33,860 nt of DNA from Acidimicrobiia bacterium (lineage in GTDB: Bacteria; Actinomycetota; Acidimicrobiia; Acidimicrobiales; Acidimicrobilacustridaceae): assembly GCA_020832495.1 (NCBI GenBank), contig JAFIEP010000020.1, positions 1 to 33,860 on the forward strand. Reading direction: 5' to 3'. Positions 1-33,860 of this stretch are shown here, piece after piece. The notes beneath the pieces are model-generated. The model was not told the DNA's origin. It was given only the letters and a program-made list of their open reading frames with translations, and made no database searches. A program made the translations under genes and the position numbers. The first letter of the stretch is position 1, and each line of letters starts with the position of its first letter.

Positions 1-41
1 GGGCGCCAACCATGTCACGCCGGGTTGCCTGCCCGGGTGGT

Positions 42-80
42 GGTCGTCGCTCTACCCGCGGGTGGGGGGGGGCGACGACC
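42..80 (-). terminator. Stem-loop just past the stop of the 2TM gene
   Basis: GGTCGTCGC (42-50) pairs perfectly with GCGACGACC (72-80), and the enclosed segment contains the smaller palindrome ACCCGCGGGT. The hairpin starts directly after the minus-strand stop codon at 81, where a terminator for that gene would lie. There is no U-tract, and the G run at 63-72 could be an unreliable homopolymer near the window edge. Confidence 0.4.
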
Positions 81-278
81 TCACTCGCCGATGTCGTCGT
101 CGCTCATTCGTTCCATCTCGCGCTGGACCTCGGCCTCACCAATGGGCTTGGACCCGCCGTAGACGCCCCAGGCGTGCATGACCACCCCGAAGCCCCAGAA
201 CACGATGGAGAAGATCGGCCAGAAGAAGTCGGCGCCGGTGAAGGCCCAGATGGCCACCAGCAGCGTGTTGACCGCCAC
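81..278 (-). CDS. 2TM domain protein (small two-helix membrane protein)
   Basis: This is a small membrane protein of unknown function, 65 residues from a GTG at 278. Two hydrophobic helices (about residues 3-14 and 18-38) are joined by the short turn TGADFFWP, and the pattern W.F(G)..FFWP followed by GFGVVMHAWGVYG is typical of the 2TM domain family. The reading frame stays open to 368, and codons 279-368 encode the basic segment AIKRLKAKRDVRNHLFVY, which normally precedes the first helix in this family. The true protein therefore almost certainly begins upstream of 278, but no ATG, GTG or TTG is visible before the in-frame stop at 369-371. Either a frameshift lies near 365 or a rare start is used. 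A reasonable RBS-like GAGGAGG lies around 363-369. Confidence 0.7.
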   Translation of the reverse strand: MAVNTLLVAIWAFTGADFFWPIFSIVFWGFGVVMHAWGVYGGSKPIGEAEVQREMERMSDDDIGE

Positions 279-447
279 GTAAACGAACAGGTGGTTGCGA
301 ACGTCCCGCTTGGCCTTCAGCCGTTTGATCGCCGCCTTACGCTTCTTGTCGGCGTCCCTGCGCCCTCCTCAGGTCCCCGGATCCCGAGGCTCCGCCGCCT
401 CGCCACCCGGTGCCGGGATCCGTTGGGATGACCACGGTCGCGTGGCC

Positions 448-453
448 TACACT
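448..453 (+). promoter_or_regulatory. Possible -10 box of the tRNA-Arg gene
   Basis: TACACT lies 26 nt before the first base of the tRNA and fits the actinobacterial TANNNT -10 pattern. The best -35 candidate, TTGGGA at 423-428, is 19 nt away, so the pair is weak. Confidence 0.3.
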
Positions 454-479
454 TTCGCTTCGCGCCTCCTCGGCGCTCT

Positions 480-553
480 GCGCTCGTAGCTCAATTGGAT
501 AGAGCATCTGACTACGGATCAGAAGGTTGGGGGTTCGAGTCCCTCCGAGCGCG
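480..553 (+). tRNA. tRNA-Arg (anticodon ACG)
   Basis: The cloverleaf folds completely by eye. The acceptor stem is GCGCTCG (480-486) with CGAGCGC (546-552), and the discriminator is G553. The D arm begins GCTC (489-492) with GAGC. The anticodon stem TCTGA/TCAGA encloses the loop CTACGGA, giving anticodon ACG at 514-516. The variable loop is 5 nt, and the T arm GGGGG-TTCGAGT-CCCTC contains one G-T pair. CCA is not encoded. A34 would be deaminated to inosine to read CGN arginine codons. The gene stands alone between minus-strand genes. I found no second copy of its 3' end in the window that would mark an integrated element. Confidence 0.95.
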
Positions 554-616
554 CTGAAGTTCCAGCTCAGGGCGGTGCGGCCCGACGGATCCTCCCCTCG
601 GCCGCTCCGCCCGCAG

Positions 617-1009
617 TCACCTGTCGTCGACGAGTAGCTCGACTGGGCCGCCGTCGGGATACGTGACGACGATGTGCATCTCACCGCCGGTGGCGGTGAC
701 GAAGCGCTTGAGGGTGGACAGGAGCATGTCGCTGCGGTGCTCGAGGCGGGAGACCTCGGACTGGTCCATGTCGAGCAGCTCGGCCACTGTGGACTGGGTG
801 AGCGCTCGGGCTTCGCGGAGCCGGCGAAGGGTGGCCTGGCGGCTGTTGATCTCAGCCAGGACGGCGTCGTAGCGAGCCTTGGCACGCGGCTTGGTCCCGA
901 GCAGCGCCTTGAACCGCTCATGAGCGTTGCCGGGCTGAGCCCAGTCCTGGTCGCTGATCGTGGTGTCGGCGGCCTTGGCGGTATCGGTGGGAATGGTGCG
1001 GTTGGTCAT
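617..1009 (-). CDS. XRE-family antitoxin-like DNA-binding protein
   Basis: The protein has 130 residues from an ATG at 1009, with GAGGG a few bases upstream. Residues 61-105 form a Cro/C1-type helix-turn-helix (LRRLREARALTQSTVAELL, then MDQSEVSRLEHR), and the C-terminal part (TGGEMHIVVTYPDGGPVELL) resembles the tail of HigA-type antitoxins. Its ATG overlaps the TGA of the upstream reading frame (ATGA at 1006-1009), the arrangement of higBA operons in which toxin precedes antitoxin. That upstream toxin frame is broken here, so this is probably an orphan antitoxin or autoregulator. It should bind operator DNA as a dimer. A cross-acting antitoxin role is possible but not shown. Confidence 0.8.
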   Translation of the reverse strand: MTNRTIPTDTAKAADTTISDQDWAQPGNAHERFKALLGTKPRAKARYDAVLAEINSRQATLRRLREARALTQSTVAELLDMDQSEVSRLEHRSDMLLSTLKRFVTATGGEMHIVVTYPDGGPVELLVDDR

Positions 1010-1237
1010 CGGTTCCCTCGCTTCACGATGGGAGTGGTGTCGGAGTACTGGCGTGCGTAGTGATCGAGTCGGGCTTCGGCCTCGGTGCGGTTCGCCGGGT
1101 ACCAGTTGTTGCCCAGGGCGGTCGTGTCGCCGCCTGCCTCCGAGGGCGATCGACACGCTCAGCAGCGGTCCGTAGGCCCACCACATCACTCGACGAACCC
1201 ACGTCTGGGTGCTGGAGAGCTGTTGCCCGCCGTCCAC
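1006..1237 (-). pseudogene. Frame-broken RelE/HigB (Gp49-like) toxin remnant
   Basis: Two reading frames together resemble the C-terminal half of a RelE/ParE-superfamily toxin. The first frame (about 1237-1150) gives VRRVMWWAYGPLLSVSIALGG, which matches the family's RVLWAYGP...LLLGGDK strand. The second (about 1150-1006) gives GGDTTALGNNWYPANRTEAE and then ARLDHYARQ, which matches the usual GDKTGNWxxWY.....A...Y..HL ending. The switch falls at the G-rich stretch around 1145-1155. No N-terminal half is recognisable; an unrelated minus-strand open segment and then an antisense propeller fragment lie upstream. The family assignment is from pattern memory. The coupling to the XRE gene (ATGA overlap) supports it. 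Confidence 0.5.
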
Positions 1238-1380
1238 CGACCGACGGCTACGAAAGTCCTCACATACAGACCGACGCGATCAGCGACCGATGGAACTCGC
1301 CGTCCCGTTCGGCTGGCAGATCTCGCCGTCGGCGAACTCCTTCCGGATGCAGTCAGACAAGTAGGCGGCCCGCTCCCCGG
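1238..1380. other. Junction sequence without a recognisable gene
   Basis: A short minus-strand open segment ends at 1280-1282 (TGERAAYLSDCIRKEFADG and so on). It has coding-like composition but no start and no match I recognise. It sits between the toxin remnant and the propeller fragment and looks like debris from recombination. Confidence 0.3.
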
Positions 1381-1636
1381 TCAGGCTGGTCCGGACGGAA
1401 ACCTGTGGTTCACCAACCGGGGGAACGATTGGATCGGGCGGGTGGTCCCCCCGACACCAGAGCCGGGTGCGCCGTCGGCAGTGGTCGGCACGCCGGGCGA
1501 CGCGCAGGTGTCGGTCGAGTGGATGGCCGACAACGGCATCTCCGAGGGCTTCGACGACGGGACGTGCCGCCCGACCGTGGCGGTGTCACGCCAAGCCATG
1601 TCGGCGTTCCTGTACCGCTTCGACACCGAGCTCTGA
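1381..1636 (+). pseudogene. 3' fragment of a Vgb-like propeller/SLH protein
   Basis: From about 1381 the frame reads AGPDGNLWFTNRGNDWIGRV, one beta-propeller blade of the virginiamycin-B-lyase type. It continues into APSAVVGTPGDAQVSV, the first strand of a fibronectin III domain, and then directly into EWMADNGISEGFDDG...TVAVSRQAMSAFLYRF, one S-layer-homology-like repeat. It stops at 1636. No signal peptide or start codon belongs to it, and the FN3 domain is reduced to one strand fused to the middle of an SLH repeat, so this is a deletion derivative. The closest relative in the window is the intact gene at 7868-10387, which shares the blade and the TVAVSRQAM(S/A)AFL signature. The upstream part has been replaced by the toxin-antitoxin remnant on the other strand. 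Confidence 0.75.
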
Positions 1637-1662
1637 CCCACTCCGACGGCATCCGGGGTTGA

Positions 1663-1675
1663 ACACCCGGGGTGT
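1663..1675. repeat. 13-bp palindrome after the propeller fragment
   Basis: ACACCC-G-GGGTGT is a perfect inverted repeat in the 239-bp gap between the fragment and the Fic gene. A second small inverted repeat, CGGACT (1783-1788) with AGTCCG (1796-1801), follows. Neither has a T-tract. They may be operators or weak terminators. Nothing else is recognisable in 1637-1805. Confidence 0.3.
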
Positions 1676-1805
1676 CGTGGCGGCCCGGGCACCAGAAGGC
1701 CGGCCCGATCGCGTTCTCGCCGACGCCGTGCCGCTCGGAGGATGCGGGCCTGCACGACGTCGTCGCCCAGAGATAGCGAAAGCGGACTTTTCACCAGTCC
1801 GGGTC

Positions 1806-1837
1806 TAAGTAAAGCCAACGCCTATCTGCTTTAGTTA
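1806..1837. promoter_or_regulatory. AT-rich inverted repeat upstream of fic (probable operator)
   Basis: TAAGTAAAGC (1806-1815) and GCTTTAGTTA (1828-1837) are inverted copies matching at 9 of 10 positions, separated by 12 bp. The element stands out as AT-rich in a GC-rich region and ends 38 bp before the GTG start of the Fic gene, so it overlaps the expected promoter. The Fic protein carries a C-terminal winged-helix-like segment, which makes autoregulation plausible. Confidence 0.5.
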
Positions 1838-1875
1838 CGCTGGCCGAGAGCACGTCTGCCTTCATTGGAGCCCCG

Positions 1876-3039
1876 GTGCGACCACACGCCTTCACATCCA
1901 ACGCCCGTGGCGAGGTACGCAAGACCGAGACCGGGTTCTGGGCGTTCTTCCCCTCGGATGTACCTCGGCGCGTGCCGCTGTCCGACGAGGTCGTCAAGCT
2001 CCTCGACGAGGCGACCGGCGCGGTGCACCGCCTCGGGGGCGTGGGGCGACTCGTCCCCAACCCGCACCTGCTCATCGGTCCCCACCTCCGCCTCGAGGCC
2101 GTGCTCAGCTCGCGGATCGAGGGCACCAAGACCGATGTCGGCCAGCTCCTCCTGTTCGAGGTCGGCCAAGTCCCTTCACGCGACGCCGCAGACGACGCCA
2201 CCGAGGTGAACAACTACGTCCTGGCGATGGAGCACGGACTCGAACGCATTCGAGGCGGCTTCCCCATCTCCGTCCGACTCCTCCGAGAGATGCACGAGCG
2301 ACTCCTCGAGGGAGTCCGGGGACAGAACCGCCGCCCGGGCGAGCTGCGGTCGAGCCCGGTGTGGATCGGTGGCAGCACCCTCGAGGACGCAGTGTTCGTC
2401 CCTCCACCGCCTGACGAGATGCGCCAGGCGCTGGGCGACCTCGAGCGGTTCCTCCACGAGAGCGACCTGCCGCTGCTCATCCAGCTCGCCCTGGCCCACT
2501 ACCAGTTCGAGGTCATCCACCCGTTCCTCGACGGCAACGGCCGGATCGGACGGCTGCTGATCCCGCTGATGCTCGTTCTGCGAGAAGCGCTCCCACAGCC
2601 GCTCCTGTACCTCTCCGCCTACTTCGAACACCACCGCAGCGAGTACTACGACCACCTGCTGATCACGAGTCAGAGCGGCGACCTCATGCCGTGGCTCGCA
2701 TTCTTCCTGCGAGGTGTCCGACAACAGGCACGCGACTCCGAGGAGCGAACCGTCCGGCTCGTTGAGCTGCAGCACCAGCTCCGCAACGAGCTGCTCGATG
2801 AAGGTCGCCCCAACTCGGTGATCCGGCTGGCCGAGCAGCTCTTCGCTTCCCCGGTCGTCACCGCTGCTCGAGTCGAGGCAGCGATCGGCGTCACCCGACC
2901 TACCGCTCAGGCAGCGATCGACGCGCTCGTCGAACGCGGCGACCTGCTCGAGGTGACCGGCCGGCAGCGACGTCGCATCTACGAAGCGCCCCGGATCTTC
3001 CAGGCGGTGTACGGCTCCGTCGACGGCGGGGACCGGTGA
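1876..3039 (+). CDS. Fic family protein (AMPylation-type transferase) with C-terminal winged helix
   Basis: This 387-residue protein starts at a GTG at 1876. Fic enzymes transfer AMP or another nucleotide-derived group to hydroxyl side chains of target proteins. The core motif HPFLDGNGRIGR begins at His215, the catalytic histidine, so the active site looks intact. An N-terminal Fic_N-type region (about residues 1-110) carries the inhibitory motif (S/T)xxxE(G/N) as SSRIEG, with Glu82, which places it in the self-inhibited class with an N-terminal inhibitory helix. A flap-like segment VWIGGSTLEDAVFVPPPP (about 160-175) would bind target peptides. Residues about 300-380 look like a winged helix (VTAARVEAAIGVTRPTAQAA). 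The gene is monocistronic with an upstream inverted repeat, and its neighbours are toxin-antitoxin remnants. A toxin, defence or regulatory role is inference. The length is normal for this subfamily. Confidence 0.9.
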   Translation: MRPHAFTSNARGEVRKTETGFWAFFPSDVPRRVPLSDEVVKLLDEATGAVHRLGGVGRLVPNPHLLIGPHLRLEAVLSSRIEGTKTDVGQLLLFEVGQVPSRDAADDATEVNNYVLAMEHGLERIRGGFPISVRLLREMHERLLEGVRGQNRRPGELRSSPVWIGGSTLEDAVFVPPPPDEMRQALGDLERFLHESDLPLLIQLALAHYQFEVIHPFLDGNGRIGRLLIPLMLVLREALPQPLLYLSAYFEHHRSEYYDHLLITSQSGDLMPWLAFFLRGVRQQARDSEERTVRLVELQHQLRNELLDEGRPNSVIRLAEQLFASPVVTAARVEAAIGVTRPTAQAAIDALVERGDLLEVTGRQRRRIYEAPRIFQAVYGSVDGGDR

Positions 3040-3353
3040 CCCGGTGGCCGGATCCCAGCGACGCATGCTCGTCTGGGACGGCCACGACCGGTGCCGATCC
3101 GATCGGATGGTTCTCGCGACGGTCAGTCGAACTGAAGCTCCTGGCGTCGACTTCGTCGACGACGGTGGCGGTGCGGGTGAACCCCCAGTCGACGAGCCTC
3201 CCAGTGGGGCCTTCGGGATTGCTCCCGCCCCCGATCGCCCAGGCACGGATGATCCATGTGGCATCCCAGGGTGGGTCGAACCGATGGTGCGAACGGGACC
3301 GGCGCCTCGGCTGCATCGCAGGCCCTGGATGGGAGAGCTGCTCTCGACCCCGG
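3040..3353 (-). other. Gene-free stretch with one unidentified coding-like minus frame
   Basis: Between the Fic stop and the lipoprotein stop there is no complete gene. On the minus strand, roughly 3295 to 3040, one frame has GC-rich third positions and protein-like content (AWAIGGGSNPEGPTGRLVDW, then VVDEVDARSF, then APVVAVPDEHAS), running into the Fic gene with no stop at the boundary. It may be the remains of a gene cut by arrival of the Fic locus. I do not recognise it. Confidence 0.3.
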
Positions 3354-3887
3354 CTACCCGCCCGTCGGACACCCGCTGCCGAGCTCGGGGAGCGCGAAGT
3401 CGGACCCGAAGAAGAAGCTCGGGTTCGGAGTGAGCACGCCCTGCGAACCGTCGACGTCCAGGCCGTACAGCCGCAACGGGCCAGTGGCCGCGTGGTCGCC
3501 GGGGGCCTCGAACGTCTGCACCACCACACCCTCGGCCCCGCAGGTGACCGTCGCTCCGTCTCCGACCACAACGACGAGATCGCCACCGTCCTCATCGACG
3601 ACGTCGAGGTAGTCCTCGCCGTTGCTCGAGATCGCCAAGCGGATCTCCTGGTTCACCAAGATCATCACGTCGGGTTCACCGTCTCCGTCCAGGTCGGGAT
3701 ACCACAGCTCGTCAGCTCCCTCGAAGCGGAGCGGGACATGGCCAGACGTCTGCGATGTCTCCGCCGTCTGCGACGCCTGCGACGCCTGCGACGCCTGCGA
3801 CGTAGCGCACGAAACCATCGACAACAAGGCCACACCGAGGGCCAGATGAGGGCCCAGCCAATGATGTGATCGAATCTCCATTCCCAC
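3354..3887 (-). CDS. Putative secreted lipoprotein with Asp-rich D.DGDGEPD motif
   Basis: The protein has 177 residues from a GTG at 3887, chosen because AGAGGGG lies 8 nt upstream; an ATG at 3881 is the alternative. A signal peptide (ALGVALLSMVSC) ends in a lipobox cysteine, so the mature protein should be lipid-anchored outside the membrane. A Ser-Gln-Ala repeat linker follows. The body holds WYPDLDGDGEPDVMIL, like one FG-GAP/VCBS calcium-binding repeat, then an acidic beta-rich region and an ending with two cysteines (TCGAEG, GSGC) that could form a disulfide. No catalytic motif is visible. It lies between the Fic gene and the anti-sigma-like gene on the same strand as the latter, 135 bp downstream of it. 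Confidence 0.65.
   Translation of the reverse strand: MGMEIRSHHWLGPHLALGVALLSMVSCATSQASQASQASQTAETSQTSGHVPLRFEGADELWYPDLDGDGEPDVMILVNQEIRLAISSNGEDYLDVVDEDGGDLVVVVGDGATVTCGAEGVVVQTFEAPGDHAATGPLRLYGLDVDGSQGVLTPNPSFFFGSDFALPELGSGCPTGG
3768..3803 (-). repeat. Four 9-bp tandem repeats encoding a Ser-Gln-Ala linker
   Basis: CTGCGACGC is repeated four times (the last unit ends in T) at 3768, 3777, 3786 and 3795, with degenerate units on the left. Each unit encodes one Ser-Gln-Ala step directly after the lipobox cysteine. Because the unit is a multiple of three, copy-number slippage would lengthen or shorten the tether without breaking the frame. Confidence 0.8.
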
Positions 3888-4022
3888 TGATGCTGCCCCT
3901 CTGGGAGAAGTTCCGCAACGATTCATCGCTCCACCGATCGGCCCACCGACCCACCCACCCCGTGCCTTGTCGGACCGGCGGAGGGTCAGCAATTGCGCTG
4001 GGCCAGCAGCCTGCGTGGCGAG

Positions 4023-5150
4023 CTACTCCGCTGGGTGATCGGGCAGCGAGTCGAAGAACGGCGGCCATCTGGTTCCGTCCGAGGCGCCGCCGGTGGCGAT
4101 GGCGAGCACCTCGTTGCGTTCGGCATCGATGACCACGATGCCCCAGTGGTCGACTCCTTCCCCCACACCGTCGCGTGGGAGCGCGTTGCCGCCACCGGCC
4201 ACCACCCAGACGGTGGTGGCGTCGTCGACGTCGTGGGGGTTCGGAAGCGCCGCAGCCTCGGCCACGTCGGCCCAGCTCATCCGCTTCGCCTCGGCGCTCT
4301 GAGGATCGACGTCGACGGCGGAGGTCATCCTGTGCACCCGTACGAGTGCTTCGTCGCGGGTGAGCTCACGTCGTGTCTGACGCGGACCGTACTCAGCGAC
4401 CCCCTGGTCGAAGGATTCGGCGATCGCCAGTGTGTCGCGCTCCGAGAGCCCCTCGGTGACCACGATCGCCTCGCCGTTGTCGTCCTGCACCCAGTACGAC
4501 TCGTAGCGCGACGACGCCGGCGTCGGCCCGTCGGCCGAGTGGACGAACCTCGCCGGCTTCCCGTTGACGGTCGCGGCTCTGCCCGGCCGCTCGGCATCGC
4601 CCACTCCGGTCGTCGCCAGTTCGATACGCGTCAGCACCACCCGGGGGAGGTGCTGGGCGGCCTCCTGCGTGTCCGGATCCCGGTCCCACTCCTCGGGGAT
4701 CGGTCGGGGACCGAGACGCCACTCGTCGCTCATCACCTGGGCATCGAGGACATCGCACATCGTTCGAGAGGTCCACCACTCGAACCCCGAGGGCATCTCG
4801 ACCCACGGAAAGAAGCGGTCGTCGACGTCATCGATGTCTCGGTGCTCGCACAGCGGGCCGGACCACAACGGCGCCGCCGGCGGGCCCGTCGCCGGCACCG
4901 AGGTCGACGAGGGTTGCGTCGTCGGACCGGCGACCTCGACACGTTCACCCTCCGACTCGCCTGTCGACGCGACGACGAGCGACCCGACGACAGCCAGCGT
5001 CACCACTGTCACAGCGATGGCCACGAGCCGCGCTCGACTCGGCTGCCGTAGTGGGCGGGCGGCCGACTCGGGTTCCCCCGTCGCCACCGCCGGCCACGAT
5101 TCGTGCACCCACGTGGCATAGGAACGGACCTGCTCCTCAACGCTCGGCAT
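4023..5150 (-). CDS. Single-pass membrane protein, putative anti-sigma factor
   Basis: The protein has 375 residues from an ATG at 5150. A short cytoplasmic N-terminus (MPSVEEQVRSYATWV, about 40 residues) precedes one transmembrane helix (residues 42-61, VAIAVTVVTLAVVGSLVV), followed by a Thr/Ser/Pro-rich stretch and a roughly 290-residue outer domain with several Trp and Cys residues. The start overlaps by 14 nt the stop (5137-5139) of a sigma-factor tail on the same strand. The same 14-nt overlap joins the intact sigma gene at 12228 with its partner, so this was probably translationally coupled to a sigma factor. No zinc-binding HxxxCxxC motif is visible in the N-terminus. With its sigma partner deleted it may have no function or may now respond to another sigma. 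The outer domain is not recognised. Confidence 0.6.
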   Translation of the reverse strand: MPSVEEQVRSYATWVHESWPAVATGEPESAARPLRQPSRARLVAIAVTVVTLAVVGSLVVASTGESEGERVEVAGPTTQPSSTSVPATGPPAAPLWSGPLCEHRDIDDVDDRFFPWVEMPSGFEWWTSRTMCDVLDAQVMSDEWRLGPRPIPEEWDRDPDTQEAAQHLPRVVLTRIELATTGVGDAERPGRAATVNGKPARFVHSADGPTPASSRYESYWVQDDNGEAIVVTEGLSERDTLAIAESFDQGVAEYGPRQTRRELTRDEALVRVHRMTSAVDVDPQSAEAKRMSWADVAEAAALPNPHDVDDATTVWVVAGGGNALPRDGVGEGVDHWGIVVIDAERNEVLAIATGGASDGTRWPPFFDSLPDHPAE

Positions 5151-5229
5151 CGACGTCCACCTCCAGTTCCGTGCGAAGCCGCTCGAGGGCTCGCGCCCGG
5201 TGGGTGCGAATGCTCGACGCGGTCCAGGA
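5137..5229 (-). pseudogene. Truncated sigma-70-family factor, region 4 stump
   Basis: The last 30 codons of a sigma factor remain. TASSIRTHRARALERLRTEL is the end of the region 4.2 helix-turn-helix and the basic recognition tail, followed by a stop at 5137-5139. An in-frame TGA at 5230-5232 ends the open frame upstream, and the rest of the gene is missing. The plus-strand HepT-like gene starts over this stump (5210-5229 are shared). The stump overlaps the downstream anti-sigma start by 14 nt, like the intact pair at 12228-12241. Confidence 0.7.
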
Positions 5230-5512
5230 TCACTTGAGGAGGGGCGACCTCCACGACGGTCTTGTGTACGACGCTGTTCAAGTCCGGCCGATCGAGATCG
5301 GTGAGGCGGTCAAGGGCATCGATGCTGACCTCGTGAACGCAGCGCCAGACGTGCCCTGGCGAGAGATCGCTCGCATGCGAGATCACCTCGCGCACCGCTA
5401 CTTCGACACCGACCACGCCATCGTCCAGGACGTCGTCGACAACGACCTCGACCCGCTTCTCGGCGCCGTCCACTCGCTGATCGAGCGGACCCAGGAGGCC
5501 GACGAGGCTTGA
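5210..5512 (+). CDS. HepT-like RNase toxin (DUF86 family), N-terminally short
   Basis: The protein has 100 residues from an ATG at 5210, with GGTGGG 5 nt before it. HepT proteins are HEPN-fold toxins that normally pair with an MNT nucleotidyltransferase antitoxin. The family signature is clear: RPIEIGEAVKGIDADL, then VPWREIARMRDHLAHRYFDTD, which contains the catalytic RxxxxHxY as R-DHLA-H-R-Y, and then IVQDVVDNDLDPLL. Members are usually about 110-140 residues and begin with a longer first helix. Here the homology begins exactly where a decayed sigma gene ends, so the first helix has probably been lost or rebuilt. No MNT partner gene is adjacent, which makes it an orphan. Activity is uncertain. 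Confidence 0.8.
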   Translation: MLDAVQDHLRRGDLHDGLVYDAVQVRPIEIGEAVKGIDADLVNAAPDVPWREIARMRDHLAHRYFDTDHAIVQDVVDNDLDPLLGAVHSLIERTQEADEA

Positions 5513-5548
5513 CCGGAGCCTGCCGCGTACTGGCACTTCTGCCCTCGC

Positions 5549-6334
5549 CTACGTCGGTCCGTCGCTTGGTGTCGTGCTCCAGCGCCACGCCTCGGATTCC
5601 GCCAGTGGCACGCCGCAGCGCGGGCAGTAGGGCTCGGCTTCTACGGGCTGGTGGTCACAGGTGTTGCGCGCCAGAGCCGTCCGCACGGCCCCCACGGCGA
5701 CCCGAAGCGCGCCCGCAGGCGAGAACGCACCGTCGTCGTCGAGCTCGCAGGCATCCCCAGCGGCGACATCGATAGATGCTTCCGTCGGCTCAGTGGCCCA
5801 CGGATCCGCGCCCGGGTCGTCATCAGGAGCGATCGTCACCCGGTACGAGCCGTGGCGCTCGCGCAGGTAGAACCCACGACCGTCGCAGACCCCGACGATG
5901 ACGAATGGCGCTGCCCCCACCTCGATCCGGGCATCCACACCGAGCGCAACTGCCGTGGCATCGAACCGCTCCTGGCGCTCACCGTGGGCGCGCTCCTCAT
6001 CGGCGCCGTGCTCGGCCAACGCTGACCATGCTGCAAGGAACGACGTGCGGCGAGCCGACCGCTCCGCCTCGGATTCCTGACACGGACACGCTCGTCCGCC
6101 GTCGTGGTGCCCGACATCAGCGGGGCGCGGGTGACAACCACAGCGGCAGTCGACCGCCGCGTTCACGTCGCGCAGCGGTGGTCCGGCGAGGATGGCCGCC
6201 CGCCGCGCCGGACGGGCAGCGGCGCGTGCTGCCTCGGCCTCGGCTCGCCGACGCTCGAACGCGGCACGCGACTCGGCCAGCTCCTCGTCGGAGGGCGGCA
6301 CGAATCGGCGGACGATCGGCGGATGGACGGACAT
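5549..6334 (-). CDS. Uncharacterised Cys/His-rich (putative zinc-binding) protein
   Basis: The protein has 261 residues from an ATG at 6334. The N-terminus is a charged, Ala/Glu/Arg-rich helix (about 17-50). A tight cluster follows: CRCGCHPRP at 63-70, HHDGG at 76-80 and CPCQ at 83-86, with five Cys and three His within 23 residues. The central region is beta-rich and acidic (VIVGVCDGRGFYLRERHGSY, then a DDDPGADPW segment). The C-terminus has a zinc-ribbon-like pair, CDH (226-228) and CPRCG (237-241). Metal binding is inferred from the spacing. It is divergent from the Xre-RES operon across a 154-bp gap and convergent with the HepT-like gene (36-bp gap). I do not recognise the family. It could be a nucleic-acid-binding accessory of the neighbouring toxin loci. 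Confidence 0.7.
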   Translation of the reverse strand: MSVHPPIVRRFVPPSDEELAESRAAFERRRAEAEAARAAARPARRAAILAGPPLRDVNAAVDCRCGCHPRPADVGHHDGGRACPCQESEAERSARRTSFLAAWSALAEHGADEERAHGERQERFDATAVALGVDARIEVGAAPFVIVGVCDGRGFYLRERHGSYRVTIAPDDDPGADPWATEPTEASIDVAAGDACELDDDGAFSPAGALRVAVGAVRTALARNTCDHQPVEAEPYCPRCGVPLAESEAWRWSTTPSDGPT

Positions 6335-6476
6335 GCCACGGAGCCTCTCAACCCGCCGACGCAGGCGCCAACGAGTTCCTGGTGTGAGTGCCCGGCAATC
6401 CTCGGGCCCGGCAGCTCCGCGCGGCGCCCGGGTGCTCCCGACGAGGAGAACCTCAGCAACCGGGAACGACCTGCGC

Positions 6477-6482
6477 TACCAT
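6477..6482 (+). promoter_or_regulatory. -10 box giving a leaderless Xre-RES transcript
   Basis: TACCAT ends 6 nt before the ATG at 6489 and there is no Shine-Dalgarno sequence, so transcription should begin at or next to the A of the start codon. The gap 6335-6488 to the divergent gene should also hold that gene's promoter. Confidence 0.55.
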
Positions 6483-6488
6483 CTCATC

Positions 6489-7124
6489 ATGACGCAACGA
6501 ATGAGTAGCGTTGAATCCCACTTCTGGCCCGTCGGCTCCGAGCGCGTCCGACGCAAGGGCGACCACGCTCTCGACCGCCTGCACGCGGTTGCAGGCCGGG
6601 GCGGCAGCGACGCCACGATTGTCGTCGCGCTCCTCGAATCAGCAGCAGATGCAGCAGAGAGCCACGGAGCAATCAGTGCACTCCCATCGGCTGAGCTGCA
6701 CCAGTGGCGCGCGGTGGGAGCGACCTTCGACAAGCGGTCGAGAGCCCGCAACGACGAGCGTCTGGTCGACGCATTCGGCTCGCTCCTCGGTCGGTCGGTG
6801 ATCGGGGATGCGGCCATGGCGGAGGTTCTGGCGGTCGACAAGAGCCGGGTGTCCCAGCGGGTCGCCGACCGGAGCTTGTACGCCTTCACCGCCGGAGACG
6901 AGCGCGGCTTCCCGAGGTGGCAGATCTTCGAGGGCAAGGCACTGCCCGGTCTGAAGCTCGTGCTCCGATCGCTCGACCCGGAGCTGCATCCGCTGTCGGT
7001 GGACCACTGGTTCACCACCGAGAACCTCGACCTCGAGATCGACGGCACACCGGTCAGCCCGGCCACGTGGCTCGCCACCGGCGGTGACGCGCACAACGCT
7101 GCGAACCTCGCTGCCGATCTGTGA
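6489..7124 (+). CDS. Xre/MbcA/ParS-type antitoxin of the RES toxin
   Basis: The protein has 211 residues; the start at 6489 was chosen because a TACCAT box lies 6 nt upstream. Antitoxins of this type bind their operator through an HTH and block the RES toxin through a C-terminal domain. A helix-turn-helix is seen at about 101-128 (GRSVIGDAAMAEVLAVDKSR then VSQRV). The end (FPRWQIFEG at 141-149, LRSLDPELHPLSVDHWF at 159-175, TPVSPATWLATGGD at 187-200) matches the toxin-binding half that normally ends in an (S/T)P..WL..G motif. The first 90 residues are an additional helical region, longer than in compact Xre antitoxins. Its TGA overlaps the GTG of the RES gene (GTGA, 7121-7124), so the two are translationally coupled. 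Confidence 0.85.
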   Translation: MTQRMSSVESHFWPVGSERVRRKGDHALDRLHAVAGRGGSDATIVVALLESAADAAESHGAISALPSAELHQWRAVGATFDKRSRARNDERLVDAFGSLLGRSVIGDAAMAEVLAVDKSRVSQRVADRSLYAFTAGDERGFPRWQIFEGKALPGLKLVLRSLDPELHPLSVDHWFTTENLDLEIDGTPVSPATWLATGGDAHNAANLAADL

Positions 7125-7777
7125 GCGAACGCCTCCTGCGCCCTGACGCTGGCCGCATTCGCGACACCGCCCCTGGTGCACACGACCTCGCCAAGCTCCC
7201 CGCCGGAGCGACGCTCGTTCGTGTGCACCCCCTCGGTGGTGTCCATCCGAGCGCATGGAACGAACTTCGCTCGTTCGGGCCGACCAAGAGCCGCTTTGAC
7301 CACCAACCTCCGCCACGAAGGAACCATCCGAGACGACGGATCGGCTACCTCACCACCGGGCCGACCGCGTTCGTCGCCGCGCTCGCCGAGCACTTCCAAG
7401 ACGACAGCGGAAGGGTCGGACCGTTCGACCTGGCCATCGGGCTGCCGACCATCACCCTGTTCGAAACCGCCGAAGACCTGACCTTGCTGGATCTGGACGC
7501 CGGGTGGGTGACCCGAGCCGGCGGCAACCAGGCGATCCGCAGCGGACCCCGCGGCGTCTGTCGCGACTGGGCACGAGCGATCTACCGGCACCACACCACC
7601 CTGCATGGCCTCGCGTTCGGCTCGTCGGTGTGGGGGCCGGGTCGGTGCATCGTGATGTGGGAGCGAGCCACGGGAGTTTTCCCTGCGGCTCCGACGGCGA
7701 CACGGCGGCTCGACGATCCCGCACTGGCACCCGCGGTCATGAACGCAGCGCTGACGCTCGGGACCTACGTGCTGTAG
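7121..7777 (+). CDS. RES-domain toxin (NAD+ phosphorylase/hydrolase family)
   Basis: The protein has 218 residues from a GTG at 7121, overlapping the antitoxin stop by 4 nt. RES toxins deplete cellular NAD+ using an ADP-ribosyltransferase-like fold. The expected landmarks are present: LVRVHPLGG (Arg34), FGPTKSRFD (the R-F element at 58-59), IGYLTTGPTAFVAALAEHF with Tyr76 and Glu90, and LAFGSSVWG with Ser168/169 near the C-terminus. These correspond to the conserved Arg-Tyr-Glu-Ser set of the family, so the enzyme looks complete and active-site competent. There are no membrane or secretion signals, so it acts in the cytoplasm. Gene order (antitoxin then toxin) is the usual one for res-xre loci. 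Confidence 0.88.
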   Translation: MSERLLRPDAGRIRDTAPGAHDLAKLPAGATLVRVHPLGGVHPSAWNELRSFGPTKSRFDHQPPPRRNHPRRRIGYLTTGPTAFVAALAEHFQDDSGRVGPFDLAIGLPTITLFETAEDLTLLDLDAGWVTRAGGNQAIRSGPRGVCRDWARAIYRHHTTLHGLAFGSSVWGPGRCIVMWERATGVFPAAPTATRRLDDPALAPAVMNAALTLGTYVL

Positions 7778-7831
7778 AACGACGCCCCGAGGGTGGGTGG
7801 CTGGCGCTCTCCCCACGCTCACGCCTGCGGG

Positions 7832-7837
7832 TACGGT
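7832..7837 (+). promoter_or_regulatory. -10 box of the Vgb-like propeller gene
   Basis: TACGGT would start transcription near 7844. A GGAG at about 7859-7862 and an ATG at 7868 follow, giving a short leader with an ordinary RBS. The box lies 55 nt after the RES stop. Confidence 0.4.
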
Positions 7838-7867
7838 GAGGCGTCGCAGGTCGGAACTTGGAGTCGC

Positions 7868-10387
7868 ATGCGCACGGTGGGTCGAGTACACGATGGCGAG
7901 TCACGGGGTGGGCACCGGCGCCAGCCGCCGCACGTGGGTCTGCCCCGGGCCCGGCGGTCGAGGCGGGCGGCAGCGTCGGTGGTGGTCGCTGCCTTGCTGG
8001 CCACCCTGCTGGCCGTGGTCCCGGGTGCTGGCGGGGCCACCGAACCCGACGCCGAGATCGCCATGTTCCACGGCGGCATCGTCGGCCCGATCGGTATCAC
8101 GGCCGGGCCGGACGGGAACCTGTGGTTCACCGACGTGCACGGTCCGTCGATCGGACGCATCACCCCGGAAGGGCACCTGGCGGCATTCGTCCACCACGAC
8201 CTCCGCAATCCGCGGGGTATCACCGCCGGCCCGGACGGGAACCTCTGGTTCACCGACGAAGGTGCGCCCCTCATCGGACACATCACCACCGACGGCGACA
8301 TCACCACCTTCACCAACGACGACATCGGCGAGCCGGCCGCCATCACCGCCGGACCCGACGGCAGGCTGTGGTTCACGAACGGCTCGACCTCGATTGGACG
8401 GATCACCACCGACGGCGACATCACCACCTTCACCGACGACGACATCGGCCACGGCGAAACCATCACGGCGGGGCCTGATGGCGCCCTGTGGTTCGCCGGC
8501 GCCGCGGGCACGGTCGGTCGGATGACGACCGGTGGTGAGGTCACCACGTTCCCCGTCGACAACGCCAGCGGACTCGGGGAGATCACGGCAGGACCCGACG
8601 GCAACATGTGGTTCACCACCTGGGGGCCTTCGACCATCAGACGGTTGACGCCCGGCGGCGACGTCACCACCTTCACCGACGGCAGCCTGAAGAGTCTCTG
8701 GGGCATCACCGCCGGACCCGACGACGACCTGTGGTTCACCAACGACTGGCGCTCCATCGGGCGCATCACCACCGACGGCGAGGTCACCACCTTCACCGAC
8801 GACGACATCGGCGAGCCAGCGGCCATCACGGCGGGGCCTGACGGCAACGTGTGGTTCACCGACGTCGACCGCTACCCCTACCTCGACGGCGGCGGCGTCG
8901 GACGGATCACCCCCGACGGCGAGGTCACCGTCCACACCGGCATCTCCCACCCGTGGGACATCGCTGCGGGACCCGACGGCAACATGTGGTTCACCAACAC
9001 CGGCCCGTCGTCGATCGGGCGGATCACCCCCGACGGCACGGTCACCACCTTCCGCGACGACGCCATCGTCTGGCCGCTCAGGATCACGGGCGGGCCCGAC
9101 GGCAACGTGTGGTTCACCGACCCCGACGCCCGGGCGATCGGGCGCATCACGCCCGCCGGAGAGGTGACCAGCTACCCGCACGAGGGGATCCACGGCGAGG
9201 TGTGGGCCATCACCGACGGCCCCGACGGCAACGTCTGGTTCGTGAACGGAACGGGCTCGATCGCTCGCGTCACCACCGAGGGCGCCTTCACCTTCTTCGC
9301 CGACGAACGCATCGACTACCCCACAGGCATCACCGCCGGGCCCGACGGCAACGTGTGGTTCGCCAACTCCAGCAATGACCACCCGATCGGCCGGATCGCC
9401 ACCGACGGTCACCTCACCTTCTTCGACCACGAGGACGTCAGAGGTCCCGAGGCCATCACCGCCGGTCCCGACGGTGCGCTGTGGTTCCTCAACGGCGGCA
9501 ACTCCATCGGGCGGATCACCACCGACGGGGCCGTCACCGTTTTCCGCGACGACGACCTCGGTCCGTGGGGGCTCAATGGGCTGGCGTTCGGCGACGACGG
9601 CAACCTCTGGTTCACCAGAGCGAGCGGCTCGGTCGGTCGGATGACCACCGACGGCGAGGTGACGCTGTTCACACACCCCGGGATCGTGGACGGGATGGGC
9701 ATCGCCGCCGGTGCCGACGGGACGGTGTGGTTCGTCAACTGGGGCTCACATGCCGTGGGGCGCATCAGCTTCCCGTCGCCGGCCCCGCCCAGCGAGTGCG
9801 GCCCGACCGAACCCGGACCGTTCATCGATGTCGGCGGTGAGCACCCGTTCTGCGGCGAGGTCGAGTGGCTGGCCGCTTCGGGGATCACCACCGGCTTCGA
9901 CGACGGCACCTTCCGCCCCACCGTGGCCGTGTCCCGCCAGGCCATGGCCGCGTTCCTGTGGCGCTTCGCCGGCGAACCCGACGTCCCGGGCGGCCCACCA
10001 GCCTTCGCCGACGTCGACCCGGCCCACCCCTTCTTCACACCCATCCAATGGATGGCCTACACCGACCTCTCCACCGGCACCCCACAACCCGACGGCCCAC
10101 CCACCTACAAACCCACCGACGCCGTCTCCCGCCAGGCCATGGCGGCGTTCCTCCACCGTTTCGCTGACGATCCTGACGTGACGCTCGGCGATCCGTTCTT
10201 CGCTGACGTGAGCGAGTCGCATCCGTTCTTCGAGGCCATCCAGTGGATGGCCGACAGCGGACTGTCGACCGGCACCGCTCAGCCCGGCGGCGACCCCGCC
10301 TACCTGCCGGTGAACCCGGTGTCGCGCCAAGCGATGGCCGCGTTCCTGCAGCGCTTCGACGAGAGCATCGGCGTGCCGACGAGCTAG
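7868..10387 (+). CDS. Secreted Vgb-like beta-propeller protein with three SLH-like repeats
   Basis: The protein has 839 residues from an ATG at 7868, preceded by GGAG; an in-frame GTG/ATG start further upstream at 7793 would put untypical sequence before the signal peptide. An Arg-rich n-region and hydrophobic core (about 36-51) predict Sec export with cleavage near Ala57. Fourteen repeats of about 40-45 residues follow (about 64-640), with the core ITAGPDGN(L/V/M)WFT(D/N)...IGRITxDGxxTxF, as in virginiamycin B lyase (Vgb), whose fold is one seven-bladed propeller. Fourteen repeats suggest two propellers in tandem. Three SLH-like repeats end the protein (FxDV..xHPF...(V/I)(E/Q)W(L/M)A..G(I/L)(T/S)TG...SRQAMAAFL(W/H/Q)RF) and probably tether it to the envelope. 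Catalytic activity cannot be claimed; structural or ligand-binding roles are as likely. A decayed relative lies at 1381-1636. Confidence 0.88.
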   Translation: MRTVGRVHDGESRGGHRRQPPHVGLPRARRSRRAAASVVVAALLATLLAVVPGAGGATEPDAEIAMFHGGIVGPIGITAGPDGNLWFTDVHGPSIGRITPEGHLAAFVHHDLRNPRGITAGPDGNLWFTDEGAPLIGHITTDGDITTFTNDDIGEPAAITAGPDGRLWFTNGSTSIGRITTDGDITTFTDDDIGHGETITAGPDGALWFAGAAGTVGRMTTGGEVTTFPVDNASGLGEITAGPDGNMWFTTWGPSTIRRLTPGGDVTTFTDGSLKSLWGITAGPDDDLWFTNDWRSIGRITTDGEVTTFTDDDIGEPAAITAGPDGNVWFTDVDRYPYLDGGGVGRITPDGEVTVHTGISHPWDIAAGPDGNMWFTNTGPSSIGRITPDGTVTTFRDDAIVWPLRITGGPDGNVWFTDPDARAIGRITPAGEVTSYPHEGIHGEVWAITDGPDGNVWFVNGTGSIARVTTEGAFTFFADERIDYPTGITAGPDGNVWFANSSNDHPIGRIATDGHLTFFDHEDVRGPEAITAGPDGALWFLNGGNSIGRITTDGAVTVFRDDDLGPWGLNGLAFGDDGNLWFTRASGSVGRMTTDGEVTLFTHPGIVDGMGIAAGADGTVWFVNWGSHAVGRISFPSPAPPSECGPTEPGPFIDVGGEHPFCGEVEWLAASGITTGFDDGTFRPTVAVSRQAMAAFLWRFAGEPDVPGGPPAFADVDPAHPFFTPIQWMAYTDLSTGTPQPDGPPTYKPTDAVSRQAMAAFLHRFADDPDVTLGDPFFADVSESHPFFEAIQWMADSGLSTGTAQPGGDPAYLPVNPVSRQAMAAFLQRFDESIGVPTS

Positions 10388-10429
10388 CGGGGTGACAGCG
10401 TCCGGAACCTCAACGTCGTCGGGCTCAGG

Positions 10430-12241
10430 TCAGCGCACGGCCGACCAGCCCGTGTCGTCGTGGCGCAGCTCGACCTGCGCGTCGGTGCCGACCAGGTACG
10501 CCGTCGTGGCAGTCGGGCTGCACGCCGTGACGTAGAAGGGGAAGCCCGTCGCCGTGTCCGACCCGCCGAGCGGGTGCTCGGCCACCACGACGTCGGCGAC
10601 CTCGGTCGAGAAGCAGTGTGACCCCAGATCGAGATGCTCCCATTCCGGGGGAACCTCCGATCTGGGAAAAGCGGTGGTCCGCTCGCCTGGCTGCACCTTC
10701 CCCACCACGATGTGACTCTCCACCCGAGGGATCGACCGCTCGCCGACCGAGCCTCCCTGGGTGGCCACCACGTAGTAGTCACCATCGACCTTCCACAGCG
10801 CAGGCAGTTGGGCGAAGCCGCAGAACTCCCGATCGACGGTGCCGACCGTGAGATGTGCACAGGTCTGGTTGCTTCCGTCCTCGGCACGAGCGACGGTCGA
10901 TGGAAAGCTCGACCACTCACCCTCGCCTGGCCTAGCTGGCCCATCCGAAGGACCACCCACCTCGAGCAGGTAGAGCTTGGGCCGTGCCGCTCCGCTCTCG
11001 AAGAGGACCACCGCCCCATCGGTCTCGACCGGTCGCAGGAGGCCCGAGGTCGAGGGAACGGCTGGCAACTCCTCGAAGGTCAGCTCCGGCTCGTCGAACC
11101 GCAGGACCCTGCCGTCGCAGCCGACCACCACCACGGGAACGCCCTCGTCGCCGGCGATGCCGTGCAGGCAGCGCATCGGAGGGAGCGAAGAAGGCGGCAG
11201 CGGTGCCTCCCAGATGATGCGTCCCTCGGGGTCGGTGCGGGAGATCGTGAGGTCGTTGCCGCCGGAGGGGAACTCGCCGCGGATCGAATACAGCGAGTCG
11301 CCGAGAGCAGTCACGATCTGCGCGTCGTCGGGAGGGCGCTGGTTCGTGGGCTGCCATTGGTTCGATCCGCTCGGCAGTTCGAGTGCCTGATCCGCCACAT
11401 GGAGCACAACTCGGTCGTCGAGCGGCCACTCGCTGCCGCTCCCCACGGCCTGATCGCCCAGCGGGTTCGGCAGCACTCGCCAGGTATCGGTGTCGGGGTG
11501 GTAGGCAGCAACATCGCTGAGCCACCGACTGCTCGGCACCCCCGGCGGCATGCTGTCCTCCATGGGCTCACCGTCGGACCGTGCGCCCCCGGCCAGGATC
11601 ACCTCCGAACCGTTCCAGGCGGCCGCCGCGCCGGCACGTGCTTCGATGGGCGCCTCGGCGAGAGGCTGCCAGGACGGGGGATCGCCAGCCAGGAGGTAGC
11701 CCTGCTCGGGGTAGACGGCGCCAGTTGGGGGATGACCCACGTCCGCATCGTTGCCGCCCCACAGGAAGAGCCCGGCGGGCGTGGGGACCACCGCGGCGCG
11801 TTCCCGAGCCTCGAAGGGGGTCTCGATCTCCTCCCACGACGACGAGTCGGCGGAGGCGAGGTGATGGGTGCGAGCCACCCTCGGCGGTGCAAGCGCAGAA
11901 CCCTCCTGGGTGAGGGCGACGAACCCGTCACCGAGCGCGTAGACCTGCGCCTTCTCGTCGTCGGTGGGGACTTCAGGCAACGTCCGCCAGCTCATCGTCA
12001 CGTCGTCGGACTCGTCGGCCACCACCTCCACATCAGTAGGCGGATCGTCCGCGAGCAGCGCCACGCCGGCGAGGACCAACGCCATCACGACCGACACGCC
12101 GGCGACCGCAGTCCGGCGACGCCGCCGCCGGCGCACCTGCACCTTCTGGGCCGCCACCCGCTCGAGCGTCGGCGTCGGGGGGTCCATCGTTTCGGCCGCC
12201 GACCGCAGCCGATCGGCGATCTCGTGCTCAGAGCTGTCCAT
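10430..12241 (-). CDS. Membrane protein with kelch-like ectodomain, putative anti-sigma factor
   Basis: The protein has 603 residues from an ATG at 12241. A 44-residue cytoplasmic N-terminus (MDSSEHEIADRLRSAAETM and a very Arg-rich stretch at 37-43) precedes one transmembrane helix (about 45-63, VAGVSVVMALVLAGVALLA). The rest lies outside the cell. Recurrent segments such as LGDGFVALTQEGS, TPAGLFLWGGNDADVG, WNGSEVILAGGARSDG and AAYHPDTDTWRVLP have the G-G and W spacing of kelch beta-propeller blades. The start overlaps the sigma-factor stop by 14 nt, so the two should be co-translated, and an anti-sigma or sigma-associated sensor role is inferred from this alone. The canonical zinc anti-sigma motif is absent from the N-terminus. 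It is convergent with the propeller-SLH gene, 42 bp away. Confidence 0.65.
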   Translation of the reverse strand: MDSSEHEIADRLRSAAETMDPPTPTLERVAAQKVQVRRRRRRRTAVAGVSVVMALVLAGVALLADDPPTDVEVVADESDDVTMSWRTLPEVPTDDEKAQVYALGDGFVALTQEGSALAPPRVARTHHLASADSSSWEEIETPFEARERAAVVPTPAGLFLWGGNDADVGHPPTGAVYPEQGYLLAGDPPSWQPLAEAPIEARAGAAAAWNGSEVILAGGARSDGEPMEDSMPPGVPSSRWLSDVAAYHPDTDTWRVLPNPLGDQAVGSGSEWPLDDRVVLHVADQALELPSGSNQWQPTNQRPPDDAQIVTALGDSLYSIRGEFPSGGNDLTISRTDPEGRIIWEAPLPPSSLPPMRCLHGIAGDEGVPVVVVGCDGRVLRFDEPELTFEELPAVPSTSGLLRPVETDGAVVLFESGAARPKLYLLEVGGPSDGPARPGEGEWSSFPSTVARAEDGSNQTCAHLTVGTVDREFCGFAQLPALWKVDGDYYVVATQGGSVGERSIPRVESHIVVGKVQPGERTTAFPRSEVPPEWEHLDLGSHCFSTEVADVVVAEHPLGGSDTATGFPFYVTACSPTATTAYLVGTDAQVELRHDDTGWSAVR

Positions 12242-12761
12242 CGGGGCCTCCCACGTCTGATCTCAGGCGTCGGCGGGCTTTCACGAGGCTGGCGGAGACG
12301 CCGCCCTCGGACAGGTCGAGCACCGCCGCGATCTCGCGCTCGGACAGGTCAGCGAAGTAGCGCAGGGCCACGACCTGTCGTTGCCGCAACGGCAGCCGGC
12401 GAATGGCCCGGTGCAGTTCGATGTCGGGCAGTGCGGCGCAGGGCGCCGGGATCTGCTGCCCCACGATCAGGTCGGCCGGGTGCTCGCGGAGGCGACCCCG
12501 CCGCTTGGTCAGGTTGATGGCGACCGTCCATACCCAGCCATCTGCGGTCGGCGAGGCACTGAGTCCACGGCCCCATCGGTCCCACGCCCGGGCGAAGGCC
12601 TCGGCCACGATGTCCTCGGTGCGGCTCGGATCAGCGGTGATGGCCAGCACGGCCCTCGAGACGCGTGGCGCGACCACCTGATACCAGGCCTCGAACGAGC
12701 CAGAAGCAAGTTCCGCTTCGGAGCTCGGCTGCCGCACTGCCTCCCGTTCCATCAGGTGCAC
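12228..12761 (-). CDS. RNA polymerase sigma-70-family (ECF-type) factor
   Basis: The protein has 177 residues from an ATG at 12761; a second ATG at 12752 sits 6 nt after TATGTG and may be the real start. Region 2 spans about 25-92 (SFEAWYQVVAPRVSRAVLAI, EDIVAEAFARAWDRWG, WVWTVAINLTKRRGR), with the usual D..E...R.W and W...A.N pattern. Region 4 spans about 114-168 (IRRLPLRQRQVVALRYFADL, SEREIAAVLDLSEGGVSASL, VKARRRLR), with its helix-turn-helix. There is no region 3, as expected for ECF factors. Its stop overlaps the start of the kelch-type membrane protein by 14 nt, giving a sigma/putative anti-sigma operon. The targets are unknown. The adjacent envelope genes are candidates. Confidence 0.88.
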   Translation of the reverse strand: MHLMEREAVRQPSSEAELASGSFEAWYQVVAPRVSRAVLAITADPSRTEDIVAEAFARAWDRWGRGLSASPTADGWVWTVAINLTKRRGRLREHPADLIVGQQIPAPCAALPDIELHRAIRRLPLRQRQVVALRYFADLSEREIAAVLDLSEGGVSASLVKARRRLRSDVGGPDGQL

Positions 12762-12861
12762 ATAGCCTCAGCGGGGTCAGATCCCTTACTTCTCGACCGA
12801 GACCGCAACGGGATGAACCCCCGAGCGGCGGCCCGGCTGCAGCCCAGCGTTGCACCCCGTC

Positions 12862-12867
12862 TACGGT
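12862..12867 (+). promoter_or_regulatory. -10 box for a leaderless HAD phosphatase transcript
   Basis: TACGGT is followed by 7 nt and the GTG at 12875. No Shine-Dalgarno is seen, so a leaderless start at 12875 is favoured over the GTG at 12866, which would lie inside the box. Confidence 0.5.
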
Positions 12868-12874
12868 GAGCATC

Positions 12875-13669
12875 GTGCCCACACCGGTCCGACTCGTCGC
12901 CACGGACCTCGACGGCACCCTGCTCGGCCCCGACGGTCAGCTCTCCGACCGCACCCGCGCCGCGCTCGACGCCGCCCGTGCCGCCGGCGTGGTGGTGGCG
13001 GCCGCCACCGGTCGCAGCCACCGCACGGCGCTCCCCCGGGTCGGCAACCACGTCGACTGGGCGGTGTGCTCCAACGGCGCCGTGCTCTACGACGTGGGCC
13101 ACGGGGTGGTCGACGTCCACCACCCCATCGGGCCCGAACTCGTTGCCCGCCTGGTGGCCGACCTGGCCGCACACATCCCCGAGATCGGCCTGGCGTGGGA
13201 AACGGTCGACGGTTTCGGGGCCGACGAGGCCTTCCACCGCATGCGCCCGCACACCGAACGACTCCTCCTCACCGCGCCCCTCGGTGACCTGCTCGAGAGC
13301 AACGCGGCCGTGACCAAGGTCCTGGTGGCGCATCCCTCGCTGGTGCAGGACATGCTGCTCGAGGCCCTGCGCCCCGTGCTGCCCGTCGAGGTGGAAGCCA
13401 CCACCTCGGGGGCCGACTTCGTGGAGGTGACCGCCGACGGCGTCGACAAAGCGTTCACCGTGGGGCTGCTGGCCGAACGCCTCGGCATCGAACGCCACGA
13501 GGTACTGGCCTTCGGCGACCACCTCAACGACCTGCCGCTGCTGTCGTGGGCCGGACGGTCCGTGGCCATGGCCAACGCCCACCCGGCGGTGCTCGACGTG
13601 GTGGCCGAACACACCGATCACCACGCCGACGACGGCGTGGCCCGCGTGCTCGAGACCCTGGTGGGCTGA
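12875..13669 (+). CDS. Cof-type HAD-superfamily phosphatase
   Basis: The protein has 264 residues from a GTG at 12875. HAD hydrolases of the Cof/YidA type dephosphorylate small metabolites such as sugar phosphates, using an aspartyl intermediate and Mg2+. All four motifs are visible: DLDGTLL with nucleophile Asp11 and Asp13, ATGRS (motif II Thr45), Lys192 in GVDKAFTVGLLAERLG (motif III) and FGDHLNDLPLL with Asp215 (motif IV). The region between motifs II and III (about 60-185) is the type-2B cap that decides the substrate. Its length is normal. It is a cytoplasmic, probably single-gene unit facing the acyltransferase gene, with a 79-bp gap and no clear terminator. The exact substrate cannot be read from sequence. 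Confidence 0.9.
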   Translation: MPTPVRLVATDLDGTLLGPDGQLSDRTRAALDAARAAGVVVAAATGRSHRTALPRVGNHVDWAVCSNGAVLYDVGHGVVDVHHPIGPELVARLVADLAAHIPEIGLAWETVDGFGADEAFHRMRPHTERLLLTAPLGDLLESNAAVTKVLVAHPSLVQDMLLEALRPVLPVEVEATTSGADFVEVTADGVDKAFTVGLLAERLGIERHEVLAFGDHLNDLPLLSWAGRSVAMANAHPAVLDVVAEHTDHHADDGVARVLETLVG

Positions 13670-13748
13670 CCTTCGTCGCGGTGCCACTCGTCGTGCGGAC
13701 GATCGAGCTGCGGCCGGTGCCCCACGAACACCACCCTCGAGGAGCCGA

Positions 13749-15668
13749 TCAGCTCGACACCGGCCGGAGCTGGGGCGCCAGCCACTCGGCCACCATCTGT
13801 GCGCCGGGCTCGGTGTAGTGGATGCCGTCGTGGCGGACGTCGCGGTTGGCGTACCCTCCGGCGTGTCGGGCGATCCACTGGTCCAGGTCGACCACCGTCG
13901 CCAGCGGGCTGCGGTCGGCCACCGTGTGCAGGATCTCGTTCATGCGGGCCATGCGGGCCGGCTCGTGCTCGGGGAAGTCGGTGTCGAGGTCCACGTGCGG
14001 GTGGGTCAACCAGACGACGGTGGCCCCGGTGGAGGTGAGCACCTCGGTGGCCGCGCTGAGTTCACCGGCGTACCAGTCGTCGTAGGCGGGGTCACCGAAG
14101 GATCGCCACCCGTCGCCCAGATGCGGCAGTGACCGGTCGATGGCATCCCACGGCGATGCGCTGATCAACACGACGTCGGGGTCGAAGGTGGCCAGGTCCT
14201 CACGCCAGTACTGGTCCCATTGATTGCAGACCTCGGCGACCTCCCCCTCCCCGTAGGAGAGTCGCTTGTACCCACCTCGGCCCAGTCCGCAGCCAGGTAC
14301 CGCCCGCTTCCACACCGACAAACCCTCATCGGACGCCGGACCGCCGAGGAGGCCGTCGGCCAGGTTGTACGACACCGAGTCGCCCACCACCAGCAGCCGA
14401 ACAGGCTCGGGCTCCCCGGGAGCTTCGGCCGTGCTCGGTGTCGTCGGCGGTGGCGCCGCCATCTCGATGGCCTCGTGGGTGTCGGCGATCTCGAGCGGGG
14501 CCGGGCCGGTGTCGAGGGTGGCCACCACGATGCCGATGGCCAGCACCGCCGTGGCCACTGGCACGGCGATCAGGGCGCGAGGACCAACGAGGCGGGCGCC
14601 GGTGCGGATGGGTTGCTCGACCAGGTAGTAGGACACGAGGGCGAGCGCCACCGTCACGGCCAGGCGGAGGGCGAACAGCGGCGCTTCGGCCAGCCCGGTG
14701 CGCTCGGCGGTCAGCCACAGGAACACCGGCCAGTGGATGAGGTAGATGCCGTAGCTGATGAGCCCGAGGCCCCGCAGCGGCGCGAACGACAGCAGGCGGC
14801 GCACCGGCCCGTCGTAGCCGGCCGCCACGATCACCACGGCGGTCAGCCCGGCGGCACCCAGGAAGGCCCACGGATAGGTGTTCGTGCCGTCCAGGTCGAT
14901 CGACAGCCACAACACCGCGGTGGCGGCCAGCGCCACCGCCCCGGCGATCCCCAACGCCCGGCGAGCCCGGGGAGAACTGAGCGGCGGCAGGCGCGACACC
15001 AGGACCGCCAACAGCGCGCCGGTGAGGAACTCGGCGGCCCGGGTGTCGGTGCCGTAGTAGGCGCGGTCGCCCGCCTCGCCGGCCAACGCCCACATGAGCG
15101 CCGCCGACCCCACGAGGAGCGCCCCGAGCACCACCCCGAGCGACCGCAACGAGCCTCGTCGCCACCACAGCAACCCGGCGGCCAGGAGGGGGAGGACGAG
15201 GTAGAACTGCTCCTCGACGGCCAGCGACCAGTAGTGCTGCACCGGCGACGGGTTCGAGAAGAGGTCCTGGTAGCCCTGGCCGCCGGCGATGAACCGCCAG
15301 TTGACCACGTACCCCAGCGCCGAGAGAGCATCGGCGCGCAGGTTGCGCAACTGCATGGCATCCCCGATGGCCACGGTGAGCGCCACGATGCCGACCAACG
15401 TCACCATCGCCGCAGGCAACAGCCGACGTGCTCGCCGCGACCAGAAGCTGCGCAGGCTGATGCGCCCGGTGCGCTGGTGTTCGATGAGCAACAGCGAGGT
15501 AATGAGGTAGCCCGACAGCGCAAAGAACCCCGAGAGGCTGAGGAACGTGCCCCGCGCCCACGTCATCTCGGCGTGGTAGCAGAGGATGGCCAGGACGCCG
15601 ACGCCACGCCAACCGTCGAACGCCGGCTGGTAGGTGAGGCGCGGCCCGTCGGCCGAGGCCACCTCCAC
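13749..15668 (-). CDS. Acyltransferase-3 / SGNH-hydrolase membrane protein (OafA-like)
   Basis: The protein has about 639 residues if it starts at the GTG at 15668; the frame is open to 15974, but the domain begins right after 15668 (RLTYQPAFDGWRGVGVLAIL). OafA-type enzymes O-acetylate extracellular polysaccharide or peptidoglycan. The N-terminal half has about ten membrane helices with hallmarks of acyltransferase 3: FDGWRGVGVLAILCYH near the start, SLSGFFALSGYLIT, then RRARRLLPA, WSLAVEEQFYLVLPL and YGIYLIHWPVFLWL. The C-terminal third is an SGNH domain with GDSVSYNLADG (block I Ser) and a late DGIHYTEPGAQM that supplies the Asp-x-x-His dyad. The two-domain order is standard for the family. 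A weak ribosome site makes the start uncertain. Context (surface propellers, sulfatase-like enzyme) fits envelope modification. Confidence 0.88.
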   Translation of the reverse strand: MEVASADGPRLTYQPAFDGWRGVGVLAILCYHAEMTWARGTFLSLSGFFALSGYLITSLLLIEHQRTGRISLRSFWSRRARRLLPAAMVTLVGIVALTVAIGDAMQLRNLRADALSALGYVVNWRFIAGGQGYQDLFSNPSPVQHYWSLAVEEQFYLVLPLLAAGLLWWRRGSLRSLGVVLGALLVGSAALMWALAGEAGDRAYYGTDTRAAEFLTGALLAVLVSRLPPLSSPRARRALGIAGAVALAATAVLWLSIDLDGTNTYPWAFLGAAGLTAVVIVAAGYDGPVRRLLSFAPLRGLGLISYGIYLIHWPVFLWLTAERTGLAEAPLFALRLAVTVALALVSYYLVEQPIRTGARLVGPRALIAVPVATAVLAIGIVVATLDTGPAPLEIADTHEAIEMAAPPPTTPSTAEAPGEPEPVRLLVVGDSVSYNLADGLLGGPASDEGLSVWKRAVPGCGLGRGGYKRLSYGEGEVAEVCNQWDQYWREDLATFDPDVVLISASPWDAIDRSLPHLGDGWRSFGDPAYDDWYAGELSAATEVLTSTGATVVWLTHPHVDLDTDFPEHEPARMARMNEILHTVADRSPLATVVDLDQWIARHAGGYANRDVRHDGIHYTEPGAQMVAEWLAPQLRPVSS

Positions 15669-16048
15669 CCCGCCCGACTGGCGCTCCGTTCGCACTGCTC
15701 CGATCCCAACTCGAACTCGTTGGCCACGCCGACGACGTGCGCAGGCCGGTGCCCACGGACAACTGACGTGACCGGAGGTCGGCGACGCCGGACCGACGTG
15801 CTCGTTGCCCCCGAGGACAAGCGTATCGGTGGCGATGTGCGGCCGTCGGTCGACCCCGCAGACCCCGCGTCGACGACGCAGCTGATCCCCGGCGTTCCTC
15901 GGGCCCACCTGTCGGATTCGAGCGAACAGATCCGATTCGCCCGAGCCAGCCGGACTGCCCGACCGCCGGCTCACCCAGGAGACTGCAAGCTCACCCAGGA
16001 CGCTGCCCAGCTACGCTCACGGTGTCGCTGCGTCCTGGGAGCATGCTC
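15669..16048. other. Divergent intergenic region between acyltransferase and PD40-SLH genes
   Basis: About 380 bp hold no convincing gene. TACGCT on the minus strand near 15822 could promote the acyltransferase with a long leader. On the plus strand, TACGCT at 16012-16017 precedes the PD40-SLH gene. Confidence 0.4.
15969..16000 (+). repeat. Two 12-bp direct repeats in helical phase before the PD40-SLH promoter
   Basis: GCTCACCCAGGA occurs at 15969-15980 and again at 15989-16000. The similarity continues as CTGCnnGCT-like sequence, giving a 20-bp period (about two helical turns). The second copy covers the expected -35 region of the TACGCT box at 16012-16017, so a regulator dimer or an unusual sigma could bind here. 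Confidence 0.5.
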
Positions 16049-17953
16049 GTGAACCGGTCCGTCACCACTTCGCCTCGCCACCAGCCTGTCCGCTCCGGGC
16101 GAGGCCGCCGTCGAGCGCTGGTGGCCGTCGCCGCGCTGCTGGCAGCACTCGTCCCCGTGTCCGGGGTATCGGCCGACGGCTCGCCGTCCACCACGAGGGT
16201 GTCGGTGGCCTCCGACGGCACCGAAGCGAACGACCGAGCCTTCTCACCGTCGATCTCGGCAGACGGACGGTGGGCGGCGTTCTCCTCGCCAGCCACCAAC
16301 CTGGTGCCCGACGACACGAACGACGTCAGCGACGTGTTCGTGCACGACCTGCACTCCGGCAGCACCGAACGGATCTCCGTGGCCTCCGACGGAAGTGAGG
16401 GCGATGCCACCTCGGCCGGTAGCTCGCTGTCGGCAGACGGGCGGTACGTGGCGTTCACCTCGTTCGCCACCAATCTGGTGCCCGACGTCACGAACGACGT
16501 ACAGGACGTCTACGTCCGCGACCGGGTCGCCGGCACCACCGAGCGGGTCTCGGTCGCGTCCACCGGGGCGGAGGCCGACGGCGTGAGCACCGCGGCAACC
16601 ATCTCGGCGAACGGACGCTTCGTGACCTTCGCCTCGGATGCCACGAACCTGGTGCCCGACGACACCAACGACGCACGCGACGTGTTCGTGCACGACCGGA
16701 TGACCGGCGACACCGAACGGGTCTCGGTGGCCACCGATGGCGCCGAGGCGAACGGCACCTCCACCCGTCCGTCGCTGTCGGCCAACGGCCGCTACGTGAC
16801 CTTCGACTCCGAAGCCACCAACTTGGTGCCCGGCGACACCAACGACGCACGCGACGTGTTCGTGCACGACCGGTCGACCGGGACGACCGAACGGGTCTCG
16901 CTGGCACACGACGGGTCCGAGGCTGACGACACGAGTTCCAACGCGTCGATCTCGCCCAGTGGCCGCCACATCGCCTTCTCGTCGCCGGCAACGAACCTGG
17001 TGCCGGGCGACACCAACGACGAATGGGACGTGTTCGTCCACGACCGCAAGGACGGATCGATCGAGCGGGTGTCGGTGGCCACCGACGGCACCGAGGCGAA
17101 CGGCGGCTCGGGTGGTGCCTCGATCGGAGCCGGCGGACGGCACGTGTCGTTCCACACCACCGCCACCAACCTCGCCCCCGGGACAACTGGCGAGGACAAC
17201 CACGTGCTCGTCCGAGACCGGCGCGACGCCACGACCGAGGTGGTCTCGGTGGCCCTCGGCGGCTCGGGAGGCAACAGCGCCTCCCAGGCGTCGTCGCTGA
17301 CGCCGAGAGGGCGGTTCGTGACCTTCCTCTCCTTCGCGTCGGATCTGGTGGCCGGGGACACCAACGACACCTGGGATTCGTTCGTGCGGGACCGTGGACC
17401 GCAGTGCGTCACGGGGTTCGGCGACGTCGCCCCACTGCACCAGTTCTGTGCCGAGATCGAGTGGATGGTGGCCGAAGGCATCACCACCGGCTTCGACGAC
17501 GACACCTTCCGACCCACTGCGCAGCTCAGTCGCATGGCCATGGCCGCCTTCTTGTACCGCGCTGCGGGCGAGCCGGCCGTGACCCTTCCCGCCGAACCCA
17601 CCTTCGACGACGTCGACGCGGCCCACCCCTTCCGCACCGAGATCGAGTGGATGGTGGCCGAAGGGATCACCACCGGCTTCGACGACGACACCTTCCGACC
17701 CACCGCACCGCTGAGCCGCATGGCCATGGCGGCGTTCCTGCACCGCTCGATGGGCGAACCAGCCGTGACCGTGCCGTCACCGGTGACGTTCGCCGACGTC
17801 GACGACGCCCATCCCTTCGTGGTCCCCATCGAATGGATGGTGTTCGAAGGCATCACCACTGGCTTCGACGACGACACCTTCCGGCCGGCCAACCCGCTCA
17901 GCCGCCAAGCCATGGCGGCCTTCCTCGAACGCGCCGACGACGTCGTGCTCTAG
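16049..17953 (+). CDS. Secreted PD40/TolB-like seven-repeat propeller with three SLH-like repeats
   Basis: The protein has 634 residues from a GTG at 16049, chosen because GGGAG lies 7 nt upstream; a GTG at 16022 and an ATG at 16043 are in frame. The signal peptide is RRRALVAVAALLAALVPVSG with cleavage near VSA-DG. Seven repeats of about 57 residues follow, each of the form (T/I)E(R)VSVA(S/T)DGxEAN...SxSxxGR(Y/F)V(A/T)F.S.ATNLVPxDTND..DVFVHDR. This is the WD40-like PD40 pattern and would close one seven-bladed propeller. The last 160 residues are three SLH-like repeats, each carrying IEWMV.EGITTGFDDDTFRP and SR.AMAAFL. It probably sits on the cell surface as a binding or scaffold protein. No enzyme motif is seen. 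The gene converges with the DJ-1 gene, their stop codons overlapping in CTAG (17950-17953). Confidence 0.87.
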   Translation: MNRSVTTSPRHQPVRSGRGRRRALVAVAALLAALVPVSGVSADGSPSTTRVSVASDGTEANDRAFSPSISADGRWAAFSSPATNLVPDDTNDVSDVFVHDLHSGSTERISVASDGSEGDATSAGSSLSADGRYVAFTSFATNLVPDVTNDVQDVYVRDRVAGTTERVSVASTGAEADGVSTAATISANGRFVTFASDATNLVPDDTNDARDVFVHDRMTGDTERVSVATDGAEANGTSTRPSLSANGRYVTFDSEATNLVPGDTNDARDVFVHDRSTGTTERVSLAHDGSEADDTSSNASISPSGRHIAFSSPATNLVPGDTNDEWDVFVHDRKDGSIERVSVATDGTEANGGSGGASIGAGGRHVSFHTTATNLAPGTTGEDNHVLVRDRRDATTEVVSVALGGSGGNSASQASSLTPRGRFVTFLSFASDLVAGDTNDTWDSFVRDRGPQCVTGFGDVAPLHQFCAEIEWMVAEGITTGFDDDTFRPTAQLSRMAMAAFLYRAAGEPAVTLPAEPTFDDVDAAHPFRTEIEWMVAEGITTGFDDDTFRPTAPLSRMAMAAFLHRSMGEPAVTVPSPVTFADVDDAHPFVVPIEWMVFEGITTGFDDDTFRPANPLSRQAMAAFLERADDVVL

Positions 17954-18468
17954 GAACTCCCGGCGAGGCGGGCGGCGATCGAGGCGGCAAAGGCCTCGAG
18001 GTCGTCGGGCTTGCGCGAGGTGATGACGTTGCCGTCCTCGACCACTTCCTCGTCCACCCAGGTGGCACCGGCGTTGAGCAGGTCGACCCGGATGGAGGGC
18101 CACGACGTGACGGTGCGGCCGTCCACCGCGTCGGCGTCGATGAGCAGTGAGCCGGCGTGGCAGACCGCGGCCACCACCTTGTCCTCGGCGTTCATTTCCC
18201 GCACGAAGGCCACGGCGTCCTCGTCGAGGCGCAACTTGTCGGGGGCGTAGCCGCCGGGGACGACGACGGCGTCGAACTCGTCGGCGGCCAACGAGTCGGT
18301 GGCCACCTCGGCGGCCACCTTCTCGTCCCCGCGCTTGCCGGTGTAGATGGACCCAGCCGTCGGGCCGGCGACCACTACGTCGTGGCCGGCGGCTTCGAGA
18401 CGTTCACGGGGCAGGCGGTACTCGGAGTCCTCGAAGTCCTCTTCGATCAGCACGGCGATGCGGGCCAT
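17950..18468 (-). CDS. DJ-1/PfpI family protein (glutamine-amidotransferase fold)
   Basis: The protein has 172 residues from an ATG at 18468, with GAGGAG 6 nt upstream. The family includes deglycase or stress proteins and intracellular proteases. Seen are the N-terminal strand MARIAVLIEEDFEDSEYRLP with the conserved Glu of the active site, FDAVVVPGGYAPDKLR, and the nucleophile elbow AAVCHAGSLL, where the Cys is followed by His as in PfpI/YhbO-type members. SWPSIRVDLLNAGATWVDEE is the usual C-terminal block. The length matches PfpI-type proteins, and the protein is cytoplasmic. It is transcribed towards the PD40-SLH gene and separated from the sulfatase gene by 119 bp, so it may have its own promoter. 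Confidence 0.92.
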   Translation of the reverse strand: MARIAVLIEEDFEDSEYRLPRERLEAAGHDVVVAGPTAGSIYTGKRGDEKVAAEVATDSLAADEFDAVVVPGGYAPDKLRLDEDAVAFVREMNAEDKVVAAVCHAGSLLIDADAVDGRTVTSWPSIRVDLLNAGATWVDEEVVEDGNVITSRKPDDLEAFAASIAARLAGSS

Positions 18469-18587
18469 GTACGTCTCCTCGTCGGTGTGCGGGTTCGATG
18501 GCGCTGGCCGCACCCTCGCTGCGTCGTCGAGTGCGGCCGACACGACCTGCCTACCCGACCGACGCCGGATCATGTCCGTCAGCGACC

Positions 18588-20303
18588 TCAGCCCCCGGTC
18601 GGGCAGCGGGATGAACGGCCGGGCGTCGGTTGCACGTCGTACACGCCGGTGGCTTCACCGTCGTCGTCGAGCGCCACAAGGGCCATCGAGCCGATGGTGG
18701 GCACGTCGTCGGGGTCCACCAGCACGTGGAAGAACGAGGGTCGCTCGGCGATGTGGGCTGCGGCGCGCGGCCATGGCGTCAGCACCGGCGAGGCACCCAC
18801 CAGCACCCCGTCGACCACCAGCCCGACGTAGGTGTCCGGCGTCGGTGGCGGACCGTCGAGGTGACCCGACAACGCCACGTCCCAGCCGCAGCTCCCCCGA
18901 CTCGAGCCGACGACGTCGTCGAGCGCGTCGACGTACGCCACCCCGGCGTCCGCCAGCGCCTCTCCGCCCGATCCCCCACCGAGGACCTCTGACGACCACG
19001 CAGTCCCGAGCCGGTCGCCGATGGCCGTAGGTAAACCGGCTCGGATGGCGCGCGCCGCCAGGCCGTCCCACCCGGGCCCCGGCCGCACCTCGCCGCTGAC
19101 CTCGCGGCGGGCCGACTCGTCCACGGGGCCGAAGTTCAGCGGGGCGCCCTCCTCGTAGGGCCACTCGTCGGTGACCACCACGCGCTCGTGGCCACCCACG
19201 TCGTCGGGCAGGGCCACGCCGGCCGCCTCGGCGATGATCGGCAGCAGTTCGGTGGCCGTGCGAGGCTCGTCGACCACCCGACCCGCCCGCTGTCCGGGTT
19301 CCTTGACGAACATCGGCACCCAGACCAGCTCTCGATGGTTGTCGTCGAGGATGTCGCGGGTGTTGCGGCTGGCTCCGAGTTCGATGCCGTGGTCGGCGGT
19401 GACGATGACCAACGCCTCGTCCCACTCGCCGCGCGCCTCGATGGCATCCATCCACTGCCCGACCACCACGTCGGTGTAGCCGAGCTGCCAGAGGTACTCG
19501 ATGCGTCCGGCCGTCTCGGAGAACCACGGGTCGGGCGCCCAGCGCGACCCCAGGTTCGGCGGGTCGTCGATCCCGTAGCGGGTGCCGTCGGGCAACCACT
19601 GCCACGGGGTGTGCGGGAACAACAGGTGGACCACGTGCAGCGTGGCCTGAGGCCAGTCGCCCTCGAGGAGCTCGACCTCGAAGGCCTCGTACACCTCGTG
19701 GGCCTGCCGCTCCTCGACCTCGGGGTAGGGCAGCCGGTCGGGACACAGCTCCGGGCGGCACAGCCACGAGTTGTGCTCGGCTCCGTGGATGGCCCATCCG
19801 GCGTCGGCCAGCAGGTCGAACGCGTTGGAGGGGTACTCCTCGGGGGTGGCCAGCGCGTTGCGGGGCAGGACACCGCTCAGCATGGCCGGCACGGAGTGGA
19901 TGGTGCGCCCCGAGTGGATGGTCCAGTTCGTGTACCAGGTGGATCTGGACGCCAGCTCGGCGAAGCGGGGGAAGCGAGTCGAGTTGAGCGCGCCGTCGTG
20001 CAGCAGGTCGACGAGCGACACCTCGTCGAGCACCAGGACGTACACGGGAGCCGGTCCGTCGACGGGCACGGGTGGCGGGTCGAGCGCCACGGTGTCGGTG
20101 ATCGTGGTGTCCGTGGGGACGACCGGATCCTCGGGACCGGGTGGGTCGGCCGACTCGGACGATCCTGCGCAGCCTGCTGCCACCACGGCGAGCACCAAGA
20201 GAGCGCCCAGCAGGTGCCCGAGTCGTGTCCGGTGAGCGGCGCGGCGGGCGTGGCGGGTTCCACCCTGACGTGTGCCGGCGACGGAGGTCGGGGGAGCCCA
20301 CAT
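18588..20303 (-). CDS. Sulfatase-like (alkaline-phosphatase superfamily) lipoprotein
   Basis: The protein has 571 residues from an ATG at 20303; TAACCT lies 10 nt before it. The signal peptide LLGALLVLAVVAAGC ends in a lipobox Cys45, so the enzyme should be anchored outside. Landmarks of the sulfatase/phosphoglycerol-transferase fold are YVLVLDEVSLVDLL with metal-ligand Asp93, GRTIHSVPAMLSG with candidate nucleophile Thr134, HVVHLLFPHTPWQWLPDG (His226, His231) and IVTADHGIELG (Asp304, His305). There is no CxPxR formylglycine motif, so a Thr-nucleophile transferase or phosphohydrolase is more likely than a true sulfatase. The last 170 residues are a less conserved beta-rich domain. Acting on surface glycopolymers would fit the neighbouring acyltransferase, but this is inference. 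Confidence 0.82.
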   Translation of the reverse strand: MWAPPTSVAGTRQGGTRHARRAAHRTRLGHLLGALLVLAVVAAGCAGSSESADPPGPEDPVVPTDTTITDTVALDPPPVPVDGPAPVYVLVLDEVSLVDLLHDGALNSTRFPRFAELASRSTWYTNWTIHSGRTIHSVPAMLSGVLPRNALATPEEYPSNAFDLLADAGWAIHGAEHNSWLCRPELCPDRLPYPEVEERQAHEVYEAFEVELLEGDWPQATLHVVHLLFPHTPWQWLPDGTRYGIDDPPNLGSRWAPDPWFSETAGRIEYLWQLGYTDVVVGQWMDAIEARGEWDEALVIVTADHGIELGASRNTRDILDDNHRELVWVPMFVKEPGQRAGRVVDEPRTATELLPIIAEAAGVALPDDVGGHERVVVTDEWPYEEGAPLNFGPVDESARREVSGEVRPGPGWDGLAARAIRAGLPTAIGDRLGTAWSSEVLGGGSGGEALADAGVAYVDALDDVVGSSRGSCGWDVALSGHLDGPPPTPDTYVGLVVDGVLVGASPVLTPWPRAAAHIAERPSFFHVLVDPDDVPTIGSMALVALDDDGEATGVYDVQPTPGRSSRCPTGG

Positions 20304-20540
20304 GGTGGCCGGCAGGTTAGCGGCGAGGGGTCGTCGAACCACGGCGGGCCCGACAGCTGGAGGTCGCTCGCTGCGGCTGCCGTGATGCGGCATGGATCGA
20401 GATCGCGACGCTCGTGACCAGGGGCTGAACCCACCCGAGGGTCGCCATCTTCGAGCGGCCGTTCGCCGGCTGCGATCACCTGGTAAATGAAGCTAATCGC
20501 CGCATGTCGCTTCTCGCTGCCCGGTCGATACCCTGAGTAG
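20304..20540. promoter_or_regulatory. Divergent promoter region of the sulfatase-like and Tat-propeller genes
   Basis: On the minus strand TAACCT (20314-20319) is a -10 candidate 10 nt before the ATG at 20303. On the plus strand TACCCT (20529-20534) ends 6 nt before the ATG at 20541 with no ribosome site, predicting a leaderless mRNA. The remaining 200 bp hold no gene that I can support. Confidence 0.5.
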
Positions 20541-21377
20541 ATGTCCCCCCCGAATCGCCGCACGTTCATCCTCGGCGCCACGGCGGTCACCGGGGCGGCG
20601 TGGGTCACCCCGATGGTGTGGTCGACACCCGCTGCGGCACAGGCGACCCTCCCGGGTGCCACCTGGGTGACGGTCGGCAACCAGACCGGCCAGACCTCGG
20701 TGCTGCGGACGTCGACCGAACCGTTGACGACGTGGACCGTCGCCAATCCGACCGCCACCGCGCCACTGACCGGCGTGGCCAGCAACGGCGTCCGCTGGGT
20801 CACGGTCAGCTCCGGCGGCGTCATCCGCACCACGGCCACGCCAACCGATCCCACCAGTTGGGTGGCCCCGACGACGGCAACGAACGCGCTGGCGGACGTG
20901 GCCGCCGGCGGCGGTCGTTGGGTGGCCGTCGGCTCCCAAGGCGTCCTGCGCACGACGCTCGACGCCACCCACGGGTGGACAGCAGCCAACATCGCCGGCG
21001 GTGGCAGCCTCAACGGTGTGGCCACCGACGGCTCCCGGTGGGCGGTGGTCGCCGACAACGGTGTCATCCGCACCACCACCACACCGCAGACCGACACGAG
21101 CTGGACCACCAACACCACGTCGGATACTGCCCTGAACGCGGTGACCTTCGGAGGCGGCCGATGGATGGCCGTGGGGAACGGCGGACGTGTTCGCACCGCG
21201 ACCGACGCCACACAGACCTGGGCCACCGCCAACATCGCCGGGCTGACCACAGCGGTCAACGACGTGGCCACCGACGGGACACGGTGGGTGGTGGTGGGCA
21301 ACAGCGGACTCATCCGCACCACACTCACCCCGACCGACACCGGGAGTTGGGTGGTTGTGGGCCCCGGTCCTGGATAA
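20541..21377 (+). CDS. Tat-exported YCF48-like propeller protein, ended by an in-frame TAA
   Basis: The protein has 278 residues from an ATG at 20541, with a leaderless-type box upstream. The N-terminus NRRTFILGATAVTGAAWVTP is a twin-arginine signal, cleaved near PAAAQA. Six repeats of about 38-41 residues follow, with the core LxxVAxxGxRWVxVGxxGxIRTTxxPTDxxSW, like YCF48/sialidase-type propeller blades. The frame stops at TAA (21375-21377), but the same frame continues without interruption for 50 more codons that encode a perfect seventh repeat. Seven is the number needed to close the ring, so this product should be an unfinished propeller unless the stop is read through, is a sequencing error, or is a recent nonsense mutation. 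The function of the intact protein is unknown; it would be a folded secreted protein. Confidence 0.8.
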   Translation: MSPPNRRTFILGATAVTGAAWVTPMVWSTPAAAQATLPGATWVTVGNQTGQTSVLRTSTEPLTTWTVANPTATAPLTGVASNGVRWVTVSSGGVIRTTATPTDPTSWVAPTTATNALADVAAGGGRWVAVGSQGVLRTTLDATHGWTAANIAGGGSLNGVATDGSRWAVVADNGVIRTTTTPQTDTSWTTNTTSDTALNAVTFGGGRWMAVGNGGRVRTATDATQTWATANIAGLTTAVNDVATDGTRWVVVGNSGLIRTTLTPTDTGSWVVVGPGPG

Positions 21378-21530
21378 GGGGCGCTCCAGGGCGTCGCCAC
21401 CGACGGTGTGGCCTGGGTGGCGGTCGGCGACGGCGGGCAGATCCGGGCCACCACCACTCCGGCGGCGGCCGGGAGCTGGACCATCGTGACGAACGCGTCG
21501 TCGACGCTCCGAGCCATCGCCGCGCTGTAG
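21378..21530 (+). pseudogene. Severed seventh blade of the Tat-exported propeller
   Basis: This segment is directly in frame after the TAA at 21375-21377. It encodes GALQGVATDGVAWVAVGDGG, then QIRATTTPAAAGSWTIV, and finishes LRAIAAL before TAG at 21528-21530. It matches the six preceding repeats position by position and has no start codon or ribosome site of its own. The linker around the stop (between SW of repeat 6 and L of repeat 7) is 11 codons including the stop, where the complete repeats have 9, so a small insertion may have introduced it. Confidence 0.75.
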
Positions 21531-21659
21531 AGGGCGCGTCACGTGGCGTCCGGTACCGGCCCGGAAGTGGCCGGGGCGGGGCGGTTCGACGGAAGGTCGT
21601 CCGAGGAGCGAACCGGCCACGTCCGGTGAGCGAGCGGCGTCGGCTGCCCGGCCGGTCGG

Positions 21660-21665
21660 TAGCGT
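21660..21665 (+). promoter_or_regulatory. -10 box for a leaderless TetR transcript
   Basis: TAGCGT is followed by 7 nt and the GTG at 21673. This favours 21673 over the GTG at 21664, which overlaps the box. The gap 21531-21659 shows nothing else. Confidence 0.45.
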
Positions 21666-21672
21666 GAGGGAC

Positions 21673-22341
21673 GTGCCCGACCTCGAGCAACGACGAGAGG
21701 ATGCCGCTCGACCCGAGCGGCGCGGTCGGGGCCGACCCACCGGCAGCGACACCATGGCCACCCGCGCCGCCATAATGCAGGCGGCCAGGCGGCTGTTCGC
21801 CCAGTCCGGCTACCGCGGTGTGTCCATGGATGCCGTGGCGCGAGCCAGCAACGTCGACCCCAGGACGATCCACTACCACTTCGGTTCCAAGCGCGGCGTG
21901 TTCGACGCCGCCACCGAGCAGGCCCTGCAGCGCTTCGCCACCGAGGTCGACCGGCTGGTGTTCTGCCACCGGTCACTGCCCGCCCGCCTGGACGGCTACA
22001 TCGAGGTGTTCCGGACGTTGTACGACGAGGATCCGACGCTCGTGGCCCTCATCGGTGTCCTCTTGGTCGAATCCCTGGCGCCACCCGACGATCCAGCGGG
22101 TCCGCCATCCAACGCCACCGGCGAACACCTCCGGACGCTCATCGAGGTCGTCGTCGACGATGGCATTGCCCGAGGCGAGGTGCGCGACGGCGTCGACCGC
22201 AACGGGGCCGTCGAACTGCTCCGCGCCATCGGCATGGGCCTGGCGCTGGCCCCCCTCGAGGAGCCCTCCGCCTACCCGGCGTTGCTCGACGTGCTCGGGT
22301 CGCTGGTGCACGGCGAGCTGTTCAGCGCGACCACGGACTGA
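21673..22341 (+). CDS. TetR/AcrR family transcriptional regulator
   Basis: The protein has 222 residues from a GTG at 21673. The N-terminal helix-turn-helix is typical: TRAAIMQAARRLFAQSGYRG, then VSMDAVARASNVDPRTIHYH and FGSKRGVFDAA. The ligand domain (about 90-222) is helical and varied, with LPARLDGYIEVFRTLYDEDP and an ending LLDVLGSLVHGELF. A basic, Arg/Gly-rich N-terminal arm (ERRGRGRPTG) would contact the minor groove. It is encoded alone: the propeller gene lies upstream on the same strand, and a long hairpin then the hydrolase gene on the other strand follow. The target genes cannot be deduced, but repression of itself or a nearby gene is usual. Confidence 0.92.
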   Translation: MPDLEQRREDAARPERRGRGRPTGSDTMATRAAIMQAARRLFAQSGYRGVSMDAVARASNVDPRTIHYHFGSKRGVFDAATEQALQRFATEVDRLVFCHRSLPARLDGYIEVFRTLYDEDPTLVALIGVLLVESLAPPDDPAGPPSNATGEHLRTLIEVVVDDGIARGEVRDGVDRNGAVELLRAIGMGLALAPLEEPSAYPALLDVLGSLVHGELFSATTD

Positions 22342-22378
22342 CCCGCCGACAGCACCGCCGCCCTCGCCACCCAATTGC

Positions 22379-22441
22379 GGGTTCTTGCGTACGTCTCGCG
22401 GGTCGGGGCCTCGGGTCCTCGCGAACGTACGCAGGAATCCC
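22379..22441. repeat. 63-nt imperfect hairpin between convergent genes (bidirectional terminator or REP-like)
   Basis: GGGTTCTTGCGTACGT (22379-22394) pairs with ACGTACGCAGGAATCCC (22425-22441) with an uninterrupted 8-bp core GCGTACGT/ACGTACGC. The inner arms CTCGCGGGTC and GGTCCTCGCGA also pair with small bulges. It lies between the TetR stop and the hydrolase stop (22448), where a shared terminator would be. There is no T-run, and the length and symmetry also fit a REP-like or small mobile repeat. Confidence 0.6.
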
Positions 22442-22447
22442 GGGGTC

Positions 22448-24139
22448 TCAGGAGCCCTCCGGCACCTGCACCGTGGGCAGTTCGATATGGGCGAACTCCA
22501 CCTCGATGCGGCCACCGAGGCGCGGCTCCGCGTAGGCCACGGTGGTGGCCACCAGCTGCAGGGTCAACGGGACGCCGGGGTCGGTGCGGTGGGCGATGAT
22601 CTCGAGCGGCACTCTCGTGGTGCGCACCTCACCGTCGAGCACCACCTCGACGGGCGTGACCTGGTTGCCGATCACGAATCCGGTGGCCTCGTCGACAAGC
22701 TGGGCGAACACCCGGGTCGGACGCTCCCCTGCGGGGGCGGTGCCGTAGTAGGTGAGCTCGAGAAGGGGCGCTCCGACGACCAGCGTCGGATCGTCGGGCA
22801 CGTCGATGGTCACCTCGACGGCATTGGCCGCTCTCGCCGGCGTGATCGGCAGCACCAGACCCCGGAGGATGTCGTCGGCATCGCCGGCGTCGGTGGGCTC
22901 GAGCGGACCGGAGCCACCCTCTGCCACCAGGTCGAGCTGACCGCTGCCGGCCGCTTCGATGGCCGTGGCGGACTCGAGCGGATACCCGTCCGCCGCAATC
23001 ACCGTCCCGTGCTGGTCGATCAGCTGCACCGAGGGGCCAAGATCGACGCGATCGTCGAGCAGGACCCAGCGGCGGAGCCAGTCGATGGCCGCCTCACCGA
23101 GTCGGTCGATGTCGCCTTCTTCGGTCAGACACGTGCCGTGCCCACCGCAGTACCACAGCATCGACACCGGGACACCGGCGTCGCGCAGGAGTTCGTAGTT
23201 GGTCACCGCCTCGTCCAAGGTGAACAGCGTGTCGACGGTGCCGTGCACCAGGAGGGTGGGAGCAGTGATGTCAGCCACAACTGCGGCGGGACCGCGGGCC
23301 TCGAACCACTCCACGAGCGCCGGGTCGATGGCACCGTTGGCCTGCCCTGCTTCGAGAGCGGCCGTGACCTCGGGAGCCACCGACTCCTCGCCGGCGATCT
23401 CGACCAGGAAGGTGGACCATCCCAGCTTCGGGGTGTCTGCCTTGAACAGGCTGGTACGCAGCGAGTGCCACGCAATGATGGGCACCAGCGCATCGATTCG
23501 GCAGTCGACCGCCGCCGCCACCAGTTGGATGCCACCGCCGTAGCTCCCCCCCACCATGCCGATCCGCGGATCGCCGGGTGCATCGAGCAGTACCGACGGT
23601 TGGTCAGCTACCCAGTCGAGGAGCACCGACACGTCACGACCTTCGGTCTTGGGGTCGTTGACCTGCGCCTGCCCACCAGATGAGCCGAAGCCGCGCGGAT
23701 CCCACGTCAACACGTGAAACCCGGCGTCGTTGAGACTGGAGATGTTCAGCGCGCCGAACACGCCCACGGTGTCGGGATCGGTGTCGCCCGGCAACGACCA
23801 GCCCGGCCCCATGAGGACCACCGGGGCGTCGCCGTCGCCGTCGGGTACGGGGAACCAGTTGGCGCGGATGGTGGTCCCGTCGAACGACACCAGGTCGACC
23901 GCGACATCGGAGTCGGCCACCGGCATTGTCTCGGGGGCCCCGGACGGCGAGTGGTCACACGGCGGACGCTCCCACGCCCCTGCGCCGCCACCCTCCACCG
24001 ACTGTTGGCTGGCGGCGGTGCTCGTGGTGGTCCCCGACGCGCCGTCGAGGTCGCCGTCAGATGCGCAGGCGGTGAGCACGAGGCACAGCGCACCGAGTGT
24101 GAACGCCAGCCGGCGGCCACCAACATTTATTCGTTGCAT
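22448..24139 (-). CDS. S15/CocE-like alpha/beta-hydrolase lipoprotein
   Basis: The protein has 563 residues from an ATG at 24139. The signal peptide FTLGALCLVLTAC ends in a lipobox Cys, so the protein is anchored outside, followed by a Ser/Thr/Gly spacer. The alpha/beta-hydrolase core resembles X-Pro dipeptidyl-peptidase S15/CocE enzymes: VLTWDPRGFGSSGG as oxyanion strand, MVGGSYGGGIQLVAA with the nucleophile Ser, PTLLVHGTVDTLFTLDEAV with the catalytic Asp, and WYCGGHGTCL with the His. The last 150 residues are a beta-rich C-terminal domain of the kind S15 proteins carry (PLLELTYYGTAPAG, RVFAQLVDEATGFVIGNQ). Substrates could be peptides or esters. The gene is divergent from the TetR-MpaB pair across 168 bp containing palindromes, so that TetR may regulate it. 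Confidence 0.88.
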   Translation of the reverse strand: MQRINVGGRRLAFTLGALCLVLTACASDGDLDGASGTTTSTAASQQSVEGGGAGAWERPPCDHSPSGAPETMPVADSDVAVDLVSFDGTTIRANWFPVPDGDGDAPVVLMGPGWSLPGDTDPDTVGVFGALNISSLNDAGFHVLTWDPRGFGSSGGQAQVNDPKTEGRDVSVLLDWVADQPSVLLDAPGDPRIGMVGGSYGGGIQLVAAAVDCRIDALVPIIAWHSLRTSLFKADTPKLGWSTFLVEIAGEESVAPEVTAALEAGQANGAIDPALVEWFEARGPAAVVADITAPTLLVHGTVDTLFTLDEAVTNYELLRDAGVPVSMLWYCGGHGTCLTEEGDIDRLGEAAIDWLRRWVLLDDRVDLGPSVQLIDQHGTVIAADGYPLESATAIEAAGSGQLDLVAEGGSGPLEPTDAGDADDILRGLVLPITPARAANAVEVTIDVPDDPTLVVGAPLLELTYYGTAPAGERPTRVFAQLVDEATGFVIGNQVTPVEVVLDGEVRTTRVPLEIIAHRTDPGVPLTLQLVATTVAYAEPRLGGRIEVEFAHIELPTVQVPEGS

Positions 24140-24249
24140 GGAGAATTTCTAGTCGACGGCGTGTCCGGGAGCAACGGGCATGGCTCCGGCGGGCGTCGAC
24201 TGCGGGCCGCCGCGGCCGAGATCTCGTGGACACCGCGACCTGCAGAGTA

Positions 24250-24292
24250 CCTGTGTGCACAGGGCGTCGCTTGCGAGCAGACAAACAATCTG
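24250..24292. promoter_or_regulatory. Two palindromes in the divergent hydrolase/TetR promoter region
   Basis: CCTGTG-TG-CACAGG (24250-24263) and CAGA-CAAACAA-TCTG (24278-24292) lie 15-57 bp before the ATG at 24308. TetR regulators often bind such palindromes next to their own gene, so these are operator candidates that could control both directions. The second is AT-rich and may overlap the plus-strand promoter. Confidence 0.4.
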
Positions 24293-24307
24293 TAAGTGTG
24301 TGCAGTT

Positions 24308-24874
24308 ATGTCGACTGCGCTCCTCGCTCCCGACGACGGGCGACGCCTCCGGGGCGACGCCAGCCGCCGCCGCATCCTCGATGCCGCCACCGAGGTGATC
24401 GCCGAGCGAGGCGTGGCCTCGGTCACCCACCGGGCGGTGGCCGAAGCCGCCGGCGTCCCCCTCGCTCGGGTCTCCTACCACTACCCCCGGGTGGATGACC
24501 TGCTCGTGGCCGCAGCGCGGCAGTACCTGGCCGGGTTCGACGCACGACTGGTGACCATGGCCGCCTCGGCCCGCGTCGGCGAGCAGCCCGTGGTGGACGC
24601 CTGCACCGACTTCCTCCACGAACTCGTCACCACCGGCGCACGCGACTTCCTCGCCGTCGTCGAGATCCGCCTGGCCCTGCACGCCCGCGGCCTCACCGTC
24701 GAGGACACCGCCGTGCTCGAGGTGGTGCAGTCGTTCGGCGCGGACGACACCAGTGCCGCCGCAATCGTGGCCGCCATGTTCGGCTTCGCCGTACTGGCGG
24801 CAACATCCCCTGCGCCTGTGCCACGCACGCAGGTGCGGGACCTGGTCGCCACCGTGTTGGGGATGGCCTCGTGA
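24308..24874 (+). CDS. TetR family regulator
   Basis: The protein has 188 residues from an ATG at 24308. The HTH region is SRRRILDAATEVIAERGVAS, then VTHRAVAEAAGVPLARVSYH and YPRVDDLLVAAARQY, where the usual YHYF is YHYP. The ligand domain is helical and short. Its TGA overlaps the GTG of the oxygenase gene (GTGA, 24871-24874), so regulator and enzyme are translationally coupled, a strong sign that it controls its own operon. Palindromes lie just upstream, between it and the divergent hydrolase gene. The inducer is unknown; substrates of the MpaB-like oxygenase are reasonable candidates. Confidence 0.92.
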   Translation: MSTALLAPDDGRRLRGDASRRRILDAATEVIAERGVASVTHRAVAEAAGVPLARVSYHYPRVDDLLVAAARQYLAGFDARLVTMAASARVGEQPVVDACTDFLHELVTTGARDFLAVVEIRLALHARGLTVEDTAVLEVVQSFGADDTSAAAIVAAMFGFAVLAATSPAPVPRTQVRDLVATVLGMAS

Positions 24875-25911
24875 GCGAACGACCGGCCACTCCCTCAGAC
24901 AACGGCACCCCAGCCGACCGGACCGAGACGAAGGACGGGTCCGGCACGAGCGAGACCTCCGACACCACCGCCCGCAACGCAGGCCGACGATCCGCAGCCG
25001 TGGGGGCGCCACTCGGACCTGGATCGGTGCTGTGGCGCATCGCCGGCGACCCGCGTGGACTGCTCCCGGGCAGCGCGGCGGGGATCATGCAGCTGATGCT
25101 CCCGGGCCTCGGTGCCGGGGTCACCGACCACTCCAATTTCTTCGACGATCCCTTCGACCGCATCTTCAGGTCGATCCCCTACATCTGGGGCAGCATCTTC
25201 AGCGAGGACGGCGACGAGGCCGACCGCCGGGGCCGCCAGATCCGCGACTTCCACCCCGACATCAAGGGCACCGACCACCACGGCAATCGCTACCACGCCC
25301 TCGATCCCGACATCTTCTGGTGGGCGCACGCCACCTTCACCTGGGAGTTCTTCCGGGCGCGGGAGTTGTTCTTCCCGCTGCCGTTCCGGCGAGCGGAGCA
25401 GGAGCAGCTCTACGCCGAGACCGTCACCTGGTACCGCCGCTACGGAGTGAGCGACCGGCCAGTACCTGCCACCCTCGACGACTTCCGGCGACGGTTCGAC
25501 GAGATCTGCCGTACCGAGCTGGAGGTCACCCCGGCGGTGGCCTGGGTGCTCGACCCCGAGAAGAACCCGGCAGCCGGGGGCGACTCGATCCGCCTGCCCG
25601 GGCCGCTCTCACCGCTCAGCGGGCTGGCCACCCGGGCGGGTGCCGGGCTCCGTCGGGCCCTGGTGCTCGGTGTCATGCCCGACGTGGTCCGTCGCCGGCT
25701 CGAGGTCGACTGGTCGAACGCTGATCGGGCCACCTTCCTGTGGGCCTGCGGGATGTTGCGAAGCATGGACCCTGCGATCCGTCGCGGTGCCCTCGGCAGC
25801 CTGTTCCCCGAAGGCACACCCCGCACCGATCCCCGCGACCCGACTCGGGTGATGATCGCCGGGCCGGGCCTGCGCCAAGGCGCGACCACCCGCACGGCCG
25901 CCGCCAGCTGA
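24871..25911 (+). CDS. MpaB-family (DUF2236) oxygenase
   Basis: The protein has 346 residues from a GTG at 24871 that overlaps the TetR stop by 4 nt. The family includes the fungal ER oxygenase MpaB and the bacterial rubber oxygenase Lcp, which use haem to cleave C=C bonds. Diagnostic blocks are SVLWRIAGDPRGLLPGSAAG, QLMLPGLGAGVTDHS, IRDFHPDIKGTDHHGNRYHA with several possible iron-ligand His, and DPDIFWWAHATFTWEFFRAR. The first 45 residues are a low-complexity Ser/Thr/Asp-rich tail. No signal peptide is visible, so it should be cytoplasmic. Coupling to TetR points to inducible use on a lipid-like or terpenoid compound. The substrate is unknown. Confidence 0.88.
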   Translation: MSERPATPSDNGTPADRTETKDGSGTSETSDTTARNAGRRSAAVGAPLGPGSVLWRIAGDPRGLLPGSAAGIMQLMLPGLGAGVTDHSNFFDDPFDRIFRSIPYIWGSIFSEDGDEADRRGRQIRDFHPDIKGTDHHGNRYHALDPDIFWWAHATFTWEFFRARELFFPLPFRRAEQEQLYAETVTWYRRYGVSDRPVPATLDDFRRRFDEICRTELEVTPAVAWVLDPEKNPAAGGDSIRLPGPLSPLSGLATRAGAGLRRALVLGVMPDVVRRRLEVDWSNADRATFLWACGMLRSMDPAIRRGALGSLFPEGTPRTDPRDPTRVMIAGPGLRQGATTRTAAAS

Positions 25912-25950
25912 CGGCGCCGACCCACCACCGCCGTCGCTGCCAACCGGCTC

Positions 25951-26008
25951 TGCGCGCAACCACGTACCCATGCGGTACCCCAGGGCACACAGGATCCCGG
26001 GCCGGCGG
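25951..26008. repeat. Intergenic hairpin-bearing repeat, copy A
   Basis: It lies 40 bp after the MpaB stop. It aligns with 30351-30407 through GCGCGCAAC, CGGT, CCCAG, CAG, CCCGG and GGCGG in the same order and spacing. The central stem is GTACC (25964-25968) with GGTAC (25974-25978). The corresponding stem in copy B has other bases that still pair. The outer stem of copy B is not kept here. Confidence 0.45.
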
Positions 26009-26073
26009 ACCGTGCCGCACCCCGCCGTGCAGCGATGCGAGCACTGCCGTCGGGTGGGTGGCAGGATCTCCGG

Positions 26074-26781
26074 ATGACCGCACCATCGCCCACGGACCCT
26101 GCCGCGCCCGATCACGCGGTCGCCTATCGCGAGCTCCGCTCCCGGGTGAGCGACCTGGTCGCCGCCATCGACACCGACACCGCCGAACGACGGGCACCAG
26201 CCACGCCGGACTGGCGGATCAAGGACGTGCTCGCCCACCTCGTGGGCGTGAGCGCCGACGTCATGGCCGGCAACCTCGATGGCGCCGGCACCGACGCCTG
26301 GACCGACGTGCAGGTGGCCACCCGCAAGGATCGCACCGTGCGGGAACTGCTCGACGAGTGGGACGACGTCGGCAGCCGACTCGAGGAGATCATCCCCGCC
26401 ATCCCCGAGGGTCCCCGGGGCCAACTCGTCTTCGACGCCGTCACCCACGAGCACGACCTGCGCGGCGCGCTCGACCAGCCCGGGGCTCGCGACAGCGCGG
26501 CGCTGGCCATCGGCTTCGGGTGGGCAGCCGACGTCGTGTCCATGGTGCGGACGGGCGGCGACCTCGGCACACTCGTGCTGGCCACCGAGGTCGGCGACTG
26601 GCCGGCCGGTGAGGGACCGCCCGTGGCGACCGTACGGGCCAGCCGCTTCGAGTTGCTGCGCGCCATGACCGGCCGGCGCAGCCCGGCACAGATCGCCGCC
26701 CTCGACTGGGACGACCCCACCGGACTCGAACCAGACCGACTCAGGTTCCTCGGAGGTCGCAGCACCGAGCTGGTCGAATGA
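26074..26781 (+). CDS. Maleylpyruvate isomerase N-terminal (DinB-like) domain protein
   Basis: The protein has 235 residues from an ATG at 26074, with AGGA 8 nt upstream and a CAGGAT box 6 nt before the start. The fold is the DinB/MPI four-helix bundle, often metal-binding and used with mycothiol in Actinomycetota. Residues 15-60 carry AYRELRSRVSDLVAAI, then RRAPATPDWRIKDVLAHLVG with the typical TP-W-KD-L-AHL motif and metal-site His. FDAVTHEHDLRGAL (about 130-143) supplies the second and third His. The C-terminal FELLRAMTGRRSPAQIAALDW is the mycothiol-type SCP2-like ending. Its TGA overlaps the ATG of the GH3 gene (26778-26781), so they form an operon. A mycothiol-dependent isomerase or transferase is likely. 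The substrate is open. Confidence 0.85.
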   Translation: MTAPSPTDPAAPDHAVAYRELRSRVSDLVAAIDTDTAERRAPATPDWRIKDVLAHLVGVSADVMAGNLDGAGTDAWTDVQVATRKDRTVRELLDEWDDVGSRLEEIIPAIPEGPRGQLVFDAVTHEHDLRGALDQPGARDSAALAIGFGWAADVVSMVRTGGDLGTLVLATEVGDWPAGEGPPVATVRASRFELLRAMTGRRSPAQIAALDWDDPTGLEPDRLRFLGGRSTELVE

Positions 26782-29228
26782 CCGTGACCGACCGCATCGA
26801 ACAATGGCTGGCCGAGCTGACGCTGGCGGAGAAGTGCCTCCTGCTGGCCGGCGCCACCAGTTGGCGCACCCATGCCATCGACCGGCTCGACATCCCGGCG
26901 ATGAAGATGTCCGACGGCCCGAACGGTGTGCGCGGCGAGTTCTCCGCCGACGACCGCACCCCCTCGGTGGTGGTGCCCGTCGGCATCTCCCAGGGCGCGA
27001 CGTGGGATCCGGACCTCGTCGGGCAGCTCGGCGACCTGCTCGGACGGGAGGCCCGGCGCAAGGCCACCCACGTCCTGCTCGCCCCGGCGGTGAACCTCCA
27101 CCGCACGCCCGTCGGGGGACGCACCTTCGAGTACTTCTCGGAGGATCCCGAGCTGACCGCCGCGCTGGCTGTGGCCACCGTGCGCGCCGTGCAGGCCCAC
27201 GACGTGGCCGTCACCGTGAAGCACTTCGCCGCCAACGACACCGAGGTGGACCGACACACCGTCGACGTTGCCGTCGACGAGCGGGTCCTGCGCGAGCTCT
27301 ACCTGCTGCCCTTCGAGGCCACCGTGCGTGACAGCGGCGCATGGGGGGTCATGTCCGCCTACAACCAGCTCGGCGGGCACTACTGCGCCGCCAACCGCTG
27401 GCTGCTCACCGACGTGCTCCGGGAGGAATGGGGTTTCGATGGGATGGTGGTGTCCGACTGGTACGGCGCCCACGACGCAGCGGCGTCGGCCCGTGCTGGC
27501 CTGTCGGTCGACATGCCCGGCCCGCCCCGTGTCTACGGTCCCGCGCTCGAGGCGGCCGTTGCCGACGGCGCTGTCGAGGAGCACACCGTGGACGCGCTGG
27601 TGCGTGACGTCCTCGTCCTCATCGAACGAACGCACGCCGTGGAACGCTCGCTCGACGACCCCGAGCAGTCGGTCGACGACCCCGACGAGCGAGCACTCTG
27701 CCGCCGGGCGGCGGTGAGCGGCACGGTGCTGGCCCGCAACGTCGACGGTGCGCTCCCCCTCGCCGACGGGAGCACCCCGACGTCGGTGGCCCTGGTGGGC
27801 CCGAACGCAGCGGCCACCCGCACCATGGGTGGCGGCAGCTCGTCGCTGCGGTCGCTGCCCAGCCGCTCCATCCTCGAGGCGCTCGGCGAACGCCTGCCCG
27901 GGCTCGTCTTCGAGCCGGGCTGCACCATCGACAAACACACGCCCATCCCACCGCCGGATCGGCTGGTGGGCCCCGACGGCACGCCGGGACTGGAGCTGAC
28001 CTTCACCAACGGCTTCGACACCGACGTCGAACCGGCGCACGTCAGCCGTACGAGTGAGGGGCTCATCCGCTTCTTCGGTTCGGTGCCCGCCGGGGTGGGA
28101 CCAGGGCCCTGCACCCTGCGCGTCCGAGGTGCCTACCTCCCGACCGGCGACGGGGTCCACGAGGTGGGCATCATCGTCACCGGTCGGCCGTCGGTGCGCG
28201 TCGGTGATGTGGTCCTCGCCCGAGGCGGGGAACAACTCCCCACCGGCAGCGCCTTCTACGGCCTGGCCTCCGAGGAACAGCTGGCCGCCGTCGAGTGCCG
28301 GGCCGGCGAACCGGTGGCCATCGACGTCGAGCTGCGCATGCGTGAGCCATTTGCCGGCATCCGGTTGGGGGTGCGGCCACCGGTCGACACCGACATGATG
28401 ACGCGTGCTGTCGAGGCAGCCCGGGAAGCGGACGCCGCCGTGGTGGTGGTGGGCACCACCGACGAATGGGAGACCGAGGGCAGCGACCGCAGCACCATCG
28501 ACCTACCGGGCGAGCAGGACGAGCTCGTGCGACGTGTCGCTGCGGTGAACGACCGCACCATCGTGGTGGTGAACGCCGGTTCACCGGTGGCCATGCCCTG
28601 GGTGGACGATGTGGCTGCGGTGGTCCTGCCCTTCTTCGGCGGCATGGAGACCGGCGATGCCGTGGCCGAGGTGCTCCTCGGCGACTCCGACCCCGGGGGC
28701 CGGCTGCCCATCACCTTCCCGCGCCGGCTCGAGGACGCTCCCGCCTGGCCGCACTATCGCCCGGTCGACGGCGTCCAGCACTACCGGGAGGGGTTCGGCA
28801 TCGGCTATCGGGGCCACGACCGCAGTGGGGTGGCACCGCTGTTCCCCTTCGGGCACGGCCTCTCCTACGGCGACGCCGACTGGGCCCCGGCGAGAGCCTC
28901 CGCCATCCAGGTGGGCCCCGACGATGACATCACCGTCACCGTGCCCGTCACTGCCACGGGGGCTCGCCACGCCACCGTCGTGGTGCAGGGGTACGTGGCT
29001 CCCGTCGACCCGCCGGTGGATCGTGAGCCCAAGGCGCTGCGTCGGTGGACCAAGGCGGTGGTGCCGGCCGGCGAAACGACGGAGCTGGAGCTGGTGTTCG
29101 ACCGGGGGGCGTTCCGCCGCTGGGATCCCGACACCGCCGACTGGGTGGTGGACTCGGGGTTCTACGACCTGCTGATCGCCGCCTCGGCCACCGACATCCG
29201 CTCCACGCTGCGCATCGAGGTGACCTGA
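26778..29228 (+). CDS. Glycoside hydrolase family 3 beta-glucosidase with PA14 domain
   Basis: The protein has 816 residues from an ATG overlapping the previous stop (ATGA). Family 3 enzymes remove terminal beta-linked sugars in a retaining mechanism. The N-terminal barrel shows MSDGPNGVRGEF, the VKHFAANDTEVDRH substrate-binding segment, and MVVSDWYG with the nucleophile Asp227. The second domain contains VVVVGTTDEWETEGSDRSTI with acid/base candidate Glu567. Between them, about residues 395-540, a PA14-like insertion is visible (GLELTFTNGFDTDVEPAHVS onward). The C-terminus (about 690-816) is fibronectin-III-like, as usual. There is no signal peptide, so it probably acts on imported oligosaccharides or glycosides. 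Its length is normal. Pairing with an MPI-fold protein is unusual. Confidence 0.93.
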   Translation: MTVTDRIEQWLAELTLAEKCLLLAGATSWRTHAIDRLDIPAMKMSDGPNGVRGEFSADDRTPSVVVPVGISQGATWDPDLVGQLGDLLGREARRKATHVLLAPAVNLHRTPVGGRTFEYFSEDPELTAALAVATVRAVQAHDVAVTVKHFAANDTEVDRHTVDVAVDERVLRELYLLPFEATVRDSGAWGVMSAYNQLGGHYCAANRWLLTDVLREEWGFDGMVVSDWYGAHDAAASARAGLSVDMPGPPRVYGPALEAAVADGAVEEHTVDALVRDVLVLIERTHAVERSLDDPEQSVDDPDERALCRRAAVSGTVLARNVDGALPLADGSTPTSVALVGPNAAATRTMGGGSSSLRSLPSRSILEALGERLPGLVFEPGCTIDKHTPIPPPDRLVGPDGTPGLELTFTNGFDTDVEPAHVSRTSEGLIRFFGSVPAGVGPGPCTLRVRGAYLPTGDGVHEVGIIVTGRPSVRVGDVVLARGGEQLPTGSAFYGLASEEQLAAVECRAGEPVAIDVELRMREPFAGIRLGVRPPVDTDMMTRAVEAAREADAAVVVVGTTDEWETEGSDRSTIDLPGEQDELVRRVAAVNDRTIVVVNAGSPVAMPWVDDVAAVVLPFFGGMETGDAVAEVLLGDSDPGGRLPITFPRRLEDAPAWPHYRPVDGVQHYREGFGIGYRGHDRSGVAPLFPFGHGLSYGDADWAPARASAIQVGPDDDITVTVPVTATGARHATVVVQGYVAPVDPPVDREPKALRRWTKAVVPAGETTELELVFDRGAFRRWDPDTADWVVDSGFYDLLIAASATDIRSTLRIEVT

Positions 29229-29252
29229 GCGGCCGGCGGCAGCGGCGGTCGC

Positions 29253-29270
29253 TCTCGTTCTGACACGAGA
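29253..29270 (+). terminator. Weak hairpin after the GH3 gene
   Basis: TCTCGT (29253-29258) and ACGAGA (29265-29270) form a 6-bp stem with a 6-nt loop, 25 nt after the GH3 stop. No T-run follows, so this is only a possible terminator. Confidence 0.3.
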
Positions 29271-29340
29271 AACGGTGCGATAGAGCACCACAACTTGTAG
29301 TAGTTCGCCAGGACACCACGGTGATGACTCGGCACCGACG

Positions 29341-29346
29341 TAGCAT
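29341..29346 (+). promoter_or_regulatory. -10 box for a leaderless transporter transcript
   Basis: TAGCAT is followed by 7 nt and the GTG at 29354. There is no Shine-Dalgarno. This supports the start at 29354 rather than the in-frame ATGs at 29321, 29324 and 29345. Confidence 0.5.
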
Positions 29347-29353
29347 GACGGCG

Positions 29354-30325
29354 GTGGACGTGCTCGAACGCCGCCAGGTGTTGGTCTACCTGGCTGCGGT
29401 GGCGGTCGGGCTGGGGCTCGGCACGGCACTCAGCGACGCCGCCACCCGGCTCGAGGTCCTGGTGTGGCCCGCCCTGGCCGTACTGCTATTGGTGACGTTC
29501 ACCCAGATTCCGCTGGCCCGCCTGCCCTCGGCGGTGCGCGACGTGCGGTTCGTCGGCGCCGTGGTGGCCGGCAACCTGGTGCTCATGCCGGCGGTGGTGG
29601 CCGTGCTGTTGCCGCTGGCCCCGGCCGACACCGCGGTGCGCGTCGGCATCGTGCTGGTCCTGGTGGCCCCGTGCACCGACTGGTACCTCACCTTCACCCA
29701 CCTCGCCGGCGGCGACACCAACCGGGCGCTGGCCGTGACGCCGATCAACCTGGCCCTGCAGCTCTTGCTGCTCCCGGTGTACGTGCGGCTGCTGACCGGC
29801 GAGGACGTGGTGGGCGCCGTCGGGTTCGGCTCGGCGGTGACCGTGTTCACCACGCTGATCCTCGTGCCGTTGCTCCTGGCCTGGTTGCTGCAGCGCCGAG
29901 CGGAGGGGTCACCGCGTGCTGAGCACGCCCTGACCCGAGCGGCCAGCCTCCCCGTACCCCTCGTCGCCGTCGTGGTGCTCCTCGTCGCCATCACGCAGGT
30001 GGACGCTGTCGAGGGATCGCTCGACCTGCTGGCGCCGGTGGCCTTGGTCTTCGTGGGCTTCCTGGTCGCTGCGCTGGTCGTCGGTCGGATCCTCGGAGGC
30101 GCCACCCGGCTTGACGACGGCGCGAAGCGGTCGCTGATGTTCAGCCTCGGTACCCGTAACTCGTTCGTGGTGTTGCCCTTCGCCCTGGCCCTCCCCGAGG
30201 TGTGGGCGCTGGCGACCGTGGTGATCGTGCTGCAGTCGTTGGTCGAGCTCGTCGGCATGACGGTCTACCTACGGGTGGTGCCGGCGCTCACCGGGGATCG
30301 TCGCAGCATCGGCGACCCACCCTGA
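29354..30325 (+). CDS. ACR3/bile-acid-symporter-type transporter (arsenic-resistance-like)
   Basis: The protein has 323 residues from a GTG at 29354. Ten hydrophobic helices fill the protein, with the SBF/ACR3 pattern. LVAPCTDWYLTFTHLAGGDT (around 110-130) is the signature loop of the ACR3-like subfamily, and GTRNSFVVLPFALALPE near the C-terminus is the second signature (usually G.RN..VALP). Proteins of this subfamily are often annotated as arsenic resistance proteins that export arsenite or related anions. There is no ArsR regulator or arsenate reductase nearby, so the substrate could be another organic anion. Other starts would add up to eleven basic residues. It is monocistronic, with a hairpin repeat after it. 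Confidence 0.85.
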   Translation: MDVLERRQVLVYLAAVAVGLGLGTALSDAATRLEVLVWPALAVLLLVTFTQIPLARLPSAVRDVRFVGAVVAGNLVLMPAVVAVLLPLAPADTAVRVGIVLVLVAPCTDWYLTFTHLAGGDTNRALAVTPINLALQLLLLPVYVRLLTGEDVVGAVGFGSAVTVFTTLILVPLLLAWLLQRRAEGSPRAEHALTRAASLPVPLVAVVVLLVAITQVDAVEGSLDLLAPVALVFVGFLVAALVVGRILGGATRLDDGAKRSLMFSLGTRNSFVVLPFALALPEVWALATVVIVLQSLVELVGMTVYLRVVPALTGDRRSIGDPP

Positions 30326-30350
30326 CCCGGACGAGCCCTGCACACCCGAC

Positions 30351-30407
30351 CGCGCGCAACCAACCACCGAATCGGTGGCCCAGTGCGCGCAGTCGCCCGG
30401 CATGGCG
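30351..30407. repeat. Intergenic hairpin-bearing repeat, copy B
   Basis: It starts 26 bp after the transporter stop. GCGCGCA (30352-30358) pairs perfectly with TGCGCGC (30384-30390), enclosing CCACCG (30364-30369) with CGGTGG (30373-30378). It aligns with 25951-26008 (shared GCGCGCAAC, CGGT, CCCAG, CAG, CCCGG, GGCGG). Both copies follow the stop of a plus-strand gene, so a terminator-like or REP-like role is possible. Confidence 0.5.
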
Positions 30408-30501
30408 GGGTCGGCCACCGACGCAGACTCCACTGATGCAGCGCAACCGGTCAGGACACTCGGGCGACGCACTCGACCCGACAGCGTGCGACGATGGGCC
30501 G

Positions 30502-31185
30502 ATGGAGCTGCTCGACGTCCTGCGCACCACCGGGGCCATCCGCCAGTTCACCGACGAACCGGTGTCCGACGAGGCGGTGTGGCGCATCCTCGACAACGCC
30601 CGGTTCGCCCCCAGCGGAGGGAACCAGCAGGCGTGGCACGTGGTCGTGGTGCGCGACCCCGACCAGCGACAACAGCTGCGCGACCTCTACGTCGACGGCT
30701 GGCGCGACTACCAGACGCTGACCGCGGCGGGGCTGCGTCCCTGGTCACCGCTGAACGACCGTGCCGCCGAAGCCGCTGCGCTGGCCCAGCCGACCGATCA
30801 ACCGGCCGGCGACTTCGCCGAGCATCTCGACGACGCCCCGGTGCTGCTGGCCGTGTTCGTGGACCTCGGTCCCCTCGCCGCCGTCGACCGGGACCACGAC
30901 CGCTACACGTTCGCCGGCGGTGCATCCATCTATCCGTTCGTGTGGAACCTGCTGCTCGCCGCCCGTGAGGAACACCTCGGCGGCGTGATGACCACCGTGG
31001 CCATCCGCAACGAGGACGCGGTCAAGGCCCTGTTCGACGCCCCCGACCACCTGGCGTTGGCCGCGGTCGTGGTGCTCGGCCACCCGGTGCGCCAGCCCCG
31101 CAAGCTCACCCGCCAGACGGTGGACGAGTTCGCCTCCGTCGACCGCATCGGCGGCCAGCCGTTCACCCAACCCACGGACCGCTGA
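30502..31185 (+). CDS. Nitroreductase-family FMN oxidoreductase
   Basis: The protein has 227 residues from an ATG at 30502. These enzymes use FMN and NAD(P)H to reduce nitroaromatics, quinones or enones. The N-terminal block LLDVLRTTGAIRQFTDEPVS contains the R.(F)....(V) FMN site, and ILDNARFAPSGGNQQAWHVV is the core phosphate-binding motif. YTFAGGASIYPFVWNLLLAA is the dimer helix, and AREEHLGGVMTTV followed by LAAVVVLGHP closes the flavin site. The length is normal. No RBS is obvious; a GACGAT box lies 6 nt upstream and may give a leaderless mRNA. It converges on the citryl-CoA-lyase-like gene with a 26-bp gap. The physiological substrate is unknown. Confidence 0.9.
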   Translation: MELLDVLRTTGAIRQFTDEPVSDEAVWRILDNARFAPSGGNQQAWHVVVVRDPDQRQQLRDLYVDGWRDYQTLTAAGLRPWSPLNDRAAEAAALAQPTDQPAGDFAEHLDDAPVLLAVFVDLGPLAAVDRDHDRYTFAGGASIYPFVWNLLLAAREEHLGGVMTTVAIRNEDAVKALFDAPDHLALAAVVVLGHPVRQPRKLTRQTVDEFASVDRIGGQPFTQPTDR

Positions 31186-31211
31186 CATCGCACCCCGAGC
31201 GACGACGCACG

Positions 31212-32042
31212 TCACTCGTCGGCGCGGGCACGCTCCTCAATGTCTCGCCACAACGGCATACCCAGGGGAGACGCCAGCTCCTCGGCCAGGTGACCGACGA
31301 GCCCCACGGTGCGGGCGATCAGCACCACCCCACGCACCATGGCGGCCGGCACGCCGGCGTCCACCAGGGCGGCGCCACCGGCGCCGGCGCCGTTGATCGG
31401 CAGGTCCTTACCACTGCGCTCGGCGTGGACCTTCGCCACCTCCTCGAGCAACCGCAGGTGCGGACCCAGGAGCCCTTCGGCATCGGCGATCTCGTAGAGC
31501 CTCGGCACCCGAGGGTCGCCCCCACGATGGACCGGGTGGCCAAGGCCCGGCACCCGGGCGCTGGCTTCCAAACGTTCGGCCACCGCCGCCTCGGCCACCG
31601 CCCGCAGGTCGCCACTCACGTCGCCGCCATCCGCCTCGCCGTCTGTGCCATCGGTGCCCGCGCCAGCACCGAAGCGATCCAGCGCGTCGGCCAGGAACAG
31701 CGCCGTGTCCCCCGCCGGGCCGAGGAACACGCTGCCCGCTCCCAGGAGCCCCGCAGCCACCGCCCCCTGCAGCGCTTCGGGTGCCCCCGTGTAGGTGAGT
31801 CGGGTGGCCAGCGCCGAGGGTGTGAGGCCGTGGTCGGCCAGCGACACCAGCACGGCGTCGAGCACCCGCGCCTGCGCCTCGGTCGGTGAGCGCCGGGTGA
31901 CCAGCAGGTAGGCCAGCTCGCTGAGCGACAGACGCCCCATGACCTCGCTCGGCAGGTCGAGCCCACCCACCGTGATGCTGTCGGGGGTGGCCCCTCCCAC
32001 CCAGGTGCGCAGCCAGGCGTCGCCTCCGTTGTTCGGCGTCAC
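31212..32042 (-). CDS. Citryl-CoA lyase / citrate-synthase-family protein
   Basis: The protein has 276 residues from a GTG at 32042 that overlaps the stop of the CoA-ligase gene (GTGA). The length is far below citrate synthase (about 370-430) and suits the stand-alone lyase-like domain related to ATP-citrate lyase. The catalytic His segment is VPGLGHPVHRGGDPRVPRLY with His169, and the ending SGKDLPINGAGAGGAALVDA, then RTVGLVGHLAEEL, matches the family. The N-terminus WLRTWVGGATPDSITVGGLD is typical of annotated citryl-CoA lyases. Such proteins cleave or condense acyl-CoA and oxoacid units. With an acyl-CoA ligase just upstream, a catabolic route for an organic acid seems likely, but the natural substrate is unknown. 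Confidence 0.85.
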   Translation of the reverse strand: MTPNNGGDAWLRTWVGGATPDSITVGGLDLPSEVMGRLSLSELAYLLVTRRSPTEAQARVLDAVLVSLADHGLTPSALATRLTYTGAPEALQGAVAAGLLGAGSVFLGPAGDTALFLADALDRFGAGAGTDGTDGEADGGDVSGDLRAVAEAAVAERLEASARVPGLGHPVHRGGDPRVPRLYEIADAEGLLGPHLRLLEEVAKVHAERSGKDLPINGAGAGGAALVDAGVPAAMVRGVVLIARTVGLVGHLAEELASPLGMPLWRDIEERARADE

Positions 32043-33556
32043 GAACCCTCCATGTCGATCTCGTCCGGACGGCGGTCCTTCGGGAACTGGTGCTTGGCCA
32101 CCCGGCCGGTGGGGGTCAGCGGCAGTTCGTCCACCACCTCGTAGTAGCGGGGCACCTTGAAGCGGGCCAACTGTTGGCCGGCGTGGCGGTGCAGGTCGTC
32201 GACGTCGAGGGTTGCGCCGGGGGCCAGCAGCAGCCAGGCCTTCACGTCTTCGTCGGACAGCTCCGAGGGCACTCCGACGACGACCGCCTCGGCCACCGCC
32301 GGGTGCGATGCCAGCGCCGCCTCCACCTCGGCCGGTGCCAGGTTCTCGCCGCGACGTCGGATGACGTCCTTCTGTCGGCTCACGAACGTGTAGACGTCGT
32401 CGGGCTCGACCCGCACCAGGTCGCCCGTGCGGAGCCACCCGTCGACCAGCACCTCAGCGGTGGCGTCGTCCATGCCGTGGTACCCCACCATGATGGCCGG
32501 GTTGCGCAGCTCCAACTCGCCGACGCCCCCGACGCCGATCGGGGCCCCATCGGCCATCACACGGGCGTCGTTGACATGGCCCAGGGTCGGGTGCTGGCGC
32601 GGGCTGCCCATCGTCCCGTAGGGCCGTTCGCCCCGTCGCCAGATGAGCGCGTAGGGGCTCTCGGACAATCCGTAGCCGCACACCAGCTCGATACCGAACC
32701 GTTCCTCGATCTCGAGGTGGCGTTCGCGCTCGGGCGCCGGACCGGTGTAGCAGCGCCGCCAGGTGGTGGTGGCGTCGTCGGGCCGTTCGGGCTGGCGCAT
32801 GAGGATCTCGAGCATGGCCCCCAAGGCGTTCACCTCGGTGGCTCCGTAGCGCCGCACGTCGTCGAGGAACCCACTGGCCGAGAATCGGGGCAGCAGCACC
32901 ACGCTGGCGTGCGCACCGACCGAACCCAGCACCGTGTAGGCCGGTGCGTTGATGTGGAACAGCGGCAGCGACGTGAGCAGGCGGTCGCCGGCGTCGAGCT
33001 GCATCCAGTAGGGGAAGCCCTCACCGGCCATCACGTAGGCCAGGTGGGTCTGCACCACCAGCTTCGACCGCCCGGTGGTGCCCGAGGTGGGGATCATCAC
33101 CGCCGGCGATCGCTCGTCGACCGACGCAGGTCCCTGCCCGTCGGCCGAACCCTCGAACAGGGCGTCCACGTCGAGCAGTCGGGGGTCGCCGCCGACCTCG
33201 GCCAGCACCGACCGCACCGTGGCAGCCAACTCGGCGTCGGTCACCACCACCGTCGGGCGGACCTGGCGGCACAGGCCAGCCAGTTCGGCGGGGGTGCTGG
33301 CCGGGTTCACCGGCACCTGCACTGCGCCGGCTTCCATGATGGCCAGCCACGTCAACAGGTAGGGGCCCGTCGTCCGGGCCGTCACCAGGACGTGGTCGCC
33401 GATGCCCACCCCTTCGCTGCGTAGACGGGCGGCACCTGCCTCCACGAGCGCCAACGCCTCGCCGTAGGTGAAGGTGTCGTCCCCCGACAGCAACCACGTG
33501 TCGTCCCCGACGGCGTCGACCGCCTCGCGGAAGAAGGTGGAGATGGTGCGCTGCAC
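32039..33556 (-). CDS. AMP-dependent acyl-CoA synthetase/ligase
   Basis: The protein has 505 residues from a GTG at 33556. It activates a carboxylic acid to acyl-AMP and then acyl-CoA. The adenylate motif PTSGTTGRSK is at 156-165. Later come LPLFHINAP, CGYGLSESPYALIWR (motif A5), VDGWLRTGDLVRVEPDD (A7), RQKDVIRRRGENLAPAEVEA (A8) and, near the end, LTPTGRVAKHQFPKD with the conserved catalytic Lys. All core motifs are intact and the length is ordinary. It lies 30 bp after an unidentified partial gene and overlaps the citryl-CoA-lyase-like gene by 4 nt, forming one operon. The acyl substrate cannot be read from sequence, though the context suggests a carboxylate from degradation. Confidence 0.92.
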   Translation of the reverse strand: MQRTISTFFREAVDAVGDDTWLLSGDDTFTYGEALALVEAGAARLRSEGVGIGDHVLVTARTTGPYLLTWLAIMEAGAVQVPVNPASTPAELAGLCRQVRPTVVVTDAELAATVRSVLAEVGGDPRLLDVDALFEGSADGQGPASVDERSPAVMIPTSGTTGRSKLVVQTHLAYVMAGEGFPYWMQLDAGDRLLTSLPLFHINAPAYTVLGSVGAHASVVLLPRFSASGFLDDVRRYGATEVNALGAMLEILMRQPERPDDATTTWRRCYTGPAPERERHLEIEERFGIELVCGYGLSESPYALIWRRGERPYGTMGSPRQHPTLGHVNDARVMADGAPIGVGGVGELELRNPAIMVGYHGMDDATAEVLVDGWLRTGDLVRVEPDDVYTFVSRQKDVIRRRGENLAPAEVEAALASHPAVAEAVVVGVPSELSDEDVKAWLLLAPGATLDVDDLHRHAGQQLARFKVPRYYEVVDELPLTPTGRVAKHQFPKDRRPDEIDMEGS

Positions 33557-33586
33557 GGGGGCGGACAGAAGGGCCGGTCGACCCGC

Positions 33587-33860
33587 TCAGTCGGTGGCCG
33601 GTGGCTTGTAGATGTCCCGGGTGACCTCGTCGACCAGTTCGGTGTTCGGCGTCCACTCGACCTGACCGTCGCGCTGCAGTTCGAGCACGGCCGGCACTGG
33701 GTCGGGATCGGAGAACAGCCGTCGGTCGTCGTAGTCGGTGGGGTGGCCCCGCCGCCCCCCCGGCCCACCCCCCCCCCAACACCACCCCCCGCGGTTGTCC
33801 GCTCACCACCCACTGGCCGCCCGGCGAGCACAGCACCGCCACAGGGAGGGCGCGGGGGCG
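33587..33860 (-). CDS. 3' end of an unidentified gene, frame disturbed by poly-C runs
   Basis: The stop TGA is at 33587-33589. Reading upstream, the frame encodes HPTDYDDRRLFSDPDPVPAV, LELQRDGQVEWTPNTELVDE and VTRDIYKPPATD, with clear coding composition, up to about 33750. Beyond that, a run of ten C (33768-33777) and one of seven C (33755-33761) coincide with a break in sense. The stretch nearest the edge makes sense in another frame (AVLCSPGGQWVVSGQPRG). The gene is therefore partial and probably carries an indel error or a true frameshift. I do not recognise the family. It is the first gene of the CoA-ligase operon visible here. Confidence 0.6.

Follow-up and report, generated by a model that had tools for sequence, protein, structure and literature searches.

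An in-frame TAA inside blade six of a probable seven-bladed, Tat-exported propeller gene in an Acidimicrobiia draft genome

The interrupted reading frame and its continuation

The stretch of DNA analysed here, hereafter the window, comprises 33,860 nucleotides of a contig from an Acidimicrobiia bacterium. It carries a gene whose product is probably a divergent Asp-box/Ycf48-like propeller with seven blades, exported by the Tat route. The reading frame of this gene is interrupted by a TAA codon, and the features at the locus are as follows.

20541..21377, plus strand: open reading frame of 278 aa, from the ATG at 20541 to the TAA, encoding a putative twin-arginine signal, blades one to five in full and the first three strands of blade six
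20553..20645, plus strand: predicted twin-arginine signal peptide with RR at residues 6-7, a module common to relatives (E 4.5e-15)
21375..21377, plus strand: in-frame TAA, codon 279, inside blade six between the third and fourth strands
21378..21527, plus strand: 50 in-frame sense codons for the fourth strand of blade six, the whole of blade seven and LRAIAAL, the strand that closes the ring
21528..21530, plus strand: TAG that immediately follows the closing strand and was probably the gene's original stop; in the complete relatives, too, only a few residues at most separate this strand from the stop

The 50 codons beyond the TAA genuinely encode a further stretch of the repeat. When the 50 residues were aligned locally to the upstream propeller they scored 124, a value reached by none of 2000 shuffles (maximum 70), and the five other frames scored only 24-35 in the same alignment. 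A search of the same genome also recovers this stretch as a repeat (E 5.2e-8, 45% identity). The third codon position is G or C in 47/50 codons after the stop versus 240/278 before it. Open frames after a stop are common in this genome: among the 83 genes, this one included, that are not overlapped by an accepted gene, 44 have at least 40 open codons after the stop. Thus, it is the repeat similarity, and not the open frame, that counts as evidence. The shuffle test and the same-genome search bear out the initial annotation, which had noted a further in-frame repeat after the TAA at 21375-21377, ending in its own TAG.

We took the blade register from complete relatives, in which each blade runs through strands b, c, d and then a. 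Five whole blades and three strands lie upstream of the TAA in this register, and one strand and blade seven are lost. The read-through frame holds seven blades of 38-44 residues, followed by LRAIAAL and the TAG. The initial annotation had counted six repeats before the stop and a seventh after it; the seventh repeat stands, but the stop does not fall between repeats, as it lies inside blade six in the register of the relatives. The same annotation had singled out a linker two codons longer at the stop. This proved not to be an anomaly. With the stop counted as one residue, blade six is 43 residues long, within the range of 38 to 44 over the seven blades. Judged by eye, the W-to-V spacing at the stop equals the spacing in blade five and exceeds by two that of blades two, four and seven.

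Family, blade number and predicted fold

Asp-box/BNR and Ycf48-like propellers (PF02012, PF14870; PDB 5ojr, 2xbg) are alike to the product in fold and in sequence profile. A profile of the family alignment searched against the PDB finds Ycf48-like chains, the best at E 6.8e-17, and the BNR/Asp-box profile matches four of five members of the alignment. The window protein itself gave no BNR (PF02012) match among the families listed up to E 1. The SxDxGxTW motif is present in the relatives but is lost in the window copy. The window copy is a divergent member of the family by descent only.

The predicted signal peptide scores 15.6 bits against the Pfam TAT_signal family, below the cut-off of 22.7; its RR motif is common to the relatives. 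The signal module (20553-20645) has a conserved AWVAPxVxSxPAAA core and is attached to differing mature parts. It has six matches in the same genome at E up to 0.01 (C84:26808-26900, C101, C17, C116), and occurs in 7/37 genomes of the taxonomic family at E up to 0.001, one of which (G028) has 12 matches. Four of the mature parts behind the module were read, and two of those from the same genome are not propellers.

Relatives of the propeller were found in 4/37 genomes of the same taxonomic family, the same genome included, with best identities of 33-41% in that search, and the closest homologues of the window protein are 31-41% identical. Blade counts were made for five complete Tat-type relatives (L007, L008, L084, L005 and L086) and for an SLH-fused paralogue (L002), leaving aside other proteins that bear the same signal peptide. 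Three of the five Tat-type relatives, L007 and L084 (both G026) and L008 (G027), have seven regular blades in a single ORF. The SLH-fused paralogue (C121), from the same genome as the window, has seven blades and a closing strand and is 37% identical over part of its length to the window copy. Unlike the window copy, it has no Tat signal that we could see, carries three S-layer-like repeats in front (by eye) and has no internal stop. In every seven-bladed relative, no more than a few residues separate the closing strand from the end of the chain. The two remaining Tat-type relatives depart from this pattern. L086 (G026), judged by eye, begins with an irregular part, which is followed by six clear blade motifs and a strand at the end. 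L005 (G027) is complete with five nearly identical blades and ends in the closing strand LFGVGH; seven blades are therefore not obligatory in the family. The gene for L005 (1462-2322, minus strand), which shares its genome with that for the seven-bladed L008, has a median blade identity of 76%; either the assembly has collapsed there or the ring truly has five blades. A further relative, L006 (G028), is cut by a contig end within the propeller.

The median identity among blades of the window copy is 42% (range 32-57%). By this divergence, the gene encodes an established propeller rather than a freshly amplified ring. We also note a neighbouring gene in the window (16022-17953) in which a propeller-type match (PD40) occurs together with three stretches of S-layer homology, a combination that may be compared with the S-layer/propeller fusion of L002.

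Structure models were built from four sequences. The model of the read-through frame has 28 strands (pLDDT 69.2, pTM 0.74), and its best Foldseek match is 7bid, a seven-bladed designer protein, to which residues 40-329 of the model align with a Z of 32.1 and an rmsd of 2.2 over 271 aligned positions (VIA-align). The model thus agrees with a predicted ring of seven four-stranded blades with strand closure. Together with the blade counts of the relatives, it upholds the earlier suggestion that the seventh repeat and, with LRAIAAL, the strand that closes the ring lie beyond the stop. The model of the short product (pLDDT 62.5, pTM 0.70) falls below pLDDT 50 at residues 262-278. Its propeller listing contains 22 strands, and a weak strand at the end brings the total to 23, the strand of the signal peptide excluded. 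This model is still propeller-like and matches 5ojr best (TM 0.59 by query length). The models are consistent with a seven-bladed design, and by themselves they do not prove that the short form would fail.

The blade counts also bear on whether the 278-residue product could be a functional shortened propeller, with the downstream blade as a relic. Blade number does vary in the family, as the five blades of L005 indicate. By analogy, the short product may not be useless, since stable homo-oligomers have been obtained from fragments of other propellers with one to six blades (PMC6805158). Yet L005 ends with a closing strand, whereas the window product is one strand short of a whole sixth blade, and the downstream blade shows no decay in either GC3 or repeat similarity. 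We consider a working short form improbable.

Termination at the TAA and reliability of the sequence

None of the 28 other homologue matches listed from a search of 395 genomes of the class has an internal stop, although two of the 28 reach only the signal peptide and its surroundings. The same holds for all 21 matches listed from a search of 397 genomes of the order, a list that overlaps with that of the class. Scoring in both searches was restricted to the five best candidates of each genome, which leaves room for misses, and the homologues are all distant. With the protein as query, the order search gave matches in 3/397 genomes (best five candidates per genome) and a contig search confirmed no locus; a contig search with the alignment as query gave nine distant loci.

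UAA is read by both RF1 and RF2. The genes for both factors (prfA and prfB) are present in the genome, with scores above the curated cut-offs. The stops of 145 reference ORFs are TGA in 125, TAG in 19 and TAA in one, and the single TAA ends a complete enoyl-CoA hydratase (profile positions 2-249 of 251). The presence of RF1 and RF2 and the use of TAA to end this complete enzyme rule out that TAA is a sense codon in this genome. The long open frame after the TAA of the enoyl-CoA hydratase is a different gene, not a continuation.

Programmed or tolerated readthrough of the TAA, by which a small amount of full-length, seven-bladed protein would be made alongside the short form, would fit with the frame, the blade count and the closing strand all being kept beyond the stop. 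The base after the TAA is not U, and UAAU has been described as the most efficient stop signal in bacteria (PMC5289835). A predicted RNA stem (within 21378-21477) starts five bases after the stop and has an energy of −62 kcal/mol (z −2.14; 7/200 shuffles as low), an energy matched by only 1/500 control coding windows. However, a z-score as low was found in 28/500 of the control windows; the stem is unremarkable by this measure, and its raw energy reflects the high G+C. Readthrough also has against it the presence of both release factors above their cut-offs, the TAA that ends the complete hydratase, and the fact that all other homologue matches listed are free of internal stops. Nothing speaks positively for recoding, and we regard readthrough as even less probable than a working short form. 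The least probable of all the proposals is a leaky TAA, perhaps aided by the stem, that would yield two exported forms, an open one of five and three-quarter blades and a closed seven-bladed one, with the efficiency of termination setting the blade count. A scan of 20300-21800 for terminators and promoters returned no sites, which is close to chance expectation. An Rfam scan of the window gave one match only, the tRNA gene at 480-553.

The TAA could also be an error of the draft consensus, caused by a wrong base call, by strain mixing or by a compensating pair of indels, in which case the cell would have an intact seven-bladed gene. The draft genome consists of 147 contigs, and its contamination is estimated at 1.52. 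Repeats are hard to assemble, and L006 ends at a contig end inside its propeller. Against a reference of 12 genes, the codons around the stop looked suspicious, with a GC3 dip to 4/9 codons at 21351-21377 and better codons in the +1 frame. This signal is ordinary when 145 genes are used instead: GC3 is as low in 303/58171 nine-codon windows, from 66/145 genes, and the +1-frame value over ten codons is reached in 635/57881 windows, from 82/145 genes. Thus, a compensating frameshift pair around the stop is unsupported. The frame is kept on both sides of the stop, so a single indel is no explanation either. We judge a consensus error to be unlikely on balance, though it deserves more weight than a functional short form or readthrough.

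Origin of the stop and comparison with disrupted propellers

Our preferred explanation, to which we assign a probability of roughly 60%, is that a recent lesion has put a TAA in blade six of a seven-bladed propeller gene and that the short product is probably unstable or inactive. The lesion would have arisen recently in the lineage or strain. Termination at the TAA would then leave a protein of five and three-quarter blades. The strand that closes the ring would be missing from such a protein, and for this reason the product would probably be unstable or inactive. The downstream 50 codons would be a remnant in which decay has not yet begun. The rarity of TAA as a terminator here (1/145 reference ORFs) supports a lesion. 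We infer a real lesion, as opposed to an error of the consensus, as well as its recent date and the failure of the short product to work. A real lesion is preferred over a consensus error since the frame is intact and none of the other signs of trouble looked for at this spot of the contig was seen.

The initial annotation had held that mutation, assembly error and programmed readthrough were all possible. The first two are now favoured and the third is not, given that the other listed homologues lack an internal stop, that TAA is used for termination in the normal way and that no distinctive stimulatory element was found. The cause is most likely of an ordinary kind, and nothing suggests a new way of reading genes.

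The locus should be annotated as a seven-bladed propeller gene that is interrupted, and not as a gene for a 278-residue protein of six repeats. A full-length product, if found, would mean that a G+C-rich bacterium puts TAA to an unusual use. If the stop is real and fixed, the gene would add to the known examples of propeller turnover, in this instance in a ring that has diverged and is not freshly amplified. Work on disrupted beta-propellers with blades beyond an in-frame stop has reportedly come from the Pereira and Lupas group. Propellers disrupted by frameshifts and in-frame stops have already been published, with 428 fragments (HHsearch probability above 70%) near 320 propellers (PMC9218822). 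In an example from Verrucomicrobia, the seventh blade and the closing part lie beyond an in-frame stop; the paper also states that sequencing errors cannot be discarded for such cases (PMC9218822). Like these cases, the window copy has a propeller ORF with an early end and additional blades immediately after it. It differs in its blade identity, as the published set is limited to propellers with a median above 60% and the window copy, at 42%, falls outside of it. It differs also in kind from the two worked examples of the paper, which involve deletions or frameshifts, whereas the frame of the window copy is unchanged (PMC9218822).
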